From the NCBI GenBank assembly GCA_017542245.1, contig JAFXXN010000074.1, positions 25,057 through 89,056 on the forward strand: a stretch of 64,000 bases of DNA, in the 5' to 3' direction. The DNA comes from Lachnospiraceae bacterium (GTDB taxonomy: Bacteria; Bacillota; Clostridia; Lachnospirales; Lachnospiraceae). Below, in pieces: positions 1 through 64,000 of the stretch (position 1 is the stretch's first letter; each line of letters begins with the position of its first letter). The notes below the pieces were generated by a model that did not search any database, was not told where the DNA came from, and was given only the letters and a program-made list of their open reading frames with translations. A program made the translations under genes and the position numbers.

Positions 1-1
1 A

Positions 2-238
2 CTGATGACAAGAGAAGAAAGATTAAGAGCTGAAGACATGGGCAACTATTTCCGTGTTTATGCTGACAGCAGAGATCTTAACTATGATAAGTTCTTTGTA
101 GAGGGACAGGTACAGACTCAGGCTGACGAGAGTTATACAAGCCATAATACCAGGAGACTGGATGTTGAAGGTACAATTGCTAAAATCAAGACAACTGATT
201 ATGTTCAGGAACAGATGAAATTATTGGGTATTGAATAA
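2..238 (+). CDS. capE: UDP-GlcNAc 4,6-dehydratase/5-epimerase, C-terminal end (CapE/FnlA type), partial
   Basis: This is the last 78 codons of a gene that begins before the window; the reading frame is open from base 2, so the ATG at 5 need not be the start. The visible part (YFRVYADSRDLNYDKF ... NTRRLDVEGT) resembles the C-terminal tail of the short-chain dehydrogenase that makes the first intermediate of UDP-L-FucNAc. The call rests mostly on context: capF and capG follow without a gap (the stop codon at 236-238 abuts the next ATG at 239), which is the standard capE-capF-capG order. The catalytic Rossmann domain lies outside the window and cannot be checked. Confidence 0.8.
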   Translation: MMTREERLRAEDMGNYFRVYADSRDLNYDKFFVEGQVQTQADESYTSHNTRRLDVEGTIAKIKTTDYVQEQMKLLGIE

Positions 239-1441
239 ATGAAAATACTTGTTACCGGAGCTAAAGGCTTTGTAGGGAAAAACCTTGTAGAAAACCTGAA
301 AAACATAAAAGATGGTAAGAATCGTACCAGGAGTATTTATGTTGAAGAAATATATGAATATGATATTGATTCAACCGTTGAACAGTTGGAAGAATACTGC
401 TCTGACTGTAATTTTGTTTTTAATCTTGCAGGTGTAAACAGGCCGAAAAAAACAGAAGAATTTAAAGAGGGAAATTATGGATTTGCCTCTTTATTGTTGG
501 ATACACTAAAAAAGCATGACAATAAATGTCCGGTTATGCTTTCATCTTCAATTCAGGCTACACTAATTGGAAGATATGGTGAGAGTGAATATGGCAAAAG
601 CAAGTTAATGGGAGAAGAGCTCTTCTTTGGTTATGGTAAAAACAATGGGGTTAAGGTCTTAGTATACAGATTCCCGAATCTTTTCGGAAAATGGTGCAGA
701 CCAAATTATAACAGCGCTGTTGCTACTTTCTGCAATAATATCGCTAACGATTTACCTGTACAAGTCAATGACAGAAACACACAGCTTGAACTGCTGTATA
801 TTGATGATCTGATTGAAGAAATGTTTGATGCTCTTGAAGGTAAGGAACACCATTGTGAATATGAAGGCTTAGAACCTGTTAATACAATTAGTGGTAAATA
901 TTGTTATGTGCCAATTACTCATAAGGTGACGTTAGGTGAAATAGTTGATTTCCTGTATGAATTTGAAAAACAGAGAGAAACGCTGATAATGCCTTCCATA
1001 CCTGATGGTTCATTTGTAAAAAAGCTGTATTCTACATATCTGTCATATCTGCCGGCTGACAAGACGGTTTTGAATTTCAAATCAAATGTTGATGATAGAG
1101 GAAGCTTTACAGAAGTAGTTAAAACGCTGAATTGCGGACAGTTTTCTGTCAACGTATCAAAACCGGGAATAACAAAAGGACAGCATTGGCATAACAGTAA
1201 ATGGGAAATGTTCATGGTAGTCAGCGGTAAGGCGCTGATACAGGAAAGAAAAATAGGAACTGATGAAATAAGAGAATTTACTGTAGATGGGGATCATTTA
1301 CAGGCAGTATATATGTTACCGGGATATACTCATAACATCATAAATTTAAGTGAAACAGATATTCTGATTACTTTGATGTGGGCTAATGAGTTGTTCGATA
1401 AGAATCATCCGGATACATTCTTTGAAAAGGTGGAGGACTGA
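239..1441 (+). CDS. capF: CapF/FnlB: bifunctional epimerase/reductase for UDP-L-FucNAc
   Basis: This is the second enzyme of UDP-N-acetyl-L-fucosamine synthesis. The family epimerises and then reduces the 4-keto sugar produced by CapE, using NADPH, in the cytoplasm. The 400-residue protein shows the two-domain layout typical of CapF: an N-terminal extended-SDR domain (GAKGFVGKN near residue 8, YGKSK near 120) and a C-terminal cupin domain from about 285 (GQHWHNSKWEMF, metal-binding histidines; later PGYTHNI). Length matches the family. The start directly follows the capE stop, and capG starts 2 bases after its stop, so translation is probably coupled. Confidence 0.93.
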   Translation: MKILVTGAKGFVGKNLVENLKNIKDGKNRTRSIYVEEIYEYDIDSTVEQLEEYCSDCNFVFNLAGVNRPKKTEEFKEGNYGFASLLLDTLKKHDNKCPVMLSSSIQATLIGRYGESEYGKSKLMGEELFFGYGKNNGVKVLVYRFPNLFGKWCRPNYNSAVATFCNNIANDLPVQVNDRNTQLELLYIDDLIEEMFDALEGKEHHCEYEGLEPVNTISGKYCYVPITHKVTLGEIVDFLYEFEKQRETLIMPSIPDGSFVKKLYSTYLSYLPADKTVLNFKSNVDDRGSFTEVVKTLNCGQFSVNVSKPGITKGQHWHNSKWEMFMVVSGKALIQERKIGTDEIREFTVDGDHLQAVYMLPGYTHNIINLSETDILITLMWANELFDKNHPDTFFEKVED

Positions 1442-1443
1442 TT

Positions 1444-2610
1444 ATGAAGAAAAAAGGATTTACAGATAACGGTAAACTGAAGCTGATGATTGTTGTAGGC
1501 ACCAGACCGGAAATCATCAGATTGTCAGCTGTAATTAAAAAGTGCAGACAGTATTTTGATACCTTACTTGTTCATACCGGTCAGAATTATGACTATAACC
1601 TTAACGGTGTTTTCTTCAGGGATCTGGAGCTGGATGAACCTGATTACTATCTGGATGCAGTAGGAAAAGATCTGGGAGAAACTGTTGGTAACATTATTGC
1701 CAGAAGCTATGAGCTGATGGTTGAATTAAAGCCGGAAGCTGTATTGGTATTAGGCGATACCAACAGCTGCTTAAGTGTCATTGGAGCCAAGAGACTGCAC
1801 ATTCCAGTTTTCCACATGGAGGCAGGAAACAGATGTAAGGATGAATGTCTTCCGGAAGAAACCAACAGAAGAATTGTCGATATTATTGCGGATGTCAATC
1901 TGCCATACTCTGAACATGCCAGAAGATATCTGATTGAATGCGGATTCCCTAAGGAAAGAACCTTTGTCACTGGTTCACCAATGGCAGAAGTGCTGCATGC
2001 TTATTTAGACAGAATTGAAGCATCAGACATACACGAGAAACTTGGATTACAGAAGGGAAGATACATTCTGTTGAGTGCTCACAGAGAAGAAAACATTGAC
2101 ACTGACGAAAACTTTAATTCCCTGTTTACTGCCATTAATAAAATGGCTGAAAAATATGATATGCCTGTTTTGTACAGCTGCCATCCAAGAAGTAGAAAGA
2201 AACTGGAAAACAGCGGATTCAAACTTGATCCGAGAGTAATTCAGCATGAACCTTTAGGATTTATTGATTATAACTGTCTGCAGATGAATGCGTTTGCTGT
2301 GGTCAGTGATTCAGGTACTTTACCGGAAGAATCAAGCTTCTTTACCTCAGTAGGAAAACCGTTCCCGGCAATATGTATCAGAACAAGTACCGAAAGACCT
2401 GAAGCTTTGGATAAAGCATGTTTTATCATAGCCGGAATAAGAACAGAAAGTCTGTTACAGGCAGTGGATACAGCTGTTGAGATGAACAGAAACGGTGATT
2501 ACGGTACTCCTGTTCCGGATTACATAGACGAAAATGTATCAACAAAAGTAGTTAAGATAGTACAGTCTTATACTGAAATAGTTAACAGGATGGTTTGGAG
2601 AAAGAAATAA
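1444..2610 (+). CDS. capG: CapG/FnlC: UDP-sugar 2-epimerase completing UDP-L-FucNAc
   Basis: This 388-residue enzyme belongs to the non-hydrolysing UDP-GlcNAc 2-epimerase (WecB-like) family; after CapE and CapF the family member CapG inverts C2 to give UDP-L-FucNAc. Visible marks are VGTRPEIIRLS near residue 18, HTGQNYD near 45, HMEAGNR near 120, SAHREEN near 215 and the SDSGTLPEE segment near 285 that binds the nucleotide. The short polar N-terminus (MKKKGFTDNGK) is slightly longer than usual. It lies in a tight operon between capF and the GT2-polymerase fusion, with almost no spacing. A plain WecB role making UDP-ManNAc is less likely given the two neighbours upstream. Confidence 0.92.
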   Translation: MKKKGFTDNGKLKLMIVVGTRPEIIRLSAVIKKCRQYFDTLLVHTGQNYDYNLNGVFFRDLELDEPDYYLDAVGKDLGETVGNIIARSYELMVELKPEAVLVLGDTNSCLSVIGAKRLHIPVFHMEAGNRCKDECLPEETNRRIVDIIADVNLPYSEHARRYLIECGFPKERTFVTGSPMAEVLHAYLDRIEASDIHEKLGLQKGRYILLSAHREENIDTDENFNSLFTAINKMAEKYDMPVLYSCHPRSRKKLENSGFKLDPRVIQHEPLGFIDYNCLQMNAFAVVSDSGTLPEESSFFTSVGKPFPAICIRTSTERPEALDKACFIIAGIRTESLLQAVDTAVEMNRNGDYGTPVPDYIDENVSTKVVKIVQSYTEIVNRMVWRKK

Positions 2611-2611
2611 A

Positions 2612-4678
2612 ATGCGGAAATCAGTAAGTGTCTGTATGGCTGCATATAACGGTGAGAAGTATATTGAGGAACAAATTTATTCCATACTTCCGCAGTTAAC
2701 TGAAAATGATGAGATCATTATCAGTGATGACGGTTCTACAGACAGAACATTAGAGATTATAGAAAACATTAACGACAAAAGAATTACAGTAGTTAAAGGG
2801 CAGAAAAAGGGATTTGCCTGTAATTTCTTTAATGCTATTGCTCATGCCAATAATGAGATTATTTTCCTGTGCGATCAGGATGATATATGGGCAGATAATA
2901 AGATAGTAAAAGTACTTAGTGTTTTTGACAGTAATCCGAAATGTACTACTGTAACACATGAGATGTATACGTTCCATAATGATATAAATGAAAAAGGAAA
3001 TGAATTCCCTAGGAAGTACAGAAAAGGCTTTAATTATAATGTCCTGTTCAGTTCTTACTGGGGCTGCTGCATGGCATTTAAAAAGGAGTTTATCGATAAA
3101 TTCCTGCCGGTAAATGAACCTAGACTTGCTCATGATCAGCTTATTGGACTGGCTTCAGAAAGAAACGGAAAAACAGTTGCGATTCCTGATAAGCTTTTAT
3201 ATCATCGTATGCATGATGATAACAGAACCAGTACAAAGAATTCCTTAATTGACATGATTAAGTTCAGATTTCAGATATTCAGTGAATATGAGGAATTTGA
3301 AGATACATATTATAAGAATACAGAAGAAAAGTGTCCTGAGTTTATCAATAAACTTGCAACACCTGCAATGGAGAAAATATCACAGATTCTCATATTGATA
3401 TTCATAGCTGACTGCTGCATATTTGGAGGCGGCAGATTGCTTGACTTCGGTTATCTCAGTTTCAGAATTCTTGTTTTTGGGCTGGCGTTCATCTGCAGTT
3501 TACCGTTTGTATTAAAGAACCTGAAAAGAATGTTGAGAAATCCGTTTGTTTATCTGACTATGATGTATGGCGTTGCAGTGGTAATATGGTCGGTAATAGG
3601 TTATCTATATGCTAATCCGTTAAGCTTTATCAGAAGCGATATTACCAGATATCTGTCTTTTGCCTTACTTCCTGGAATGTTGATCATATTTAATACTAAA
3701 AAGAAATTCATGAGTTTGATTGACGTGGTTTTCTATTCGTCAGTATTACTTGCTTTTGCAGCGTTGTTCATTCAGATGCTGCTGCCTAATCAGCCTGTGC
3801 AGACATTTTATAAAATACACAATTTTGTAAATGTTTATCAGCTAGGCGGATTAACAAAACTTCAGTCCGGCAGCTATCGTGTTTACTTCAGATCAGGAAT
3901 ATATACACAGGTAGCCATAATGCTGGGAATATGGAAAATGTGGAGTGCTGATAATCTGAAGAAAAAGGTCTTCATAAGTGTCTGTATGGGAATACTCGTC
4001 TTTGCCTGGATCATTTCGTATACAAGAGGTTACTGGTTTGGTTTGGCAGTATCAGTATTATTTGTCTTGGTCTGGCAGCCAAATATATTCGGAAAATGTT
4101 TCCAGGTGGCAATGTGTGCATTATTGGCATGCGCTGTTTTAATAGGTGTTTCTGCCATTAATGAAGGACAGCCGACCGTGGCAATGGAGCTGTATAACAG
4201 AGTGGCATTAACAGCTCAGCAAGCTGGCGGAAATTCATCTGAAAGTGATTATATTGATTATGACTATGAAGCAATGGTCATGAGAATAAAAACCAAGCAG
4301 ATGCATTGGGAATACATAAAGCTAAGCCCTGTATTTGGCAGAGGTTTAGGTGCTTATCTGGTTGGTTTAAGAGACGCTTCTACAACTGAATATTCTTATC
4401 TTGATGCTTTCATGAAATTTGGATTGGTTGGTTTCCCTTTCTTCCTGATGGCATATTTTGTGTTTGTCCCAAGGTTTGTTGTTCATAGGATTTATCAGCC
4501 AAAGGAAAATGTTACAAAGAGCTTTTACTCATTGGTAACTCTTATTGTTGCTGCATATATGGGCATCATTGCTACAAGCTATTCCAATCCGTTTATTGTA
4601 TCACCGCTAGGTATTTCATATCTTTTAATTGTAGATGTAGCTGTTTTCTACAGCAGGAAATTCGAAAAGGAAAACTAA
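2612..4678 (+). CDS. Glycosyltransferase family 2 fused to O-antigen polymerase/ligase-like membrane domain
   Basis: One uninterrupted 688-residue protein contains two parts. Residues 1 to about 230 are a GT-A glycosyltransferase of the rhamnosyltransferase-like group: SVCMAAYNGEKYI at the N-terminus, SDDGSTD at 38-44, and DQDDIW at 88-93 as the metal/nucleotide site. From about residue 256 the chain becomes a polytopic membrane protein with roughly ten hydrophobic segments and the SYTRGYWFGL motif near 460, which resembles the Wzy/WaaL 'SRGxWLG' signature. The second part would be the only polymerase candidate in this locus. The two activities are normally separate genes, so this is an unusual fusion joining around nucleotides 3,250-3,375. 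The acceptor and linkage are unknown. Confidence 0.85.
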   Translation: MRKSVSVCMAAYNGEKYIEEQIYSILPQLTENDEIIISDDGSTDRTLEIIENINDKRITVVKGQKKGFACNFFNAIAHANNEIIFLCDQDDIWADNKIVKVLSVFDSNPKCTTVTHEMYTFHNDINEKGNEFPRKYRKGFNYNVLFSSYWGCCMAFKKEFIDKFLPVNEPRLAHDQLIGLASERNGKTVAIPDKLLYHRMHDDNRTSTKNSLIDMIKFRFQIFSEYEEFEDTYYKNTEEKCPEFINKLATPAMEKISQILILIFIADCCIFGGGRLLDFGYLSFRILVFGLAFICSLPFVLKNLKRMLRNPFVYLTMMYGVAVVIWSVIGYLYANPLSFIRSDITRYLSFALLPGMLIIFNTKKKFMSLIDVVFYSSVLLAFAALFIQMLLPNQPVQTFYKIHNFVNVYQLGGLTKLQSGSYRVYFRSGIYTQVAIMLGIWKMWSADNLKKKVFISVCMGILVFAWIISYTRGYWFGLAVSVLFVLVWQPNIFGKCFQVAMCALLACAVLIGVSAINEGQPTVAMELYNRVALTAQQAGGNSSESDYIDYDYEAMVMRIKTKQMHWEYIKLSPVFGRGLGAYLVGLRDASTTEYSYLDAFMKFGLVGFPFFLMAYFVFVPRFVVHRIYQPKENVTKSFYSLVTLIVAAYMGIIATSYSNPFIVSPLGISYLLIVDVAVFYSRKFEKEN

Positions 4679-5485
4679 ATGAGCTGTAAAGTATATTTTG
4701 CTGTTGTTCTTTACAATGGATATATAAGTGACATAGCATCTCTTGATGTATTTATGTCTTTTTGTGATGAGGACAAGGCAAAACTTATAATACTGGATAA
4801 TTCGAGCAAGGAATACACTGATGAAAACACAGAATTACTAAATAAGAATAAATATAAAAATGTAATCTATGTTAATAATGGCGGCAATATCGGTTTAAGT
4901 AAAAGCTACAATAAAGCAATAGAAATCATTAAAGATGCAGATTGTTGGTTAATGCTGTGCGATGATGATACTCATTTTTCATATGACTACATAAATAATG
5001 TATATGAATATATAAATGGAGATTATGATTGCGATTTGATTACAGGGCTTATAACTGCTAACGGAAAAATAACATCTCCAGTCAGAAGAAATGGTGTTTT
5101 CAAAAAAGAATCAGATGTGATAAATGATTATGGTATCCATGAGAATATCTATCCGATAAACAGCGGAGTTGTAATTCATAATGTAATATTTAATAAAGTA
5201 AGATTTAATGAGACTCTGTTTCTGGACATGATAGATTATTGTTTCATGGATGATCTGATTAAGAATAAACTAAACAGATTTATTATTTTAGAAGGTGAAA
5301 TCAGTCAGAATTTCTCTTTTTCTGATACTTCTGATATAGTTGCTGTGAAAAACAGGTTCAGTATTTTTAAAAAGGATTTCAGTAATTACTGCAGAATACA
5401 GAAAAAAGATTTTATATATAAGACAACCATACTGGGAAAAAGATATTTAAGAATCAAACTTCAGGAAGTGAAGAGTAAACACTGA
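4679..5485 (+). CDS. Glycosyltransferase family 2, rhamnosyltransferase-like
   Basis: This 268-residue protein has the shape of the short GT2 family that includes rhamnosyltransferases: FAVVLYNG at the N-terminus, LDNSS near 39-43, the GGNIGLSKSYN helix start near 68 and CDDDTHF near 98 as the DxD-type site. There are no membrane segments. The ATG follows the stop of the fusion gene directly. It precedes the dTDP-rhamnose genes, which fits a role transferring a deoxy sugar, but the actual donor cannot be read from sequence. The C-terminus is short and basic (KRYLRIKLQEVKSKH). Confidence 0.82.
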   Translation: MSCKVYFAVVLYNGYISDIASLDVFMSFCDEDKAKLIILDNSSKEYTDENTELLNKNKYKNVIYVNNGGNIGLSKSYNKAIEIIKDADCWLMLCDDDTHFSYDYINNVYEYINGDYDCDLITGLITANGKITSPVRRNGVFKKESDVINDYGIHENIYPINSGVVIHNVIFNKVRFNETLFLDMIDYCFMDDLIKNKLNRFIILEGEISQNFSFSDTSDIVAVKNRFSIFKKDFSNYCRIQKKDFIYKTTILGKRYLRIKLQEVKSKH

Positions 5486-5489
5486 ATAA

Positions 5490-5515
5490 TTACAACTACT
5501 ATGATGGTAGTGTAA
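5490..5515 (+). terminator. Stem-loop between the GT2 gene and rmlA
   Basis: Arms TTACA/TGTAA and CTAC/GTAG fold around a short loop with one bulged A. No T-run follows, so it is at best a weak terminator. It lies directly upstream of the extended -10 promoter of rmlA and may separate the upstream operon from the rml genes. Confidence 0.35.
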
Positions 5516-5516
5516 C

Positions 5517-5525
5517 TGATATAAT
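5517..5525 (+). promoter_or_regulatory. Extended -10 promoter for the rml genes
   Basis: TGATATAAT is a perfect extended -10 element (TGn followed by TATAAT). No good -35 hexamer is seen 17 bases upstream, as is usual for extended -10 promoters. The predicted start of transcription is near 5,532, shortly before the ribosome-binding site AAAAGGAG (5,535-5,542) of rmlA. Confidence 0.5.
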
Positions 5526-5551
5526 GTATATGCAAAAAGGAGACATAGTAT

Positions 5552-6430
5552 ATGAAAGGCATTATCTTAGCAGGAGGAAGCGGTACAAGGCTTTACCCAT
5601 TAACAAAAGTCACAAGTAAACAATTATTACCTATTTACGACAAACCAATGATCTATTATCCGTTGAGTATTCTTATGATGGCAGGTATCAGAGAGATATT
5701 GATCATTTCTACTCCTCAGGACTTGCCTAGATTTGAAGAACTGCTTGGCGACGGCCATCAGTTTGGCGTTGAATTCAGTTATAAGGTTCAGCCTTCACCA
5801 GATGGACTGGCGCAGGCATTCATTCTGGGTGAAGAGTTCATAGGTGATGACAGCGTTGCCATGGTTTTGGGTGACAACATCTTCCATGGTCATGGCTTAA
5901 AGAAGAGACTGATTAAGGCAGCAAATAAGAAAGATGGTGCTACAGTATTTGGATACTATGTTGATGACCCTTGGAGATTTGGTGTAGTTGAATTTGACCG
6001 GAACGGTAAAGCAATTTCACTGGAAGAAAAACCAAAGGAACCTAAGAGCAATTATGCTGTTACAGGTTTATACTTCTATGATAACAGCGTTGTTGAATAT
6101 GCTAAGAACCTGAAGCCAAGTGCACGCGGTGAGCTTGAAATCACAGACTTAAACAGAATTTACCTGGAAAAGGGCAATCTGGAAGTTGAATTGTTAGGTC
6201 AGGGATTTACCTGGCTGGACACCGGTACACATGAGTCACTTGTCGATGCCACAAACTTTGTGTATACAATTGAAAAACACAGTAACAGAAAAGTCTCCTG
6301 TCCTGAAGAAATTGCATATCAGAATGGCTGGATCAACCTTGAGCAGTTGAAAGACAGATATGAAGAATTTAAGAAAAACCAGTATGGTGATTATCTGAAG
6401 GCAATCATTGACGGAAAGTATTTGGATTAA
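5552..6430 (+). CDS. rmlA: RmlA: glucose-1-phosphate thymidylyltransferase
   Basis: This cytoplasmic enzyme joins dTTP and glucose-1-phosphate to give dTDP-glucose, the entry step for both L-rhamnose and the Fuc3N branch found further downstream. The 292-residue length is normal. [11 protein letters not shown] at 8-18 is the nucleotide-binding loop, followed by the conserved [18 protein letters not shown] near 110 and EEKP near 160 are further family marks. A clear AAAAGGAG site precedes the ATG. rmlC starts right after the stop codon, followed by rmlB and rmlD. Confidence 0.97.
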
Positions 6431-6431
6431 T

Positions 6432-7007
6432 ATGAAAATAATTGAAACTGAAATAAAGGTCGTTAAAATTATTGAACCTGACTGTTATGGCGATCACAGA
6501 GGCTGGTTCATGGAAACTTACAATACTGAGAGTTTTCATAAACGGGGTATTGATAATGTGTTTGTACAGGATAATATGAGTTATTCGGCACAGAAAGGAA
6601 CTTTAAGAGGACTGCATTATCAATGTGATCCTTATTCACAGGCCAAACTCGTCAGATGTACCAGAGGAACAGTCATAGATGTAGCTGTTGATATCAGAAA
6701 AGGGTCTCCTACATATGGTAAATGGGTAAGCTGCGAATTAAGTGCAGAGAATAAGAGAATGTTCTTTATCCCAAGAGGTTTTGCCCATGGATTCCTGACA
6801 GTAACCGATGATGTTGAATTTCAATATAAGTGCGACAACTTGTATAATAAGGCATCTGAAGGTGGCATAAGATATGATGATCCTACCATTAATGTTAATT
6901 GGAGAGGATTATTAAATGGTATTGAACCGGTTTTATCTGAAAAAGATAAAAATGCACCGGCATTGGAAAAATGTAACGCAAACTTTGTATATAAGGAAGA
7001 GGAATAG
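6432..7007 (+). CDS. rmlC: RmlC: dTDP-4-dehydrorhamnose 3,5-epimerase
   Basis: RmlC double-epimerises dTDP-4-keto-6-deoxyglucose at C3 and C5. The start at 6,432 is chosen over an in-frame ATG at 6,408 because the latter would overlap rmlA and add eight residues absent from the family. The resulting 191 residues fit a cupin-fold RmlC: DHRGWFMETY near 21-30, GTLRGLHYQ with the catalytic histidine at 62, and PRGFAHGF near 114-121. The gene order A-C-B-D is one of the common arrangements. Confidence 0.96.
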   Translation: MKIIETEIKVVKIIEPDCYGDHRGWFMETYNTESFHKRGIDNVFVQDNMSYSAQKGTLRGLHYQCDPYSQAKLVRCTRGTVIDVAVDIRKGSPTYGKWVSCELSAENKRMFFIPRGFAHGFLTVTDDVEFQYKCDNLYNKASEGGIRYDDPTINVNWRGLLNGIEPVLSEKDKNAPALEKCNANFVYKEEE

Positions 7008-7012
7008 ACATT

Positions 7013-8032
7013 ATGAAAATTTTAGTAACTGGCGGAGCCGGATTTATCGGTGCTAACTTTGTTTATTATGAACTGGAACATCATCATGAGGATGAAATTG
7101 TATGTCTGGATAACCTTACTTATGCAGGTAATCTGGAAACTTTAAAAGAAGCTTTTGACAATCCAAAATTCAGATTTGTCAAAGGTGACATAGCAGACAG
7201 AGAATTTGTCTTTGATCTGTTTGAGAAAGAAAAGTTTGATATCGTTGTCAACTTTGCCGCTGAATCTCATGTTGACAGAAGTATTGAAGATCCGGAAATC
7301 TTTGTTAAGACTAATGTCATGGGTACTACTACTTTACTTGATGCAGCAAAGAAATACGGAGTTAAGAGATATCATCAAGTTTCTACCGATGAAGTATACG
7401 GTGATTTACCATTAGACAGAACTGATCTGTTCTTTACAGAAGAAACACCAATTCATACAAGTTCACCATATTCCAGTGCTAAGGCTGCTGCTGACTTATT
7501 TGTGCTGGCTTATCATAGAACTTATGGTTTACCTGTTACCATTTCTAGATGTTCAAATAACTATGGCCCATACCATTTCCCAGAAAAACTCATTCCACTG
7601 ATCATATCAAGAGCTCTGAATGATGAAACAATTCCTGTATACGGTACAGGTGAAAATGTCCGTGACTGGTTATATGTTGAAGATCACTGTTCAGCCATTG
7701 ACTTAATTATCCGCAATGGCAGAGTAGGTGAAGTTTATAACATAGGCGGACACAACGAAAGAACCAACCTTGAAGTAGTAAAAACCATCTTAAGAGCATT
7801 AGGCAAGCCTGAAACTCTTATAACATTTGTTACTGACAGAAAAGGTCATGACTTGAGATATGCGATTGATCCTACAAAGATAGAGACAGAATTAGGCTGG
7901 AAGCCTAAATATACATTTGATACTGGAATTCCTGTTACAATCGACTGGTATTTAAACCACAGAGAATGGTGGGAAAATATCATCAACGGTGAATATCAGA
8001 ATTATTACGAAAAGATGTACGGAAACAGATAA
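7013..8032 (+). CDS. rmlB: RmlB: dTDP-glucose 4,6-dehydratase
   Basis: RmlB oxidises and dehydrates dTDP-glucose to dTDP-4-keto-6-deoxyglucose, using tightly bound NAD. The 339-residue protein has the Rossmann glycine motif GGAGFIG at 7-13, the STDEVYG segment and the catalytic YSSAK at 153-157. Its product is the branch point in this locus: RmlC/RmlD take it to dTDP-L-rhamnose, while FdtA/FdtB at about 13.3-14.8 kb can take it to dTDP-Fuc3N. It starts 5 bases after rmlC. Confidence 0.97.
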   Translation: MKILVTGGAGFIGANFVYYELEHHHEDEIVCLDNLTYAGNLETLKEAFDNPKFRFVKGDIADREFVFDLFEKEKFDIVVNFAAESHVDRSIEDPEIFVKTNVMGTTTLLDAAKKYGVKRYHQVSTDEVYGDLPLDRTDLFFTEETPIHTSSPYSSAKAAADLFVLAYHRTYGLPVTISRCSNNYGPYHFPEKLIPLIISRALNDETIPVYGTGENVRDWLYVEDHCSAIDLIIRNGRVGEVYNIGGHNERTNLEVVKTILRALGKPETLITFVTDRKGHDLRYAIDPTKIETELGWKPKYTFDTGIPVTIDWYLNHREWWENIINGEYQNYYEKMYGNR

Positions 8033-8036
8033 ATAT

Positions 8037-8927
8037 ATGAGAGTATTTGTTACAGGAGTAGGCGGACAACTGGGTCATGATGTCGTTAATGAATTGTTGA
8101 AAAGAGGACATCAGCCGGTTGGCTCCGACATATTGGAATCTGTGGATCTTGGTGTTGAGTATCATCAACTGGATATAACGGATAAGGAAAGCGTTAATAG
8201 AGTAATGGCATCAGTGGAAGCTGATGCAGTTATTCATTGTGCTGCTTGGACAGCTGTTGATCTGGCTGAGGATGTAGATAAAAAAGACAAGGTTTACGCC
8301 ATTAATGTCATGGGAACGCAGAATATTGCTGAATACTGCGGAAAGAACAACATAAAAATGATGTATATTTCTACAGACTACGTCTTTAATGGTGAAGGAA
8401 CTGAACCATGGAAACCTGACTGCAGAGAGTATGCACCTTTGAATTATTACGGTGAAACCAAGCTGCATGGTGAATTGGCAGTTAAGAATAATGTTGATAA
8501 ATTCTTTATTGTCCGTATTGCCTGGGTCTTTGGTATTAATGGAAATAACTTCATTAAGACAATGCTGAAGGTTGGAAAGAAATATCCTGAGGTCAGAGTT
8601 GTCAATGACCAGATTGGAACTCCTACATATACATATGATCTGGCCAGATTATTAGTTGATATGATAGAAACAGAAAAATACGGTTATTATCATGCTACTA
8701 ATGAAGGCGGATATATTTCCTGGTATGATTTTACCTGCGAGATATACAGACAGGCCGGATATACAACTAAAGTCACCCCTGTTACTACCGAAGAATATGG
8801 ATTAAGCAAGGCAAAAAGGCCACATAATTCCAGACTGGATAAATCAAAGCTGATCGAAAATGGGTTTGAACCTCTGCCTGACTGGAAGGATGCCCTGGGC
8901 AGATATTTAAATCAACTGGAGTATTAA
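8037..8927 (+). CDS. rmlD: RmlD: dTDP-4-dehydrorhamnose reductase
   Basis: RmlD carries out the final NAD(P)H reduction to dTDP-L-rhamnose. I place the start at 8,037 (MRVFVTGVGGQLG), 4 bases after the rmlB stop; an in-frame upstream ATG at 7,989 would run inside rmlB. The 296-residue product has the GVGGQLG nucleotide motif near residue 7, STDYVF near 100 and YGETK near 125. Length and motifs are typical. Confidence 0.95.
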   Translation: MRVFVTGVGGQLGHDVVNELLKRGHQPVGSDILESVDLGVEYHQLDITDKESVNRVMASVEADAVIHCAAWTAVDLAEDVDKKDKVYAINVMGTQNIAEYCGKNNIKMMYISTDYVFNGEGTEPWKPDCREYAPLNYYGETKLHGELAVKNNVDKFFIVRIAWVFGINGNNFIKTMLKVGKKYPEVRVVNDQIGTPTYTYDLARLLVDMIETEKYGYYHATNEGGYISWYDFTCEIYRQAGYTTKVTPVTTEEYGLSKAKRPHNSRLDKSKLIENGFEPLPDWKDALGRYLNQLEY

Positions 8928-9899
8928 ATGACTAATGAACCGTTAATTTCAGTTGTTGTACCAGTATATAATTGTGAAAAGTACCTCTCACATAGTGTAG
9001 AGGCTCTTTTAAATCAGTCATATAAGAATCTGGAAATAGTGATTGTAAATGACGGTTCAAAGGATAATACCTTAAAGATATGCCATGAATACCGGAAAAT
9101 CGACAGCAGAATAATCGTAGTAGACAAAAAGCATGGTGGAACAGCTGATACCAGAAACGTGGGAATTAATGCCATTAACGGACAGTACATTGGCTTTGTT
9201 GATGCTGATGACTATATTGAAGAAAACATGTATGAGCTGTTAATGAATGATTGTTTATCCTCCGGTAAAGACATAGCCTGCTGTAATAGAATTAATCTCT
9301 ATAATGATAAGCAGAATCTGTTTACCATTGTATCGGAAAGCATGATTATGGATTCCAAAGATGCCGTTAAAACTCTTTTGGTGGCAAACGATTTTTCTCT
9401 GTGCAATAAACTGTTTAATAAAAAACTGTTTGATAATCTGAAATTTGTTGAAAATGTCACATATGAGGATATGATTCCTGCTGTTCAAACAGTTATGTGT
9501 TCCAATGGAGTATATTTTGACAGCAGTTATTTATATTATTATGTTCAGAACATGGACAGCATGACCCACAGACCATTTGAACCAACAAAACTGGATTATG
9601 TGCTGAATATGAATAAAATGGCGGATCTTGTTAAGGAAACATATAACGATATGGGAGAACAGTGTGACGCCTGCTGCATAAATGCAATCACAGGTCTTAT
9701 TCCGGATGTTTATGTAGTAAGAAAACAGTATCCTGAAGAATACAGAACATTACTTAAAGAACTAGATAAATATAAGAGTAGTTATAAAGACAATCCATTC
9801 GTTAACAGAAATAACAGAATCAAAACTTTTTTGAATATTCATAGAATGACTGGTTTAGCATGTTTCCTTGGAAATCTGTATGCATCAATAAAGGGTTAG
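8928..9899 (+). CDS. Glycosyltransferase family 2
   Basis: This is a 323-residue GT-A glycosyltransferase. It shows VVVPVYNCEKYL at 9-20, VNDGSKDNT near 43 and the donor-site motif VDADDYI near 90. No transmembrane segment is obvious, so it probably works at the inner face of the membrane on the lipid-linked repeat unit. The ATG follows the rmlD stop without a gap. A second GT2 starts 4 bases after its stop. The donor sugar is not predictable. Confidence 0.87.
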   Translation: MTNEPLISVVVPVYNCEKYLSHSVEALLNQSYKNLEIVIVNDGSKDNTLKICHEYRKIDSRIIVVDKKHGGTADTRNVGINAINGQYIGFVDADDYIEENMYELLMNDCLSSGKDIACCNRINLYNDKQNLFTIVSESMIMDSKDAVKTLLVANDFSLCNKLFNKKLFDNLKFVENVTYEDMIPAVQTVMCSNGVYFDSSYLYYYVQNMDSMTHRPFEPTKLDYVLNMNKMADLVKETYNDMGEQCDACCINAITGLIPDVYVVRKQYPEEYRTLLKELDKYKSSYKDNPFVNRNNRIKTFLNIHRMTGLACFLGNLYASIKG

Positions 9900-9903
9900 A
9901 ACT

Positions 9904-10881
9904 ATGAACGGGTTAGTAAGTATTATTGTTCCTGTTTATAAAACAGAAAAATACCTCAGAAAATGCATTGATTCAATTCTTAAGCAGGATTATCAGAACA
10001 TCGAAATCATTATAATAGATGACGGATCTCCTGATAACAGTGGACGGATATGTGATGAATATGAAAAAAAAGATAACAGAATAAAGGTGATTCATCAGAA
10101 GAATACAGGTTTGTCAGGAACCAGAAATCTGGGAATTGATGTCAGTAAAGGTGATTACATGATGTTCATTGATTCAGATGATTACATTGATGAAAGCATG
10201 GTCAGCTATCTCATGGAAAGGTTAACTGAAACTGATGCTGATATTGCCATGTGTGATTACTATGACGTTATTGACGAAAAACTGTTTAAGAATAATTATC
10301 CAGTAAATGAATTTATTGTTAATGACAACAGTAAGTATGATTATCTGTTTAATCAGTATGCTGTTGTTACTGTAATAGCATGTAATAAACTGTACAGGAG
10401 ATATGTATTTGATAATGTCAGATATCCTGTCGGTAAAACACATGAAGATGAATATGTCATTGCCGAAATATTAAACAATGCGAAGAATGTTTGCTACAGT
10501 CTGAAACCTCTTTACTATTATGTAAGAGAAAGAACTGAAAGCATTATGAATTCCTTCAGTGTAAAGAAGTTTGATTTTGAATTTGCGTATAATCACAGAA
10601 AAGAGTTTTTTGAGACTCTGGGTTTGTTTCAGTATGCTGATCTTACTGAGTATACTTCTGTTCTTCTGATGATAAAGAGAATCAAAGAATACATTAATCT
10701 GAACAGTGAACCAGACAGGAATATTGTGAGAAGTAAACTGAATTATGTGGATACAGAAATTAATAAACTTCTTAAAAGTAAGTATTTAAATCTAAAAAGA
10801 AGAATAAAACTATGGGTGTATTCAATCATTCCTGGTTTATACAGACATGAAATTGACAGATGGATGAAGAAAAAGCAATGA
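9904..10881 (+). CDS. Glycosyltransferase family 2
   Basis: This 325-residue GT2 is similar in layout to the gene before it: SIIVPVYKTEKYL near the N-terminus, IDDGSPDNSG near 39 and FIDSDDYID near 83. The neighbouring GT2s differ enough outside the motifs that a recent duplication is not evident by eye. Its TGA stop overlaps the ATG of the flippase gene (ATGA at 10,878-10,881), suggesting translational coupling. Confidence 0.87.
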   Translation: MNGLVSIIVPVYKTEKYLRKCIDSILKQDYQNIEIIIIDDGSPDNSGRICDEYEKKDNRIKVIHQKNTGLSGTRNLGIDVSKGDYMMFIDSDDYIDESMVSYLMERLTETDADIAMCDYYDVIDEKLFKNNYPVNEFIVNDNSKYDYLFNQYAVVTVIACNKLYRRYVFDNVRYPVGKTHEDEYVIAEILNNAKNVCYSLKPLYYYVRERTESIMNSFSVKKFDFEFAYNHRKEFFETLGLFQYADLTEYTSVLLMIKRIKEYINLNSEPDRNIVRSKLNYVDTEINKLLKSKYLNLKRRIKLWVYSIIPGLYRHEIDRWMKKKQ

Positions 10882-12329
10882 GTGAAAATGCAAGATTAAA
10901 AAGCAAGACCATAGCTGGTATGTTCTGGAAAATAATGGAAAGAGTTTGCGCTCAGCTTGTTTCTTTTGCCGTTTCGATGTTACTAGCCAGAAGGCTGAGT
11001 CTCGATGAATATGGCCTAATTTCAATTGTCATGATTTTTCTGGCTATAGCGGATGTATTTGTAACAAGCGGGTTTTCAGCTGCACTGGTACAGAAAAAAG
11101 ACGCAGATGATCTGGATTATTCTACCCTATTCTATTGCAGTCTGGTTATCAGCATAATAATTTATATATTACTTTACATATGTGCTCCATTGATTGCTGA
11201 ATACTATCATAATGATATCCTTATTGCAATTGTAAGAATACTGTCTTTACGTCTGCCATTAAGCGTGTTTAATTCAGTTCAACACGCGTATGTTTCCAGT
11301 AATCTGCTGTTTAAAAAGTTTTTTCTGTCAACATTGTTTGGAGTCAGTATTTCAGGTATTGTCGGGTTAGTAATGGCATATAAAGGCTTTGGAGTATGGT
11401 CTTTGGTTGCGCAGTATCTGATTAATATTATTATTGACAGTATTGTTTTGTTTATAACAATCCCCTGGAGACCAAAGCTCATGTTTTCGTGGGATAGAGC
11501 TAAAACTCTTATGTCGTTTGGTTCTAAGGTATTGTTATCAACATTGAGCGGTACAGTGTTTTACCATCTCAGAGGCATGGTGATTGGCAAAAAATACACA
11601 ACTGCAGATCTTGCAGCTTATAACCGCGGGCAGCAGTTTTCTGATCTGTTTACTGCCAATATCAGTACCTCTATTTTAACTGTTATGTTTCCTTCGTTAT
11701 CTAAAGTGGGAGATGACAGAGAAAAAGTTAAAAACATGACCAGAAAAGCTTTTCAGGTTTTAGCCTTTGTCATGTTCCCGATTCTGATTGGATTGTGTGT
11801 CTGTGCAGAACCTATAGTAATGGTATTGCTGACGGATAAATGGATTCCATGTATTCCCTATGTACAGATACTTTCCATTTTCTCAGCCATTAATGTCATA
11901 GCTGCATTACCTTTGGAAACTTTCAAAGCTATGGGCAGAAGTGATATAAATCTGAAACTTGAATTTATTAAAAAGCCTGTTTTTCTGGTTCTATTATTTA
12001 TAGGTGTAAAGTATGGCGTTTTATGGATTGCCATTACTTTAGCAATATATGCCTTGTTTGAATACATAATCAACATGATATACCTCAGAGGCCTTATTGA
12101 TTATTCACCAACAGAACATGTGTATGATATAGCAGGAGCAATTATATGCACTTTGGTTATGAGTGTAGTGTATTTTCTGAATATCAGCGATGTTATGATA
12201 ATTAAACTGTTTACGAAAGTAATCGCAGGAGTATTGCTGTATGTAATATCAGCAATGGTGATTAAACCTGCAGGTTATCAGTATTTAAAACAGTTATTAT
12301 CAGAAAAAATGAAAGGTTTAGGAAAATAA
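10878..12329 (+). CDS. Polysaccharide flippase, Wzx-type (first of two)
   Basis: This multi-span membrane protein (483 residues from the chosen start) belongs to the MOP superfamily of polysaccharide transporters that flip the lipid-linked repeat unit across the membrane. It has about twelve to fourteen hydrophobic segments, begins with a charged amphipathic stretch (LKSKTIAGMFWK) typical of Wzx, and has a basic C-terminus. I prefer the ATG at 10,878, which overlaps the previous stop, over an in-frame ATG at 10,860; neither has a strong ribosome-binding site. A second flippase lies at 16,377. Confidence 0.88.
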   Translation: MSENARLKSKTIAGMFWKIMERVCAQLVSFAVSMLLARRLSLDEYGLISIVMIFLAIADVFVTSGFSAALVQKKDADDLDYSTLFYCSLVISIIIYILLYICAPLIAEYYHNDILIAIVRILSLRLPLSVFNSVQHAYVSSNLLFKKFFLSTLFGVSISGIVGLVMAYKGFGVWSLVAQYLINIIIDSIVLFITIPWRPKLMFSWDRAKTLMSFGSKVLLSTLSGTVFYHLRGMVIGKKYTTADLAAYNRGQQFSDLFTANISTSILTVMFPSLSKVGDDREKVKNMTRKAFQVLAFVMFPILIGLCVCAEPIVMVLLTDKWIPCIPYVQILSIFSAINVIAALPLETFKAMGRSDINLKLEFIKKPVFLVLLFIGVKYGVLWIAITLAIYALFEYIINMIYLRGLIDYSPTEHVYDIAGAIICTLVMSVVYFLNISDVMIIKLFTKVIAGVLLYVISAMVIKPAGYQYLKQLLSEKMKGLGK

Positions 12330-12339
12330 AGATTAACCT

Positions 12340-13281
12340 ATGAACAAAGAAATCTCCGTAAGTGTTGTTGTCTGTACTTACAATCCAGATCAGACAAAAC
12401 TGTTTAAAACACTTTATTCCGTATTTACTCAAAAAAACACTGACTTTGAGGTTATTTTGACTGACGATGGCAGCAGTAAATTAGATAAGGAAACTATCAG
12501 AGATTATTTTGTAAAAAATCAATTTGAAAACTACAAACTGGTATTTAGCGATAAAAACAGAGGTACAGTTCTAAACTATTTTGCAGGATTGAAACAAGCC
12601 AAAGGTAAATATGTTAAAGTAATATCCCCTGGTGATTATCTATATGACGAGAATACACTGAGACAGTTTTATGATTTCTGTGAAGAAGGTAATATTGATA
12701 TCTGTTTTGGAAAAGCAGCAACTTACTATGAAAAAAACGGGAAAGTTAAATTATATCCGTTCATGGCTCCTTCCAGTGTAGAATGTTATAAAAAGAAGGA
12801 CTTGAAGGCAATAAAGTACAACTACTTTATGTATAAGGATTTTATCATTGGTGCTAATTTCTTCTGTAAGACTGAGCTAAATATGAAATACCTTGAACAA
12901 ATATTGAACAAAGTAACATATGATGAAGGAATGGCATATGTACTCATGGTTCGGGATGGAATCAGAATAGCTTATTGTGATGAATACATAGTATGGTATG
13001 AATTTGGATACGGCATTTCTTCAAGCTTTACAAGTGAGAGACAAAAGACACTTGATAAAGATGTTAAAACAGCGTTTGATCTGGCTGCCAGTAATAGTAA
13101 TTGCAGAATGGCAAAGGTAGCCTCAAAACTTTGGTTTGGCAATAAGATGTCTGCTAATACTCAGAGAATCATAACAGGTATAAGACGCAGACTGGTCAAG
13201 GCGACAACAAAAGCATATAATAACTATGCTGATGTGGAGATCAGTAAATATAACAGAATAGTTTCTGAATATGATAAATAG
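12340..13281 (+). CDS. Glycosyltransferase family 2
   Basis: The 313-residue protein begins like a GT2 (VSVVVCTYNPDQ; LTDDGSS near 40) and continues with SDKNRGTVLNYFAG near 78. At the usual DxD position it has SPGDYLYD rather than a run of aspartates, which some GT2 members tolerate. The C-terminal half is soluble and basic. It precedes fdtA by a few bases. The function as a sugar transferase is likely; donor and acceptor are unknown. Confidence 0.8.
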   Translation: MNKEISVSVVVCTYNPDQTKLFKTLYSVFTQKNTDFEVILTDDGSSKLDKETIRDYFVKNQFENYKLVFSDKNRGTVLNYFAGLKQAKGKYVKVISPGDYLYDENTLRQFYDFCEEGNIDICFGKAATYYEKNGKVKLYPFMAPSSVECYKKKDLKAIKYNYFMYKDFIIGANFFCKTELNMKYLEQILNKVTYDEGMAYVLMVRDGIRIAYCDEYIVWYEFGYGISSSFTSERQKTLDKDVKTAFDLAASNSNCRMAKVASKLWFGNKMSANTQRIITGIRRRLVKATTKAYNNYADVEISKYNRIVSEYDK

Positions 13282-13294
13282 TGAGGGTAATACC

Positions 13295-13699
13295 ATGGAA
13301 ATAAAAACATTTGATTTTAAGATTCACGGAGATTCCAGAGGAAAACTGGTAGCAATTGAAACATTAAGGGATATTCCTTTTGAAGTAAAACGCTGCTATT
13401 ATATGTGGGAAACAACCGAAGGTGTAACCAGAGGAAAACACGCACATAAAAAACTCGAACAGGTTTTAATATGTGTTCATGGAAAATGTAAGATTTTAAT
13501 GGATGACGGTCACGAAAAAGCGGTTGTTGAATTAAATGATCCAAGCGTTGGCCTGCATATAAAAGGTTTAATCTGGAGAGAAATGTTTGATTTTTCCAAT
13601 GATGCAGTATTGATGGTGTTAGCCAGTGATTATTATAATGAAGAAGATTATATCAGAAACTATGAAGATTTTATGAAATGTGTAGAAAGCGGTGAATAA
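13295..13699 (+). CDS. fdtA: FdtA/QdtA-type dTDP-4-keto-6-deoxyhexose 3,4-ketoisomerase
   Basis: This small cupin protein (134 residues from the ATG at 13,295) belongs to the WxcM-like ketoisomerase family. These enzymes move the keto group of dTDP-4-keto-6-deoxyglucose from C4 to C3, preparing it for amination. Key marks are the N-terminal [11 protein letters not shown] segment and RGKHAHK near 48-54 with the metal/substrate histidines. An in-frame ATG at 13,271 lies inside the upstream gene and lacks a ribosome site, whereas GAGGG precedes 13,295. The next gene is the matching aminotransferase. FdtA and QdtA differ in product stereochemistry, which I cannot decide here. Confidence 0.87.
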
Positions 13700-13701
13700 A
13701 A

Positions 13702-14799
13702 ATGAAAGTGCCATTTGTCAGTTTAAAACCACTTGAAAAAACTATTGATAAAGAGTTAAGAAACGCTTTTGACCGTGTATATGGCAGAAGCTGGTATATT
13801 GAAGGGGAAGAAGATACTGCTTTTGAAAAAGCCTTTGCAGAATACTGTGACTGTAAATATGCAGTTGGTGTTGGCAACGGCCTTGATGCATTAATGCTGG
13901 CTTTAAAAGCTTTAAATATCGGGCCTGGTGATGAGGTAATAGTACCAAGTAATACATATATAGCTACAGCGTTAGCTGTTACATATGTTGGAGCAGATGT
14001 AGTATTTGTAGAACCGGATATCAGAACTTTTAATATTAATCCTGCTTTGATAGAAGAGAAAATAACAGATAAGACAAAAGCAATCATGCCTGTTCACTTA
14101 TATGGTCAGGCCTGTGATATGGATCCAATTGTAGAAATTGCCAGAAAACATGGACTTTATATAATTGAAGACTGTGCACAGGCACATGGATCAACATATA
14201 AAGGAAAAAGAATTGGATCTTTCAGCGATATTGCCGGTTTCAGTTTTTATCCAGGGAAGAATTTAGGTGCTTTTGGGGATGCAGGTGCGGTTACTACCAA
14301 TAACAAAGAATATGCAGACAAAGTCAGAGCTTTAGGTAATTACGGATCTGACTATAAATATCACCATATTTATAAAGGTCATAATTCACGTCTTGATGAA
14401 TTCCAGGCTGCTATTCTTTCAGCAAAATTGCCTTCACTTGATGAAGTAAATAAAAACAGAAGAGCAGCAGCCAGAAAGTATCTTGAAGGCATAAGCAATC
14501 CAAAAGTCATATTACCGTATGTACTGGAGGATGTTGAACCGGTATGGCATATATTCGGTATCAGATGTAAGGAAAGAGCAGCTTTGGAAAAACATCTGAA
14601 CGACAGAGGTATTGGTACAAATAAACATTATCCTATTCCTATGCATCTTCAGGAATGCTACAAGGATCTGGGATTTAAAAAAGGCGATTTCCCAATTGCA
14701 GAAGAAATCAGTGAGACAGAGTTAAGCATACCAATGTATTATGGAATGACAGATGAAGAAATCAATTATGTCATTGATGCAATTAACTCATTTGAATAG
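13702..14799 (+). CDS. fdtB: FdtB/QdtB-type dTDP-3-keto-6-deoxyhexose 3-aminotransferase (DegT/DnrJ/EryC1)
   Basis: This is a 365-residue PLP enzyme of the DegT/DnrJ/EryC1/StrS family. It would transfer an amino group from glutamate to C3, giving dTDP-Fuc3N or dTDP-Qui3N. The sequence has [13 protein letters not shown] near 56-68, [11 protein letters not shown] near 82, EDCAQAHG near 157 (cofactor aspartate) and the Schiff-base lysine in [12 protein letters not shown] at about residue 186. It starts 2 bases after fdtA; the pairing strongly supports the sugar assignment. Confidence 0.92.
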
Positions 14800-14801
14800 A
14801 A

Positions 14802-15866
14802 ATGACAGAAGCAAAAACAAGAAAATCAAACATTGAAGTATTAAGATTACTCGCTGCCATAGGAGTAATCCTTTTACATTACAATAACCATGATATTGGA
14901 GGCCGGTTTAAATACGTTACAAAAGGGACTATAAATGAGCAGTTTCTGATTTTTATAGAATCTCTGTTTATATGTTCGGTTAATGTTTTCGTGCTTATTA
15001 CCGGTTATTTTCTGTGTAGAAAAAGCAGAGTCAGCTTATGGAAACCAATTGAACTTCTGGCTGAAGTAAGTGTGATAAACGCGGGAATTTATGTGGCAAA
15101 AGCCATTTTGCTACACTCACATTTTTCATTAAAAGAACTATTTATTAAGCTTTTGCCGATGAATTATTTTGCAATTTTCTATTCTGTGATCTATGCATTT
15201 GCACCATTTACCAATCAGCTTTTGAATAAGAATAAAAAAGAATCCCGCGATGCATTAATGTGGTTAATTATAATTCTATTCAGCTTTATTCCAACATTAT
15301 TAACATATATTGAGCACTTTCTGGAAATAAACCTTGGAGGCATGAGTACAGTAGGTGTTAACAATATCCAGACCGGTTATACTGTAGTACATTTTCTGCA
15401 GATGTACTGTATAGGTGCATATCTGAAAATTAACAAGGAGAAAACTGATAAGATTAATACAGGAGTAATACTGTTTTTATTCCTGTTATCTGTGTTAATG
15501 ATCCATATTACAACCGGGATATATTCAACAGCAGCCAGATCTTACTGCAACCCTCTGGTTATTATGGAAGCGGCAACAGCATTTCTGCTGTTTGACAGGA
15601 TGAATATAAAATACAGTAAATTGTTAAACAGTGTAGCTAAAACATCATTTACAGTATATCTTCTGCATCTCAATTTTCTGCCGCACATGAAAGTCAGCCG
15701 GTTTGTTAACAAACCTTTATATATACTGATTGCACATATGATTGGGTGTGTCTTTATATGTCTGGCAATAAGCTATATTTGTCATTACATATATTCATAT
15801 TTTGCTGAGATCGTATTCAAAGTTTTAAGAGAAAGAATTACATTAGATGTTTATGCAGAGGAATAG
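14802..15866 (+). CDS. Membrane acyltransferase family 3 (sugar O-acetyltransferase)
   Basis: This 354-residue protein has about ten hydrophobic segments and starts with RKSNIEVLRLLAAIGVILLHY, a mark of the acyltransferase-3 family that O-acetylates polysaccharides; the histidine in this first helix is the conserved one. No extracellular SGNH domain is attached. It sits in the fdtAB stretch and ends just before a GNAT gene. Probably it modifies the repeat unit at the membrane with acetyl groups; the target sugar is not known. Confidence 0.87.
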   Translation: MTEAKTRKSNIEVLRLLAAIGVILLHYNNHDIGGRFKYVTKGTINEQFLIFIESLFICSVNVFVLITGYFLCRKSRVSLWKPIELLAEVSVINAGIYVAKAILLHSHFSLKELFIKLLPMNYFAIFYSVIYAFAPFTNQLLNKNKKESRDALMWLIIILFSFIPTLLTYIEHFLEINLGGMSTVGVNNIQTGYTVVHFLQMYCIGAYLKINKEKTDKINTGVILFLFLLSVLMIHITTGIYSTAARSYCNPLVIMEAATAFLLFDRMNIKYSKLLNSVAKTSFTVYLLHLNFLPHMKVSRFVNKPLYILIAHMIGCVFICLAISYICHYIYSYFAEIVFKVLRERITLDVYAEE

Positions 15867-15867
15867 C

Positions 15868-16377
15868 ATGTTAAGAGAATTAAATCAAAAAGATGCTCCA
15901 TTAATGCTGGAATGGATGCACGATAAAAATGTAATCGAAAAAATGAAAACGGATTTCATGTCTTTTAGCTTGGAAAACTGTATCGGTTTTATAGAAAAAG
16001 CACAGAATGATGAAAAGAATATTCATTTGGCAATAGTTGATGAAAACGATGAATATCAGGGAACAGTATCATTGAAGCATATTTATAATGATATGGCTGA
16101 ATTTGCGATTACAATAAGATCATGTGCAATGGGGAAAGGCATCAGTGGCTCAGCTATGCATGAAATAATTGAGCTTGGTTTTAATAAATATAATTTGAAA
16201 AAAATATACTGGTGCGTTAATCCAGATAATAAAAGAGCTGTCAGGTTCTATGATAAAAACGGTTATAACAGAATAAATATAAAGGAACTTGGCATATATG
16301 ATTTTTTAGTAGGAAATGACATTTACTCAGACGATGAAATAAACGATTTTATCTGGTATCTGGTGGAGAATAAATAA
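15868..16377 (+). CDS. GNAT-family N-acetyltransferase, probable amino-sugar acetylase
   Basis: The start at 15,868 (MLRELNQKDAPLML, 169 residues) is preferred because it follows the stop of the acyltransferase and has AGAGG upstream; an in-frame ATG at 15,847 would overlap that gene. The fold is read from the GNAT pattern: LAIVDENDEYQGTVSL, then the acetyl-CoA loop region MGKGISGSAMHE near 94-105, and NPDNKRAVRFYDKNGY near 120. Its position behind fdtAB suggests that it N-acetylates dTDP-Fuc3N to dTDP-Fuc3NAc. That role is inferred from neighbours. Its stop overlaps the start of the next flippase gene (TAATG). Confidence 0.8.
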   Translation: MLRELNQKDAPLMLEWMHDKNVIEKMKTDFMSFSLENCIGFIEKAQNDEKNIHLAIVDENDEYQGTVSLKHIYNDMAEFAITIRSCAMGKGISGSAMHEIIELGFNKYNLKKIYWCVNPDNKRAVRFYDKNGYNRINIKELGIYDFLVGNDIYSDDEINDFIWYLVENK

Positions 16378-17819
16378 TGGTATTAAAAGAAAAGAAGGAA
16401 CAGGTAGTATCACAACAGGTTAAGGCATCTGTGGCATACACGGTTTGCAGTGTATTGCAGAGATCACTTAGCTTTATTACCATGCCTATTTTTTCTAATC
16501 TTCTTGCACCTGAGGAATATGGATTATCTAATGCTTATCAGAGTGTAATGGCCATTCTTATAACTTTTACATCCTTACAGCTTCCGTATGGGTCTTTTGC
16601 AAAAGCAATGATCAAATATGAAGATGACAGAGATGGATATGTATCGGCAATCAATGGATTATGTACTGTACTTACTCTGATTTTCTTTGCGGTTTATTTC
16701 CCGTTCAGGAAGATATTCAATGGGTTCATGGATCTTACCACTCTGTTAATGACAGTTATGGGATTTGAAATGCTGATGAATACCTCAATGAATCTGTGGA
16801 TGGGAAAAGAGCGTTTTGAATACAGCTATAAAAAAGTTGTATTTGTTACATTCCTTATGTCAGTATTAACAGCTATTGTTGGAATTGTTGCAGTGAAATA
16901 CTCAACTGATAAAGCTTTAGCCAAAGTCCTTTCGGCGTCTTTGATTGTGATTTTCCTGGGAGGAATAATATATATCTATTCAATTATAAAAGGACATAAG
17001 TTCTATGATAAGGAATACTGGCAATATGCGTTGAATTTCAATATTCCACTTATACCTTATTATCTTTCACAGATTATTTTTAATCAGTCTGATAAGCTAA
17101 TGATTGACAGAATGTGCAGCCGCCGGGAAGGTGCATTATATGGTGTAGCATATAGCGTAGCTATTATTTTCTCTTTTGTGCTGAACGCTATTAACAGTTC
17201 ATATCAGCCATGGCTGTACAATAAGATAAAAGATCAGGATTTTGAAGATAATAAAAAGGTGTCTATGGCCATAGCAGCAGTAATGGGAATACTTCTGCTT
17301 GGACTCATATCCATAGCACCTGAATTTATGAGAATACTTCATAAAGATTATTACGATGGATTATGGGTAATACCTCCTGTTGCCATGAGTCTGTTGCTAT
17401 TGTTCTACACCCAGTTATTTGTAAATGTTGAATTCTTCTATGAAGCAAAGAAGTATCTTGTTATGGGATCAATTCTTTCTGCAATCATCAATGTTGTCCT
17501 CAACTATTTCCTGATTCCTGTTTTCGGCTATCATATTGCAGGATATACGACTTTAATCAGTTATATTTTGTTCGCAATAGGTAATTATTACTGTGCTATG
17601 ATTGTCTGTGATAAGAACAACGCAAAAAAAGACATGTATGATTACAAGGGTTTAATAATCATCATGTTATTATTCCTGTTCTGTGGTATAGTGCTGACAC
17701 TTCTATATAAACATATGATAATCAGATATATATTAATTGTTGTTGTCTTAACTGCAGGAGCTGTAACATATAAGATCTGGCTTCCGCTGTTATTGGAATG
17801 CATCAGACTATTCAGATAA
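16377..17819 (+). CDS. Polysaccharide flippase, Wzx-type (second)
   Basis: This 480-residue membrane protein has the multi-helix MOP-superfamily layout; the N-terminal VKASVAYTVCSVLQRSLSF resembles many Wzx proteins. It is clearly distinct in sequence from the flippase at 10.9 kb, so it is not a duplicate. The ATG shares its A with the stop of the GNAT gene. Having two flippases for one polymerase is unusual. A strong terminator follows. Confidence 0.88.
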   Translation: MVLKEKKEQVVSQQVKASVAYTVCSVLQRSLSFITMPIFSNLLAPEEYGLSNAYQSVMAILITFTSLQLPYGSFAKAMIKYEDDRDGYVSAINGLCTVLTLIFFAVYFPFRKIFNGFMDLTTLLMTVMGFEMLMNTSMNLWMGKERFEYSYKKVVFVTFLMSVLTAIVGIVAVKYSTDKALAKVLSASLIVIFLGGIIYIYSIIKGHKFYDKEYWQYALNFNIPLIPYYLSQIIFNQSDKLMIDRMCSRREGALYGVAYSVAIIFSFVLNAINSSYQPWLYNKIKDQDFEDNKKVSMAIAAVMGILLLGLISIAPEFMRILHKDYYDGLWVIPPVAMSLLLLFYTQLFVNVEFFYEAKKYLVMGSILSAIINVVLNYFLIPVFGYHIAGYTTLISYILFAIGNYYCAMIVCDKNNAKKDMYDYKGLIIIMLLFLFCGIVLTLLYKHMIIRYILIVVVLTAGAVTYKIWLPLLLECIRLFR

Positions 17820-17843
17820 AAAGTTGAATTGCTTCAACTTTTT
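17818..17843. terminator. Bidirectional rho-independent terminator
   Basis: An 11-base stem (AAAAAGTTGAA paired with TTCAACTTTTT) around a TTGC loop is flanked by A-runs and T-runs on both strands. It sits between the convergent flippase gene and the minus-strand glycosyltransferase, whose stop codon lies inside the right arm. Confidence 0.85.
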
Positions 17844-18808
17844 TTGTAGGTAAGTGTGATAATTTTTCGTGCAACTTTATAATAATAGAACAAAACATAA
17901 GACAGCATGATAGTAATAAGAGTATTTGCTTTCTCTATTACACTAGCATCATCATATGTCCTCAATGTATTAATAATGTCATAATCATATTTCGCTGCAG
18001 CATCAATATATTTTTTATATTTGTTGCCATCTAACTCTTTTCTTTCCCTAAAACACAGGACAAGTGGCTTATGGAATCTGGCTAGGGAACTTGCAATGAG
18101 CTTGTTTTTATGTTTTATATCCTGCAACATTAACAATTCAAGCAAAGCTAATTCTGTTTTGTCAGAAGAATCCATGATACTGCTGCTTCTTTGTCTGTAT
18201 GAAAAAGTTATTTTATTTAAACAATTCCATTTACCTGCAAGTATTATGGAGTATTGAAGGCCGGTATCATCGCAAAATCTATTCAGGAAGTATCCATCGT
18301 CATAAATACTTTTTCTGAACATGAAACATGATATGTGTGTATACGCACCTGACCAGTATAAAGATTCGTTCATTGGTTTAAATATGCAGTCTTCACTTCT
18401 GTCAGACCAGAACTTACGAAGTCCTGAAACACATGAGTAGTATTCTTTATTTGAATCTAGTATTTCGATTTGCTTTTCAAAAACAGTAGAATCGTTGTAA
18501 TAATCGTCTCCGGATAAGATCACAATATACTCACCTTTAGCCATGGATATTCCACGTTTAATTACATTTGATACTCTATAGGATGGTATTATAGTTTCTT
18601 TTGATATAATATCAGACCTATCCATAACAAAATGACTGATATTATCATATTGTTTTTCATATTCTTTTATTATTTCAATACTGTTATCTGAAGAGCCATC
18701 ATCGCCAATGATGATTTCCATATCTTTATAGGTCTGGTTAAGACAACTGTTGATGGCTTCTGGTAAATATTGAGCTTCGTTATATGAAATTATTATTACT
18801 GAAAGCAT
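17834..18808 (-). CDS. Glycosyltransferase family 2 (opposite strand)
   Basis: This 324-residue GT2 is the only minus-strand gene in the first 38 kb. It has SVIIISYNEAQYL at the N-terminus, IGDDGSSDNS near 34 and LSGDDYY near 98. A hydrophobic stretch near residues 295-312 could attach it to the membrane. GAGGA lies at a good distance before its ATG on the minus strand. It converges on the capsule operon and shares the terminator. It probably serves the same polysaccharide but is regulated separately. Confidence 0.85.
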   Translation of the reverse strand: MLSVIIISYNEAQYLPEAINSCLNQTYKDMEIIIGDDGSSDNSIEIIKEYEKQYDNISHFVMDRSDIISKETIIPSYRVSNVIKRGISMAKGEYIVILSGDDYYNDSTVFEKQIEILDSNKEYYSCVSGLRKFWSDRSEDCIFKPMNESLYWSGAYTHISCFMFRKSIYDDGYFLNRFCDDTGLQYSIILAGKWNCLNKITFSYRQRSSSIMDSSDKTELALLELLMLQDIKHKNKLIASSLARFHKPLVLCFRERKELDGNKYKKYIDAAAKYDYDIINTLRTYDDASVIEKANTLITIMLSYVLFYYYKVARKIITLTYKKS

Positions 18809-18929
18809 GCTTTTTCCTCACGTCGATAATTCTAACACAATGCATAAATGTTGTAAAACGAATGGAAGCTGCTTTATATTCAAAATAAAGTAAGTGTGTT
18901 AAGATAAATTGTACAAGGAAATAATAAAC

Positions 18930-20135
18930 ATGCTCTTAAGAAGAATAAAGAATAAGCTGTATAGAGTTAAAAGTGATGTTTTGGCAGATTACTATTTAAG
19001 AAAGCTGAAAAATAGGAAATACTCTGGAAACAGTATCAAAGTAGGGTTTCTGGTTCAGATGCCTGAGCTTTGGGACAAACAAAACAGGATTTATGAGGAA
19101 ATGTTGAAGAGACCTGATTTCAAACCGGTTTTGATAGTAATTCCAGGTTTTGACCTTGAAAAAAACCAACTCAGGCAGTATGGGGTTGAATATGAGTTTT
19201 TCAGAAAGAAGTATCCTGAGTCGTTGCTGTATAAATATGATGATCCGAAATTAAATATTCAGGAAATGGATTATTTGTTTATGCAGAGACCATATGATAT
19301 GTATATGCCGAATGGTTTGAAATCATACGATATAGTTAAATTTGCGAAACTGTGTTATCTGCCATATGGCATGATTTGCTCAGATGTATTTGTTGGGCTC
19401 AACTCAAACAGGGAATTCTTCAGGAATGTTTATGCATACTTCGCAGACAGTGAAGACATGCTGAATGCTGTTAAGAATAAATATAAAAACAGTGTAAAAG
19501 CCGGGATCAGGCATCATGTGTTTTTAGGCTATCCTGAATTGGAAAACTACTTTAATCTTCCTCATACAAGCAAGGCAATAACTGTTACATGGACACCAAG
19601 ATGGACAACTGATAAAACATATGGCGGAAGTAATTTCCTAAAGTATAAAGATAAAATGCTTACTATCCCGGAAAAATACGACGTTAAAATGATTTTCAGA
19701 CCACATCCGTTGATGTTTGAAAACTTTATCAAAACCGGTATTTTCAGTGCTGAACAGGTGGATGAGTACAAAAAGGAACTGAAGGACAAGGGAATTATTC
19801 TTGATATCGGTACTGATATATATGATACTTTCTGTCAGACGGATATCCTTATAACTGATATATCTACTATTATAGGACCGTTCTTTGTAAGTGGAAGGCC
19901 AATCATTTATTGCAACGGGAACATTGAATTAAACAGGCTGTACAGTAAAATGATTGATAATTCATATAGAACTGATACATTTGAGGATATAGAAAAAGCG
20001 CTTTTTAGTATTTTGAATAATCAGGATATCAAAAAAGAAAACAGACAGAATTACATTGGTGAATTGAAAAAGATTCATGACAATGCATCTGTTCGAATTA
20101 CAGATTATATAAAAAAGGATTCAAATAAACAGTAG
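18930..20135 (+). CDS. CDP-glycerol:poly(glycerophosphate) glycerophosphotransferase-family protein
   Basis: This 401-residue protein belongs to the TagB/TagF-like family that transfers polyol-phosphate from CDP-polyol to a wall polymer at the cytoplasmic face. Signature parts are FRPHPLMFEN near 255 with the catalytic-type histidine, the TDIYDTF and ITDISTI segments near 300-320, and SGRPIIY shortly after. The ATG at 18,930 has AAGGAA 11 bases upstream and is preferred to a TTG at 18,909. The TagD-like cytidylyltransferase follows 26 bases downstream, so donor synthesis and transfer are paired. The substrate could be glycerol- or another polyol-phosphate. Confidence 0.83.
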   Translation: MLLRRIKNKLYRVKSDVLADYYLRKLKNRKYSGNSIKVGFLVQMPELWDKQNRIYEEMLKRPDFKPVLIVIPGFDLEKNQLRQYGVEYEFFRKKYPESLLYKYDDPKLNIQEMDYLFMQRPYDMYMPNGLKSYDIVKFAKLCYLPYGMICSDVFVGLNSNREFFRNVYAYFADSEDMLNAVKNKYKNSVKAGIRHHVFLGYPELENYFNLPHTSKAITVTWTPRWTTDKTYGGSNFLKYKDKMLTIPEKYDVKMIFRPHPLMFENFIKTGIFSAEQVDEYKKELKDKGIILDIGTDIYDTFCQTDILITDISTIIGPFFVSGRPIIYCNGNIELNRLYSKMIDNSYRTDTFEDIEKALFSILNNQDIKKENRQNYIGELKKIHDNASVRITDYIKKDSNKQ

Positions 20136-20161
20136 CTCTTATTTGAATTCGGGAGGAATAC

Positions 20162-20647
20162 ATGGAAAAGGAAATTATTGGATATACGGCTGGAGTTTAT
20201 GATTTGTTTCACATCGGACACTTAAATCTTTTAAAAAATGCCAAAGGTCTTTGTGACAGATTGATAGTTGGTGTTACTGTAGATGAACTTGTTCAGTATA
20301 AAGGCAAAAACGCTATGATACCGTATGAGGACAGAGCTGAGATAGTCAGAGCAATTAAGTACGTTGATGCAGTTGTCCCGCAAAAGGACATGGATAAACT
20401 GGCAATGTGTAAAAAGCTTGGAGCATCGTATATGTTTGTTGGTGATGACTGGTATGACACTGAAAAATGGAATAAATACGAAGAAGAGTTTGCCAAGGAA
20501 GGAATCAAAATTATATATTTTCCATACACAGAAGGAATATCTTCGACAAAAATAACTGAAGCCCTGAAGCACGTAAGAGGATGGGTTCAGGAACCAACAA
20601 AAATAACAAAACTTAATATTGATGAGGAGGACGACAATGTTAAATAA
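20162..20647 (+). CDS. TagD-like glycerol-3-phosphate cytidylyltransferase
   Basis: This is a 161-residue cytidylyltransferase that would make a CDP-alcohol such as CDP-glycerol from CTP. GVYDLFHIGHLNLL near 11-24 holds the HxGH motif, and GISSTKI near 122-128 is the second nucleotide motif. TagD itself is about 130 residues; the extra 25 to 30 C-terminal residues (RGWVQEPTK...) are acidic and unassigned. It overlaps the next gene by 11 bases and has GGGAGGA before its start. An ethanolamine-phosphate substrate is possible. Confidence 0.82.
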   Translation: MEKEIIGYTAGVYDLFHIGHLNLLKNAKGLCDRLIVGVTVDELVQYKGKNAMIPYEDRAEIVRAIKYVDAVVPQKDMDKLAMCKKLGASYMFVGDDWYDTEKWNKYEEEFAKEGIKIIYFPYTEGISSTKITEALKHVRGWVQEPTKITKLNIDEEDDNVK

Positions 20648-21683
20648 AGATTTCTGCTTAAGTTCTTACATAGCTTACAGATTTATTTATAAGGATGAGT
20701 ATGAGTTTTATCCTGGAATGAAACATAAACTGTATGAAGCAATACCTGATAAAGACAGAATTCCTGTTACAACTTCAAAAGAAATTGGAACAGAAATTCA
20801 GAAACAGTTTGACGAATTATATAGCAAATATAAAAAGATAGGTATACTGCTTTCTGGTGGTGTTGATTCTGCCATTCTGGCATCTTATCTGAAACCAGGC
20901 AGTAATGCTTATACATTTACTACTACTCTCTCAAGCAGTTTCAATAAAGATGTTGAAAGAGCTGACTATTATTGTAAAAAACTGGGTTTGAATCATATTT
21001 TAATTAATATAAATTTTGAAGATTATAAGCTTTTTACGCCTGTTGTTATGGAAACAAAATGTGCTCCAGTACATTCTATAGAACCGCAGATTTATAAAGC
21101 AGCCTTAATGGCTAAATACATGGGTGATGAACTGATGATTGTTGGAGAGAGTTCTGATCTTATTTTTGGAGGAATGGATCAGTTGCTGTCTAAAGACTGG
21201 GGTTTTGAAGAATTCAAAAAAAGATATACTTTCCTTGAGCCTGAAAAGGTATTGGAAAATCCTGTTGATGTATCAGATCTTTTTGAAAAATACAGACAGA
21301 AAGGGGACAAAATTGATTTCTTAACCTTCATGGATGAGGTTTTCGCTATTGAGTCTTCAAGTTCGTATCTTAATGCTTTCGGAACAGCAAATCTTTCATA
21401 TTATGATCCGTATGCAAAATTGGTTATGAAAGAACCATTGGATTTATACAAGGTCAGAAATGGGGAGCCTAAGTATCTGATAAGAGAATTGTTCCATAGC
21501 ATTTATCCTGAAATAGAAATCCCATTTAAGATACCTATGCCAAGACCAGTAGACAAGATTTTTGAAAACTGGTCTGGCCCAACAAGAGAAGAATTCAGAA
21601 AAGACATTAAGATGAACGAGTTGACAGGAAACCAGAAATGGCAGCTTTGGTGTGCTGAACTGTTTCTGAATCTGAACGAATAA
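20637..21683 (+). CDS. Stand-alone asparagine-synthase-like ATP-dependent ligase
   Basis: The 348-residue protein has the PP-loop ATP pyrophosphatase motif SGGVDS at 73-78 and the family segment VGESSDLIFGGMD near 160. It lacks the N-terminal glutaminase domain of asparagine synthetase, so it would need free ammonia, another amine, or a partner enzyme. The ATG at 20,637 is preceded by GAGGAGG and overlaps the cytidylyltransferase gene. Relatives adenylate a carboxylate and join it to an amine. Context suggests a decoration on the CDP-linked or polymer-linked group, which is inference only. Confidence 0.7.
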   Translation: MLNKDFCLSSYIAYRFIYKDEYEFYPGMKHKLYEAIPDKDRIPVTTSKEIGTEIQKQFDELYSKYKKIGILLSGGVDSAILASYLKPGSNAYTFTTTLSSSFNKDVERADYYCKKLGLNHILININFEDYKLFTPVVMETKCAPVHSIEPQIYKAALMAKYMGDELMIVGESSDLIFGGMDQLLSKDWGFEEFKKRYTFLEPEKVLENPVDVSDLFEKYRQKGDKIDFLTFMDEVFAIESSSSYLNAFGTANLSYYDPYAKLVMKEPLDLYKVRNGEPKYLIRELFHSIYPEIEIPFKIPMPRPVDKIFENWSGPTREEFRKDIKMNELTGNQKWQLWCAELFLNLNE

Positions 21684-21755
21684 GCACATCATTAGAATAT
21701 ATAACTTAAATATATTTAACATAAAACGTTTATAAATTACGAAATATTTCATAAC

Positions 21756-21785
21756 AAAACTCTTGATTATTCAGTCAAGAGTTTT
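21756..21785 (+). terminator. Rho-independent terminator
   Basis: An 11-base stem AAAACTCTTGA/TCAAGAGTTTT encloses an 8-base loop and is followed by TATATAATT. It ends the 18.9-21.7 kb transcription unit before the importer operon promoter. Confidence 0.75.
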
Positions 21786-21833
21786 ATATAATTCATATTA
21801 TTATTTTTAAACCTATAAATTGAATATAACTGA

Positions 21834-21862
21834 TTGACTAAAACTTTATATATAAATATAAT
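21834..21862 (+). promoter_or_regulatory. Sigma-A promoter of the importer operon
   Basis: TTGACT (21,834-21,839), a 17-base spacer and TATAAT (21,857-21,862) form a near-consensus promoter. Transcription would begin near 21,869, leaving a leader of about 54 bases before the binding-protein gene at 21,923. Confidence 0.75.
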
Positions 21863-21922
21863 TAAAGAGTCTCGCATTCAAAAATGCGTATAAAGTCAAC
21901 AAAAATGAATGGAAGTGAAATA

Positions 21923-22915
21923 ATGAAAAAAGCGTTGATAATTATGTTAAGTGTATTAATGACACTTGTAATGTTTACCGGATGCACTCCAAAAGAAAAA
22001 GAAAGAGAAACAATAGTTATTTACAGTGCTGCTAACACGAAAAGATTGGAAAACATGCAGACTATGTTAAGTGAAAAATTCCCTGACTATGATTTTGTTG
22101 TTGAATATCTGGGAACAAGTAAATTAGCTGCCAAGTTAATGGCTGAGGGTACAGATACTGATATTGATATCATTCACGACCTGTCATTTACAAATATGAA
22201 TAAGTTATCTGAGATGGGTTATCTTACAAAACTTGATTGGGTTGATTACTCAAGGTATTACGAGGATGGTAATCCAGCCAGCAAAGATTATGTTATTGAA
22301 TGTAAGGTTTGCGGTGCAGTTGCAGTAAATACCAAGGTGCTAGAAGAAAAAGGCCTGCCTGAACCTACATGTTGGGAAGATTTGTTGAAGCCTGAATACA
22401 AAGGATTAGTTTCAATGAGCGATCCAAAAAGTTCTTCTGCTGGTTATATGTTTGTTAAGATGCTTGCTAACACCTGGGGTGAAGAAAAGTGCTTGGAATA
22501 TTTTGATAAGTTAATGGACAATGTAGCACAGTTACAGTCTGGTGGTAATGGCCCTGCAAACGCTTTGGTTTCAGAAGAAGCAGCTATAGCACTGGTTATG
22601 GCATCAAATGTATCAGAAGCTATAACAGCTGGTGATCCATTGAAATTATTATTCTTTGATGAAGGTGCTCCAGTAGCTTATTATGGACAAACAATTGTGA
22701 AAGGAAAAGATTCCAGACCAATTGTTAAAGAAGTGTTTGATTACCTGATATATGATTTCAGAATCAAGGAAATGGAGATTTATCCTGGTGAGCCTGTAAT
22801 CGTTGGTGTTAAGCAGAATATTGAAAATTATCCAGATGATATCAAGTTAGGTGATATGTCAAATGATACTCTGGAAGCTAAAGAGGCTCTGCTTGCCAAG
22901 TGGACACATTCATAA
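21923..22915 (+). CDS. ABC transporter substrate-binding lipoprotein, Fe3+/2-aminoethylphosphonate-type
   Basis: This 330-residue protein has a lipoprotein signal ending in FTGC (lipidated cysteine at 21) and then a periplasmic-binding fold of the ferric/aminoethylphosphonate group: IVIYSAANTKRLENM near 32 and a YYGQTIVKG segment near 240. GGAAGTGA precedes the ATG at 21,923; an in-frame ATG at 21,884 would place extra residues before a normal signal peptide. ATPase and permease genes follow. The ligand is not readable; iron, aminoethylphosphonate or another small organophosphate are possible. The final gene of the operon favours a compound that is activated by CTP. Confidence 0.85.
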   Translation: MKKALIIMLSVLMTLVMFTGCTPKEKERETIVIYSAANTKRLENMQTMLSEKFPDYDFVVEYLGTSKLAAKLMAEGTDTDIDIIHDLSFTNMNKLSEMGYLTKLDWVDYSRYYEDGNPASKDYVIECKVCGAVAVNTKVLEEKGLPEPTCWEDLLKPEYKGLVSMSDPKSSSAGYMFVKMLANTWGEEKCLEYFDKLMDNVAQLQSGGNGPANALVSEEAAIALVMASNVSEAITAGDPLKLLFFDEGAPVAYYGQTIVKGKDSRPIVKEVFDYLIYDFRIKEMEIYPGEPVIVGVKQNIENYPDDIKLGDMSNDTLEAKEALLAKWTHS

Positions 22916-22933
22916 ATATTTATAAACAATAGC

Positions 22934-22958
22934 GTACTGTGGTTGTCAATCACAGTAC
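22934..22958 (+). terminator. Intercistronic hairpin between binding-protein and ATPase genes
   Basis: GTACTGTG and CACAGTAC form a perfect 8-base stem with a 9-base loop followed by TTTTACC. It probably acts as a partial terminator or RNA-end stabiliser, giving more binding protein than transporter core. Confidence 0.55.
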
Positions 22959-22981
22959 TTTTACCTTTGGAGGAGAATGAT

Positions 22982-23761
22982 ATGTTTGATAAAGACCTTT
23001 TGATTGCTACAGATCTTACAAAAGAATTTGATGATGAATCAATAGCCCTTAATCATGTCAATTTTACTGTAAAGGAAGGAGAGTTTCTTTCTATTTTAGG
23101 ACCATCAGGATGTGGAAAGACTACTATTTTGAGGATACTTGTTGGATTGTTGGAACCGACTTCTGGAAAAGTAACAATGGATGGCAGAGATATTACATAT
23201 GCGTTGCCTTCACAGCGCAATATGGGTATAGTTTTCCAGAGTTATGCTCTTTTTGAGAATATGACTGTATTAGGCAATGTTGAATATGCTTTGAAAATTC
23301 AAAAGGATAAAAGAGCAAATGCCAGTAGAATTGCTACAGAAATGATTGAAAGAATGGGAATAATTGAGCATATTAACAAGAAACCGGCTGAATTGTCAGG
23401 AGGGCAGCAACAGCGAGTTGCTATAGCAAGAACACTTGTATTAAATCCTAAGATTATACTTTTTGATGAACCTATGTCTGCACTAGATGTTGCTACAAGA
23501 TTACAGTTACGACAGGAATTAAAAAACATACAGAAAGAATATGGAACAACAATGATATATGTTACTCATGATCAGGAAGAAGCCTTCTCTATGTCTGATA
23601 GAATAATGGTTATGGAAAAGTCAAAGTTAGTTCAGTTGGATACACCAGTTAATATAATTAAGAATCCTGCCAGTAAGTATGTTGAAGATTTTGTCATAGA
23701 AAATCTTAGAATCAAAATCAATTCTCTGACTAAGTATATCAAGGAGCTAGACAATGAATAA
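22982..23761 (+). CDS. ABC transporter ATP-binding protein (Fe3+/aminoethylphosphonate/spermidine type)
   Basis: This 259-residue ATPase powers import through the permease encoded next. GPSGCGKT at 40-47 is Walker A, ELSGGQQQRVAIAR the signature, LFDEPMSALD the Walker B plus D-loop and VTHDQEEA the H-loop. The ATG at 22,982 has GGAGGAG upstream; the in-frame upstream extension has none and overlaps the hairpin. The regulatory C-terminal domain of many relatives is cut short: only about 40 residues follow the H-loop region. It overlaps the permease start by 8 bases. Confidence 0.93.
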   Translation: MFDKDLLIATDLTKEFDDESIALNHVNFTVKEGEFLSILGPSGCGKTTILRILVGLLEPTSGKVTMDGRDITYALPSQRNMGIVFQSYALFENMTVLGNVEYALKIQKDKRANASRIATEMIERMGIIEHINKKPAELSGGQQQRVAIARTLVLNPKIILFDEPMSALDVATRLQLRQELKNIQKEYGTTMIYVTHDQEEAFSMSDRIMVMEKSKLVQLDTPVNIIKNPASKYVEDFVIENLRIKINSLTKYIKELDNE

Positions 23762-25370
23762 ACATCTTAAAGAAACTGGTCTATCTGCATCAAAGATACT
23801 TGTTTCTGTAGCGCTTTTTAGTTTCATTGTATTACCATTTATAAATATGGTTTTCAAGATAAAGCCATCAGATATACAGTTTATTTTACAGTCAAACATG
23901 TTTGTGAAAGCGTGTCTTAACTCATTGAAAACCTGCCTGGTAACAACTGCTATTTCTGTTTCTTTAGCCTTATCATTGGCTATGATTATTCAGAGAAGTA
24001 ATATAAGGTTTAAGCCATTTTTCACTGTATTCGTAACATTGCCAATGCTTATACCATCTCTTTCAATTGGTACAAGCATGATTGTATTGTTTGGTACAAA
24101 TGGTGTTATAACAAACTTGTTACATCTCAACGGTTCTATATATGGTTATTGGGGAATAGTTATGGGTGCTGTATTGTATTCCTATCCGGTAGCTTTTATC
24201 ATGCTGAATGATGTGTTGAAATATGAAGATGCATCACCTTATGAAGCAGCAGAAGTTTTAGGGTTGAACAAATTTAATAGATTCAGGGCTATCACAGCTC
24301 CATATCTTAAAAAGCCTTTAATAGGAGCGGTTTTTTCGGTTTTTTCAATGACAGTAACTGACTACGGTATTCCTTTAATGATTGGTGGCAAAACAACAAC
24401 GTTAGCTGTTATGATGTATCAGCAAGTAATCGGACAGCTCGAATTTAACAAAGGTAGTGTCATAGGTCTATTTCTTTTAATTCCGGCATTTATAGCGTTT
24501 ATTTATAACGCAATCACTAGCAGTCAGCCAAAGATGAACTTTGTTTCAAAGGAATTTGAAATTAAGAAAGGAGTTCTCAGAGATATCGTTTCATATATAA
24601 TTATAGGTGTTGTTTCACTATTTATAGCGACCTTACTCATAACATTTGTCATGTATGGATTTGTTACAAGATATCCTAGAGACTTGACTCCTACTTTAGC
24701 AAATGTTCAATTTTTCATAAAAATAAAAGGATTACAATACTTAAGAACTACTTTATTTATTTCAGTTTGTGTAGCATTGATTGGAATAGTATTATCGTTT
24801 ACAACAGCTTATCTAACTGCCCGCACTTCTTCCAAGAGCTCTCAATTGTTACACTTAATGTCAATGACATCATTGGCTATCCCAGGACTAGTACTTGGCC
24901 TTGCGTATGTATTCATGTTCAAAGGAACGTTCATCTATGGAACACTGGTTATCATAATATTGGCTAATCTGATGCACTTCTTTGCTTCACCATACCTTAT
25001 GATGTATAATTCACTGGGAAAAATGAACCAGAATCTGGAAGCTGTTGGTTTTACATTGGGAATATCCAGATTAATGATAATAAAGGATGTAATAATTCCT
25101 CAGATAAAGACTACATTCCTAGAAATATTTTCATATTTTTTTGTTAACAGTATGATGACTATATCAGCAGTTTCTTTCCTTTTTAATTATAGAACCAAAC
25201 CAATTTCATTAATGATAGGTCAGTTTGAAGCACAGATGAATCTAGAATGTGCATCTATTGTTTCGTTAGTTATCCTAGGTGTTAATCTAACAATGAAATT
25301 TATTATCTATTTGTTGAAAAAATATGTCAGCAAAACAAGTATAAAGAGAATTAATGTAGTAGAGGGGTAA
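23754..25370 (+). CDS. ABC transporter permease with two fused BPD domains
   Basis: The 538-residue membrane protein has about twelve hydrophobic segments and two permease modules in tandem, as in AfuB/FbpB- and PhnU-like importers. Each module carries an EAA-type coupling loop: YEAAEVLGLNKFNRFRAIT near 162-180 and LEAVGFTLGISRLMI near 430. One polypeptide therefore builds the whole translocation pore and would pair with two copies of the ATPase. It overlaps the ATPase gene and ends 7 bases before the wHTH-cytidylyltransferase gene, with GAGGGG in its last codons serving that gene. Confidence 0.92.
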   Translation: MNKHLKETGLSASKILVSVALFSFIVLPFINMVFKIKPSDIQFILQSNMFVKACLNSLKTCLVTTAISVSLALSLAMIIQRSNIRFKPFFTVFVTLPMLIPSLSIGTSMIVLFGTNGVITNLLHLNGSIYGYWGIVMGAVLYSYPVAFIMLNDVLKYEDASPYEAAEVLGLNKFNRFRAITAPYLKKPLIGAVFSVFSMTVTDYGIPLMIGGKTTTLAVMMYQQVIGQLEFNKGSVIGLFLLIPAFIAFIYNAITSSQPKMNFVSKEFEIKKGVLRDIVSYIIIGVVSLFIATLLITFVMYGFVTRYPRDLTPTLANVQFFIKIKGLQYLRTTLFISVCVALIGIVLSFTTAYLTARTSSKSSQLLHLMSMTSLAIPGLVLGLAYVFMFKGTFIYGTLVIIILANLMHFFASPYLMMYNSLGKMNQNLEAVGFTLGISRLMIIKDVIIPQIKTTFLEIFSYFFVNSMMTISAVSFLFNYRTKPISLMIGQFEAQMNLECASIVSLVILGVNLTMKFIIYLLKKYVSKTSIKRINVVEG

Positions 25371-25377
25371 TATTAAT

Positions 25378-26265
25378 ATGCTTAATGAAAAAGAGTTTAA
25401 AATTCTTACTTATTTACTTGATAATAAACAAGGTGTAACTCAGAATAAAATTGCTAAAGGAACTGGACTGTCAGTTGGTTCTGTTAATAAAACTGTTAAC
25501 TATCTGATCGAATCAAATTGCATTAGCAACTATAATGTTACAGATAAAGGTTTAGAAGCTTTGGAACCATACAGAGTACAGAACGCCTGTTTTATGGCGG
25601 CCGGATTTGGAAGCAGACTGGTTCCAATTACCCTGAACACTCCAAAACCTTTAGTCAGGGTAAGAGGAAAAAGAATAATTGATAGTCTACTTGATGCTTG
25701 TGTCGAAGCAGAAATTCCTAACATATATATTGTTAGGGGGTATTTGAAAGAACAGTTTGATCAGCTTCTTGAGAAATATCCAATGATTCACTTTATTGAT
25801 AATCCTTTGTACAATGAGACAAACAATATATCCAGTGCTTTATTGTTAGGCGATAAAATCTCTAATTCATATATGTTTGAAGCTGATCTCTTGTTAAGCA
25901 ATTCTAAACTCATAACTAAGTATCAGTATGTTTCAAACTATCTTGGTATTTATAAAGAAAGAACAGATGACTATATTTTCAAAATGAAGAACGAACGCAT
26001 TGTTGGTGGGGGAATTGGTGGATTTAATTGTTATCAAGTAGTAGGTATTTCATATTGGAACAGACAGGACGGGTTAAATTTACGGAATAATATTGAAAAC
26101 GTGTTTTATAATGTGCCAGGTGGTAAAGAAAAATTCTTTGGATCTTGTGTAGACTACACAAAGACATATTTAACTGTTCGCCCATGTACAGATGCTGACG
26201 TTGTTGAAATAGATACATTTAGAGAACTTCAGCGGCTTGATCCTGCATATAGAGTGGAATTGTAA
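25378..26265 (+). CDS. Winged-HTH domain fused to LicC/PntC-like cytidylyltransferase
   Basis: Residues 1 to about 65 form a MarR/Lrp-like winged helix (EFKILTYLLDNKQGVTQNKI, then GLSVGSVNKTVNYLIE as recognition helix). Residues 70-295 are a nucleotidyltransferase: AAGFGSRLVPIT at 74-85 with TPKPLV shortly after, EADLLL near 164, and a C-terminal EIDTFRELQRLD that closely resembles the end of LicC, the choline-phosphate cytidylyltransferase. PntC, which activates aminoethylphosphonate, is the other close family. As the last gene of the importer operon it probably activates the imported compound with CTP and may sense it through the wHTH domain. No LicD-type transferase is next to it. Confidence 0.83.
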   Translation: MLNEKEFKILTYLLDNKQGVTQNKIAKGTGLSVGSVNKTVNYLIESNCISNYNVTDKGLEALEPYRVQNACFMAAGFGSRLVPITLNTPKPLVRVRGKRIIDSLLDACVEAEIPNIYIVRGYLKEQFDQLLEKYPMIHFIDNPLYNETNNISSALLLGDKISNSYMFEADLLLSNSKLITKYQYVSNYLGIYKERTDDYIFKMKNERIVGGGIGGFNCYQVVGISYWNRQDGLNLRNNIENVFYNVPGGKEKFFGSCVDYTKTYLTVRPCTDADVVEIDTFRELQRLDPAYRVEL

Positions 26266-26288
26266 ATACTCATATTAAAGATTTCTTA

Positions 26289-26348
26289 TTGACATTTTAA
26301 AATGATAAGATTGCTTTAGTGATGATTCTTTAACAATGTCAAGCAATC
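26289..26348 (+). other. Interleaved inverted repeats, possible pseudoknot
   Basis: TTGACATT (26,289-26,296) is complementary to AATGTCAA (26,335-26,342), and GATTGCTT (26,309-26,316) to AAGCAATC (26,341-26,348). The order A-B-A'-B' is that of an H-type pseudoknot, the two right arms sharing AA. The palindrome CATTTTAAAATG lies inside. No T-run follows, so this is not a standard terminator. It sits just after the wHTH-cytidylyltransferase gene and could be an operator or structured RNA. Confidence 0.3.
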
Positions 26349-26461
26349 ACCAAATATAGTTATAACTAAACATTAAATACATCAAATTATTAGAATTAAT
26401 TCTAAAAGGTTAATGTAATATAACATAGAAGAGAATTCAAAAAAAGCTTTTTTTGTTTTAG

Positions 26462-26575
26462 GTAATACATTATACTTATTACCCTTACTTATCTTATGGA
26501 TTATTTAACGAAGGTAAATTGGATAAAGAATTAGCAGGATTCATTAACAATATAAGAAAGTACAAAAACACATAA
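26462..26575 (+). pseudogene. Short reading-frame remnant, origin unknown
   Basis: Thirty-seven codons are open from after a TAG at 26,459 to a TAA at 26,573 (YLSYGLFNEGKLDKEL in the middle, ending KYKNT). There is no start codon or ribosome-binding site. The composition looks protein-like, as if it were the tail of a lost gene, but I do not recognise the family with any certainty. Apart from hairpins and the promoter below, nothing else is seen between 26,266 and 26,762. Confidence 0.25.
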
Positions 26576-26625
26576 GTGAGCTATAGATATAGATGAATAA
26601 ATAATCTGTGAAAATTGTTGTGAAA

Positions 26626-26646
26626 ATTGATGCTTATTGCATCAAT
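26626..26646. repeat. Inverted repeat (hairpin)
   Basis: ATTGATGC and GCATCAAT form a perfect 8-base stem with a 5-base loop. No T-run follows on the plus strand. Role unknown. Confidence 0.35.
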
Positions 26647-26666
26647 AATAAATACTGATATAAAAG

Positions 26667-26705
26667 AAAGCCTCAATAACAAAGAAATCAAAAGGCTTTT
26701 TTATG
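26667..26705 (+). terminator. Weak rho-independent terminator
   Basis: AAAGCCT (26,667-26,673) pairs with AGGCTTT (26,693-26,699) across a long 19-base loop, followed by TTT. It lies upstream of the BspA-like gene promoter. Confidence 0.4.
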
Positions 26706-26723
26706 TGCAGATACTAATGATAA

Positions 26724-26732
26724 TGATATAAT
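26724..26732 (+). promoter_or_regulatory. Extended -10 promoter of the BspA-like gene
   Basis: TGATATAAT is a perfect extended -10 element. The ribosome-binding site AAGGAG follows at 26,749-26,754, ahead of the ATG at 26,763. Confidence 0.5.
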
Positions 26733-26762
26733 CTAATTGCTAGATTACAAGGAGTTTTGTTT

Positions 26763-29700
26763 ATGAAAAGGATATTAACGGTTTTAATTACTATATTGAT
26801 ATGTATCTCCAATTTTTCTTTTTTCAGAGCAGAAGAAACCGATTTTGAAATAGTCAATAATACCATTGATTATAAGGCAAATGAAGGATCCGCAAAAATT
26901 CAGGTAAAGTTAAATATTGATGAAGATTGTATTAAAAACATTTATATCAATGATGAGTTACTTGAAAGTGGTTTCTATTATATCAGTGATGGTAACTTTT
27001 ACTTATCTGAACCTAATCAGTGTAAAGACAGAGTTATTCAGAACATTGTATCTAGAGAAAACACTTTAACATTTGAGTATAGAGACAACGAGGAGATTAA
27101 AACAAATACGTTTAGTTTTTTTGTTGATAATTATGATTTTTGTCCTGATTTAATAACAACATATGGAACAGATCCAATTGAATCAGAAATAAAGAAAGTT
27201 GATTTAAAAGATATTACTATTTCATTAAACACATCTCTTGAGAATTTTCATTTTGAATTTGGTTGTAAAACTGAAGAAAATAATGGTGCCGAAAAAATAC
27301 TAGCAACCAATAGCGATAATAGTGATGTTATTACGTTTGATAACGATAAAGGGATCATTATTATTCCAAAAGAATATCTGGAAACATTAGAAGTTGGTAC
27401 TTATTACTTTAGTGGAGCGTGGTTTGGCTACAAGTTTACAAAAGAATTCGTAATTGAACATGGAAATGTTGATATCAGTTCATTAAAACTTAATGAAGAA
27501 CAATTGAATCTTCATGTTGGACAGTCATTTGAACTATATGCGGAAGTACTTTCTGGTAATGCTGAAAATTATGCGATTGAGTGGAATAGTAGTGATACAA
27601 ATATTGTTACTGTAAATGAAAACGGATTATTGACAGCAGTTTCTCAGGGAACAGCAGTAATAACTGCAATTGTATTAGGTGAAGATAACCTTAATGCATC
27701 TTGCAATGTTACCGTAGTTAAAAACACGCTAGATACATCAAATGCTACAGCTTATGCAGTATTATCGCCAGACGGTCACTTAATATTCTTAAAGAGTAAT
27801 AATAGTTATTTAAATAACAGTACAGCTACAGTAACAGATATAAACGGATACGATTATACTGGAATAGTGTATGCCGATATTGAAAATATATTAGCAGTAA
27901 GTGAAGAAGATATTCCATGGTATGGTGACAGAGAAAACATTAATAAAGCATATGTAGCCGACAATAACATAATACAGCCTACTTCATTAGGCTACTGGTT
28001 TTATGGATGTGATAATCTTGAAGATTTTGACTCAACAGGATTCAATACCAGTAATGTTACGGATATGGGCGATATGTTTTATTCCTGCAGTTCTTTAACA
28101 AGTCTTGATTTGAGTCATTTTGATACCAGCAATGTTGAATATATGTGGGATATGTTTTCTGATTGTGGTTCTTTAACAAGTCTTGATTTAAGCAGTTTTA
28201 ACACAAGTAATGTTGTAGATATGACATATATGTTCTATGGTTGCGATTCCTTAACAAGTCTTGATTTAAGCAGTTTTAATACCGGTAATGTCAATTATAT
28301 GCAGGACATGTTTGAAAACTGCAGTTCTTTGACAAGTATTAATTTAAATAGTTTTGATGTCAGAAATGTAACAAATATGGGATACATGTTTACTGGTTGT
28401 AGTTCTTTAACAAGTCTTGATTTAAGCAGTTTTAGTACAAGCAATGTAACAGTAATGGATAGTATGTTTGATGGTTGCAATGTATTAACAAGTCTAGATT
28501 TAAGCAATTTTGATACAAATAAGGTAACATCTATGGATTATCTGTTCTATGAATGTACTTCACTAGCAGAGGTTAAATTAGGAACAGGATTTACAACATG
28601 GCAAAATGAATCATATCTTCCTACAGGAAATTGGACAAATGGAGAATTTATAAAGACAGAAACAGAACTTCAGGAAGAATATCCATTGCACGCGTCAGAA
28701 TGGGCAGGCACATGGGTAAGAATAACACATTATGTTTCTTCTGTGGAATTAAATAGAACTGTATTAGAATTAAATAAGGGACAGACAGAAACTTTAACTG
28801 CTACAGTTTTACCAGAAAACGCAACAGTAAAGAAATTAAACTGGAGCAGCAGTGATGAAAGTATAGCCACAGTAGATGAAAATGGTGTTGTAACAGGAGT
28901 AAGTGAAGGAACCGCAACAATAACAGTAACGACAACAGACGGAACAGGACTGAGTGACAGCTGTACAGTAACAGTAGTAGAAGAAACAACATCACCAGTA
29001 GTGATCCAATCCTCAGCATTAGTACTTGAAGGAGTGATCCAGATCCAGTTCAAGGTGATAGTACCTGAAGCAGAAGAGAAGAACATATTAGTAAAGTTTG
29101 AAGGCGGAAACGCATCGAACAGCTATGAGGAAAGCTATAATGCAGCAGAGAAACGGGTCAAGAGCGAAGAGACAGCAGAAGGAATGGTGTATTACTACAG
29201 AGTACCAGTATATGCGAAGCAGATGAATGATAAAGTAACGATCTGGTTTACAGACCTGGAGGGAAACAAAGTAAGCTTCTACAGGGCAAGCGGAACAGAT
29301 GTAACAGAGAGCGGATTCGAGTATTCAGTAGCTACATACATCAATAACAAGTGGGACAGCAGTACCACGAAGACGAGGAATCTGGTAAGAGCTATGAAGT
29401 ACTATGGGTTATATGCACAGAAGGCCTTCACATATGAAGTATCACTGGCAGATGAGATCTTAAGTACACTTGAACCGATGAGTGATGTGGATATAAGCTT
29501 ACTGGAACCATATGTATATGTAAAAGAAGGTACAGCACCGGCAGGATTAAAAGTAGCCTCATTCAGCCTGACGTTGGAAGAAGACATCAGGATCAATTAC
29601 AAGTTAGATGTAGGAGAAGGAGTGAATCCTGAGGATTACGATATAAGACTTGATGGAAAGAAGGTAAAGGCAGAAAAGAGCGGAAGTGACTGGTATGTAT

Positions 29701-29906
29701 ACAAGGCGAACATCGCGGCCAAGGACTTAGACACGATGCACGAATTAAGCATAAGTGACGGTACGAATACGATGGTATACAAATATGGTGTTTTGACATA
29801 CTGTTATAACAAGTTAAGCAACAGCAATACTGATACGAAGACAAAGAATCTGTGCAAGGCGATATACTGGTACAGTAAAGCCGCTGATGCATATTGGGGA
29901 AACTAA
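26763..29906 (+). CDS. BspA-like leucine-rich-repeat surface protein with two Big_2 domains and a C-terminal tandem domain
   Basis: This 1047-residue exported protein starts with a signal peptide (MKRILTVLITILICIS...). Reading onward there is an N-terminal region of unknown fold (to about 235), a bacterial Ig-like Big_2 domain (about 240-320), seven 26-residue DUF285/BspA repeats (about 420-600, pattern SLTSLDLSxFxTSNVxxMxxMFxxC), a second Big_2 domain (660-740) and two related copies of an unrecognised domain at about 750-895 and 930-1047. No LPXTG motif or C-terminal membrane anchor is present, so the tandem domain may hold it to the wall. BspA-type proteins often bind host or bacterial surfaces; the ligand here is unknown. 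The ATG at 26,763 fits AAGGAG better than a TTG at 26,757. Codon use changes sharply in the last third. Confidence 0.88.
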   Translation: MKRILTVLITILICISNFSFFRAEETDFEIVNNTIDYKANEGSAKIQVKLNIDEDCIKNIYINDELLESGFYYISDGNFYLSEPNQCKDRVIQNIVSRENTLTFEYRDNEEIKTNTFSFFVDNYDFCPDLITTYGTDPIESEIKKVDLKDITISLNTSLENFHFEFGCKTEENNGAEKILATNSDNSDVITFDNDKGIIIIPKEYLETLEVGTYYFSGAWFGYKFTKEFVIEHGNVDISSLKLNEEQLNLHVGQSFELYAEVLSGNAENYAIEWNSSDTNIVTVNENGLLTAVSQGTAVITAIVLGEDNLNASCNVTVVKNTLDTSNATAYAVLSPDGHLIFLKSNNSYLNNSTATVTDINGYDYTGIVYADIENILAVSEEDIPWYGDRENINKAYVADNNIIQPTSLGYWFYGCDNLEDFDSTGFNTSNVTDMGDMFYSCSSLTSLDLSHFDTSNVEYMWDMFSDCGSLTSLDLSSFNTSNVVDMTYMFYGCDSLTSLDLSSFNTGNVNYMQDMFENCSSLTSINLNSFDVRNVTNMGYMFTGCSSLTSLDLSSFSTSNVTVMDSMFDGCNVLTSLDLSNFDTNKVTSMDYLFYECTSLAEVKLGTGFTTWQNESYLPTGNWTNGEFIKTETELQEEYPLHASEWAGTWVRITHYVSSVELNRTVLELNKGQTETLTATVLPENATVKKLNWSSSDESIATVDENGVVTGVSEGTATITVTTTDGTGLSDSCTVTVVEETTSPVVIQSSALVLEGVIQIQFKVIVPEAEEKNILVKFEGGNASNSYEESYNAAEKRVKSEETAEGMVYYYRVPVYAKQMNDKVTIWFTDLEGNKVSFYRASGTDVTESGFEYSVATYINNKWDSSTTKTRNLVRAMKYYGLYAQKAFTYEVSLADEILSTLEPMSDVDISLLEPYVYVKEGTAPAGLKVASFSLTLEEDIRINYKLDVGEGVNPEDYDIRLDGKKVKAEKSGSDWYVYKANIAAKDLDTMHELSISDGTNTMVYKYGVLTYCYNKLSNSNTDTKTKNLCKAIYWYSKAADAYWGN
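28014..28560 (+). repeat. Seven tandem 78-base repeats encoding BspA/DUF285 units
   Basis: The unit encodes 26 residues; stretches such as CTTTAACAAGTCTTGATTT recur exactly at 78-base spacing (28,093 and 28,171, for example). The first and last units are more divergent. Such repeats can change number by recombination. Confidence 0.8.
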
Positions 29907-29938
29907 AGAGAACAGTTATTCCGACAAGACAAAAAAGA

Positions 29939-29972
29939 AGCCTGAGAATAGGACAAATCTCAGGCTATTTAT
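29939..29972 (+). terminator. Rho-independent terminator
   Basis: AGCCTGAGA (29,939-29,947) pairs perfectly with TCTCAGGCT (29,958-29,966), followed by ATTTATGTT. It ends the BspA-like gene. Confidence 0.75.
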
Positions 29973-30013
29973 GTTATTATAAGTATTATTAAATTATCAT
30001 AACGGAGATCTAA

Positions 30014-31096
30014 ATGGATAATAGTATATTTTTAAGTATTGTATATTTATTAAATTGCTTTTTACATAATAAAAAAGCAGATTTAAATCAAGTAAATAAT
30101 TTTGACATTGAAACAGTGAAAAAAATCTGTCGATTGCATAAAATAAGTGCTATTGTTGCATGTGTTCTTGAAGATTTTGAAAAGGATGATTATTGGATAA
30201 AACAAAAAAATAATGCAATTAGAAAAACAATACTATATGAAAATGAGAGAGCAGAATTGTTTGATTTTCTTGAGAAAAAGAAAATATGGTATCTTCCTTT
30301 AAAAGGCATAATTATTTCAAAATATTATCCTCAATATGGTGTCAGAGAGTTTTCTGATAATGATATTTTATTTGACAGTAAATATCAAGAAATAGTTAGA
30401 AACTATTTCATTGAACATGGATATGAAGTGAAGTCGTTTAATAAAAGTTATCACGATAGATATACAAAAAGTCCTGTGTTTTGTTTTGAAATGCATACCA
30501 GCTTGTTTAATATGTATTCAGGAAGAGTACAGAATAAATATTATATAAATATAATGGATATTTTGATTAAACATGATGGCAAGTATGAATTATCTTTTAC
30601 TGACAATGATTTGTATGTTTATTTTATGGCACATGCTGTTAAACATTATTTAGAAAGTGGAACCGGGTTGAGAACACTTGTTGATACATATATTCTTATT
30701 AATCATTTATCATTAGATTGGGATTATGTAAACGGGGAATTGGAAAAGCTTAACATATTAGGCATAGCATCTGAGTTCAAAAATCTAGTAGTTTCTTTAT
30801 TTGATGAAATACCTCTTACTTATGATCAAACGGTTGTTTTCAATAAAATATGCAGTATGGGAGCATATGGGAATTTAGAAAATAAGGTTGATAACGATTT
30901 ATCTACTACGAAAAAGGGGAAATTATTGTTGAAAAGACGGTTCCCTCCACTAAAAACTCTTGAGTATTCTCATCCAATCGTATTTAAGTATCCAATACTT
31001 TTGCCTGCATTTTATATTAAGCGCCTTATCAAAGGATTTACAAAAAAAGAAAAAGAAACAACTAAGGAAATAAAATATATAATAAAACATAAGTAG
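30014..31096 (+). CDS. Nucleotidyltransferase-family protein (PF14907-like)
   Basis: The 360-residue protein has the layout of the uncharacterised 'nucleotidyltransferase family' found in many surface-glycan and peptide-modification clusters: a helical N-terminus, then WYLPLKGIIISKYYP near 95 and the acidic pair FSDNDILF near 116, which fits a polymerase-beta-like active site, and HAVKHYLESG near 212. GGAG precedes the ATG. Relatives are commonly followed by an HPr-kinase-like gene, and here the decayed remains of such a gene lie directly downstream. The reaction is unknown. The gene itself is intact and AT-rich. Confidence 0.7.
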   Translation: MDNSIFLSIVYLLNCFLHNKKADLNQVNNFDIETVKKICRLHKISAIVACVLEDFEKDDYWIKQKNNAIRKTILYENERAELFDFLEKKKIWYLPLKGIIISKYYPQYGVREFSDNDILFDSKYQEIVRNYFIEHGYEVKSFNKSYHDRYTKSPVFCFEMHTSLFNMYSGRVQNKYYINIMDILIKHDGKYELSFTDNDLYVYFMAHAVKHYLESGTGLRTLVDTYILINHLSLDWDYVNGELEKLNILGIASEFKNLVVSLFDEIPLTYDQTVVFNKICSMGAYGNLENKVDNDLSTTKKGKLLLKRRFPPLKTLEYSHPIVFKYPILLPAFYIKRLIKGFTKKEKETTKEIKYIIKHK

Positions 31097-31103
31097 CATC
31101 GAA

Positions 31104-31570
31104 ATGGAAAGCACTTACAGAATAGCAGCTATAAATGTTAAATCTGTTCCTTATATCCTTACATACATGAATTATGTAAAGGATATTTTTTTAATGATGA
31201 ACCATAATTATAAAATGATTTTTTCTGAAGAAGATATAGAATATGAGTTCAAGATGGCGTTTTGAGTGGATGTTGTTGAATGTGGAAAAAAGATCTCATA
31301 AAAAACAGCATTTAGAAATCTTAACGGTAAATAGAACAATAGCTGAAAAAAGTTGAACATGTTTTTACATGGATTAGCAGTGTGTATAGATAATGCGGCT
31401 TATATTTGCAGCTAAAAGCGGCATGGGAAAACCTACTAATGAAAGATTAAGAAGTTACCTTTTTGGTGACAAATTATTATGATAAATGATGCTACACCAT
31501 TAATTTAAAATAATGGATGATAATGCCATTGTTTGTACTACTCCGTAAGATAACAAGTGCTGTTTGTTTT
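31104..31570 (+). pseudogene. Decayed HPr-kinase/PEPCK-like kinase gene
   Basis: Fragments of one protein appear in order but in changing frames. The first is an open stretch from the ATG at 31,104 to a TGA at 31,263 (ESTYRIAAINVKSV). Then comes HLEILTVNRTIAEK near 31,310. FLHGLAVCIDNAAYI lies near 31,365-31,410, and AAKSGMGKPTNERL near 31,410-31,450 is a P-loop with proline where serine or threonine normally sits before the second residue. MINDATPLI follows near 31,480, then AIVCTTP-stop-DNK near 31,535, where TAA replaces the expected tryptophan codon. At least three frameshifts and several stops make it non-functional. Its family partner, the nucleotidyltransferase gene, is intact upstream. 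Confidence 0.75.
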
Positions 31571-31630
31571 TGACTTAAAAATGAAACATTTTTCATAAAT
31601 AAAAAAACTTTTCACAATTACTGAAAATCA

Positions 31631-31660
31631 TTGATATTATTTTTTTGTATATAGTAAAAT
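31631..31660 (+). promoter_or_regulatory. Probable promoter of the subtilase gene
   Basis: TTGATA (31,631-31,636) and TAAAAT (31,655-31,660) are spaced by 18 bases. The leader that follows contains T-rich and A-rich stretches (ACTTTTTTC... and AAAAGAAAAGT) that could pair. GAGGGGAG is the ribosome-binding site before the ATG at 31,734. Confidence 0.4.
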
Positions 31661-31733
31661 AATAAATAAGTGAGGACTTTTTTCTTTTTTATATTACTTA
31701 ATAAAAGAAAAGTGATCAGAGGGGAGTATTTTT

Positions 31734-34700
31734 ATGAAAGGTAGTTTCAAACATCTTTTGACGCTTCTTTTGGCTTTCACACTTGTATTCACTCATGCCG
31801 TAACACCGGTATATGCTGAAGCAGGAGAAGAACCAAATGAGGCTGATTCTGGCAATTCCACTCAGTTGGAAATGGAGGATCTGGATCCAAGTACTCTGAA
31901 TGTTAAAAAACAGGGTACTGATCTTGTAAAGGAAGATCCGGAAGAGAATGATGCACTGTCATTAGATCAGAATGCAATAGTACGTGTATCAATTATTCTG
32001 GATGGAGATTCCGTTATTGATGCCGGATATTCTGCCAAGGGTATTGCCGATAACAGTTCTGCAGTTTCTTACAGAAACAAGCTGAAGAAGCAGCAGGCCA
32101 GTGTAACAAAGACTATTGAAAAACAGCTGAAAAAGGAACTGAATGTAAAGTGGAACCTGACATTGACAATCAATGCCATCTCCGCTGAAGTTAAAGTTTC
32201 AGACATTAATAAAATTAAGATGGTTTCCGGTGTTAAGAATGTAATTCTGGAAAACCGTTATGATGCTCCAATAACCAGTAAGTCAGATCCTCAGACAGCC
32301 AACACTTCAGCAGGAATGGTTGGTGCTCAGGAGACCTGGAGTGCAGGTTATACAGGCGCTGGAAGCCGCATTGCAATTATTGATACAGGTCTGGATATCT
32401 TCCATGATTCATTCAATCCAGATGCTTTTGATTATGCTATAAGTCAGCTGGATTATGAACCTGTTCTGTTAACTGAAGATGATGTTAACAGTCTTGCTTC
32501 ACAGTTGAATGTTCCTGGCGCATATGTTGATTCAAAAGTTCCATTTGCATTTAACTATGTAGACATGAACTATGACATCACTCACAGCAACGACAGACAG
32601 GGAGAACACGGTTCACACGTTGCAGGTATTGCTGCTGCCAACAGCTATATCGAAACTGAAAATGGTTTTGAGAAGGCAATTGATACAGTTATGGCAGTTG
32701 GTATGGCACCGGATGCACAGCTGATTGTGATGAAGGTATTTGGCACAGGTGGTGGCGCTTACGATTCAGATTATTTTACAGCACTTGAAGATGCTATGGT
32801 TTTAGGCTGCGATGTAGCTAACCTGTCATTAGGCTCAGGTTCTCCTGGCTTTACATTCAGTGATTATTATCAGGATGAATTGAACAGACTGAACAGTGAC
32901 GCTAACAGTAACATGGTTGTTGCCATTTCTGCAGGTAACGTTGGCGCTTTTGCTGATAATACTGCTATGGGAGTTTTATATGCTGAAGATGTAAGCATGC
33001 ATTCAGGCGGTTCACCAGGATCATTCATCAACAGCTTATGCGTTGCTTCTGCTGACAATATCGGTACAACCGGTAAGCCTCTGCAGTTCGGTGATCTTAA
33101 TGTTTACTATAATGAAAGTGTTTCAGAAGCACGTGCTCCAATGGCTTCTTTAGCAGGCACTCAGGAATTTGTATATATTGATGCTTTGGGTTCTGTTGAG
33201 GACTACGCAACAGTAAATGACGCCGTTTCTCTGGAAGGCAAGATCGTTATCATCAACCGTGGTGGTTTGACATTTGTTGAAAAGGGAAATAATGCGGTAG
33301 AATTTAATCCTGCTGCCTTAATAGTTGCCAATAATCAGCCAGGTTCAATTGGCATGTTATTGGATGACTGTGTTGCAACATTCCCAATGATAACAATTTC
33401 ATTTAGTGATGCAAACGCAATTAAGGCTGCTTATACGGCAGCAGAAGCTGGCGGCATTAAATATTATACAGGTTCTGTTAATGTAACAGATGCTGTCACT
33501 TCTGATATTACAGGTACCCGTGAAGATGCTACAGTTTCATCATTCAGTTCATGGGGCATTCCGGGTTCATTGATTATGAAGCCTGAAATTACTGCACCTG
33601 GTGGAAACATCTATTCAGTATTTGGTACAAGCAATGATACAAATGGTAATCCTCAGGGCGGTGTAAGCGAATATGAAATGATGAGCGGTACTTCAATGGC
33701 TGCTCCTCATATTGCCGGTTTAACTGCAGTTGTAGCAGAATATCTGCGTCAGAATGATCTGTCAGAAATGAACAGTGAACTTGCTGAGAATTATTCAGTA
33801 CGTGCAGTTGTCCAGAGCTTACTGATGTCAACAGCTACTCCTATGAAGAATGACGGCCAGTTTGTTTCAATTTTACAGCAGGGTGCTGGTCTGGCTGAGG
33901 TTTCAAAAGCAGTCAGTGCTCCTTCAGTTGTAATGGTAGGTGCTGATGACGATACCTTAACTGCATACACAGGTGCAGCTGCCGATGGCAAGGTAAAAGT
34001 TGAGTTCGGTGATGATTTGCTGACAGACAGAAAATATATATATTCATTCACAATTTATAACCTTTCTGATACAGATCTTGAATATAAATTAAATACTGAA
34101 ATGTTCACTCAGGATATTGCTTATGATGGACAGAACTTATATATGCTTCCTGAAACATGGCCAATAAATGCCAATGTTGAATATGAATGGTCACCGGTTG
34201 ACATTGCAATTGAACATGACGTAGACAAAGATGGTGATACTGATAAAGATGATGCTCAGGCACTTCTGGACTATATCACAGGTGTTGTTGATGGAACAGA
34301 ACTTGATCTTGATGCCGGTGAAATGGATAAAGACGGTAAGATCACATCTCATGATGCTTACTTATTACTGATCTGGACTGGTGAAAGTGAAGAACTTAAT
34401 GTTGTTCCTGCTCATGACAGCAGAACAGTAACAGTAACCATCACTATTGATGACGAGATGATGGAATACTTTGAAAGAGGTGCATATATTGAAGGTTTCA
34501 CTACTGCTGAATCCAGCTCATACAGTGAAGAAGGCGTAGATTTATCTCACAAGCATTCAATCCCATTATTAGGTTTCTATGGTAACTGGGGCGATCCTTC
34601 AATGTTTGATAACAACAGCATTGTTGATTTTTACTACGGAAACACTAAGTATCCATACAGCTTTATGCAGTATAATACTAACTATTATAATGCTACAGGT

Positions 34701-37547
34701 AAGGAGTTAAGTTTAGGCGAATTCCTGAGCTATTTCCCAACTAATTGCATGGTAATTAAGTATAATGGTGTAAACTCAATAATGTACGGAAACCCATACT
34801 ATATTGAAGATGAATTCCCTGCTGATAAACTCGCAGTCAATGGAAACGATGTTTTGAATTCTATTAACTATACATTACTGCGTTCAGCTGGAGCCACAGG
34901 ATATGTAGCAGCATTATTAGATGATTATAACGGTAATGTTAAAGGCATACTTGATTTATCAATTGATAAAGAAAGAGCAGTTGGTATGTGGTACAGCGAA
35001 AAAGACGCTGAAATGAAGAACATAGCCAATCAGACTTATCCAATTGGTGTTAAACCAAGTGAATATGGACTTGAAGAAGGAGATGTTTTCCGTGTTGGTT
35101 ATTATGCTGTTCCAGAATATCTCGCCATGTTATTATACGGTGATTTTGATTCACAATATGGCGGTATAACAGACGGAAATGGATTACAGTTTGCTTTACG
35201 GTATGATCTTTTAGGTAAGGGCTCATACATTGGCTATGATTTTAAGGTTGATAATACAGCACCTAAGATCACGAAAGCTACTTTAAGCGAAGATAACAGC
35301 ACAATTACTATTGAAGCTGAAGATAATTTCAATCTGGCATATGTAGCAATTATGTCTGTTGATGGAGAAGAATACTTCTATGAAGCTGCTCCAGGTGAAG
35401 ATAAGTTTACTGTAGAAATCCCTGCAGAAAACATCGTAACTGATGCTAAAGGATATGTAGCAGTATTTGCAGCTGACTATGCAGCTAATGAAACGGCTGT
35501 TGCCTTAAAGGTTAATGATGAAGAAGGTATGGATCCATATACTGTTGCTTCAGTAACAGTTTCACCAAAGACCTTACATCTCTATGTTGGTAATGAAGAA
35601 GATCTACTTGCCAAGGTAAGTCCTATCACTGCCGATAAGACAGTTGTCTGGGAAAGCGATGATCCGACTGTTGCCACAGTAGATGACACAGGACGTGTTG
35701 TTGGTGTCAGCAAGGGACAGACTGTTGTCAGAGTATCTGCTGCAAGTGATGAAACAGTATATGATGAATGTGTTGTATACGTAGAACAGATAGATGCTGA
35801 TTTCAACGCAATAGTCTGGGATGTTGATGCTTCACAGTTCATTTCCTCATTTAATATGAAGAGCCTGCCAACATGGAACAAACTGCATTCAAATGGTTAC
35901 CATATGAATCTTGCATCAACGCTGGCAATATCAGATACAGATGTTTATGTAGGATCACTTGATACAAGTACAGCAGAAGGAAATCTGTATTTTGCAGACT
36001 TAACAGAAGCTGAACCTGAACTTGAACTTGTTGCTCCATGCGCTTATTGGTCAAATGACATGGCACTTGTTTCAGAAACATACGCAGCATATTTCCCTTA
36101 CTATTTCTATACAGAAGGCACATATGCAATCTTAAGTTCATTTGAACCAGAGGCGATGGATGAAAGTGGTATTGAATATGTAAATGTTCCATATGCAGCA
36201 ATTCAGATTACAAACGGTGCATATTTATCAGGTATTGCCTTAAAATCTGAACTGGATATGTCTACTGGTCAGGTAAGCTACTATGTACTGGATGAAGGCG
36301 GTGTAATCTATGAATTTACATATGACTTGTTTAACAATGCATTAGTAAGCGGTGGAATAGTAGTTCAGACTGGTATTACAACGTCATTCCTGTATCAGTC
36401 ACTCTACGCTGATGAGGATTTCATCTACTGGAGTTGTTACGAAGAAGGCGATACAACATCTCATATGGTCGTTTATGATATAAACAACAAAGTATTATAT
36501 ACAGACGCTGGTAACTTTGGTGAAGGTGTATGGCCAGTTCAGGGATTATACAGAACAAGCCAGACAACCGCAGATCAGGGTGGAAGTGTTCCAACAATTA
36601 CATTGGAGCCTTTGAAATCAAGTATTCTTGATGAAAAACGTGCTGAATTTGATGCACGCTTAACAGCGGAACTGAATAAGTTCAGCAAGCTCAATAAGGT
36701 TGCACCTAAGCCAGTTGAAGAAGCTCCTGTTACTGAAGAAGAATCAGTTAATGAAGAAGTAGTTGAAACAGTCGAAGGTGCTGTAACTGCTGCTGGCGAT
36801 ATGATTGAGAACAAGTTCATGACTGTTAAGTTCCCAGTCAGAATGGCTATTAAGGGTGCTTCAACAACAGATGACGAAGGTACAGCCACAATCGTTTTAA
36901 CTGAAGTTGAAGATGCTACTAACGGTTTCTGTGAAATCACTTATGATGCTAAGAACCTGAAGAATCCAACAGTTACTCCTGAAGAAGGAATTACTCTGAC
37001 TTCATACACAGTGGATGAAGAAAATGGCGTAATCAAGTTCGCTTATGCAACTGAAGAAGCTGTAAAGGCTGGCGACAAGGTTGCTACCGTTACCTTCGAT
37101 GCACCATGTGAAAACAGCGACGTTACAATCAAGACAACTGAACGCAATGACGAAACAGATCTTGAAGAAGAAACAACTGTTACTGTTGAAGGTGTTGGTC
37201 ATCAGTGGAGTGAACCAGAATGGACATGGAGCAAGGATCATAAGGAAGCTACAGCTAAGTTCGTCTGCGAAAACAACGAAGAACATGTCGTTGAAATAAC
37301 AGAAAAGGCTGTAATTGAAGAAACTCCTGCAACTGAAGAAAAAGAAGGCAAGAGAGTATATACCGTAACTGTAACTGGGCCTGATGGTGAAAAGTACACT
37401 ACAACATATACCGAAGTCATTCCTGCAGGTGTAGATACCGGAGATGCTTCAAATATCGTATTATGGTCATCTGTATTTGGTGGAAGCGTTGTTGTCATTG
37501 CTGCTATCTTACTGGCAATGAAGAAAAAAGGTTATTTCACTAAATAA
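31734..37547 (+). CDS. Cell-envelope subtilisin-family (S8) protease, very large, with dockerin-like and cohesin-like segments
   Basis: This 1937-residue exported serine protease has a signal peptide ending near VYAEA (28-30) and an inhibitor-I9-like propeptide around 75-180. The S8 domain has the catalytic aspartate in IAIIDTGLD (217), the histidine in EHGSHVAG (292), the oxyanion asparagine in SAGN (402) and the serine in SGTSMAAPH (654). A PA-type insert lies at about 460-590, so the layout matches lactocepin/C5a-peptidase relatives. Further on are a dockerin-like calcium-loop pair (DVDKDGDTDKDD near 829 and DKDGKITSHDA near 866), a Big_2 domain (1268-1352), a cohesin-like segment (about 1686-1822) and a C-terminal membrane helix with a KKK tail. 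No LPXTG is present; PAGVDTGD precedes the helix. It probably cleaves extracellular proteins or peptides at the cell surface. Confidence 0.93.
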   Translation: MKGSFKHLLTLLLAFTLVFTHAVTPVYAEAGEEPNEADSGNSTQLEMEDLDPSTLNVKKQGTDLVKEDPEENDALSLDQNAIVRVSIILDGDSVIDAGYSAKGIADNSSAVSYRNKLKKQQASVTKTIEKQLKKELNVKWNLTLTINAISAEVKVSDINKIKMVSGVKNVILENRYDAPITSKSDPQTANTSAGMVGAQETWSAGYTGAGSRIAIIDTGLDIFHDSFNPDAFDYAISQLDYEPVLLTEDDVNSLASQLNVPGAYVDSKVPFAFNYVDMNYDITHSNDRQGEHGSHVAGIAAANSYIETENGFEKAIDTVMAVGMAPDAQLIVMKVFGTGGGAYDSDYFTALEDAMVLGCDVANLSLGSGSPGFTFSDYYQDELNRLNSDANSNMVVAISAGNVGAFADNTAMGVLYAEDVSMHSGGSPGSFINSLCVASADNIGTTGKPLQFGDLNVYYNESVSEARAPMASLAGTQEFVYIDALGSVEDYATVNDAVSLEGKIVIINRGGLTFVEKGNNAVEFNPAALIVANNQPGSIGMLLDDCVATFPMITISFSDANAIKAAYTAAEAGGIKYYTGSVNVTDAVTSDITGTREDATVSSFSSWGIPGSLIMKPEITAPGGNIYSVFGTSNDTNGNPQGGVSEYEMMSGTSMAAPHIAGLTAVVAEYLRQNDLSEMNSELAENYSVRAVVQSLLMSTATPMKNDGQFVSILQQGAGLAEVSKAVSAPSVVMVGADDDTLTAYTGAAADGKVKVEFGDDLLTDRKYIYSFTIYNLSDTDLEYKLNTEMFTQDIAYDGQNLYMLPETWPINANVEYEWSPVDIAIEHDVDKDGDTDKDDAQALLDYITGVVDGTELDLDAGEMDKDGKITSHDAYLLLIWTGESEELNVVPAHDSRTVTVTITIDDEMMEYFERGAYIEGFTTAESSSYSEEGVDLSHKHSIPLLGFYGNWGDPSMFDNNSIVDFYYGNTKYPYSFMQYNTNYYNATGKELSLGEFLSYFPTNCMVIKYNGVNSIMYGNPYYIEDEFPADKLAVNGNDVLNSINYTLLRSAGATGYVAALLDDYNGNVKGILDLSIDKERAVGMWYSEKDAEMKNIANQTYPIGVKPSEYGLEEGDVFRVGYYAVPEYLAMLLYGDFDSQYGGITDGNGLQFALRYDLLGKGSYIGYDFKVDNTAPKITKATLSEDNSTITIEAEDNFNLAYVAIMSVDGEEYFYEAAPGEDKFTVEIPAENIVTDAKGYVAVFAADYAANETAVALKVNDEEGMDPYTVASVTVSPKTLHLYVGNEEDLLAKVSPITADKTVVWESDDPTVATVDDTGRVVGVSKGQTVVRVSAASDETVYDECVVYVEQIDADFNAIVWDVDASQFISSFNMKSLPTWNKLHSNGYHMNLASTLAISDTDVYVGSLDTSTAEGNLYFADLTEAEPELELVAPCAYWSNDMALVSETYAAYFPYYFYTEGTYAILSSFEPEAMDESGIEYVNVPYAAIQITNGAYLSGIALKSELDMSTGQVSYYVLDEGGVIYEFTYDLFNNALVSGGIVVQTGITTSFLYQSLYADEDFIYWSCYEEGDTTSHMVVYDINNKVLYTDAGNFGEGVWPVQGLYRTSQTTADQGGSVPTITLEPLKSSILDEKRAEFDARLTAELNKFSKLNKVAPKPVEEAPVTEEESVNEEVVETVEGAVTAAGDMIENKFMTVKFPVRMAIKGASTTDDEGTATIVLTEVEDATNGFCEITYDAKNLKNPTVTPEEGITLTSYTVDEENGVIKFAYATEEAVKAGDKVATVTFDAPCENSDVTIKTTERNDETDLEEETTVTVEGVGHQWSEPEWTWSKDHKEATAKFVCENNEEHVVEITEKAVIEETPATEEKEGKRVYTVTVTGPDGEKYTTTYTEVIPAGVDTGDASNIVLWSSVFGGSVVVIAAILLAMKKKGYFTK

Positions 37548-37569
37548 CAGATTTTGTAAAAAAACACAT

Positions 37570-37605
37570 AAAGACCGGATTGCTTGAATAATCCGGTCTT
37601 TTGTT
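37570..37605 (+). terminator. Rho-independent terminator after the subtilase gene
   Basis: AAAGACCGGATT (37,570-37,581) pairs perfectly with AATCCGGTCTTT (37,590-37,601), followed by TG and TTT. The lipoprotein gene starts just beyond, at 37,619, so its expression probably depends on read-through or a promoter hidden in this short gap. Confidence 0.85.
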
Positions 37606-37618
37606 TGATAATGTTTCT

Positions 37619-38416
37619 ATGAAAAAGCTGATTACATTAATGGTCTTCTGTATCCTTTTAACGGGATGTACTGTGAAAAAACCAGTTGTTACTAATGAGA
37701 AGCTGAGTGTTGAAGAAATTCCTTCAGAGGTTTTTAGTTTTGCCTTGTCAAAACTTCCTGATGACAGTTTTTATTACATAGGGTCAGGCATCACTGTTAC
37801 CGATGTATCAAATGACGGGAAAGTTATTAGAAATGATTTGGCTCTATATCCCATATATGAAAATGAAAAAATGCGTGCAATGGTATTAAAGGGATCAGAA
37901 ATGGTTTACATAGATGATCTGAATGTAGACGAAGAAAAAATAAAAAACTGTCTGGTGATTGTAAATAATGAAAATGTATTTCTGATTAATGATGGTGGGG
38001 AGGCTATTGCGGTGAGAGTTAAATCCGATAAGTTTAACAAAAAGGTTTTAGAAAAGTTTGAACTGCGAATTAATAAGAATAATGAATTTGGTAATGACAG
38101 AAGACTTTTAAAAGGCAGTAATACTGTAACTGATCCGGATACAGGCAGAAAATACAGCAGTTCACGCCTGGTTGTGAAATTCACTGAAGGTGATACGGAT
38201 AAAAAGATAGCTGACTTTGAAGAGTTCTGTCAGGGTAAATTAAAATCAACAATTAAGTCAATTGGATTATATGTGTTTGAAATTGAAGCTTCAAACATAA
38301 AAAGACTGAAGTATCTTGTTGATCAGGCATTACAGCTTGATTATATAGAAGACGCTCATCTTGATGAACAGAGGGAAGCGTATTCAACAACTGATGTAAA
38401 ACCATCAGACAGATAG
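37619..38416 (+). CDS. Lipoprotein with subtilase-propeptide-like C-terminal domain
   Basis: The 265-residue protein begins with a lipoprotein signal (ILLTGC; lipidated cysteine at about 17). Its middle part has no recognised fold. The C-terminal 90 residues (SSRLVVKFTEGD near 180, then SIGLYVFEI and LDYIEDAHLDEQ) have the alternating strand-helix pattern of subtilase propeptides ('VLVKF ... G ... YVEPN'). No protease domain follows. It sits 70 bases behind the large subtilase, so a role as a membrane-tethered inhibitor or folding aid is attractive but unproven. No ribosome-binding site of normal strength is seen before the ATG. Confidence 0.6.
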   Translation: MKKLITLMVFCILLTGCTVKKPVVTNEKLSVEEIPSEVFSFALSKLPDDSFYYIGSGITVTDVSNDGKVIRNDLALYPIYENEKMRAMVLKGSEMVYIDDLNVDEEKIKNCLVIVNNENVFLINDGGEAIAVRVKSDKFNKKVLEKFELRINKNNEFGNDRRLLKGSNTVTDPDTGRKYSSSRLVVKFTEGDTDKKIADFEEFCQGKLKSTIKSIGLYVFEIEASNIKRLKYLVDQALQLDYIEDAHLDEQREAYSTTDVKPSDR

Positions 38417-38430
38417 TTTAAAGATATAAA

Positions 38431-38468
38431 AAAGCACTAAACTGAATAATCTCAATTTAGTGCTTTAT
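38431..38468. terminator. Bidirectional terminator between convergent genes
   Basis: AAAGCACTAAACTGA pairs with TCAATTTAGTGCTTT (one mismatch) around a short loop, with A-runs before and T-runs after. It ends both the lipoprotein gene and the minus-strand MATE gene, whose stop overlaps it. Confidence 0.8.
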
Positions 38469-39829
38469 TGTTTCTGGAACTTTGATCCATGATATATTTC
38501 TGACAGCAGTGGCCAGCATAAAATGACGGCTACGATTACTGTCAGATAATCTGATATTGGCTGAGCCAGATAGATACCGAGCTGACCAAGCATGTTTGGA
38601 AGAATCAGTATGATTGGCAGATAGATGATTCCCTGTCTGGCCATTGATAAGATCATGGATTCTTTGCCTTTACCGGCTGCCTGCAGGCTTACGGTAAATA
38701 CATAATATGCTGCATATACAGGCAGGGAAGTTACACTGAATAACAGGAACTTACTGCCATATTCAATAACAACCGGATCTGTGGCAAACAGACCAACATA
38801 TGGGGTACGTATCAGCCGTATCAGTAAGGCAGCTGATATAGAGTAAATAGTTAATACGCTTAAGCACCACTTCATGGTGTCAAACAGACGCTTGTAGTTA
38901 CGGGCACCATAATGATATGAAGCCAATGGCAGATAGCCATTAACTGCTCCCTGTATGAAGTAGTTGAGCAGATAAGCGGCACGGCGTCCTACGGAACATC
39001 CGGCCATGAATTCTGTTCCATAACGGAATACCTGCTTGCTGTAGACAGCGGAGGTTACGGCCGGAAGGCAGTTTCTGACATAGCAGGAAACTCCAACTCT
39101 TAAAATTTCTTTTGTTATTGGTTTATCAATGTGAAGATCCGTAACCTGCCAGCTTATGGAGGTCTTGTCACTCCGTAATCTGAGGTAGCATAATACACAG
39201 GTTAACAGATTACAGATGGATGTAGCTAAGGCAGCCCCGATAACTCCGAGATTGAGTCCCCAGGAAAACATGAAGATCGGGTCAAGAATAATGTTTAATA
39301 CCACACTGGCACTGATGACTGTTGTAGAATATTTGACATCACCGATTGCCCTGAGCATGTGTACTATGGTTGTACGTAATACCAGGAATACAATGGTGAA
39401 GATACTTATCAGGCCATACTGTGTGGCGTATTTTATGACGACCTGATCGTCTGTCTGCCATGAAATAAATGGTTTAAGGAATACGAATCCCAATACCATG
39501 TGAATGGCAGATAATAACAGGCATAAGGTCATGGCAGTACGAACTGTTTCTTTAACTTTTTCCTCTTTTTTGGCACCAAGATATCTTCCCAGACAGGAAG
39601 CACCGCCAATACCAACGCAGGCCCCGACGGATTCAATGAACATGACAATTGAAGAAGATGGATCCATGGCGGCTATCATGGCGCTGTTGTTAAGTTGACC
39701 AACAAAGTAGGCATTTATGGTACTGTATATCAGGTCAACAATGGAAACCAGTATGGAAGGAAGAGCCAGTGACATCATGGCTTTGCTGATCTTTTCTTTT
39801 TCAAACAGATAGGCGGTATCTTTTTCCAT
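38465..39829 (-). CDS. MATE-family multidrug/metabolite efflux transporter
   Basis: This 454-residue protein has twelve hydrophobic segments in two halves, as in MATE (MatE) transporters that expel cationic drugs or metabolites using sodium or proton gradients. Typical parts are EKISKAMMSLALPSILVSIV at the N-terminus and YHYGARNYKR in the middle, where a second half starts. GGAAGTGAG lies before its ATG. It is divergent from nagB and unrelated in function to it. The substrate is unknown. Confidence 0.9.
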   Translation of the reverse strand: MEKDTAYLFEKEKISKAMMSLALPSILVSIVDLIYSTINAYFVGQLNNSAMIAAMDPSSSIVMFIESVGACVGIGGASCLGRYLGAKKEEKVKETVRTAMTLCLLLSAIHMVLGFVFLKPFISWQTDDQVVIKYATQYGLISIFTIVFLVLRTTIVHMLRAIGDVKYSTTVISASVVLNIILDPIFMFSWGLNLGVIGAALATSICNLLTCVLCYLRLRSDKTSISWQVTDLHIDKPITKEILRVGVSCYVRNCLPAVTSAVYSKQVFRYGTEFMAGCSVGRRAAYLLNYFIQGAVNGYLPLASYHYGARNYKRLFDTMKWCLSVLTIYSISAALLIRLIRTPYVGLFATDPVVIEYGSKFLLFSVTSLPVYAAYYVFTVSLQAAGKGKESMILSMARQGIIYLPIILILPNMLGQLGIYLAQPISDYLTVIVAVILCWPLLSEIYHGSKFQKQ

Positions 39830-39911
39830 GATCTCACTTCCTTTCCCTGACAGTTATATTTTATTTTATTTGTATATATAATTCCATTAAGTACGGGAGT
39901 TTTGCTAAAAC

Positions 39912-39927
39912 AACACTGAAAAGTGTT
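39912..39927. repeat. Hairpin with GAAA loop in the divergent gap
   Basis: AACACT and AGTGTT form a 6-base stem closed by a GAAA tetraloop between the MATE gene and nagB. It might lie in the nagB leader or serve as an operator. No clear consensus promoter was found in this 222-base gap. Confidence 0.3.
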
Positions 39928-40051
39928 ATTACAGAATAATAATGTTATTTTGCTGCAGAAAACTCAGCTGTAAAAAAGAATAATATGAAAAGTTTTTTTT
40001 ATTGTAGAAGAAAAAACAGTAGTTTAAAATTATTATGTCGGAGGTAATACT

Positions 40052-40786
40052 ATGTTCAAGATTTTAGTCAGAGATAATTACGATGAAGTTTCAAAAGAAG
40101 CGTTCAAAATAATGAAGAAAGTTCTGAATACCGGTTCACCAGTATTAGGCTTAGCTACAGGATCTTCTCCTGTAGGATTATATAAGGAAATGATCAGGGA
40201 TCATCAGGAAAACGGTACAAGCTACCAGGATATTCTGACGTTCAACCTTGATGAATATGTAGGTCTGCCAAGAGATCACAGAGAATCATACTGGACATTC
40301 ATGCATGTTAATCTGTTTGATCACATTGACATTCCTGAAGAAAACATCCATGTTCCATTAGGAAACGGTGATATCAAGAAAAACTGCAAGGCTTATGAAA
40401 AGGAATTAAAGAAGCATACAGTAGACATTCAGGTATTAGGTATCGGTTCAGATGGCCACATTGCGTTCAACGAACCAGGCTGCCCATTTGACAGTGAAAC
40501 CCATGAAATGGAACTGACAGAACAGACCAGAACTGATAATGCCAGATTCTTTGACGGCGATATCAATCAGGTACCAAAGAGTGCAGTAACCATGGGCCTG
40601 GCTTCAATCATGAGAGCCAAGAAGATCATCCTGATCGCAACCGGTGAAAATAAAGCCCAGGCTGTTAAGGATATGATTGAAGGGCCTAAGTCTGTAGACT
40701 GCCCAGCCAGTATCTTACAGGATCATCCTGATGTAACAGTATTACTGGATAAGCCAGCTGCTTCCAAGTTAACTCTCTTCAAATAA
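40052..40786 (+). CDS. nagB: NagB: glucosamine-6-phosphate deaminase
   Basis: NagB converts glucosamine-6-phosphate to fructose-6-phosphate and ammonia, feeding amino sugars into glycolysis. The 244-residue length is that of the short Gram-positive type. ATGSSPVGLY near 36-45 binds the phosphate, NLDEYVG near 66 holds the catalytic aspartate and GIGSDGHIAFNEPG near 131-144 the catalytic histidine region. GGAGG precedes the ATG. nagA lies 8 kb away at 48.5 kb rather than next to it. Confidence 0.96.
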   Translation: MFKILVRDNYDEVSKEAFKIMKKVLNTGSPVLGLATGSSPVGLYKEMIRDHQENGTSYQDILTFNLDEYVGLPRDHRESYWTFMHVNLFDHIDIPEENIHVPLGNGDIKKNCKAYEKELKKHTVDIQVLGIGSDGHIAFNEPGCPFDSETHEMELTEQTRTDNARFFDGDINQVPKSAVTMGLASIMRAKKIILIATGENKAQAVKDMIEGPKSVDCPASILQDHPDVTVLLDKPAASKLTLFK

Positions 40787-40796
40787 GGTGAAATTA

Positions 40797-41462
40797 ATGT
40801 ATACAATCAAAGACATGTATGATCTTGATCACACCATGGCTAAGGAATACCTGGAAGGATTTACCTATCCATGGGAAGCCTTAAAGGGGATCAAGGAGCT
40901 GATTATCGAACTGGGAAAACAGCTTGATAAGGAAGAATACGATGAAGTAAGTGAAAATGTCTGGGTACATAAGACTGCCAAGGTCTTCCCGACTGCTTAT
41001 CTGGGAGCACCTTGCATCATCGGTCCAAACACTGAAGTAAGACACTGTGCCTTCATCAGAGGTAGTGCTCTGGTAGGTGCTGACTGTGTTGTCGGCAACA
41101 GCGTTGAATTAAAGAACGTCATCCTGTTTGATCATGTACAGACTCCTCATTACAACTATGTTGGTGACTCTATCTTAGGTTACTATTCACACATGGGTGC
41201 CGGTTCCATTACTTCTAATGTAAAGAGTGATAAGAAACTGGTCGTTGTTCATAACGGCACTGAAAAGATCGAAACTGGCCTGAAGAAATTCGGTGCCATG
41301 GTTGGTGACTATGTGGAAGTTGGCTGTAACAGTGTTCTTAATCCGGGCTCTGTAATTGGCCGTCACAGCAATGTTTATCCAACCAGCTGTGTCAGAGGCG
41401 TTGTTCCTGAAAACAGCATCTGGAAAAACAGCGGTGAGATCATCAGCAAAAAGGAATTTTAG
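40797..41462 (+). CDS. Left-handed beta-helix (hexapeptide repeat) acyltransferase-like protein
   Basis: This 221-residue protein has a helical N-terminus of about 60 residues followed by hexapeptide repeats (VWVHKTAKVFPTAYLGAPCI and onwards) like the acetyltransferase half of GlmU. The conserved SILGYYSHMGAGSITSN segment near 125 matches sugar-nucleotide acyltransferase helices. There is no nucleotidyltransferase domain. The ATG at 40,797 has AAGGTGA upstream; a GTG at 40,788 lies inside that site. It follows nagB by 10 bases, so an amino-sugar phosphate is a plausible substrate. Confidence 0.7.
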   Translation: MYTIKDMYDLDHTMAKEYLEGFTYPWEALKGIKELIIELGKQLDKEEYDEVSENVWVHKTAKVFPTAYLGAPCIIGPNTEVRHCAFIRGSALVGADCVVGNSVELKNVILFDHVQTPHYNYVGDSILGYYSHMGAGSITSNVKSDKKLVVVHNGTEKIETGLKKFGAMVGDYVEVGCNSVLNPGSVIGRHSNVYPTSCVRGVVPENSIWKNSGEIISKKEF

Positions 41463-41466
41463 AAAT

Positions 41467-41490
41467 AAGGCAATTAAGTTGCCTTTTTCT
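41467..41490 (+). terminator. Rho-independent terminator
   Basis: AAGGCAA (41,467-41,473) and TTGCCTT (41,479-41,485) form a 7-base stem followed by TTTCTTT. It ends the nagB pair. Confidence 0.75.
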
Positions 41491-41523
41491 TTATGGTAAA
41501 ATGCAGGTATAGGAAACATATTT

Positions 41524-42324
41524 ATGAAGAAGATTAAGATGGTGGTTTTCGACATGGACGGTACGGTTTTTCCAATGCAGAGCAGTACCTGCAGTGCGGA
41601 AACAATCAAGGCTCTGGAAGCCTGTAAGGAAGCAGGAGTAATTACTTCGCCATGTTCCGGTCGAAGCATTTTCATGATTCCTGAGGAAATAAAAAAGGCC
41701 ATCAATACGAAATATGTAATCTACTGTAATGGGGCTTATATTGCCAATCCAGTTACTGAGGAAATAGCTGACAGTAATCCCGTTGATAAGAATAAGATCA
41801 TAGAACTGTTCAGAAAAGCGCAGATGGATGGTGTTTACCACAAACTTTCAACTTTCCATCAGTTCATTGATGACAATACCAGCGGCAAGACTTTTGGAAC
41901 CATTCCGGCCATATTTGTGGATGACATCTATGAAACACTGGAAAACCTGAATGAACCGCTGTATAAGGCTGAGTATTTCTTCTATGAAGACTTAAGTCTC
42001 AGAGAGAAAATCATGGATATCATAAAGGATGAAAAGGAGTTCTTCTTTTCAAGTGCCTTGCCGGTAAACATCGAAATAAACAATCCTAAGGCAACCAAAG
42101 GCCAGGCTATAAAGAGACTGGCTGAACTGTACGGCTTTTCACTGGATGAAGTCATGGCCATCGGTGACGGGGATAACGACATGACCATGCTGGAAGCGGC
42201 AGGCTTCTTTGTCGCCATGGGTAACGGCTCGGATATCCTGAAGCGGAAAGCTGATGCGGTTACCGATACCGTTGATAATGAAGGTTTTGCCAAGGCAATT
42301 TACAAATATGTCTTAAACAAATAA
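41524..42324 (+). CDS. HAD-superfamily phosphatase, Cof type
   Basis: This 266-residue cytoplasmic hydrolase has the HAD motifs in order: DMDGTVF at about 9-15 with the nucleophile aspartate, SGRS near 45, the lysine in KATKGQAIKRL near 190 and GDGDNDMTML near 214. The cap between motif I and III is the large C2B type of Cof-like sugar-phosphate and cofactor phosphatases. The substrate cannot be predicted. AGGAAAC lies upstream of the ATG. Confidence 0.9.
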   Translation: MKKIKMVVFDMDGTVFPMQSSTCSAETIKALEACKEAGVITSPCSGRSIFMIPEEIKKAINTKYVIYCNGAYIANPVTEEIADSNPVDKNKIIELFRKAQMDGVYHKLSTFHQFIDDNTSGKTFGTIPAIFVDDIYETLENLNEPLYKAEYFFYEDLSLREKIMDIIKDEKEFFFSSALPVNIEINNPKATKGQAIKRLAELYGFSLDEVMAIGDGDNDMTMLEAAGFFVAMGNGSDILKRKADAVTDTVDNEGFAKAIYKYVLNK

Positions 42325-42362
42325 GGAAGAATAAAGTATACTGATAAAGGTGAGGTGTTATC

Positions 42363-43853
42363 ATGTTAACAATATCAATCGCAATGGATGAGAAAAAGGG
42401 CATCGGTTATAAAGGCCGGCTGCCATGGCATTTAAAGGAAGAACTGCAGCTGTTCAAGTCCAATACCATGGGCAAGAACATCTTAATGGGACAGACTACT
42501 TATGACGGTTTACCGCGTAAGCTGAAAGGCAGACATACCATCGTCTGCTCAATTGATCCTGAATATAAAGTGAATGATCCTGATGCTGAAGTAACATATG
42601 ATCTGAAGAAGTTCCTGGATGAACACGAATTCAGTGATGATGAAGTAATCGTCTGCGGTGGAGCTTCCATTTACAGACAGGCCTATCCGTTCTGCTCAAA
42701 AGCTCTTATCTCTTTTGTAAAAGGTGAGTATGAAACAGATACCCGTTTTGACATCTTTGATCTCAATGACTGGAATATTGATAAGGAAGTTGAATACGAA
42801 GACTTCATTTACAGAGAACTAAGCCGAAAGAGAAATGACAAGGCCATCTTCGTAACAGGCTGCTGCGGTTACATAGGTTCTCATACCGTTGTGGAACTGC
42901 TGAACGATAACTATGATGTTGTGGGACTTGATAACTTCAGCAACTCCAAACCGGAAGTACTGAACAAGATCACGGAACTGACCGGTAAGAAGGTAAAATT
43001 CTATGAAGGCAACATGCTGGACAGAGAATTACTGGAAAAGATCTTTGATGAAAACAATATCGGTGCAGTCATTGACTTTGCTGCTTATAAGGCAGTAGGC
43101 GACAGCGTTAAGAAACCTGTTGAATACTATACCAACAATGTCAGCAGTGTTCTGACACTTCTGGCTGTCATGAAGGAAAAGAACGTCAAGTCAATCGTCT
43201 TCTCTTCTTCAGCTACTGTCTACGGTTCTGAAAACCCGGTTCCGTTTAAGGAAGACATGCCAATCGGCGGCACGACCAATCCATATGGAACAAGTAAGGT
43301 TTTCGTAGAACAGATTCTGAAGGATCTCTGCTTCGCTGACAACACTTTCAATGCCTGTGTCTTAAGATATTTCAACCCTATCGGCGCACATGAAAGCGGA
43401 CTGATCGGTGAGAATCCTAACGGCGTACCGGCAAACTTACTGCCATTCATTGACAAGGTAGCCATGGGCAAACTGGAAAAGCTGAACATCTTCGGCGATG
43501 ACTATCCGACACCAGATGGCACCGGCGTCAGAGATTACATTCATGTAGTTGACCTGGCTAAGGTTCACATCAAGGGTTTGGAAAAGATCGCTCATAAAAA
43601 CGGCAGTTATTATGTATACAATATTGGTACCGGCGTAGGCTACAGTGTACTGGATATCGTAAAGGCCTACGAAAAGGTAAATGACATTAAGATTCCTTAT
43701 GTTATTGCTCCAAGAAGACCAGGCGACATCGCAACCTGCTACGCTGATTCCAGCAAGGCTAACAGAGAACTTAACTGGCACACTACCAAGGATCTGGAAG
43801 ACATGTGCCGCGACTGCTACAGATTCGTTGTAAACTGCAGCAAGGAACAGTAA
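42363..43853 (+). CDS. Dihydrofolate reductase-UDP-glucose 4-epimerase (GalE) fusion
   Basis: A single frame of 496 residues joins two complete enzymes. Residues 1-157 are a dihydrofolate reductase: GIGYKGRLPWHLKEEL with an acidic residue (E27) at the catalytic position, GRHTIVCS near 56-63 and VCGGASIY near 97-104. Residues about 161-496 are GalE: TGCCGYIGSHT with the NAD glycine motif at 166-172, SSSATVYG and NPYGTSK (catalytic tyrosine and lysine), then YFNPIGAH. The linker is only a few charged residues (KRNDK). GGTGAGGTG precedes the ATG. DHFR makes tetrahydrofolate with NADPH; GalE interconverts UDP-glucose and UDP-galactose. No metabolic reason for the fusion is evident. Confidence 0.93.
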   Translation: MLTISIAMDEKKGIGYKGRLPWHLKEELQLFKSNTMGKNILMGQTTYDGLPRKLKGRHTIVCSIDPEYKVNDPDAEVTYDLKKFLDEHEFSDDEVIVCGGASIYRQAYPFCSKALISFVKGEYETDTRFDIFDLNDWNIDKEVEYEDFIYRELSRKRNDKAIFVTGCCGYIGSHTVVELLNDNYDVVGLDNFSNSKPEVLNKITELTGKKVKFYEGNMLDRELLEKIFDENNIGAVIDFAAYKAVGDSVKKPVEYYTNNVSSVLTLLAVMKEKNVKSIVFSSSATVYGSENPVPFKEDMPIGGTTNPYGTSKVFVEQILKDLCFADNTFNACVLRYFNPIGAHESGLIGENPNGVPANLLPFIDKVAMGKLEKLNIFGDDYPTPDGTGVRDYIHVVDLAKVHIKGLEKIAHKNGSYYVYNIGTGVGYSVLDIVKAYEKVNDIKIPYVIAPRRPGDIATCYADSSKANRELNWHTTKDLEDMCRDCYRFVVNCSKEQ

Positions 43854-43862
43854 GAAGATATG

Positions 43863-43890
43863 ACCGGATATGATTGTATCCGGTTTTATT
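43863..43890 (+). terminator. Rho-independent terminator after the DHFR-GalE gene
   Basis: ACCGGATA (43,863-43,870) pairs with TATCCGGT (43,877-43,884), followed by TTTATT. Confidence 0.75.
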
Positions 43891-43936
43891 ATCGGCTGCA
43901 CATATGATATATTGATAGTATCAGGAGGACAGAATA

Positions 43937-45403
43937 ATGGATAATATTGAAAAGCTGGTTTTACTGCACTCAAATGACATGCACGGTGACTTTCTGGCGG
44001 AAGCCAAGGACGGCAGTGAGGTAGGCGGTGTCTCTCTTTTATCCGGTTACATCAAGCAGCAGCGTGAAGAGAATCCTAATGTCTTATATGCCATTGCGGG
44101 AGACATGTTCAGAGGCTCGGTAATCGACAGTGAGTACCGCGGTTTCTCAACCATAGAACTAATGAACTTTCTCAATCCTGATATCGTGACCTTGGGTAAC
44201 CATGAAGTTGACTACGGACTGACACATCTGCTGTTTCTGGAGAAGTGTGCCAAGTTCCCGATCGTTAATGCCAACATGTACATCAAGACCAATCACACCA
44301 GACTGTTTACGCCATACAAGATCATTGATGTAAACGGACTGCATATCATGTTCATCGGTATCATTACCGAAGAAGTACTGGCCTCTACAAAAAGTGAGTC
44401 AATTGTCGGAACTTTCGTTGATGTCTGGGAAGCTGCTAAGCAGGTTGGTGTCATCATTGATAACTACAAGACAACCAGAGTAGACCTGACGGTATTGCTG
44501 ACACATATAGGTTATGAAAATGACATTGAACTGGCTAAGGTCCTTGACCCTGAATGGCGTGTTGACATGATCATCGGAGGTCATTCCCACACCTTATTAA
44601 CAAGACCTAAGGTCATAAATAACGTTCCTATCGTACAGGTCGGTGTCGGTACCGATCAGATCGGACGTTTTGAAATCAACATCAATACTGAACAACATAA
44701 GATGATCGATTATAAGTGGGAAGTAGTTCCAATTACTTCAAAGAACTGTCCGACTGATCCGATTCTGGAAGAAGTACTGCAGAACTATAAGAAGGAAACA
44801 GACCGCAAGTTCGGCCGTGTCTTAACCGTATTCAAGAGAGAACTGACACATCCTTCCCGTGCTCAGGAAACGGAACTGGGTAATCTGTTCGCTGACCTGC
44901 TGCAGGTTGACTCCAGCTTTGATGTCATGTTCTACGGTTCCGGTTCAATCAGAAAGAAAAAAGTCGGACCAATCGTCCGCTACCAGGATCTGCTGGAGAC
45001 CGTACCGTTCCAGAACCGGGTCTACATGCTGGAAGTAACAGGACGGCAGTTCAGACACATGTGCCGGCATTATCTGAAACAGAGTGTTGTTACCAAGGGT
45101 GAATCGGAATTCTACCAGCTTTCAGCCGGCATGAAGGTTGTCTATAACTACGCCACTGATACCCTGGAAGAGTGCTCATTAAACGGTAATGAGATCACTG
45201 ATGACCAGTGGCTCAAGATAGCCTTACAGAGTTTCCATTACCTTAACTTCACCGAATTCTTCGATGTGGACATTAAGGAAGTAGAGGCACATAAGAAAGC
45301 CAGAATGGTCATTACCAATGACTTCTCAATCTTTGAAGAACTGCTGTCATCAGCCAACAATACCGATGCAGAAGTGGAAGGCAGAATAGTTATTAAACAG
45401 TAA
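43937..45403 (+). CDS. 5'-nucleotidase/UshA-family metallophosphoesterase, apparently cytoplasmic
   Basis: This 488-residue protein has the N-terminal calcineurin-like domain (LLHSNDMHGD near 8-17, GDMFRGS near 55, LGNHEVDYG near 85-93, IGGHSHT near 212) and a 5'-nucleotidase C-terminal domain (ELGNLFADLLQ near 314 and a YGSGSIR segment near 333). UshA relatives are normally exported; this one starts directly at the phosphatase domain with no signal peptide or membrane helix. AGGAGG lies 9 bases before the ATG, so a missed start is unlikely. It may hydrolyse nucleotides or related phosphoesters inside the cell. Confidence 0.88.
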   Translation: MDNIEKLVLLHSNDMHGDFLAEAKDGSEVGGVSLLSGYIKQQREENPNVLYAIAGDMFRGSVIDSEYRGFSTIELMNFLNPDIVTLGNHEVDYGLTHLLFLEKCAKFPIVNANMYIKTNHTRLFTPYKIIDVNGLHIMFIGIITEEVLASTKSESIVGTFVDVWEAAKQVGVIIDNYKTTRVDLTVLLTHIGYENDIELAKVLDPEWRVDMIIGGHSHTLLTRPKVINNVPIVQVGVGTDQIGRFEININTEQHKMIDYKWEVVPITSKNCPTDPILEEVLQNYKKETDRKFGRVLTVFKRELTHPSRAQETELGNLFADLLQVDSSFDVMFYGSGSIRKKKVGPIVRYQDLLETVPFQNRVYMLEVTGRQFRHMCRHYLKQSVVTKGESEFYQLSAGMKVVYNYATDTLEECSLNGNEITDDQWLKIALQSFHYLNFTEFFDVDIKEVEAHKKARMVITNDFSIFEELLSSANNTDAEVEGRIVIKQ

Positions 45404-45429
45404 AAGTTGTTGTTAAAAATATTGAAAAG

Positions 45430-45455
45430 ACAGGGTGTTAAAATCCTGTTTTTTG
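45430..45455 (+). terminator. Weak rho-independent terminator
   Basis: ACAGG (45,430-45,434) and CCTGT (45,445-45,449) form a short stem with a 10-base loop followed by TTTTTTG, after the nucleotidase-like gene. Confidence 0.5.
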
Positions 45456-45558
45456 TTACCGGAAAACTTTTTTATAATGTAAGCCTTTACACTTTCAAAC
45501 GGATATTTTCAGATAAAAAACATATGTTATAATATTGGGCTGAAGGGAGGGGAAAAAT

Positions 45559-46923
45559 ATGAAAAAACGCAGAAAAAAGGTCAACATGCTTGAAGGAAAT
45601 CTGCTGGAAAACGTCATATTATTTGCCCTGCCTGTAATTGCTTCCGGCATCATGCAGCTGCTGTTCAACGCCATTGACATGGTTGTTGTCGGTAAGTATT
45701 CCGGTAATGCTTCAATGGCAGCCGTCAGCTCAACCGGTGCATTGATCAATCTGGTGACCAACATGTTTATCGGACTGTCGATCGGTACCAGTGTTACGGT
45801 AGCCAAGAGGATCGGAGCCGGGGACAATAAAAAGGTAACACTGGCTGTTCATACTTCCATTACGGTAGCCCTTGTTGCCGGTGTAGTATTAACAGTATTC
45901 GGTGTCTTATTCAGTCGTCCTTTACTGGTAATGATGAAGTCACCTGATGATGTCATTGATCTCAGTTCGCTTTATCTGAAAGTGTACTTTACCGGTATGC
46001 TGGCCACGATGGTCTATAACTTCGGCAGTGCCGTCTTAAGAGCTAAGGGTGATACCAAAAAGCCATTATATGCCTTAACGGTTGCCGGTATATTGAACGC
46101 CTTACTGAATCTGTTCTTTGTCATAACACTTAAGATGGATGTTGCCGGTGTCGGTCTGGCCAGTTCCATTTCTTCATATGTATCAGCCGGTATGATCATT
46201 TATGCCTTAGTGCATGAAACTGATCCAGTCAAACTGAATCTCAGGAAGCTTAGCATTGATAAGGAATCTCTGATTGATATTGCCAAGGTTGGTATACCAT
46301 CAGGTATTCAGGGTACGGTATTTTCCCTAAGTAACGTAGTCATTCAGTCATCAGTAAATGAATTCGGAAAGATAACGATGGCCGGTAATGGGGCTGCTGC
46401 CTCAATTGAAGGCTTTGTCTATAATGCCATGAATGCCTTCTATCAGACCTGCATGACCTTTACCAGTCAGAACCTGGGAGCCGGGAAGGTAAAGCGTATA
46501 AAGAAAATACTGGCAACCTGTCAGTTATGTGTGATCGTTACAGGCCTGATCGCGGGATTAGGTGCATACGCTGCCGGTGATTTCCTGTTAGGATTGTATT
46601 CAGATGATCCTGCCGTTATCGCAGCCGGATTTGACCGCATGTATTATGTAGGACGTATTTACTTCATCTGCGGTATCATGGATGTCTTTGTAGGAGCCTT
46701 AAGAGGAATGGGTGCTTCCGTAGGACCGATGATCGTAGCCTTATTAGGAGCCTGTGCCTTCCGTCTGGTATGGATCGCTACCTATTTCCAGGCACACCAC
46801 ACCATCAACAATCTTTACATATCATACCCGTTAAGCTGGATCATAACAGGCTTTGTTCATTTCCTGACATTCCTGTTTGTATACAGAAGGGCATGTAAAA
46901 GAGTTAATAATGAAAGTTTATAG
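45559..46923 (+). CDS. MATE-family efflux transporter (second)
   Basis: The 454-residue protein has twelve hydrophobic segments in two related halves: LLENVILFALPVIASGIMQ opens the first and LIDIAKVGIPSGIQGTVFS the second, the normal MatE pattern. It differs clearly from the minus-strand MATE gene at 38.5 kb, so the two probably handle different substrates. GGGAGG precedes the ATG and a TATAAT-like box lies at about 45,529. The C-terminus is basic (RRACKRVNNESL). Confidence 0.92.
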   Translation: MKKRRKKVNMLEGNLLENVILFALPVIASGIMQLLFNAIDMVVVGKYSGNASMAAVSSTGALINLVTNMFIGLSIGTSVTVAKRIGAGDNKKVTLAVHTSITVALVAGVVLTVFGVLFSRPLLVMMKSPDDVIDLSSLYLKVYFTGMLATMVYNFGSAVLRAKGDTKKPLYALTVAGILNALLNLFFVITLKMDVAGVGLASSISSYVSAGMIIYALVHETDPVKLNLRKLSIDKESLIDIAKVGIPSGIQGTVFSLSNVVIQSSVNEFGKITMAGNGAAASIEGFVYNAMNAFYQTCMTFTSQNLGAGKVKRIKKILATCQLCVIVTGLIAGLGAYAAGDFLLGLYSDDPAVIAAGFDRMYYVGRIYFICGIMDVFVGALRGMGASVGPMIVALLGACAFRLVWIATYFQAHHTINNLYISYPLSWIITGFVHFLTFLFVYRRACKRVNNESL

Positions 46924-46955
46924 AAAAGGTCTTTTTGAAAAAGGCCTTTTTCTGT
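46924..46955 (+). terminator. Strong rho-independent terminator
   Basis: AAAAGGTCTTTT and AAAAGGCCTTTT fold into a 12-base stem (one G-T pair) with a TGA loop, followed by TTTCTG. Confidence 0.75.
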
Positions 46956-47025
46956 GCGAAAGCTGTACCTATGAAAAAAAGATTCCGGTCTGTTATAATT
47001 TAAATAAATAAAGGAGATCATAATA

Positions 47026-47202
47026 ATGGAAGAAGTAACACTGAAGTGCCTTAACACTCTGCCGTGCCTGTGCAAGAATGTTAACTGTCCGAGACATGGA
47101 AGATGCTGTGAATGCGTTGCTCATCACCGAGCAATGGGAAAAGCTCCTAACTGCTATAAGGAATCAGGAATTATCCTGGTCCCAGAAGAGCCGAAAGAGT
47201 AG
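47026..47202 (+). CDS. Small cysteine-rich protein, putative metal-binding
   Basis: This 58-residue protein has eight cysteines (positions 8, 14, 16, 21, 27, 28, 30 and 43) and the core CPRHGRCCECVAHHR. It resembles small Firmicutes proteins with a 'CxRHGxCxxCxxHHR' pattern, probably binding zinc or another metal. Its function is unknown. AAGGAG sits 8 to 13 bases before the ATG, TATAAT lies at 46,994-46,999 and a terminator follows, so it is a complete single-gene unit. Confidence 0.75.
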   Translation: MEEVTLKCLNTLPCLCKNVNCPRHGRCCECVAHHRAMGKAPNCYKESGIILVPEEPKE

Positions 47203-47206
47203 AAAG

Positions 47207-47230
47207 AAAGGCAGTAAATGCCTTTTTCTT
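47207..47230 (+). terminator. Rho-independent terminator
   Basis: AAAGGCA (47,207-47,213) and TGCCTTT (47,219-47,225) form a 7-base stem with a 5-base loop followed by TTCTTT. Confidence 0.75.
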
Positions 47231-47273
47231 TAGATTGGCATGATTGTATAATTATATTAATGAGGAAATAGTT

Positions 47274-48500
47274 ATGAAAAATATAGTCGATAGGTTTATC
47301 AGCTACACGCTGATCGATACAACATCAGCTGAAGACAGTGAGAAGTGCCCAAGCAATCCCAATGAATTCATTCTGGCCAGACAGCTGGAAACAGAATTAA
47401 AGGAACTGGGATTACAGGATGTCAAAGTTGATGACAACTGCTTTGTTTACGGTTATCTGCCGGCCAACACAGATAAAAAGTGCGATACCGTCGGATTTTT
47501 GGCTCACATGGACACTTCCAATGCTACAAGCGGCAAAGACATCAAAGCCAGAATTATTGAAAACTATGACGGTAAGGACATTGAGTTAAGTGAGGGCATC
47601 TGGACCAAGGTTGAAGATTACCCGCAGATCGCCGAATTAAAGGGTAAGGATATCATCGTTACTGACGGTACAACTTTATTAGGCGCCGATGATAAGGCCG
47701 GTGTGGCCATCATCATGGATGTCTTAACTGAACTGGTCAGCCATCCTGAGATAGAACACGGCAACATCAGGGTCAGCTTTACACCAGATGAAGAGATAGG
47801 TTCCGGCATCAGCCACATTGACCTTAATGAGTTCAAGGTTGATTATGCCTATACCCTGGATGGCGGCAATATCAACGCAATAGACTATGAAACATTCAAC
47901 GCTGCCAGTGCCCATGTTGTGGTTCATGGCAACAGCATTCATCCGGGCGACGCCAAGGGAAGAATGATCAATGCCTGTCAGGTACTGATGGATTTCCATG
48001 CCATGCTGCCGGTATTTGAAAGACCTGAATTCACCGAGAAAAGAGAAGGCTTCAATCACATGGTTGGCATGTCAGGAACCGTTGAAAAGGCTGAAGCTTA
48101 TTATATAATCAGAAATCACGATTCCGCTTTGCTGGAAAAGCAGAAGAAGGAATTTGAAAATATCAGAGATCACGTCAATAAAATGTATGGTAAGCAGATC
48201 GTTGAAGTTGGTTTGAGAAATGCTTACCGTAACATGAAGGAAGCCTTTGCGGATAAGATGCACATCATTGAACTGGCCAATAAAGCCATCGAAGCTGCCG
48301 GTCATAAACCGGTAAGCGAGCCGGTCAGAGGCGGTACTGACGGCTCACAGCTGACCTTCATGGGCATACCGACTCCTAACCTGGGAACAGGCGGTATGTT
48401 CTACCATGGCAATCATGAGCTGCTGTGCATTGATGACATGAAGGAAATGGTAAAAATAGTAATTAACCTTGTAGGCAACATAGTGGAAAGAGGGCAGTAA
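47274..48500 (+). CDS. pepT: PepT: peptidase T (tripeptidase, M20 family)
   Basis: PepT removes the N-terminal residue of tripeptides in the cytoplasm. The 408 residues carry the dizinc motifs LAHMDTS near 76, GADDKAG near 134 and TPDEEIGSG near 165, plus the RGGTDGSQL segment near 343; these are the PepT variant of M20. The ATG at 47,274 has GAGGAAA upstream; an in-frame TTG at 47,244 is within the promoter region. nagA starts one base after the stop codon. Confidence 0.95.
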   Translation: MKNIVDRFISYTLIDTTSAEDSEKCPSNPNEFILARQLETELKELGLQDVKVDDNCFVYGYLPANTDKKCDTVGFLAHMDTSNATSGKDIKARIIENYDGKDIELSEGIWTKVEDYPQIAELKGKDIIVTDGTTLLGADDKAGVAIIMDVLTELVSHPEIEHGNIRVSFTPDEEIGSGISHIDLNEFKVDYAYTLDGGNINAIDYETFNAASAHVVVHGNSIHPGDAKGRMINACQVLMDFHAMLPVFERPEFTEKREGFNHMVGMSGTVEKAEAYYIIRNHDSALLEKQKKEFENIRDHVNKMYGKQIVEVGLRNAYRNMKEAFADKMHIIELANKAIEAAGHKPVSEPVRGGTDGSQLTFMGIPTPNLGTGGMFYHGNHELLCIDDMKEMVKIVINLVGNIVERGQ

Positions 48501-48501
48501 G

Positions 48502-49644
48502 ATGATAATTCAGAGTAAAAGAGTCTGGATCTCAGACAGATTTATAGAATCTCAGTTGGAGATTGAAAACGGAAAAATCGAAAGAGTACTGGCATATGGA
48601 GAAAAGCCTGCTGACAGAGACTATGGCAATAATCGCATCATACCGGGAATGATCGATGTTCACACCCATGGTGCCTACGGTTTCGATACCAACGACGGTG
48701 AACCGGAAGGTTTGAGAAACTGGGCAAAAAGACTACCCGTGGACGAAGGTGTTACGGCTTTCCAGCCAACTACCATTACTCAGAGCGTTGAGGTATTAGA
48801 CAATGCACTGAAGAACGTTGTCAATGTCGTTGAAGAAGGATATCAGGGGGCTGAGATTCTGGGCATTCATTTTGAAGGCCCATATCTCGATGTCACAAAA
48901 AAAGGCGCCCAGCCTGAAGAATTCATACTGGATGCCGATGTTGAACAGTTTAAGCATTATCAGGAAACAGCCAAGGGTCTGATTCATTACATAGCCCTGG
49001 CTCCTGAACATGATAAGGATTATGCCTTAACCAGATGGTGTGCAGCCAACGGTGTAGTTGTTTCAATGGGACATACCAACGGTACCTTTAATGATGCCCG
49101 GATGGGTATCGCCAACGGGGCTAAGACCATGACCCATGTTTATAACGGCATGAGTGCCTATGGACACCGTGAGTTAGGCATGATCGGGGCAGCCTTAAGA
49201 TTCAGAGACGTATACGGTGAAATCATTACCGATGGCATCCATGTTAATGTTGAAGCCGTTAAGGTTTTCTATGAGGCCAAGCATCCGGGATATGCCGTCA
49301 TGATTTCCGACAGCTTAAGACCAAAGGGACTGCCGGTTGGTGAATATACCAGCGGCGGCATGAAGATCAGAGTCTGTGAAGACGGCAGTGCCAGACTGGT
49401 ACCGCAGGGCAATCTGGCAGGCTCTACTGTCAGAATGAATAAGGCGTTACAGGTTCTGATTGAAAAGGCCAACGTGCCGGTTGATCTGGCGATTAATTCC
49501 GCTACGGCTAACCCGGCCAGACTGTTAGGCGTTGATGAGCGAAAAGGTTCATTAACGGCTGGTCATGATGCCGATATCGCTGTACTGGATGATAACTATG
49601 AAGTTGTACAGACTTATGTCAGAGGAGAGGAATATAAGATATAA
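48502..49644 (+). CDS. nagA: NagA: N-acetylglucosamine-6-phosphate deacetylase
   Basis: NagA deacetylates GlcNAc-6-phosphate to glucosamine-6-phosphate, the substrate of NagB. The 380-residue amidohydrolase has DVHTHGAYGFDTNDG near 52-66, HFEGPYL near 124-130, MGHTNGT near 190 and HVYNGMS near 212, followed by SDSLRP near 268. It is linked to pepT, suggesting joint use of cell-wall fragments or mucin breakdown products. Its partner nagB stands apart at 40 kb. Confidence 0.95.
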   Translation: MIIQSKRVWISDRFIESQLEIENGKIERVLAYGEKPADRDYGNNRIIPGMIDVHTHGAYGFDTNDGEPEGLRNWAKRLPVDEGVTAFQPTTITQSVEVLDNALKNVVNVVEEGYQGAEILGIHFEGPYLDVTKKGAQPEEFILDADVEQFKHYQETAKGLIHYIALAPEHDKDYALTRWCAANGVVVSMGHTNGTFNDARMGIANGAKTMTHVYNGMSAYGHRELGMIGAALRFRDVYGEIITDGIHVNVEAVKVFYEAKHPGYAVMISDSLRPKGLPVGEYTSGGMKIRVCEDGSARLVPQGNLAGSTVRMNKALQVLIEKANVPVDLAINSATANPARLLGVDERKGSLTAGHDADIAVLDDNYEVVQTYVRGEEYKI

Positions 49645-50211
49645 ATGGCTTTAAGCAAGGGCAGAAAGGCACAGATACGTAACATAATTGCGGCCGTACT
49701 GGTTGTTTTTCTGCTGGGCTATAAGATCTATACGGACCTTAACCCAACTTCTCCGGTACTGGATATCTTCAGTTATACCGATGATGAAGTGGTACTGCAG
49801 GCAGCGGCCTATAAGCGTACAGTCGATGGGGATACGATCGTTGTTACCATGAATGCCCAGGATGTCACGATCCGTCTGATTGGTGTTGATGCTCCGGAAT
49901 CAACCAGCTGCAGCATACAGGAGTGTACGGACGCCGGTAAGGCAGCCTATGAGTACACTAACGGATACTTTAAACTGGGCCAGACCATTTATCTGGAATT
50001 TGACCGCGGTCAGAATGACAAGTACGGACGTACTTTGGCTTATGTCTGGTTAAGCAACAGCTGCAAGTTCAATGACTTCAATGATTTCAAGAAGTATAAC
50101 TTCAATGCATTGCTGCTGCAGAATACCGAAACAAGGGCGAAGTACTATTCTCCTAATGGCAAGTACCGCAAGTGGTTTAACCGCATCGACAGACTAAAGA
50201 ACATTTATTAG
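49645..50211 (+). CDS. Membrane-anchored thermonuclease-family (SNase) protein
   Basis: This 188-residue protein has one hydrophobic segment (IIAAVLVVFLLGYKIY, about 13-28) that would act as signal anchor, then an SNase-like domain: YKRTVDGDTIVV near 56, IRLIGVDAPES near 76-86 and DKYGRTLAYVW near 127. The catalytic arginine and glutamate positions of the family fall in these motifs. It probably degrades nucleic acids outside the membrane. The ATG directly follows the nagA stop. Confidence 0.87.
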   Translation: MALSKGRKAQIRNIIAAVLVVFLLGYKIYTDLNPTSPVLDIFSYTDDEVVLQAAAYKRTVDGDTIVVTMNAQDVTIRLIGVDAPESTSCSIQECTDAGKAAYEYTNGYFKLGQTIYLEFDRGQNDKYGRTLAYVWLSNSCKFNDFNDFKKYNFNALLLQNTETRAKYYSPNGKYRKWFNRIDRLKNIY

Positions 50212-50373
50212 GAAACTGGCATATCTCTTAATCGTTATTACTGTTTTCTGCAGTATTCTTACATCTCTGGTCTCATTATACAGATTGACGTAGTAATTGA
50301 AGGTCTGAGTCTGATTGGTAAAGGACGTTGTATCAATGATATGGGTAAGTTCCCTGGTTGTATAATTAGTCAT
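50194..50373 (-). CDS. Small protein of unknown function (opposite strand)
   Basis: This 59-residue reading frame starts MTNYTTRELTHIID and ends YASFLINVL. It has a strong ribosome-binding site (GAGGTGAT) 7 bases before the ATG at 50,373, better than many genes here, and a possible promoter (TTGCTT, 17-base spacer, TCTTAT). An in-frame ATG at 50,382 falls inside the ribosome site. Its last 18 bases overlap the end of the nuclease gene on the other strand. I recognise no family; it is polar with a basic C-terminal part. Confidence 0.5.
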   Translation of the reverse strand: MTNYTTRELTHIIDTTSFTNQTQTFNYYVNLYNETRDVRILQKTVITIKRYASFLINVL

Positions 50374-50445
50374 GATTATCACCTCACACTTTCAATATAA
50401 GATATTTGAGAATATTTCCAAGCAAGCGTTTCTTGCCAGGGGTTT

Positions 50446-51048
50446 ATGATGATAAAGAACATTATATTTGACATGGGCAGAGTTCTGGTTGAATTCTATC
50501 CCGAAGATTTCCTGACCAAAGAGGGAATCACTGATAAAGAGGAAAGAGAACTTCTGTTAAGGGAGATATTTCATCATGAAGACTGGACCAACATGGATGC
50601 CGGTATCATGAGTGAACAGGAAATGTATGATGAAGCGGTAAAAAGAATCCCTGAACATCTGCATCAGACAGCTCATAACCTGATCTTTGACTGGAATGAC
50701 CCGATCATACCGGTAAAGGGGATGGAGGATTTTGTCAGGGAGTGTAAGGAAAAAGGATATGGAATATACCTGCTTTCCAATGCCTCCGTTGCCCAGCCTG
50801 TTTACTGGTTAAGAATACCGGGTCATCAGTACTTTGACGGCACGGTAGTATCAGCTCTTGAAAAGATCATGAAGCCTGATATCAGGATCTATCAGATCTT
50901 ATTGGACAGATATGGCTTAAAGGCTGAAGAGTGCCTGTTCATAGATGATGTGGCAAGAAACATTAAAGGTGCCGAAAAAGCCGGCATCAGAGGATACCTG
51001 TTTGATGGGGATGTTGATAAATTAAGAAAATACATAAATGACTTATGA
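50446..51048 (+). CDS. HAD-superfamily hydrolase, subfamily IA
   Basis: The 200-residue enzyme shows IIFDMGRVLVEF with the nucleophile aspartate near 9, LLSNAS near 108, the lysine in EKIMKPD near 141 and FIDDVARNIKGA near 165. The small helical cap between motifs I and II is that of epoxide-hydrolase N-terminus-like and YihX-like phosphatases. The substrate is unknown. Two consecutive ATG codons mark the start. Its stop overlaps the next gene by 4 bases (ATGA). Confidence 0.88.
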   Translation: MMIKNIIFDMGRVLVEFYPEDFLTKEGITDKEERELLLREIFHHEDWTNMDAGIMSEQEMYDEAVKRIPEHLHQTAHNLIFDWNDPIIPVKGMEDFVRECKEKGYGIYLLSNASVAQPVYWLRIPGHQYFDGTVVSALEKIMKPDIRIYQILLDRYGLKAEECLFIDDVARNIKGAEKAGIRGYLFDGDVDKLRKYINDL

Positions 51049-51584
51049 TCAGATACATAGCTTTATTACGAGGAATAAACATCAGCGGTAAGAATAAGAT
51101 ACCGATGGCAGAGCTGAAGAAGGGATTTGAAGATCTTTGTTTTTGTGATGTCAGAACATATCTTAACAGCGGCAATGTCATGTTCTCAGGCAGTGAAGAT
51201 GACATTACCGGTATTACAGAAAAGATAGAAGAAATGATCAGGGAAACATTTTCCCTGGATATTCCGGTCTTTGTCATAAAGACGGAAAAACTGAAGGATA
51301 TCATACGGCATGCTCCAGAGTGGTGGGGAACGGATGACAAGAGCATTTACGACAATCTGATCTTCATCATGCCTCCAACAACTTTCGCTGAAGTTTATGA
51401 AGCAATCGGTGAACCTAAGGAAGAACTGGAGCAGATCATGGAATATGACAATGCGGTATTCTGGTCCTTTGATCTTAAGGATCACCGGAAGACTAACTGG
51501 TGGCCTAAAACTGCTGCTTTACCGATTGGATCAAGGCTGACCATCAGAACAGCCAATACCGTCAGAAAGCTTATTAACATGTAA
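51045..51584 (+). CDS. DUF1697-family protein
   Basis: The 179-residue protein has the start of the DUF1697 family: RYIALLRGINISGKNKIPMAEL, then VRTYLNSGNVMFSG near 37-50, and a C-terminal TKTNWW-like stretch (HRKTNWWPKTAA near 148). The biochemical role of the family is unknown. It overlaps the HAD gene, so the two are co-translated. It is followed by mutL without an obvious terminator. Confidence 0.87.
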   Translation: MIRYIALLRGINISGKNKIPMAELKKGFEDLCFCDVRTYLNSGNVMFSGSEDDITGITEKIEEMIRETFSLDIPVFVIKTEKLKDIIRHAPEWWGTDDKSIYDNLIFIMPPTTFAEVYEAIGEPKEELEQIMEYDNAVFWSFDLKDHRKTNWWPKTAALPIGSRLTIRTANTVRKLINM

Positions 51585-51612
51585 CTGCGGATACAAAAAC
51601 TGAAATGAAGGT

Positions 51613-51618
51613 TATAAT
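51613..51618 (+). promoter_or_regulatory. -10 box that would give a leaderless mutL transcript
   Basis: TATAAT ends 6 bases before the mutL ATG at 51,625, so transcription would begin at or next to the start codon. The -35 region (GATACA at 51,590) is weak. Only GAAGG at 51,607 could serve as a ribosome site, 13 bases from the ATG. Confidence 0.35.
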
Positions 51619-51624
51619 AGATAC

Positions 51625-53355
51625 ATGGGAAAAATACATACACTGGATGAACATCTGACCAATATGATTGCGGCTGGAGAGGTTGTTGAAAGACCTTCAG
51701 GCGTAGTCAAGGAACTGGTCGAAAACAGCATAGATGCCGAAGCTGACAGAATTGCGGTCAGAGTCTTTAATGGCGGCCGTGATTCCATTGAAGTAACCGA
51801 TAACGGCTATGGCATGGATAAGCAGGATGCCGTATATGCCTTTAACAGACATGCCACCAGTAAGATCTCAACTACTGAGGATCTGTGGGATATTCAGACC
51901 ATGGGTTTCAGAGGTGAAGCCCTGCCGTCAATCGCTTCCGTTGCGAAAGTATATCTTCTGACAGGAAATGGTGAAGAAAGTACGGAAGTAAACATCGAAT
52001 ACGGCAAGATCGTCAAGGCAGCCCCGGCCGCCCGCGGTAAGGGCACTACCATTAAAGTTGAAGGATTATTCTTTAAGACCCCGGCCCGTCTGAAACATCT
52101 GAAAAGCGGCAATGCTGAGCTCAACAGTATTCTTGATGTCATGCAGAAGTTTGCCCTGGCTCATCCGGAGATAGCCTTTGATTTATACAGTGAAGACAAA
52201 CTGAAACTGCAGACTCCAGGTAACGGTTCCCTGGAAGAAACCATGATGCACATCTACGGTCTGGAAATAGCCCGCAACAGTCTGCCTGTGGAATTTGAAG
52301 ACTATGATTTCAGGGTAAAGGGCATACTGGTTTTGCCGAGCATTAACAGATCAGTTAAGTCATATATGAACGTATTCATTAACGGCCGCATGATCAGAAG
52401 CTATCTGATTCAGAAAGCCGTAACCGAAGCCTATCGGGAATTCATGATGCCGGACAGATATCCGATCTGCGTTTTAAACGTGGAAGCGGATTTCAGACTG
52501 GTTGATGTCAACGTCCATCCTTCCAAGTGGGAAATCAGACTGTCCAAGGACAGACAGCTTTATAATCTGGTTAGAGACAACATTAACCGCATTCTGAAGG
52601 AACAGTTCCGTCCGGGTGAAATACATGTCAGCCGCAGTCAGACTAAGGTTGAGGAACAGCGTCTGTTTACCGAAACCTACCGTCCTGAACCGGTAAGGCA
52701 GACAGTTTTGATGGATGAAGCCGTAGAAGCATACAAACCTGATTTCAGGGAAGAATATAAGCCGGCAGAACCGGTGGTACTGGACAGATTCCAGTATCTG
52801 GCCCAGCTGCACGGCAATTACATTATCGCCTGCGATGATGAGAATCTGTATATCGTTGACCAGCACGCTGCGATGGAAAGATGTATGTATGAGGAAATAC
52901 AAAACGAAATAGATAATGAAAATACCGTAATGCAGCCGTTACTGGTTCCTTTGGTTGTTGAACTGACGCCTGTTCAGTATGAACAGCTGGATAAGCTTAA
53001 TGAAGTGTTTGAAACCATGGGCATGAAACTGGAACCGTTCTCCAAGACCAACTGTGTCATCAGAGAAGTACCGGTCTGGTTTGAAGACATAAATGAGAAG
53101 GAATTCGTTGATGATCTGATTGAAGAGATCCTGTCAGAAAAGAAGATGAATGTTCGGGAGATCCGCAAGGATAAGATCGCCACACTGGCCTGTCACAGTT
53201 CGATCCGCTTTAACCGTAAACTGGATGCTTTGGAAAGCCGTAATCTGTTACAGAGATTAGGAAGATGCGTACAGCCGTTTAACTGTCCGCATGGCCGTCC
53301 TACCATGATGGCCATCTCCGAAGCGCAGCTGATCAAGGAGTTCAAGCGTGGTTAA
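51625..53355 (+). CDS. mutL: MutL: DNA mismatch repair protein with endonuclease motif
   Basis: MutL links mismatch recognition to strand removal. The 576-residue protein has the GHKL ATPase motifs (ELVENSIDAEAD near 30, DNGYGMD near 59, GFRGEALPSIASV near 93), and the C-terminal domain has the metal-dependent nicking motif DQHAAMERCMYEE near 412 and FNCPHGRPT near 556. This is the nicking type found in bacteria without MutH. The start matches the family (HTLDEHLTNMIAAGEVV). mutS is not next to it. Its stop overlaps miaA. Confidence 0.96.
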   Translation: MGKIHTLDEHLTNMIAAGEVVERPSGVVKELVENSIDAEADRIAVRVFNGGRDSIEVTDNGYGMDKQDAVYAFNRHATSKISTTEDLWDIQTMGFRGEALPSIASVAKVYLLTGNGEESTEVNIEYGKIVKAAPAARGKGTTIKVEGLFFKTPARLKHLKSGNAELNSILDVMQKFALAHPEIAFDLYSEDKLKLQTPGNGSLEETMMHIYGLEIARNSLPVEFEDYDFRVKGILVLPSINRSVKSYMNVFINGRMIRSYLIQKAVTEAYREFMMPDRYPICVLNVEADFRLVDVNVHPSKWEIRLSKDRQLYNLVRDNINRILKEQFRPGEIHVSRSQTKVEEQRLFTETYRPEPVRQTVLMDEAVEAYKPDFREEYKPAEPVVLDRFQYLAQLHGNYIIACDDENLYIVDQHAAMERCMYEEIQNEIDNENTVMQPLLVPLVVELTPVQYEQLDKLNEVFETMGMKLEPFSKTNCVIREVPVWFEDINEKEFVDDLIEEILSEKKMNVREIRKDKIATLACHSSIRFNRKLDALESRNLLQRLGRCVQPFNCPHGRPTMMAISEAQLIKEFKRG

Positions 53356-54244
53356 GGTCATCAGTGTTGTCGGCCCGACTGCTTCCGGTAAAAGCGCCAT
53401 AGCCATTAAGCTGGCTAAGAAGTTTGACGGTGAAATAATCAACGGAGACAGCATCCGGGTATATAAGGAACTTGATATCGGCAGTGCCAAGGTAACACCT
53501 GAAGAAATGGATGGTGTGCCTCATCATCTGCTGGATTATATTGATATCGGTGAACCTTACAGCGTCAGGCATTTTCAGCTGGCAGCCAGGGAGAAGATCA
53601 GGGAAATCACGGAAAGAGGAAAAGTACCGATCATCTGCGGCGGTACCGGTTTATATATCAAGGCTTTGCTGTATGATTATGATTTTGTGGAAATGGAAGA
53701 AAATCATAATGAATATGAGGATGTCAGTACGGAAGAACTGTATAAAAGACTGCTGGAAACAGATCCGGAAGCGACTGAAAAGATACATCCCAATAACAGA
53801 AGACGCATTGTCAGGGCTTTGCAGCTCGCTGACAGCGGCAATCTGAAAAGCGAACAGGAAGCCAGACAGCAGCACATTCAGGTCTACGATACCTGTCTTG
53901 TCGGTCTGACGATGGACAGAGATTTACTGAAACAGCGCATTGATAAGAGAGTAGACATGATGATGCAGGCAGGCTTACTTGATGAAGTAACTTATCTTAA
54001 CGGTAAGTACAGCTGGGATGAGAAGGCCCTGCAGGGCATAGGATATAAGGAATTCAGGGAATACTTTGAAGGCACCAGAAGCCTGGAAGAAACAGTAGAC
54101 CTGATCAAGATACATACCCGTCAGTTTGCCAAGAGACAGTATACCTGGTGGAATCACCAGCTGCCTGTCAGATGGTATGACATTACGGAAGAAAACTCCT
54201 TTGAAAGAATCAGTGAAGACATAGGAAAGTGGCTTAATGAATAA
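53348..54244 (+). CDS. miaA: MiaA: tRNA dimethylallyltransferase
   Basis: MiaA adds a dimethylallyl group to A37 of tRNAs that read UNN codons. The 298-residue protein has the P-loop GPTASGKSAIA near 8-18, INGDSIRVYKELDIGSAK near 33 and ICGGTGLYIKALL near 97. The insertion domain and C-terminal KRQYTWW segment are present. It starts with GTG or ATG codons overlapping the end of mutL (8 bases) and overlaps tcdA by 8 bases. Confidence 0.95.
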   Translation: MVKVISVVGPTASGKSAIAIKLAKKFDGEIINGDSIRVYKELDIGSAKVTPEEMDGVPHHLLDYIDIGEPYSVRHFQLAAREKIREITERGKVPIICGGTGLYIKALLYDYDFVEMEENHNEYEDVSTEELYKRLLETDPEATEKIHPNNRRRIVRALQLADSGNLKSEQEARQQHIQVYDTCLVGLTMDRDLLKQRIDKRVDMMMQAGLLDEVTYLNGKYSWDEKALQGIGYKEFREYFEGTRSLEETVDLIKIHTRQFAKRQYTWWNHQLPVRWYDITEENSFERISEDIGKWLNE

Positions 54245-54929
54245 TCAGTTTGAAAGAGTTGTCAATGTATTGGGAGAAGAGAACCTGGCCAGATTACAGA
54301 ACAGTCATGTGGCTGTTTTCGGCTTGGGTGGGGTTGGATCCTATGCTGTTGAAGCGTTAGGCAGAAGCGGCTTTGGAACTCTGACTCTGGTTGACTATGA
54401 CCGCGTTGAAACCAGTAATCTCAACAGACAGCTGGAAGCTACCTGGAATACTTTGAAACAGGATAAGACGGAAGCCATAGCGGAAAGATTACTAAGTATC
54501 AATCCTGACATTAAAGTAATTAAGAAAAAGGTATTCGTTGATGATGATACCGTTGGCAAATGTCTTGGTGAGGATGTTGATTATGTCATTGATGCCATAG
54601 ACAACATGAATGGGAAACTGGCCATCTGGAAGTACTGTAAAGATTATGACATTCCGTTTATTGCCTGTCTAGGAGCAGCCAGAAGACTTGATCCTACCAA
54701 GCTGGTTGTTACCACTTTGAACAAGACACAGAATGATCCGATGGCCCGCAAGCTAAGATATCTGGCCCGTAACAGAGGCATGGACCTGAAAGTTAAGGTT
54801 GTTTATTCAACGGAAGATCCTCTGAAGATGAATGAATCGGGAGTCTTAGGCTCAATGATTTTTGTACCGGCTACAGCCGGATTAATATGTGCAGAGATCT
54901 GCATAAAAGAAATGTTAAACATTGAATGA
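54237..54929 (+). CDS. tcdA: TcdA/CsdL: tRNA threonylcarbamoyladenosine dehydratase
   Basis: TcdA cyclises the t6A modification of tRNA in an ATP-dependent step. The 230-residue E1-like protein has GLGGVGSYAVEALGRSG near 31-47, the nucleotide-binding DYDRVETSNLNRQ near 58-70 and DAIDNMNGK near 118. The cysteine in PFIACLGAARR near 142 is the candidate activator of the E1-like mechanism. Like miaA it acts on position 37 of tRNA, so the three overlapping genes join repair and tRNA modification. Confidence 0.92.
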   Translation: MNNQFERVVNVLGEENLARLQNSHVAVFGLGGVGSYAVEALGRSGFGTLTLVDYDRVETSNLNRQLEATWNTLKQDKTEAIAERLLSINPDIKVIKKKVFVDDDTVGKCLGEDVDYVIDAIDNMNGKLAIWKYCKDYDIPFIACLGAARRLDPTKLVVTTLNKTQNDPMARKLRYLARNRGMDLKVKVVYSTEDPLKMNESGVLGSMIFVPATAGLICAEICIKEMLNIE

Positions 54930-54937
54930 TAATTGTG

Positions 54938-54943
54938 TATAAT
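54938..54943 (+). promoter_or_regulatory. -10 box close to the pth start (possible leaderless transcript)
   Basis: TATAAT lies 8 bases before the pth ATG at 54,952, and no Shine-Dalgarno sequence is visible between them. A -35 is not evident. A short or absent leader is suggested. Confidence 0.35.
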
Positions 54944-54951
54944 ATCGGCGT

Positions 54952-55521
54952 ATGAAATTAATAGTTGGTTTGGGAAATCCGGGAAAGGAATATGAAAACA
55001 CCAGACATAATACCGGTTTCAAGTGTCTGGATCTGGTAAGCAGTAAGCTTGGGGTATCAGTTAACCGCAAGGCTTTTAATGCGCTTATCGGTAAAACCAC
55101 CTATAAGGGTGAACAGGTTATTCTGATGAAGCCGCAGACCTACATGAACCTGTCAGGCGAAGCCGTAGGCAAAGCCGTCAGATATTATCATCTTGATGCG
55201 GAAAAGGATGTTCTGGTCGTTTATGATGATCTGGATCTGCCGGTAGGAACGGTACGCTTAAGAGAAAGCGGCAGTGCCGGGGGCCATAACGGCATCAAGA
55301 GCATCATCGCTCATCTGGGAACCAGACAGTTCTGCCGTATCAGGGTAGGCATCGGCAATGATAAAGCCAGAGATACCAAGGATTATGTCCTGTCAGGATT
55401 CTATGGCGAAGACAGTGAGAAATGGCAGCAGGCCATTGAAACAAGCAGTGATGCCTGTGTGGATTTCATTGCGGACAGATTCCAGAACGTAATGAACAAA
55501 TATAACATTAAGAACAAGTAA
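54952..55521 (+). CDS. pth: Pth: peptidyl-tRNA hydrolase
   Basis: Pth releases peptides from tRNA after abortive translation. The 189 residues include GLGNPGKEYENTRHNTGF near 5-22 with the catalytic histidine at about 19, LMKPQTYMNLSG near 58-70 and the GSAGGHNGIKS segment near 108 with aspartate 93 of the YDDLDLP motif. In many Firmicutes pth is directly followed by mfd; here about 3.1 kb of other genes intervene. Confidence 0.96.
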   Translation: MKLIVGLGNPGKEYENTRHNTGFKCLDLVSSKLGVSVNRKAFNALIGKTTYKGEQVILMKPQTYMNLSGEAVGKAVRYYHLDAEKDVLVVYDDLDLPVGTVRLRESGSAGGHNGIKSIIAHLGTRQFCRIRVGIGNDKARDTKDYVLSGFYGEDSEKWQQAIETSSDACVDFIADRFQNVMNKYNIKNK

Positions 55522-55525
55522 AGCG

Positions 55526-55548
55526 GGTGTAAATACACACCGTTTTGT
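55526..55548 (+). terminator. Weak terminator after pth
   Basis: GGTGT (55,526-55,530) pairs with ACACC (55,537-55,541) in a 5-base stem followed by GTTTTGTT. Confidence 0.4.
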
Positions 55549-55564
55549 TATCGGAGAGAAGACT

Positions 55565-56767
55565 ATGAAGAAGAGAGAATATGCATGCATTACAGCTACC
55601 AGAAAAGGCGAACGCTGGCTTAAGGGCGGTCATCCATGGCTGTATGAAAGTGACATTGACAGCGTCAGCGGTGAATATGAAAACGGTGATATCGTTGATG
55701 TTTTATCCGTGAAGGGAAACTATATCGGCTCCGGTCTTGTCTCAGATAACAGTAAGATCAGAGTCAGACTGATCAGCCGCGATTATTCCATTACCTATAA
55801 CGAAGAGTTCTGGGAAAGAAGGATACGGTATGCCTGGAATTACCGCAAGACAGTACTGAAGGATCAGCTGGATTGCTGCCGCGTGATCTTCGGTGAATCT
55901 GATGGGTTCCCGGGATTAACGGTCGACAGATTCAATGACATCCTGGTAACTCAGGTTCTGACTTTCGGCATGGATAAGCTTAAGGAAACCATTTTTCCTT
56001 TACTGCTGAAAGTTCTGAAAGAAGATGGGCAGGATGTTAAGGGTATCTTCGAAAGAAATGACGTCAATATCCGCAAACTGGAAGGATTAACTGAATATAA
56101 GGGCTGGTTCTGTAAGGAAGAAGGCTTAGACACCGAAACCGTAATAACTGAAAACGGCATAAAATACTATGTTGATGTTGAAAACGGCCAGAAGACAGGA
56201 TTCTTCCTGGATCAGAAGAGAAACCGTGAAAGAGTTGGAAAACTGGTTGAAGGAAAGAAAGTCCTGGACTGCTTTACCCATACGGGTTCATTTGCTCTGA
56301 ACTGTGCGAAAGGTAAAGCAGCTAAAGTGACAGCAGTAGATATCTCGGAAACAGCCATTAAGCAGGCTCAGAGAAACGCTGATCTGAACGATCTTAAGGT
56401 TGATTTTGTGGTAGCTGATGTTTTTGATTATCTGGATAAGGTCAATAAGAAGGAATATGACTTCATAATTCTTGATCCGCCGGCTTTTACCAAGAGCCGT
56501 CAGACCGTCAGCAATGCCTATAACGGTTATCTGGATATCAACTCCAGAGCCATGAAGCTGCTGCCTAAGGGCGGTTATCTGGCAACCTGTTCATGTTCGC
56601 ACTTCATGCCTCATGAACTGTTTGAAAAGATGTTAAGGGAAGCCAGTGAAAAAACAGGCATTCAGATGCGCATGGTATCAGTATCCCAGCAGGCGGAAGA
56701 TCATCCGATAATGCTGAATGTTCCGGAAACCGATTATCTTAAGTTCTATATATTACAGATCGTTTAA
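55565..56767 (+). CDS. rlmI: RlmI-type class I SAM-dependent rRNA methyltransferase
   Basis: The 400-residue protein has an N-terminal PUA domain (RWLKGGHPWLYESDID near 17-32) and a C-terminal Rossmann methyltransferase. KKVLDCFTHTGSFALNCAKG near 236 is motif I, DPPAFTKS near 306 holds the proline-rich catalytic motif and LATCSCSHF near 341 the final motif. Relatives methylate C5 of a cytosine in 23S rRNA. GGAGAG is the ribosome-binding site. The 3' end overlaps the operator of the next operon. Confidence 0.9.
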   Translation: MKKREYACITATRKGERWLKGGHPWLYESDIDSVSGEYENGDIVDVLSVKGNYIGSGLVSDNSKIRVRLISRDYSITYNEEFWERRIRYAWNYRKTVLKDQLDCCRVIFGESDGFPGLTVDRFNDILVTQVLTFGMDKLKETIFPLLLKVLKEDGQDVKGIFERNDVNIRKLEGLTEYKGWFCKEEGLDTETVITENGIKYYVDVENGQKTGFFLDQKRNRERVGKLVEGKKVLDCFTHTGSFALNCAKGKAAKVTAVDISETAIKQAQRNADLNDLKVDFVVADVFDYLDKVNKKEYDFIILDPPAFTKSRQTVSNAYNGYLDINSRAMKLLPKGGYLATCSCSHFMPHELFEKMLREASEKTGIQMRMVSVSQQAEDHPIMLNVPETDYLKFYILQIV

Positions 56768-56798
56768 ATGTACATAATATTGAATATTATGTACATTT
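56766..56798. promoter_or_regulatory. Perfect 33-base palindrome, probable toxin-antitoxin operator
   Basis: Two perfect 16-base arms (56,766-56,781 and 56,783-56,798, left arm beginning AAATGTACATAA) flank a central G. The right half contains the -35 hexamer of the following promoter, the classic arrangement of an autoregulatory toxin-antitoxin operator. It could also act as a bidirectional terminator for rlmI. Confidence 0.65.
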
Positions 56799-56808
56799 TA
56801 TTTATAAT
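56780..56808 (+). promoter_or_regulatory. Promoter of the toxin-antitoxin operon
   Basis: TTGAAT (56,780-56,785), a 17-base spacer and TATAAT (56,803-56,808) form a near-consensus promoter whose -35 lies at the palindrome centre. AGAGGTGAT follows at 56,823-56,831 before the ATG at 56,835. Confidence 0.7.
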
Positions 56809-56834
56809 AAAAGTACAAACAAAGAGGTGATAAT

Positions 56835-57053
56835 ATGCTGCAGGTAACAATTTCCGAATTCAGGAAAGACATAAAAAAATACTCTGAACTTGTTAAGGAA
56901 CAGGACATTATAGTTGTCAGTAATGGAAAACCGGTCATGAGAGTATCTGATCCCATGAAGGAGAAGATCACAAAGATTAAGAGTCTGAAAGGAATCGCAA
57001 AAACCGAATTAAACTATGAGGACATCTTAAAGGAGAAACTGACTGAATTATGA
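56835..57053 (+). CDS. Antitoxin, Phd/YefM family
   Basis: This 72-residue protein has the Phd/YefM opening (QVTISEFRKDIKKYSELVKEQD, then IIVVSNGKPVMRV), a dimeric DNA-binding fold that also binds a toxin through its C-terminus. The C-terminal half (LNYEDILKEKLTEL) is acidic and probably folds onto the PIN toxin. The gene overlaps the toxin gene by 4 bases. The palindrome upstream is a probable operator for autoregulation. Confidence 0.82.
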   Translation: MLQVTISEFRKDIKKYSELVKEQDIIVVSNGKPVMRVSDPMKEKITKIKSLKGIAKTELNYEDILKEKLTEL

Positions 57054-57499
57054 AGATTATTTTTGATACCTGCATCATTCTGGACTATCTGTTGGACAGA
57101 GAGGAATATAGCAGTAATGCTGAAAAGCTGATCATTAAAGCTGCACAGAACAGATTACAGGGACTGATTACTGTAAAATCACTTATGGATGTACATTACA
57201 TTCTTAAGCATACGATACATAATGAAGAAAAAATAAGAGAGATCATATCGACACTGCTGGATTCCTTTGCGTTAGTAGATTCTACGGGAGAAAACGCTGT
57301 ACGCGCATTATCATCAGATGTTAATGATTATGAAGATGCGTTAATGATAGAAACAGCTGTTTCTTATGAAGCAGATGGTATAGTTACCAGAAATCTTAGG
57401 GATTACCGAAAGAGTTCGATCAGAATATACAACCCCGAGGAATTGCTGGCAGTATTGGCGACAGAAAACATGATGATTAATGATGGTGATGATATCTGA
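57050..57499 (+). CDS. PIN-domain ribonuclease toxin
   Basis: The 149-residue protein is a PIN-domain (VapC-like) toxin: IIFDTCIILDYLL at 3-15 with the first catalytic aspartate, the glutamate/aspartate in NDYEDALM near 112 and DGIVTRNLRDY near 128. VapC-like toxins cut tRNA or rRNA when the antitoxin is lost. The acidic C-terminal tail (MMINDGDDI) is unusual. It ends in a structured terminator. Confidence 0.83.
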   Translation: MKIIFDTCIILDYLLDREEYSSNAEKLIIKAAQNRLQGLITVKSLMDVHYILKHTIHNEEKIREIISTLLDSFALVDSTGENAVRALSSDVNDYEDALMIETAVSYEADGIVTRNLRDYRKSSIRIYNPEELLAVLATENMMINDGDDI

Positions 57500-57533
57500 G
57501 TATTATCTGATGGCTTGCAAATAAGTATAAAAT

Positions 57534-57585
57534 AAGCAGACAGGAGAAAAGTCAGGTGACTTGATCCGGAATCTGCTTTTTCTTT
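57534..57585 (+). terminator. Branched rho-independent terminator
   Basis: Outer arms AAGCAGA (57,534-57,540) and TCTGCTT (57,572-57,578) enclose an inner hairpin AAGTCA/TGACTT (57,549-57,562), followed by TTTCTTTAC. Confidence 0.65.
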
Positions 57586-57625
57586 ACTTTTTTACGCTAA
57601 ATCTCGTAATATCTTTACATTTGTA

Positions 57626-57634
57626 TGGTATAAT
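57626..57634 (+). promoter_or_regulatory. Extended -10 promoter of the fic gene
   Basis: TGGTATAAT is an extended -10 element. Transcription would start near 57,641, leaving about 24 leader bases with no Shine-Dalgarno sequence before the ATG at 57,665. Confidence 0.5.
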
Positions 57635-57664
57635 TATAAAAATAGTAAAGATTATGGTAATTAT

Positions 57665-58573
57665 ATGTACGAATATAATAAATTACAAAATAAACTGAAT
57701 GAGAAAGGTATTAATAAAAGTGATTTAACCAGATTACTTGGTTTATCTTCTCGCACTATAGCTAAAATATCTAAGGGAAAAAAACTGTCAAATAATACAA
57801 TTATCAGAATTTCTGATTATCTTTTGTGTGAACCACAGGAGATTTACAGAGTTGTATCTGATAATCACATTCTTCAGATATTAAGGGATGAGAAGAATGC
57901 CGGAATCTCAGGCGGACTTTATCATGAACTGCAGGTCAGAATGACATATAACTCCAATCATATAGAAGGCAGTAAGTTGACAGAAGAACAGACAAGAATG
58001 ATTTTTGAAACCAATACGATTGGTGCAGAAACCATTCCTGTTGATGATATTCTTGAAACTGTTCACCATTTCAGGGCGATAGATTATGTCATTGATAACG
58101 CAGAAGAAAATCTTACTGAGGAATTTATCAAACATCTTCATCTTATAATTAAAAGAGATACATTAGATTCTACTTTGCCATGGTTTATAGTAGGAGATTA
58201 TAAGAGAAGAGTAAACGCTGTGGGCGGGAGAAAAACAGCAAATCCAGCTGAAGTTCCAAAAAAGATGAAGAAGTTGATGGAACAGTACAGCGAAACAAAA
58301 GAAAAGACGATTGAGAATATTATCGCATTTCACGCTGAGTTTGAAAGAATTCATCCATTTCAGGATGGTAACGGAAGAGTAGGCAGATTAATAACTCTTA
58401 AAGAATGTCTGCATTACAATATCATTCCATTCATAATTGAAGACAGCAAAAAGTATTTCTATTACAGAGGATTGGATAAATGGGGAACAGAAAACGGGTA
58501 TCTGATTGACACCTGTCTGGATGGACAGGATACATTCAAAAGCCTGTTAGATATGTTTGAAATAAAATATTAG
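57665..58573 (+). CDS. Fic-family AMP-transferase-like protein with N-terminal HTH, self-inhibited class
   Basis: The 302-residue protein has an N-terminal helix-turn-helix (KSDLTRLLGLSSRTIAKISKG, about 18-38) and a Fic domain. The Fic motif HPFQDGNGRVGR is at 230-241 with all catalytic positions (histidine, phenylalanine, aspartate, glycine-asparagine-glycine-arginine). An inhibitory helix motif S97-N-H-I-E101-G102 matches [S/T]xxxE[G/N] and lies before the Fic motif, as in class II Fic proteins. It would attach AMP to a target protein hydroxyl when de-inhibited. The target is unknown and could include itself or a DNA-associated protein. No strong ribosome site is present. Confidence 0.9.
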   Translation: MYEYNKLQNKLNEKGINKSDLTRLLGLSSRTIAKISKGKKLSNNTIIRISDYLLCEPQEIYRVVSDNHILQILRDEKNAGISGGLYHELQVRMTYNSNHIEGSKLTEEQTRMIFETNTIGAETIPVDDILETVHHFRAIDYVIDNAEENLTEEFIKHLHLIIKRDTLDSTLPWFIVGDYKRRVNAVGGRKTANPAEVPKKMKKLMEQYSETKEKTIENIIAFHAEFERIHPFQDGNGRVGRLITLKECLHYNIIPFIIEDSKKYFYYRGLDKWGTENGYLIDTCLDGQDTFKSLLDMFEIKY

Positions 58574-58574
58574 A

Positions 58575-58604
58575 TTGGCATTTAAGAAATAATTGTTGTA
58601 CAAT
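58575..58604 (+). promoter_or_regulatory. Promoter of mfd
   Basis: TTGGCA (58,575-58,580), an 18-base spacer and TACAAT (58,599-58,604) precede the mfd start; AAGGAAGG at 58,620-58,627 is the ribosome-binding site. Confidence 0.55.
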
Positions 58605-58634
58605 GAGCATACATCTTTCAAGGAAGGATACTTA

Positions 58635-61600
58635 ATGACTGATTTATGGAATCTGCTGAAAGATGATGCGGCTGTTAAGGCACTTAACGACCGAAAAAAA
58701 GGATTATCATCTTTACCAGCAAACACAGAAGCCTTGGTGGTTGCCGCTGCATTCAGGGAAGAACCCCGTAATCTGGTAATCGTCAAGAACAATTTATATA
58801 CAGCACAGCAGCTTTACAGAAAGCTAACCCCCCTGTTGGGAGAGGATGTGCTGATTTTCAGCGTGGAAGAGTCCTTAAGAGTTGAAGCTATTGCTTCTAC
58901 TCCTACCATGTACGCTTCCCAGATGGAAACAATGGCTGACATCTGTCTTAATGACAAGCCAAGAGTAATCGTTACCCATCCGACTGCCCTGATGAGATAT
59001 GTGCCTTCCGTTGAGACTTTCAGAAGACATATTGTTCAGCTAAAGGTGAACCAGGTCATCCGCATGCAGGACTTAAAGAAGATCCTGATCGAAAGCGGCT
59101 ACCGTTATGCCAACCGTGTTGACCAGCCTCTGACTTTCTCAATGCGTGGTGATGTTGTGGATGTCTTCTCCATTCAGGAAGACAATCCGGTAAGAATAGA
59201 GTTCTTTGATGATGAGATCGACAGCATCAGATTCTTTGACCTTTCCACTCAGAGAACGGTTAAGAACGTTAAGGAAGTTACGATCGTACCGGCCAGTACG
59301 CTGATATATGATGAAGACCTGGAACCGGTAAAGAAGAAAATATATGCCCAGTATGAACGCGATAAGCATAAGACGGATTTCCCGGATGAGCTGCTGGGTG
59401 AAATAGAAAGAGATATCGGTTATCTGGAGCATCATCTCTTTGAACATTACCTGTACAGATACAGATGTTTCTTTGAAGATACCGCCAGTATTCTGGATTA
59501 CATCAGCTATCCTGATGTTGTTCTGTCAACCGAAGAAGAAATAAGAACCAATGTAACACAGATAATCAATGAAACCACGGATTTCATTGTGGAACTGTTT
59601 AAGACAGGCAGAAGTCTGTCCTATTTCAGCGTTTACATGGATTACTATCGTCTGATAGAACGTTATCATCCTTATCGCATCAGCGTATATCCTGACTTTG
59701 AGAAACAGGTCAGCAGTGACATTACTCAGGTATTCTTCCCGCAGCTGCCTTTGAACAGAGCTCTGAATGAAATAACCAAGCTGGTCGACCGTAAGAAGGT
59801 CATCCTGGCCTTAGGCAATGTCAACCGCAAGCTGATGGAAGAAGAACTGACTAAGAGAAAGCTTACCGTGGAGTTCATGGATGAGATCTTTGAAGAAGGC
59901 TTCAATTTCCGTGAATACACTGTCTTAACCGCTAAGGAACTCTTTGGTGTAACCATTAAGAAGGGACGTTATTCCCGTAAGTTCCTGGAAGCTGAACAGC
60001 TGGATGATTATCAGGATCTTAATGAAGGAGATTATGTAGTTCATAATCAGTACGGTATCGGTATCTATAAGGGTATCGTTACCAGAGAGATAAGAGGTAA
60101 TCACAGGGACTATCTGCGTATTCTCTATAAGAATGATGATGAACTGCTGGTACCATTGGAACAGTTCCGTCTGGTCAGAAAGTTTGTCGGTTCGGAAGGT
60201 GTCGGTATCCGTGTCAGCAAGATCGGTTCCGATACCTGGAAGAAGACCAAGGAAAAGGTACAGAAGGATGTCAACGACATTGCGGCCAGACTGCTGCAGT
60301 TATACGCTGACCGTGAACAGAATATCGGTTATGCTTTCTTACCTGATGACGACAACATGAAGCAGTTTGAAAGCAACTTTGAATTTGAACTGACCAAAGA
60401 CCAGAAGAAAGCCATAGCTGAAGTAAAGAAGGACATGGAACAGCCAAGACCGATGGACAGACTGCTGTGTGGGGATGTCGGTTTCGGTAAAACGGAAGTA
60501 GCCATGATTGCAGCCTTCAAAGCCGTAAACAATCTCAAGCAGGTTGCCTATCTGTGCCCGACCACGATCCTTTCCCGTCAGCACTTCAATACCTTCAGGG
60601 AAAGATTCAAGGGCTTTGGCGTCAATATTGAACTTATCAACCGTTTCGTCGTGGAAAGTGAACAGAAACGTATCATAAAGGAAGTCAAGGAAGGCAAGAT
60701 CGACATTCTGATCGGTACTCACCGCATTCTCAGCAATGACGTGGAATTCTCTGATCTGGGCTTACTGATAGTGGATGAGGAGCAGCGTTTTGGCGTGGAA
60801 GCCAAGGAGAAGATCAAGGAAATTAAGAGAACCATAGATGTTCTGTCTCTTTCCGCTACCCCTATCCCAAGAACATTGCAGCTGTCATTAATAGGCATTA
60901 TGTCCCTGTCACAGCTGGATACCCCGCCGGCTAACCGCATGCCGATTCAGACTTATGTGGTGGAAAAGAATCAGGGCTTCATCAAGGAAGTCATACAGAG
61001 AGAACTGGCCCGTCAGGGACAGGTCTTCTATCTCCACAACAATGTTTCCACCATCTATCAGGTAGCGGCCAAATTGGAAATTGATATTCCGGAAGCCCGT
61101 GTAGCGGTAGCCCATGGCAAGATGAGCAGGGATGAAATAGAGGACGTCATGTATCGTTTCGTCAACGGTGAGTATGACATTCTGGTATGCACGACCATCA
61201 TTGAAACGGGAATTGATATTTCCAATGCCAATACCGTCATCATTGAAAAGGCTGATAACTTCGGCCTGTCACAGCTGTATCAGATCAGAGGACGCGTAGG
61301 AAGAAGCGACCGCATTGCCTATGCCTATCTGATGTACGATACGCAGAAGCAGTTATCGGAAATAGCGGCTAAGCGTCTGCAGGCCATCAAGGAATTTACG
61401 GAATTAGGTTCCGGTTACAAGATTGCCATGCGAGATCTGACCATCAGAGGCGCCGGTGATCTGCTGGGTGAAAAGCAGGCCGGATTCATCAATACCGTCG
61501 GTATGGATCTGTATCTGGACATGCTGCAGGAAGCCATTGAAATGCAGAAAGGAATTGTCAGAAAACCGGAAGAAACCAATGCTCAGCGCATCGGCAATGT

Positions 61601-62033
61601 GGACGGCTACATTCCGGAAAAGTTTGCGCCTGAGGATTATGAAAAGATTACGCTGTATCAGCGTATTGATAAGATAAAAAACCGTAAGGAATTAAACAGA
61701 CTGCAGGATGAGATAGCGGACCGTTACGGTAAACTGCCTAACTCGGTAAAACTGCTGTTTGAGAAAAAGAGAGCGGAGATCATGCTGAATTCACGCATGT
61801 TTGATTCGCTGGATGAACTGGAAAAGGAATGCCGACTGACTTTATCGCAGTCCTATTCACAGAAGGTAGACGGTGTGAAGCTGTTTGAAAGGGTCATGAA
61901 ATTATCGAGCGATATAAAATTAAGATATACTAATAACAGGATAACCTTCATGATACCTAAGAGAAAAAACTGGATCACAACGGTGAATGAGTTAATGAAC
62001 ATAGCTGAAAAGGCGGAAAGGAAGGCAGAATGA
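58635..62033 (+). CDS. mfd: Mfd: transcription-repair coupling factor
   Basis: Mfd releases stalled RNA polymerase from DNA lesions and recruits UvrA. The 1132-residue protein has the UvrB-like N-terminus, an RNA-polymerase-interacting domain around 460-530 (YVVHNQYGIGIYKG), the translocase core with Walker A in GDVGFGKTEVA near 612 and DEEQ near 713, the SATPIPRTL motif, and a C-terminal TRCF domain. The ATG at 58,635 has AAGGAAGG upstream; a longer in-frame start at 58,593 would run into the promoter. rqcP overlaps by 4 bases. Confidence 0.96.
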   Translation: MTDLWNLLKDDAAVKALNDRKKGLSSLPANTEALVVAAAFREEPRNLVIVKNNLYTAQQLYRKLTPLLGEDVLIFSVEESLRVEAIASTPTMYASQMETMADICLNDKPRVIVTHPTALMRYVPSVETFRRHIVQLKVNQVIRMQDLKKILIESGYRYANRVDQPLTFSMRGDVVDVFSIQEDNPVRIEFFDDEIDSIRFFDLSTQRTVKNVKEVTIVPASTLIYDEDLEPVKKKIYAQYERDKHKTDFPDELLGEIERDIGYLEHHLFEHYLYRYRCFFEDTASILDYISYPDVVLSTEEEIRTNVTQIINETTDFIVELFKTGRSLSYFSVYMDYYRLIERYHPYRISVYPDFEKQVSSDITQVFFPQLPLNRALNEITKLVDRKKVILALGNVNRKLMEEELTKRKLTVEFMDEIFEEGFNFREYTVLTAKELFGVTIKKGRYSRKFLEAEQLDDYQDLNEGDYVVHNQYGIGIYKGIVTREIRGNHRDYLRILYKNDDELLVPLEQFRLVRKFVGSEGVGIRVSKIGSDTWKKTKEKVQKDVNDIAARLLQLYADREQNIGYAFLPDDDNMKQFESNFEFELTKDQKKAIAEVKKDMEQPRPMDRLLCGDVGFGKTEVAMIAAFKAVNNLKQVAYLCPTTILSRQHFNTFRERFKGFGVNIELINRFVVESEQKRIIKEVKEGKIDILIGTHRILSNDVEFSDLGLLIVDEEQRFGVEAKEKIKEIKRTIDVLSLSATPIPRTLQLSLIGIMSLSQLDTPPANRMPIQTYVVEKNQGFIKEVIQRELARQGQVFYLHNNVSTIYQVAAKLEIDIPEARVAVAHGKMSRDEIEDVMYRFVNGEYDILVCTTIIETGIDISNANTVIIEKADNFGLSQLYQIRGRVGRSDRIAYAYLMYDTQKQLSEIAAKRLQAIKEFTELGSGYKIAMRDLTIRGAGDLLGEKQAGFINTVGMDLYLDMLQEAIEMQKGIVRKPEETNAQRIGNVDGYIPEKFAPEDYEKITLYQRIDKIKNRKELNRLQDEIADRYGKLPNSVKLLFEKKRAEIMLNSRMFDSLDELEKECRLTLSQSYSQKVDGVKLFERVMKLSSDIKLRYTNNRITFMIPKRKNWITTVNELMNIAEKAERKAE

Positions 62034-62302
62034 GACTTGATAAGTTTTTAAAGGTTGCCCGTATTCTGAAAAGAAGAACCGTTTCCAAGGAACTGGCAGC
62101 TAATCAGAGAGTAATGGTCAATGGCAGGATTGCCAAACCGGCCACCGATATCAAGGCCGGAGACATCATTGAAGTGGTTTTCGGACAGCGTTCTCTGACG
62201 GTCAGAGTGCTGGATGTCAGAGACAATGTCAGAAAGAATGAAGCCGCTGATTTATATGAAGTAGTAGAAGAGCGCTTTATTGAGGAAGAACTGGATACTT
62301 GA
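62030..62302 (+). CDS. rqcP: RqcP-like S4-domain RNA-binding protein
   Basis: The 90-residue S4 protein begins MRLDKFLKVARILKRRTVSKEL, the typical RqcP/YabO and Hsp15 pattern, followed by VNGRIAKPATDIKAGDIIEV. RqcP supports the C-terminal tailing of stalled nascent chains on 50S subunits. The gene overlaps mfd by 4 bases and precedes divIC, as in many Firmicutes. Confidence 0.88.
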   Translation: MRLDKFLKVARILKRRTVSKELAANQRVMVNGRIAKPATDIKAGDIIEVVFGQRSLTVRVLDVRDNVRKNEAADLYEVVEERFIEEELDT

Positions 62303-62350
62303 AATTTCACACTTTAATATGTATTATGTTTATTTGTAAAGAGGTGTCAG

Positions 62351-62674
62351 ATGACGGAGAAAAAGAAAAAGAAGAATAAATCCTTCTTATCACGTTTGGT
62401 TTCATTTATCCTGACTGTGCGGATGATCGGTGCCACAGGTTATTTCCTATGGCAGATCTCACGTGAAGTCGAGACCACGTTTACACTGATCACCGACATT
62501 AACGATGCCAAGAAAGAGCTGGCTGAGCTGCAGGCTGAACAGGAACACCTGGTTCTGCAGAAGGAACAGCTGATGGATGAAAACTATGTCAAGATCTGGG
62601 CCAGAGGCGAATATCTGATCACCCAGGAAGGTGAAGAGATCTATAAGCTGCCGGCCATCAGTTCAGGAGAATAA
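62351..62674 (+). CDS. divIC: DivIC/FtsB-like septum formation protein
   Basis: The 107-residue bitopic membrane protein has a basic cytoplasmic head (KKKKKNKSF), one hydrophobic helix at about 15-33 (LVSFILTVRMIGATGYFLW) and a coiled-coil (INDAKKELAELQAEQEHLVLQ) followed by a short C-terminal tail with ITQEGEEIYKLP. It forms the FtsL-DivIB-DivIC complex at the division site. Identity is supported by position after rqcP; sequence conservation in this family is low. Confidence 0.78.
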   Translation: MTEKKKKKNKSFLSRLVSFILTVRMIGATGYFLWQISREVETTFTLITDINDAKKELAELQAEQEHLVLQKEQLMDENYVKIWARGEYLITQEGEEIYKLPAISSGE

Positions 62675-62675
62675 C

Positions 62676-62876
62676 ATGTCTAATAAAGCCAGACAGCTGT
62701 TGAGCCTGATCTTCATCATGGTCATTCCTCTGGTCAGCAGAGATGTACTTATTTTTCTGGTAAAGCTGGACAGATGGCTGTCCACCGTAATTGCCCTGGT
62801 ACTGGCTGCGGTTGGTGCTTTCATTTCAATAAGATACTTCAAAACGGAAAGGGAAACCCCTGATTCAGATGAATAA
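62676..62876 (+). CDS. Small membrane protein of unknown function
   Basis: This 66-residue protein has two hydrophobic segments (LLSLIFIMVIPLVSRDVLIF and VIALVLAAVGAFISI) and an acidic C-terminus (TERETPDSDE). CAGGAG lies 9 bases upstream of the ATG at 62,676. It begins right after divIC, as if co-expressed. I recognise no family. A terminator follows. Confidence 0.65.
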   Translation: MSNKARQLLSLIFIMVIPLVSRDVLIFLVKLDRWLSTVIALVLAAVGAFISIRYFKTERETPDSDE

Positions 62877-62882
62877 TGAGAG

Positions 62883-62912
62883 ACTGTTTCATAAAAGAAA
62901 CAGTTTTTATTT
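62883..62912 (+). terminator. Rho-independent terminator
   Basis: ACTGTTTC (62,883-62,890) and GAAACAGT (62,897-62,904) form a perfect 8-base stem with a 6-base loop, followed by TTTTATTTTT. Confidence 0.85.
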
Positions 62913-62963
62913 TTGCCATAAGGGAAAATAACCTTTATAATACTCTTGCGTGAGGTATTTATT

Positions 62964-63806
62964 ATGAGTGTTAAGATTATTGTTGATTCAGCATGTGATA
63001 TTCCCCAGTCCCAGGGTAAGGAACTGGGCATCAGAATACTGCCTTTAAGATATCTGTTAGGTGAGGACGAATACCTCGACGGTGTTACCATTTCCAATAC
63101 CGAATTCTATGAAAAACTGGAAAACAGCGATGTATTTCCTAAAACCAGTCAGATCACACCGTTCCAGTATGGCGAAGCCTTTAAGGAAGGCTTGCAGGAA
63201 TGCGATGAAGTATTATGCATGACCATGTCATCAGGTGTTTCCGGATGCTTCCAGAGTGCCACCATTGCCCGGGATGATTTTGACGGCAAGGTTCTGGTAT
63301 TTGACAGCCGACATTTCTGTTTCAGCTATACAGTCTTAGTTAAGTACGCTGTCATGTTAAGAGATCAGGGTCTGTCAGCTGCTGAAATATATGCCGGTCT
63401 TAAGGAAGCACTGAAGAAAGTCAGAATCATCGCCGCCTTTGATACATTGGAATATCTGAAGAAAGGCGGACGTATTTCCGGAACAGCCAGTGCCATCGGT
63501 ACAGTCTTAGGCATCAAGCCTATCATCACGATTACTGACGGTAAGGTCGATGTCCTGAAACTGGTCAGAGGCACTAAGAAGAGTTATGTGGAAGTTAACC
63601 GGTACATGGCCAATGGCGGTGAGATTGATCTCGACATGCCGTTTGTCTGCGGATATACGGGTACTTCATCCGAACGGACTGACAACTTCATGAAGGAATA
63701 CGGCAACAGGTATTTCAATAAGGAAGTCGAGGAACTGGTAGTTGGAACAACAGTTGGTTCCTATGCCGGACCTAAGGCGTTCTCCCTGGCTTACTTTGTA
63801 AAGTAA
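62964..63806 (+). CDS. DegV-family fatty-acid-binding protein
   Basis: The 280-residue protein has the DegV opening (VKIIVDSACDIP), then LRYLLGEDEY near 30 and TSQITPFQYGEAF near 60, MSSGVSGCFQSA near 89-100 and the GGRISGTASAIGTVLGIKPI segment near 168. Relatives (FakB) bind fatty acids for phosphorylation by FakA. GTGAGG precedes the ATG at 62,964, chosen over a start at 62,946. No fakA is in the window. Confidence 0.92.
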   Translation: MSVKIIVDSACDIPQSQGKELGIRILPLRYLLGEDEYLDGVTISNTEFYEKLENSDVFPKTSQITPFQYGEAFKEGLQECDEVLCMTMSSGVSGCFQSATIARDDFDGKVLVFDSRHFCFSYTVLVKYAVMLRDQGLSAAEIYAGLKEALKKVRIIAAFDTLEYLKKGGRISGTASAIGTVLGIKPIITITDGKVDVLKLVRGTKKSYVEVNRYMANGGEIDLDMPFVCGYTGTSSERTDNFMKEYGNRYFNKEVEELVVGTTVGSYAGPKAFSLAYFVK

Positions 63807-63828
63807 AGGAAATATCATAAAGAAAAAA

Positions 63829-63857
63829 TGATCCATCCCTGAGGGTGGATTTTTTGT
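63829..63857 (+). terminator. Rho-independent terminator after degV
   Basis: ATCCATCCC (one bulged T) pairs with GGGTGGAT around TGA, followed by TTTTTTG. Confidence 0.7.
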
Positions 63858-63860
63858 CCA

Positions 63861-63888
63861 GATGATTTGTCAAAACAAGCGCAACACC
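63861..63888. repeat. Putative terminal inverted repeat of an IS30-family element
   Basis: The segment just beyond the transposase stop (reading GTGTTGCGCTTGTTTTGACA on the minus strand) has the position and character of an IS30-type end. The opposite end is outside the window, so the repeat cannot be matched. Confidence 0.4.
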
Positions 63889-63891
63889 ATG

Positions 63892-64000
63892 CTAAATATG
63901 TAGTGCTTCAGACGGTGTTAGGTAGTTAATGCATTTCCTTGGCCTGTTGTTCATCAAGACCAAGTTATATTCAAGTTCAGTTTCATCAACTTCCGAAAGA
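63892..64000 (-). CDS. IS30-family transposase, C-terminal part
   Basis: The last 35 codons of a minus-strand transposase are visible, ending with the stop at 63,892-63,894. The sequence LMNNRPRKCINYLTPSEALH is the characteristic end of IS30-family DDE transposases. The rest of the gene, with its DDE residues, lies beyond the window. The element lies 86 bases after the degV stop. Confidence 0.8.
   Translation of the reverse strand, partial: LSEVDETELEYNLVLMNNRPRKCINYLTPSEALHI

Follow-up and report, generated by a model that had tools for sequence, protein, structure and literature searches.

The stretch of DNA analyzed in this study (64,000 nucleotides, referred to as the window) carries a fused gene at 42363..43853 on the + strand: one open frame of 496 codons and a stop (a single terminal stop in the translation), in which dihydrofolate reductase (DHFR) precedes UDP-glucose 4-epimerase (GalE), with full-length equivalents in four further genomes. 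The DHFR half corresponds to residues 1-155 (42363..42827, + strand), with PF00186 at 2-146 and model strands from 2-8 to 148-155; it is followed by a K-R-N-D-K linker at residues 156-160 (42828..42842, + strand) and by the GalE half at residues 161-496 (42843..43850, + strand), with TIGR01179 at 162-493. In an AlphaFold2 model of the fusion from a 53-row alignment (mean pLDDT 91.4, pTM 0.79), both domains were present, and residues 156-160 formed a loop between the last DHFR strand (148-155) and GalE strand 1 (161-165). Each of the five alternative reading frames has stop-free runs of 138 codons at most, compared with 496 in the fused frame. A sequence-only reading of the locus had proposed a single 496-residue frame with full-length DHFR and GalE, and this was confirmed by translation, Pfam, NCBIfam, and the model; its estimate of approximately 157 residues for DHFR, with a charged linker of five residues, was also right. 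The thymidylate synthase domain (PF00303) was absent from the 10 families matched in the fused chain by a Pfam search.

Upstream of the fusion, on the + strand, are nagB for glucosamine-6-phosphate deaminase (40052..40786; TIGR00502, 289 bits against a cut-off of 236.9), a gene for a left-handed beta-helix acyltransferase-like protein that resembles the C-terminal part of the GlmU type (40788..41462; PF00132 hexapeptide, and positions 207-393 of TIGR03992 below the cut-off), and a gene for a Cof-type HAD hydrolase (41524..42324; TIGR00099, 149.4 bits against a cut-off of 137). The next gene downstream, also on the + strand, encodes a 5'-nucleotidase-like metallophosphoesterase (43937..45403; PF02872 and PF00149), unlike the fusion locus L038, in which the following gene is a member of the nucleoside 2-deoxyribosyltransferase family (PF05014). 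A consensus scan gave a possible promoter, TAAACA-17-TATACT, at 42314..42342 (+ strand), with a number of sites not above chance, and promoter-like sites were no commoner in this region than in shuffles. By eye, each of the five fusions has a TATACT (four cases) or TATAAT (one case) that ends 19-22 bases upstream of its start codon. The sequence AGTATACT, part of a near-palindrome, was found approximately 20 bases upstream of the start codon in four of the fusions (window, L038, L039, and L092), and may be a -10 element or an operator. A terminator-like hairpin was called just past the stop (43862..43885, + strand), as was one behind the fusion in L038, L039, and L091; in L092, none was called. 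The fusion is likely to be a single-gene transcription unit, as predicted from these elements.

Properties of the DHFR and GalE halves

PF00186 (DHFR_1) matched residues 2-146 with an E-value of 2.8e-35 and 121.8 bits against a cut-off of 25, over profile positions 2-143 of 159, and the same residues aligned with solved DHFRs. LPWHLKEEL (aligned with LPWHLPADL of 3tq8) and VCGGASIY are found in this half, giving it the LPW motif, the acidic residue, and the GGxxxY nucleotide motif of DHFRs. Viral DHFR models matched the fusion model in a viral fold library, and DHFR structures were not among the 50 matches shown in a Foldseek search of the fusion model against PDB. In the MGR motif, all five fusions have Gln instead of Arg, as do the unfused DHFRs of three genomes (G063, G064, and G184), and since these unfused enzymes share Gln, the replacement would be older than the fusion. 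The motif reads MGQTT at 42486-42497 in the window, likewise in the unfused DHFRs of loci L042, L088, L089, and L090, and MGR in 29 other family DHFRs; Arg was found in 29 of the 30 loci fetched from the family, these being the 29 whose frame was found. In E. coli DHFR, this Arg contacts the 2'-phosphate of NADPH, and we regard it as a cofactor contact, presumably not a family-defining trait of PF00186. The replacement may point to a shift in the cofactor preference of DHFR. The subgroup of fused and unfused DHFRs is on a long branch in the DHFR tree (1.28 changes per column).

The GalE half scored 415.7 bits at residues 162-493 with TIGR01179, the GalE equivalog model of NCBIfam (cut-off of 262.3). 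GalE structures gave TM-scores of 0.93-0.96 over the target in the Foldseek search against PDB (first 25 of the 50 matches shown), and the top match was 9hjn_A (0.94). According to the available part of one source, the sugar is held by K85, S125, Y150, and N180 of GalE (PMC5349592). The segments KAVG, SSSATVYG, NPYGTSK, and RYFNPIGAH of the fusion align with human and bacterial GalE, the motifs being matched to these numbered residues by eye. The same part of the source describes a specificity position, Y299 in E. coli and C307 in human, that governs the substrate range (PMC5349592). Placed by an alignment with human GalE, this residue is Y in three of the fusions (G061, G062, and G087), with C in the window and S in G201; therefore, some of the fused enzymes may act on UDP-GalNAc in addition, and others on UDP-Gal only. 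A substrate range that would vary while the fusion stays counts mildly against a precise metabolic coupling. The galactokinase model TIGR00131 matched eight of the nine genomes of the genus described below, none of them (0/9) above the cut-off.

Occurrence of the fusion and origin of the contig

Full-length fusions were found in four genomes of one Erysipelotrichaceae genus, a small group of gut bacteria: G061 (86% identity to the window), G062 (86%), G087 (85%), and G201 (79%). The named records of this genus here are all metagenome-assembled genomes (MAGs). Among its nine genomes, four had the fusion, three (G064, G184, and G135, the last with stop codons in the match) had an unfused GalE match, and two (G162 and G214) had neither. 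A family search (195 genomes, 1e-3) gave G061, G062, G087, and G201 as the sole full-length fusions among the matches listed, and in an order search (315 genomes, E <= 1e-130), in which a distantly related fusion that scores weakly over GalE could have been missed, 21 matched and the full-length fusion was confined to the same four. DHFR was found in 147 of the 190 family genomes; among the frames listed, those of 497-498 amino acids were the four fusions, followed by one of 419 amino acids in G122 and then by 216 amino acids. The search for other DHFR-GalE fusions that had been proposed from the sequence gave these four at the thresholds used, all in a single genus. A phage or plasmid origin was rejected on plasmid, phage, and viral fold searches: no plasmid and no phage records covered 80% of the fusion query, and each of the 50 viral fold matches shown aligned over at most 395 columns of the model, which has 496 residues.

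The window is part of contig C142 of a 4.72-Mb MAG (G000) with 8.58% contamination and a mutL gene on each of C142 and C86. Such contamination and the second mutL might favor an assembly or binning artefact that joined two genes, but five assemblies with clearly different nucleotide sequences share the junction, and the four other genomes contradict this explanation, the probability of which is negligible. The DHFR-GalE fusion is genuine and old, and neither chance nor an assembly error accounts for it, because the four further genomes have a full-length open fusion with the junction in the same place.

No full-length fusion was found in 60 relatives of G000 among the matches listed. A scan of 84,980 species genomes with short peptide patterns returned six relatives, two of which were fused: L038 (MAG Erysipelotrichaceae bacterium SIG225) and L039 (an uncultured Firmicutes MAG). 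It is unlikely that the fusion is owned by the MAG's own genus, in view of the 0/60 result and the duplicated mutL; the window contig appears most likely to have been misbinned, as a stray from the Erysipelotrichaceae genus. The genome context of the gene must therefore be read in that genus, with the window organism itself represented by contig C142 alone. The G+C content of the window, in 4-kb steps, is 0.31-0.37 in 1-32000 and 0.39-0.45 in 32001-64000, and positions 31734-37547 encode a predicted surface protein of 1937 amino acids, judged by eye to be subtilase-like in its N-terminal part and to have a C-terminal membrane segment. The mixed MAG has a DHFR match on a 4.6-kb contig (G000:C28), and another of its folA loci (L003, on G000:C146) has the order thyA, folA, and aldose 1-epimerase, a folate gene beside a galactose-type gene.

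A check for a second folA or galE had also been proposed. Since the assembly is mixed, the answer was obtained in the sister genomes, in which neither a second DHFR nor a close second GalE was found. Each of the four fused sister genomes had one DHFR match, the fusion itself (4/4), and, besides the fusion, one weak match to the GalE half (28-30% identity). ThyA was found in three of them, on other contigs, and none was found in G062; this agrees with the earlier remark that the partner differs from the usual thymidylate synthase, as does the lack of PF00303 in the chain. The fusion would thus apparently be the only source of DHFR and GalE activities in these four genomes, which are drafts or of unstated completeness, so that a sole copy is not certain. 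ThyA normally depends on DHFR. G162 and G214 have ThyA and no DHFR or GalE match, and may regenerate tetrahydrofolate by another route or be incomplete drafts.

Ancestry of the fusion and the surroundings of folA

Maximum-likelihood trees (29 rows each) placed the five fused rows in one group, with supports of 100/99 for the GalE half and 93/83 for the DHFR half (the latter just under the strong mark of the tool), and the internal order, ((((G061,G062),G087),window),G201), was identical in both trees. One origin of the fusion is likely because the five fusions group together in the trees of either half. The unfused DHFR from G063 was placed, on a long branch, next to the fused group (89/88) in the DHFR tree, with its counterparts from G064 and G184 outside. 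G063 is not among the nine genomes of the genus, and its placement would misfit a simple within-genus history, unless caused by a long-branch error or a transfer. Purifying selection acts on both halves: dN/dS was 0.051-0.086 (DHFR) and 0.059-0.069 (GalE) in five pairs and 0.007 and 0.020, respectively, between G061 and G062, five of the six values resting on a dS above 1 and hence being rough. The four pairs with G201 were saturated, with pN/pS of 0.145-0.153 (DHFR) and 0.153-0.193 (GalE). The junction was poorly conserved, with 33-83% identity at residues 153-158 compared with 79-99% for the halves (five fusion pairs computed).

The 30 best-scoring folA loci of the family were compared together with as much as 1.5 kb of flanking sequence (2.1-3.5 kb each); 23 had a ThyA match and none a GalE match. 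In L042 (G063), the DHFR of which groups with those of the genus, thyA is directly before folA. The unfused folA of G184 is after a LytR-CpsA-Psr gene and before scpA; that of G064 is also after a LytR-CpsA-Psr gene, overlaps a family-2 glycosyltransferase gene by 4 bases, and is among surface-glycan genes (LytR-CpsA-Psr, glycosyltransferase, and choline-kinase/nucleotidyltransferase), with galE 15 kb apart on the same contig. Since these neighbors differ between L042, G184, and G064, folA has moved among these genomes. In G064, folA is found twice, in the parallel loci L088 and L089, the gene order of which is alike by eye; these may represent two strains in one MAG. The surroundings of the fusion itself are nagB, the hexapeptide protein, and HAD in the window, G061, G062, and G087 (partly by eye), and, in G201, a response regulator and a Tex-like gene (the latter by eye).

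In L042, the separate DHFR stops at the equivalent of residue 156; those of L089, L088, and L090 extend 6, 10, and 16 residues more, and the start Met of unfused GalE lines up with residue 160 of the fusion. With DHFR ending at approximately 156 and the GalE Met at 160, a fusion would therefore need little beyond the removal of one stop codon and one start codon between close neighbors. In the ancestor of the fused species, a rearrangement would have taken folA from its usual pair with thyA and placed it just upstream of galE; the stop codon of folA and the start codon of galE would then have been lost, by mutations the exact nature of which is hypothetical, leaving a linker of a few residues. 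Another fused frame was found in G122 (L120:1495-2742), where a single frame of about 416-419 amino acids contains DHFR and then a domain of the inositol monophosphatase family. The two parts could be translated separately from a methionine at the junction, and thyA is still upstream. This frame suggests that folA tolerates other C-terminal partners.

Functional interpretation

DHFR-thymidylate synthase of protists and plants is a bifunctional enzyme, according to the available parts of two sources (PMC5464667 and PMC1435751). As in the fusion here, DHFR is part of a bifunctional chain; however, its partner there is the consecutive enzyme of the same cycle, and not an unrelated sugar-nucleotide epimerase. 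In yeast Gal10 (PDB 1z45), matched by both sequence and fold, GalE is also a fusion domain, joined to mutarotase; GalE is N-terminal and the partner belongs to the same pathway, whereas GalE is C-terminal to DHFR here. The first 191 of the 505 positions of NCBIfam NF001751 (PRK00478, segregation/condensation protein A) matched residues 1-191 (E-value of 3.7e-16), which suggests that this model may describe a DHFR-ScpA fusion; the putative partner is ScpA, not GalE, and folA adjoins scpA in the unfused G184. The frame of G122, from the same family, also has an N-terminal DHFR in a longer chain, but with another partner and in one genome only. No report of a DHFR-GalE fusion was found in a literature search of titles and abstract openings, and we know of no link between the two enzymes.

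The fusion is probably a bifunctional enzyme joined by chance, in which folA left thyA and merged with galE, and the two halves would act independently, tethered at a ratio of 1:1. One polypeptide would be made from one ribosome-binding site, probably in one promoter-terminator unit. The DHFR half would serve the ThyA encoded elsewhere, and the GalE half would supply UDP-galactose or UDP-GalNAc, needed for surface glycans and in the utilization of galactose; each half would work as it would alone. The fusion would persist mainly because fission would require a stop, a ribosome-binding site, and a start codon to arise simultaneously, and not because of pathway coupling. As splitting needs several changes together, retention alone is weak evidence for selection. 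On the other hand, that the fusion was kept through near-saturated synonymous divergence and changed surroundings is equally expected of a selected fusion.

A selected coupling, e.g. UDP-galactose matched to thymidylate-limited growth, or GalE altered or stabilized by the binding of folate or antifolate to DHFR, would fit this retention in five genomes, the short linker of the model, and the position of folA among surface-glycan genes in G064, with galE on the same contig. We consider it unlikely, since GalE was matched in none of the 30 family folA loci, which are unfused or otherwise fused, the junction is poorly conserved, the specificity residue of GalE (C, Y, or S) does not indicate a constant role, and DHFR is joined to an unrelated enzyme in G122. 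The suggestions in the sequence-only reading of a functional tie between folate and UDP-galactose and of a shared NAD(P)-related regulation received no support, given the 0/30 for GalE (ThyA, 23/30) and the unrelated partner in G122. A specific form, also quite unlikely, is a selected coupling device in which the folate or cofactor state of DHFR would set the stability or activity of GalE, and the replacement of Arg by Gln could permit the use of NADH and a pool shared with NAD-dependent GalE.

Two proteins might alternatively be made from one gene, via an internal GalE start or cleavage of the charged and variable linker, and an in-frame ATG is found at residue 153 or 154 in four of the five fusions. 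However, the window has CTA there, and between residue 111 and a GTG at 177, inside the Rossmann fold, none of the codons ATG, GTG, and TTG occurs in frame; therefore, complete GalE would come only from the fusion in the window, unless a rarer start codon is used. The Met at 153/154 is also found in the unfused DHFRs of G064 and G184 (Leu in G063), and so looks like an inherited DHFR residue, and no ribosome-binding site was recognized by eye before the ATG, making this explanation very unlikely. It is still harder to accept, as highly improbable, that one half has no enzyme activity and is now a structural or regulatory domain. The long branch of the DHFR subgroup and the replacement in the MGR motif could be read in this way, but the latter is shared by the unfused DHFRs and predates the fusion, both halves are under purifying selection, and the sister genomes have no other DHFR match or other close GalE, while three of them have ThyA. 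The earlier view that both halves look active is supported by the motifs, this selection, and the sister genomes, and both are probably active.

Fusions are commonly taken as a sign that two proteins cooperate. If the fusion were a coupling device, antifolates or thymidylate stress would directly alter the supply of UDP-galactose for surface glycans. For the bifunctional enzyme joined by chance, which we prefer, the fusion could mislead the prediction of links from fusions, and annotation pipelines may label the gene with a single activity in such genomes. Because it joins enzymes without a known link, is kept in five genomes of one genus, and is apparently the sole source of both activities in four, this fusion provides a clean case for asking if the conservation of a fused gene reflects function or just how hard it is to split.
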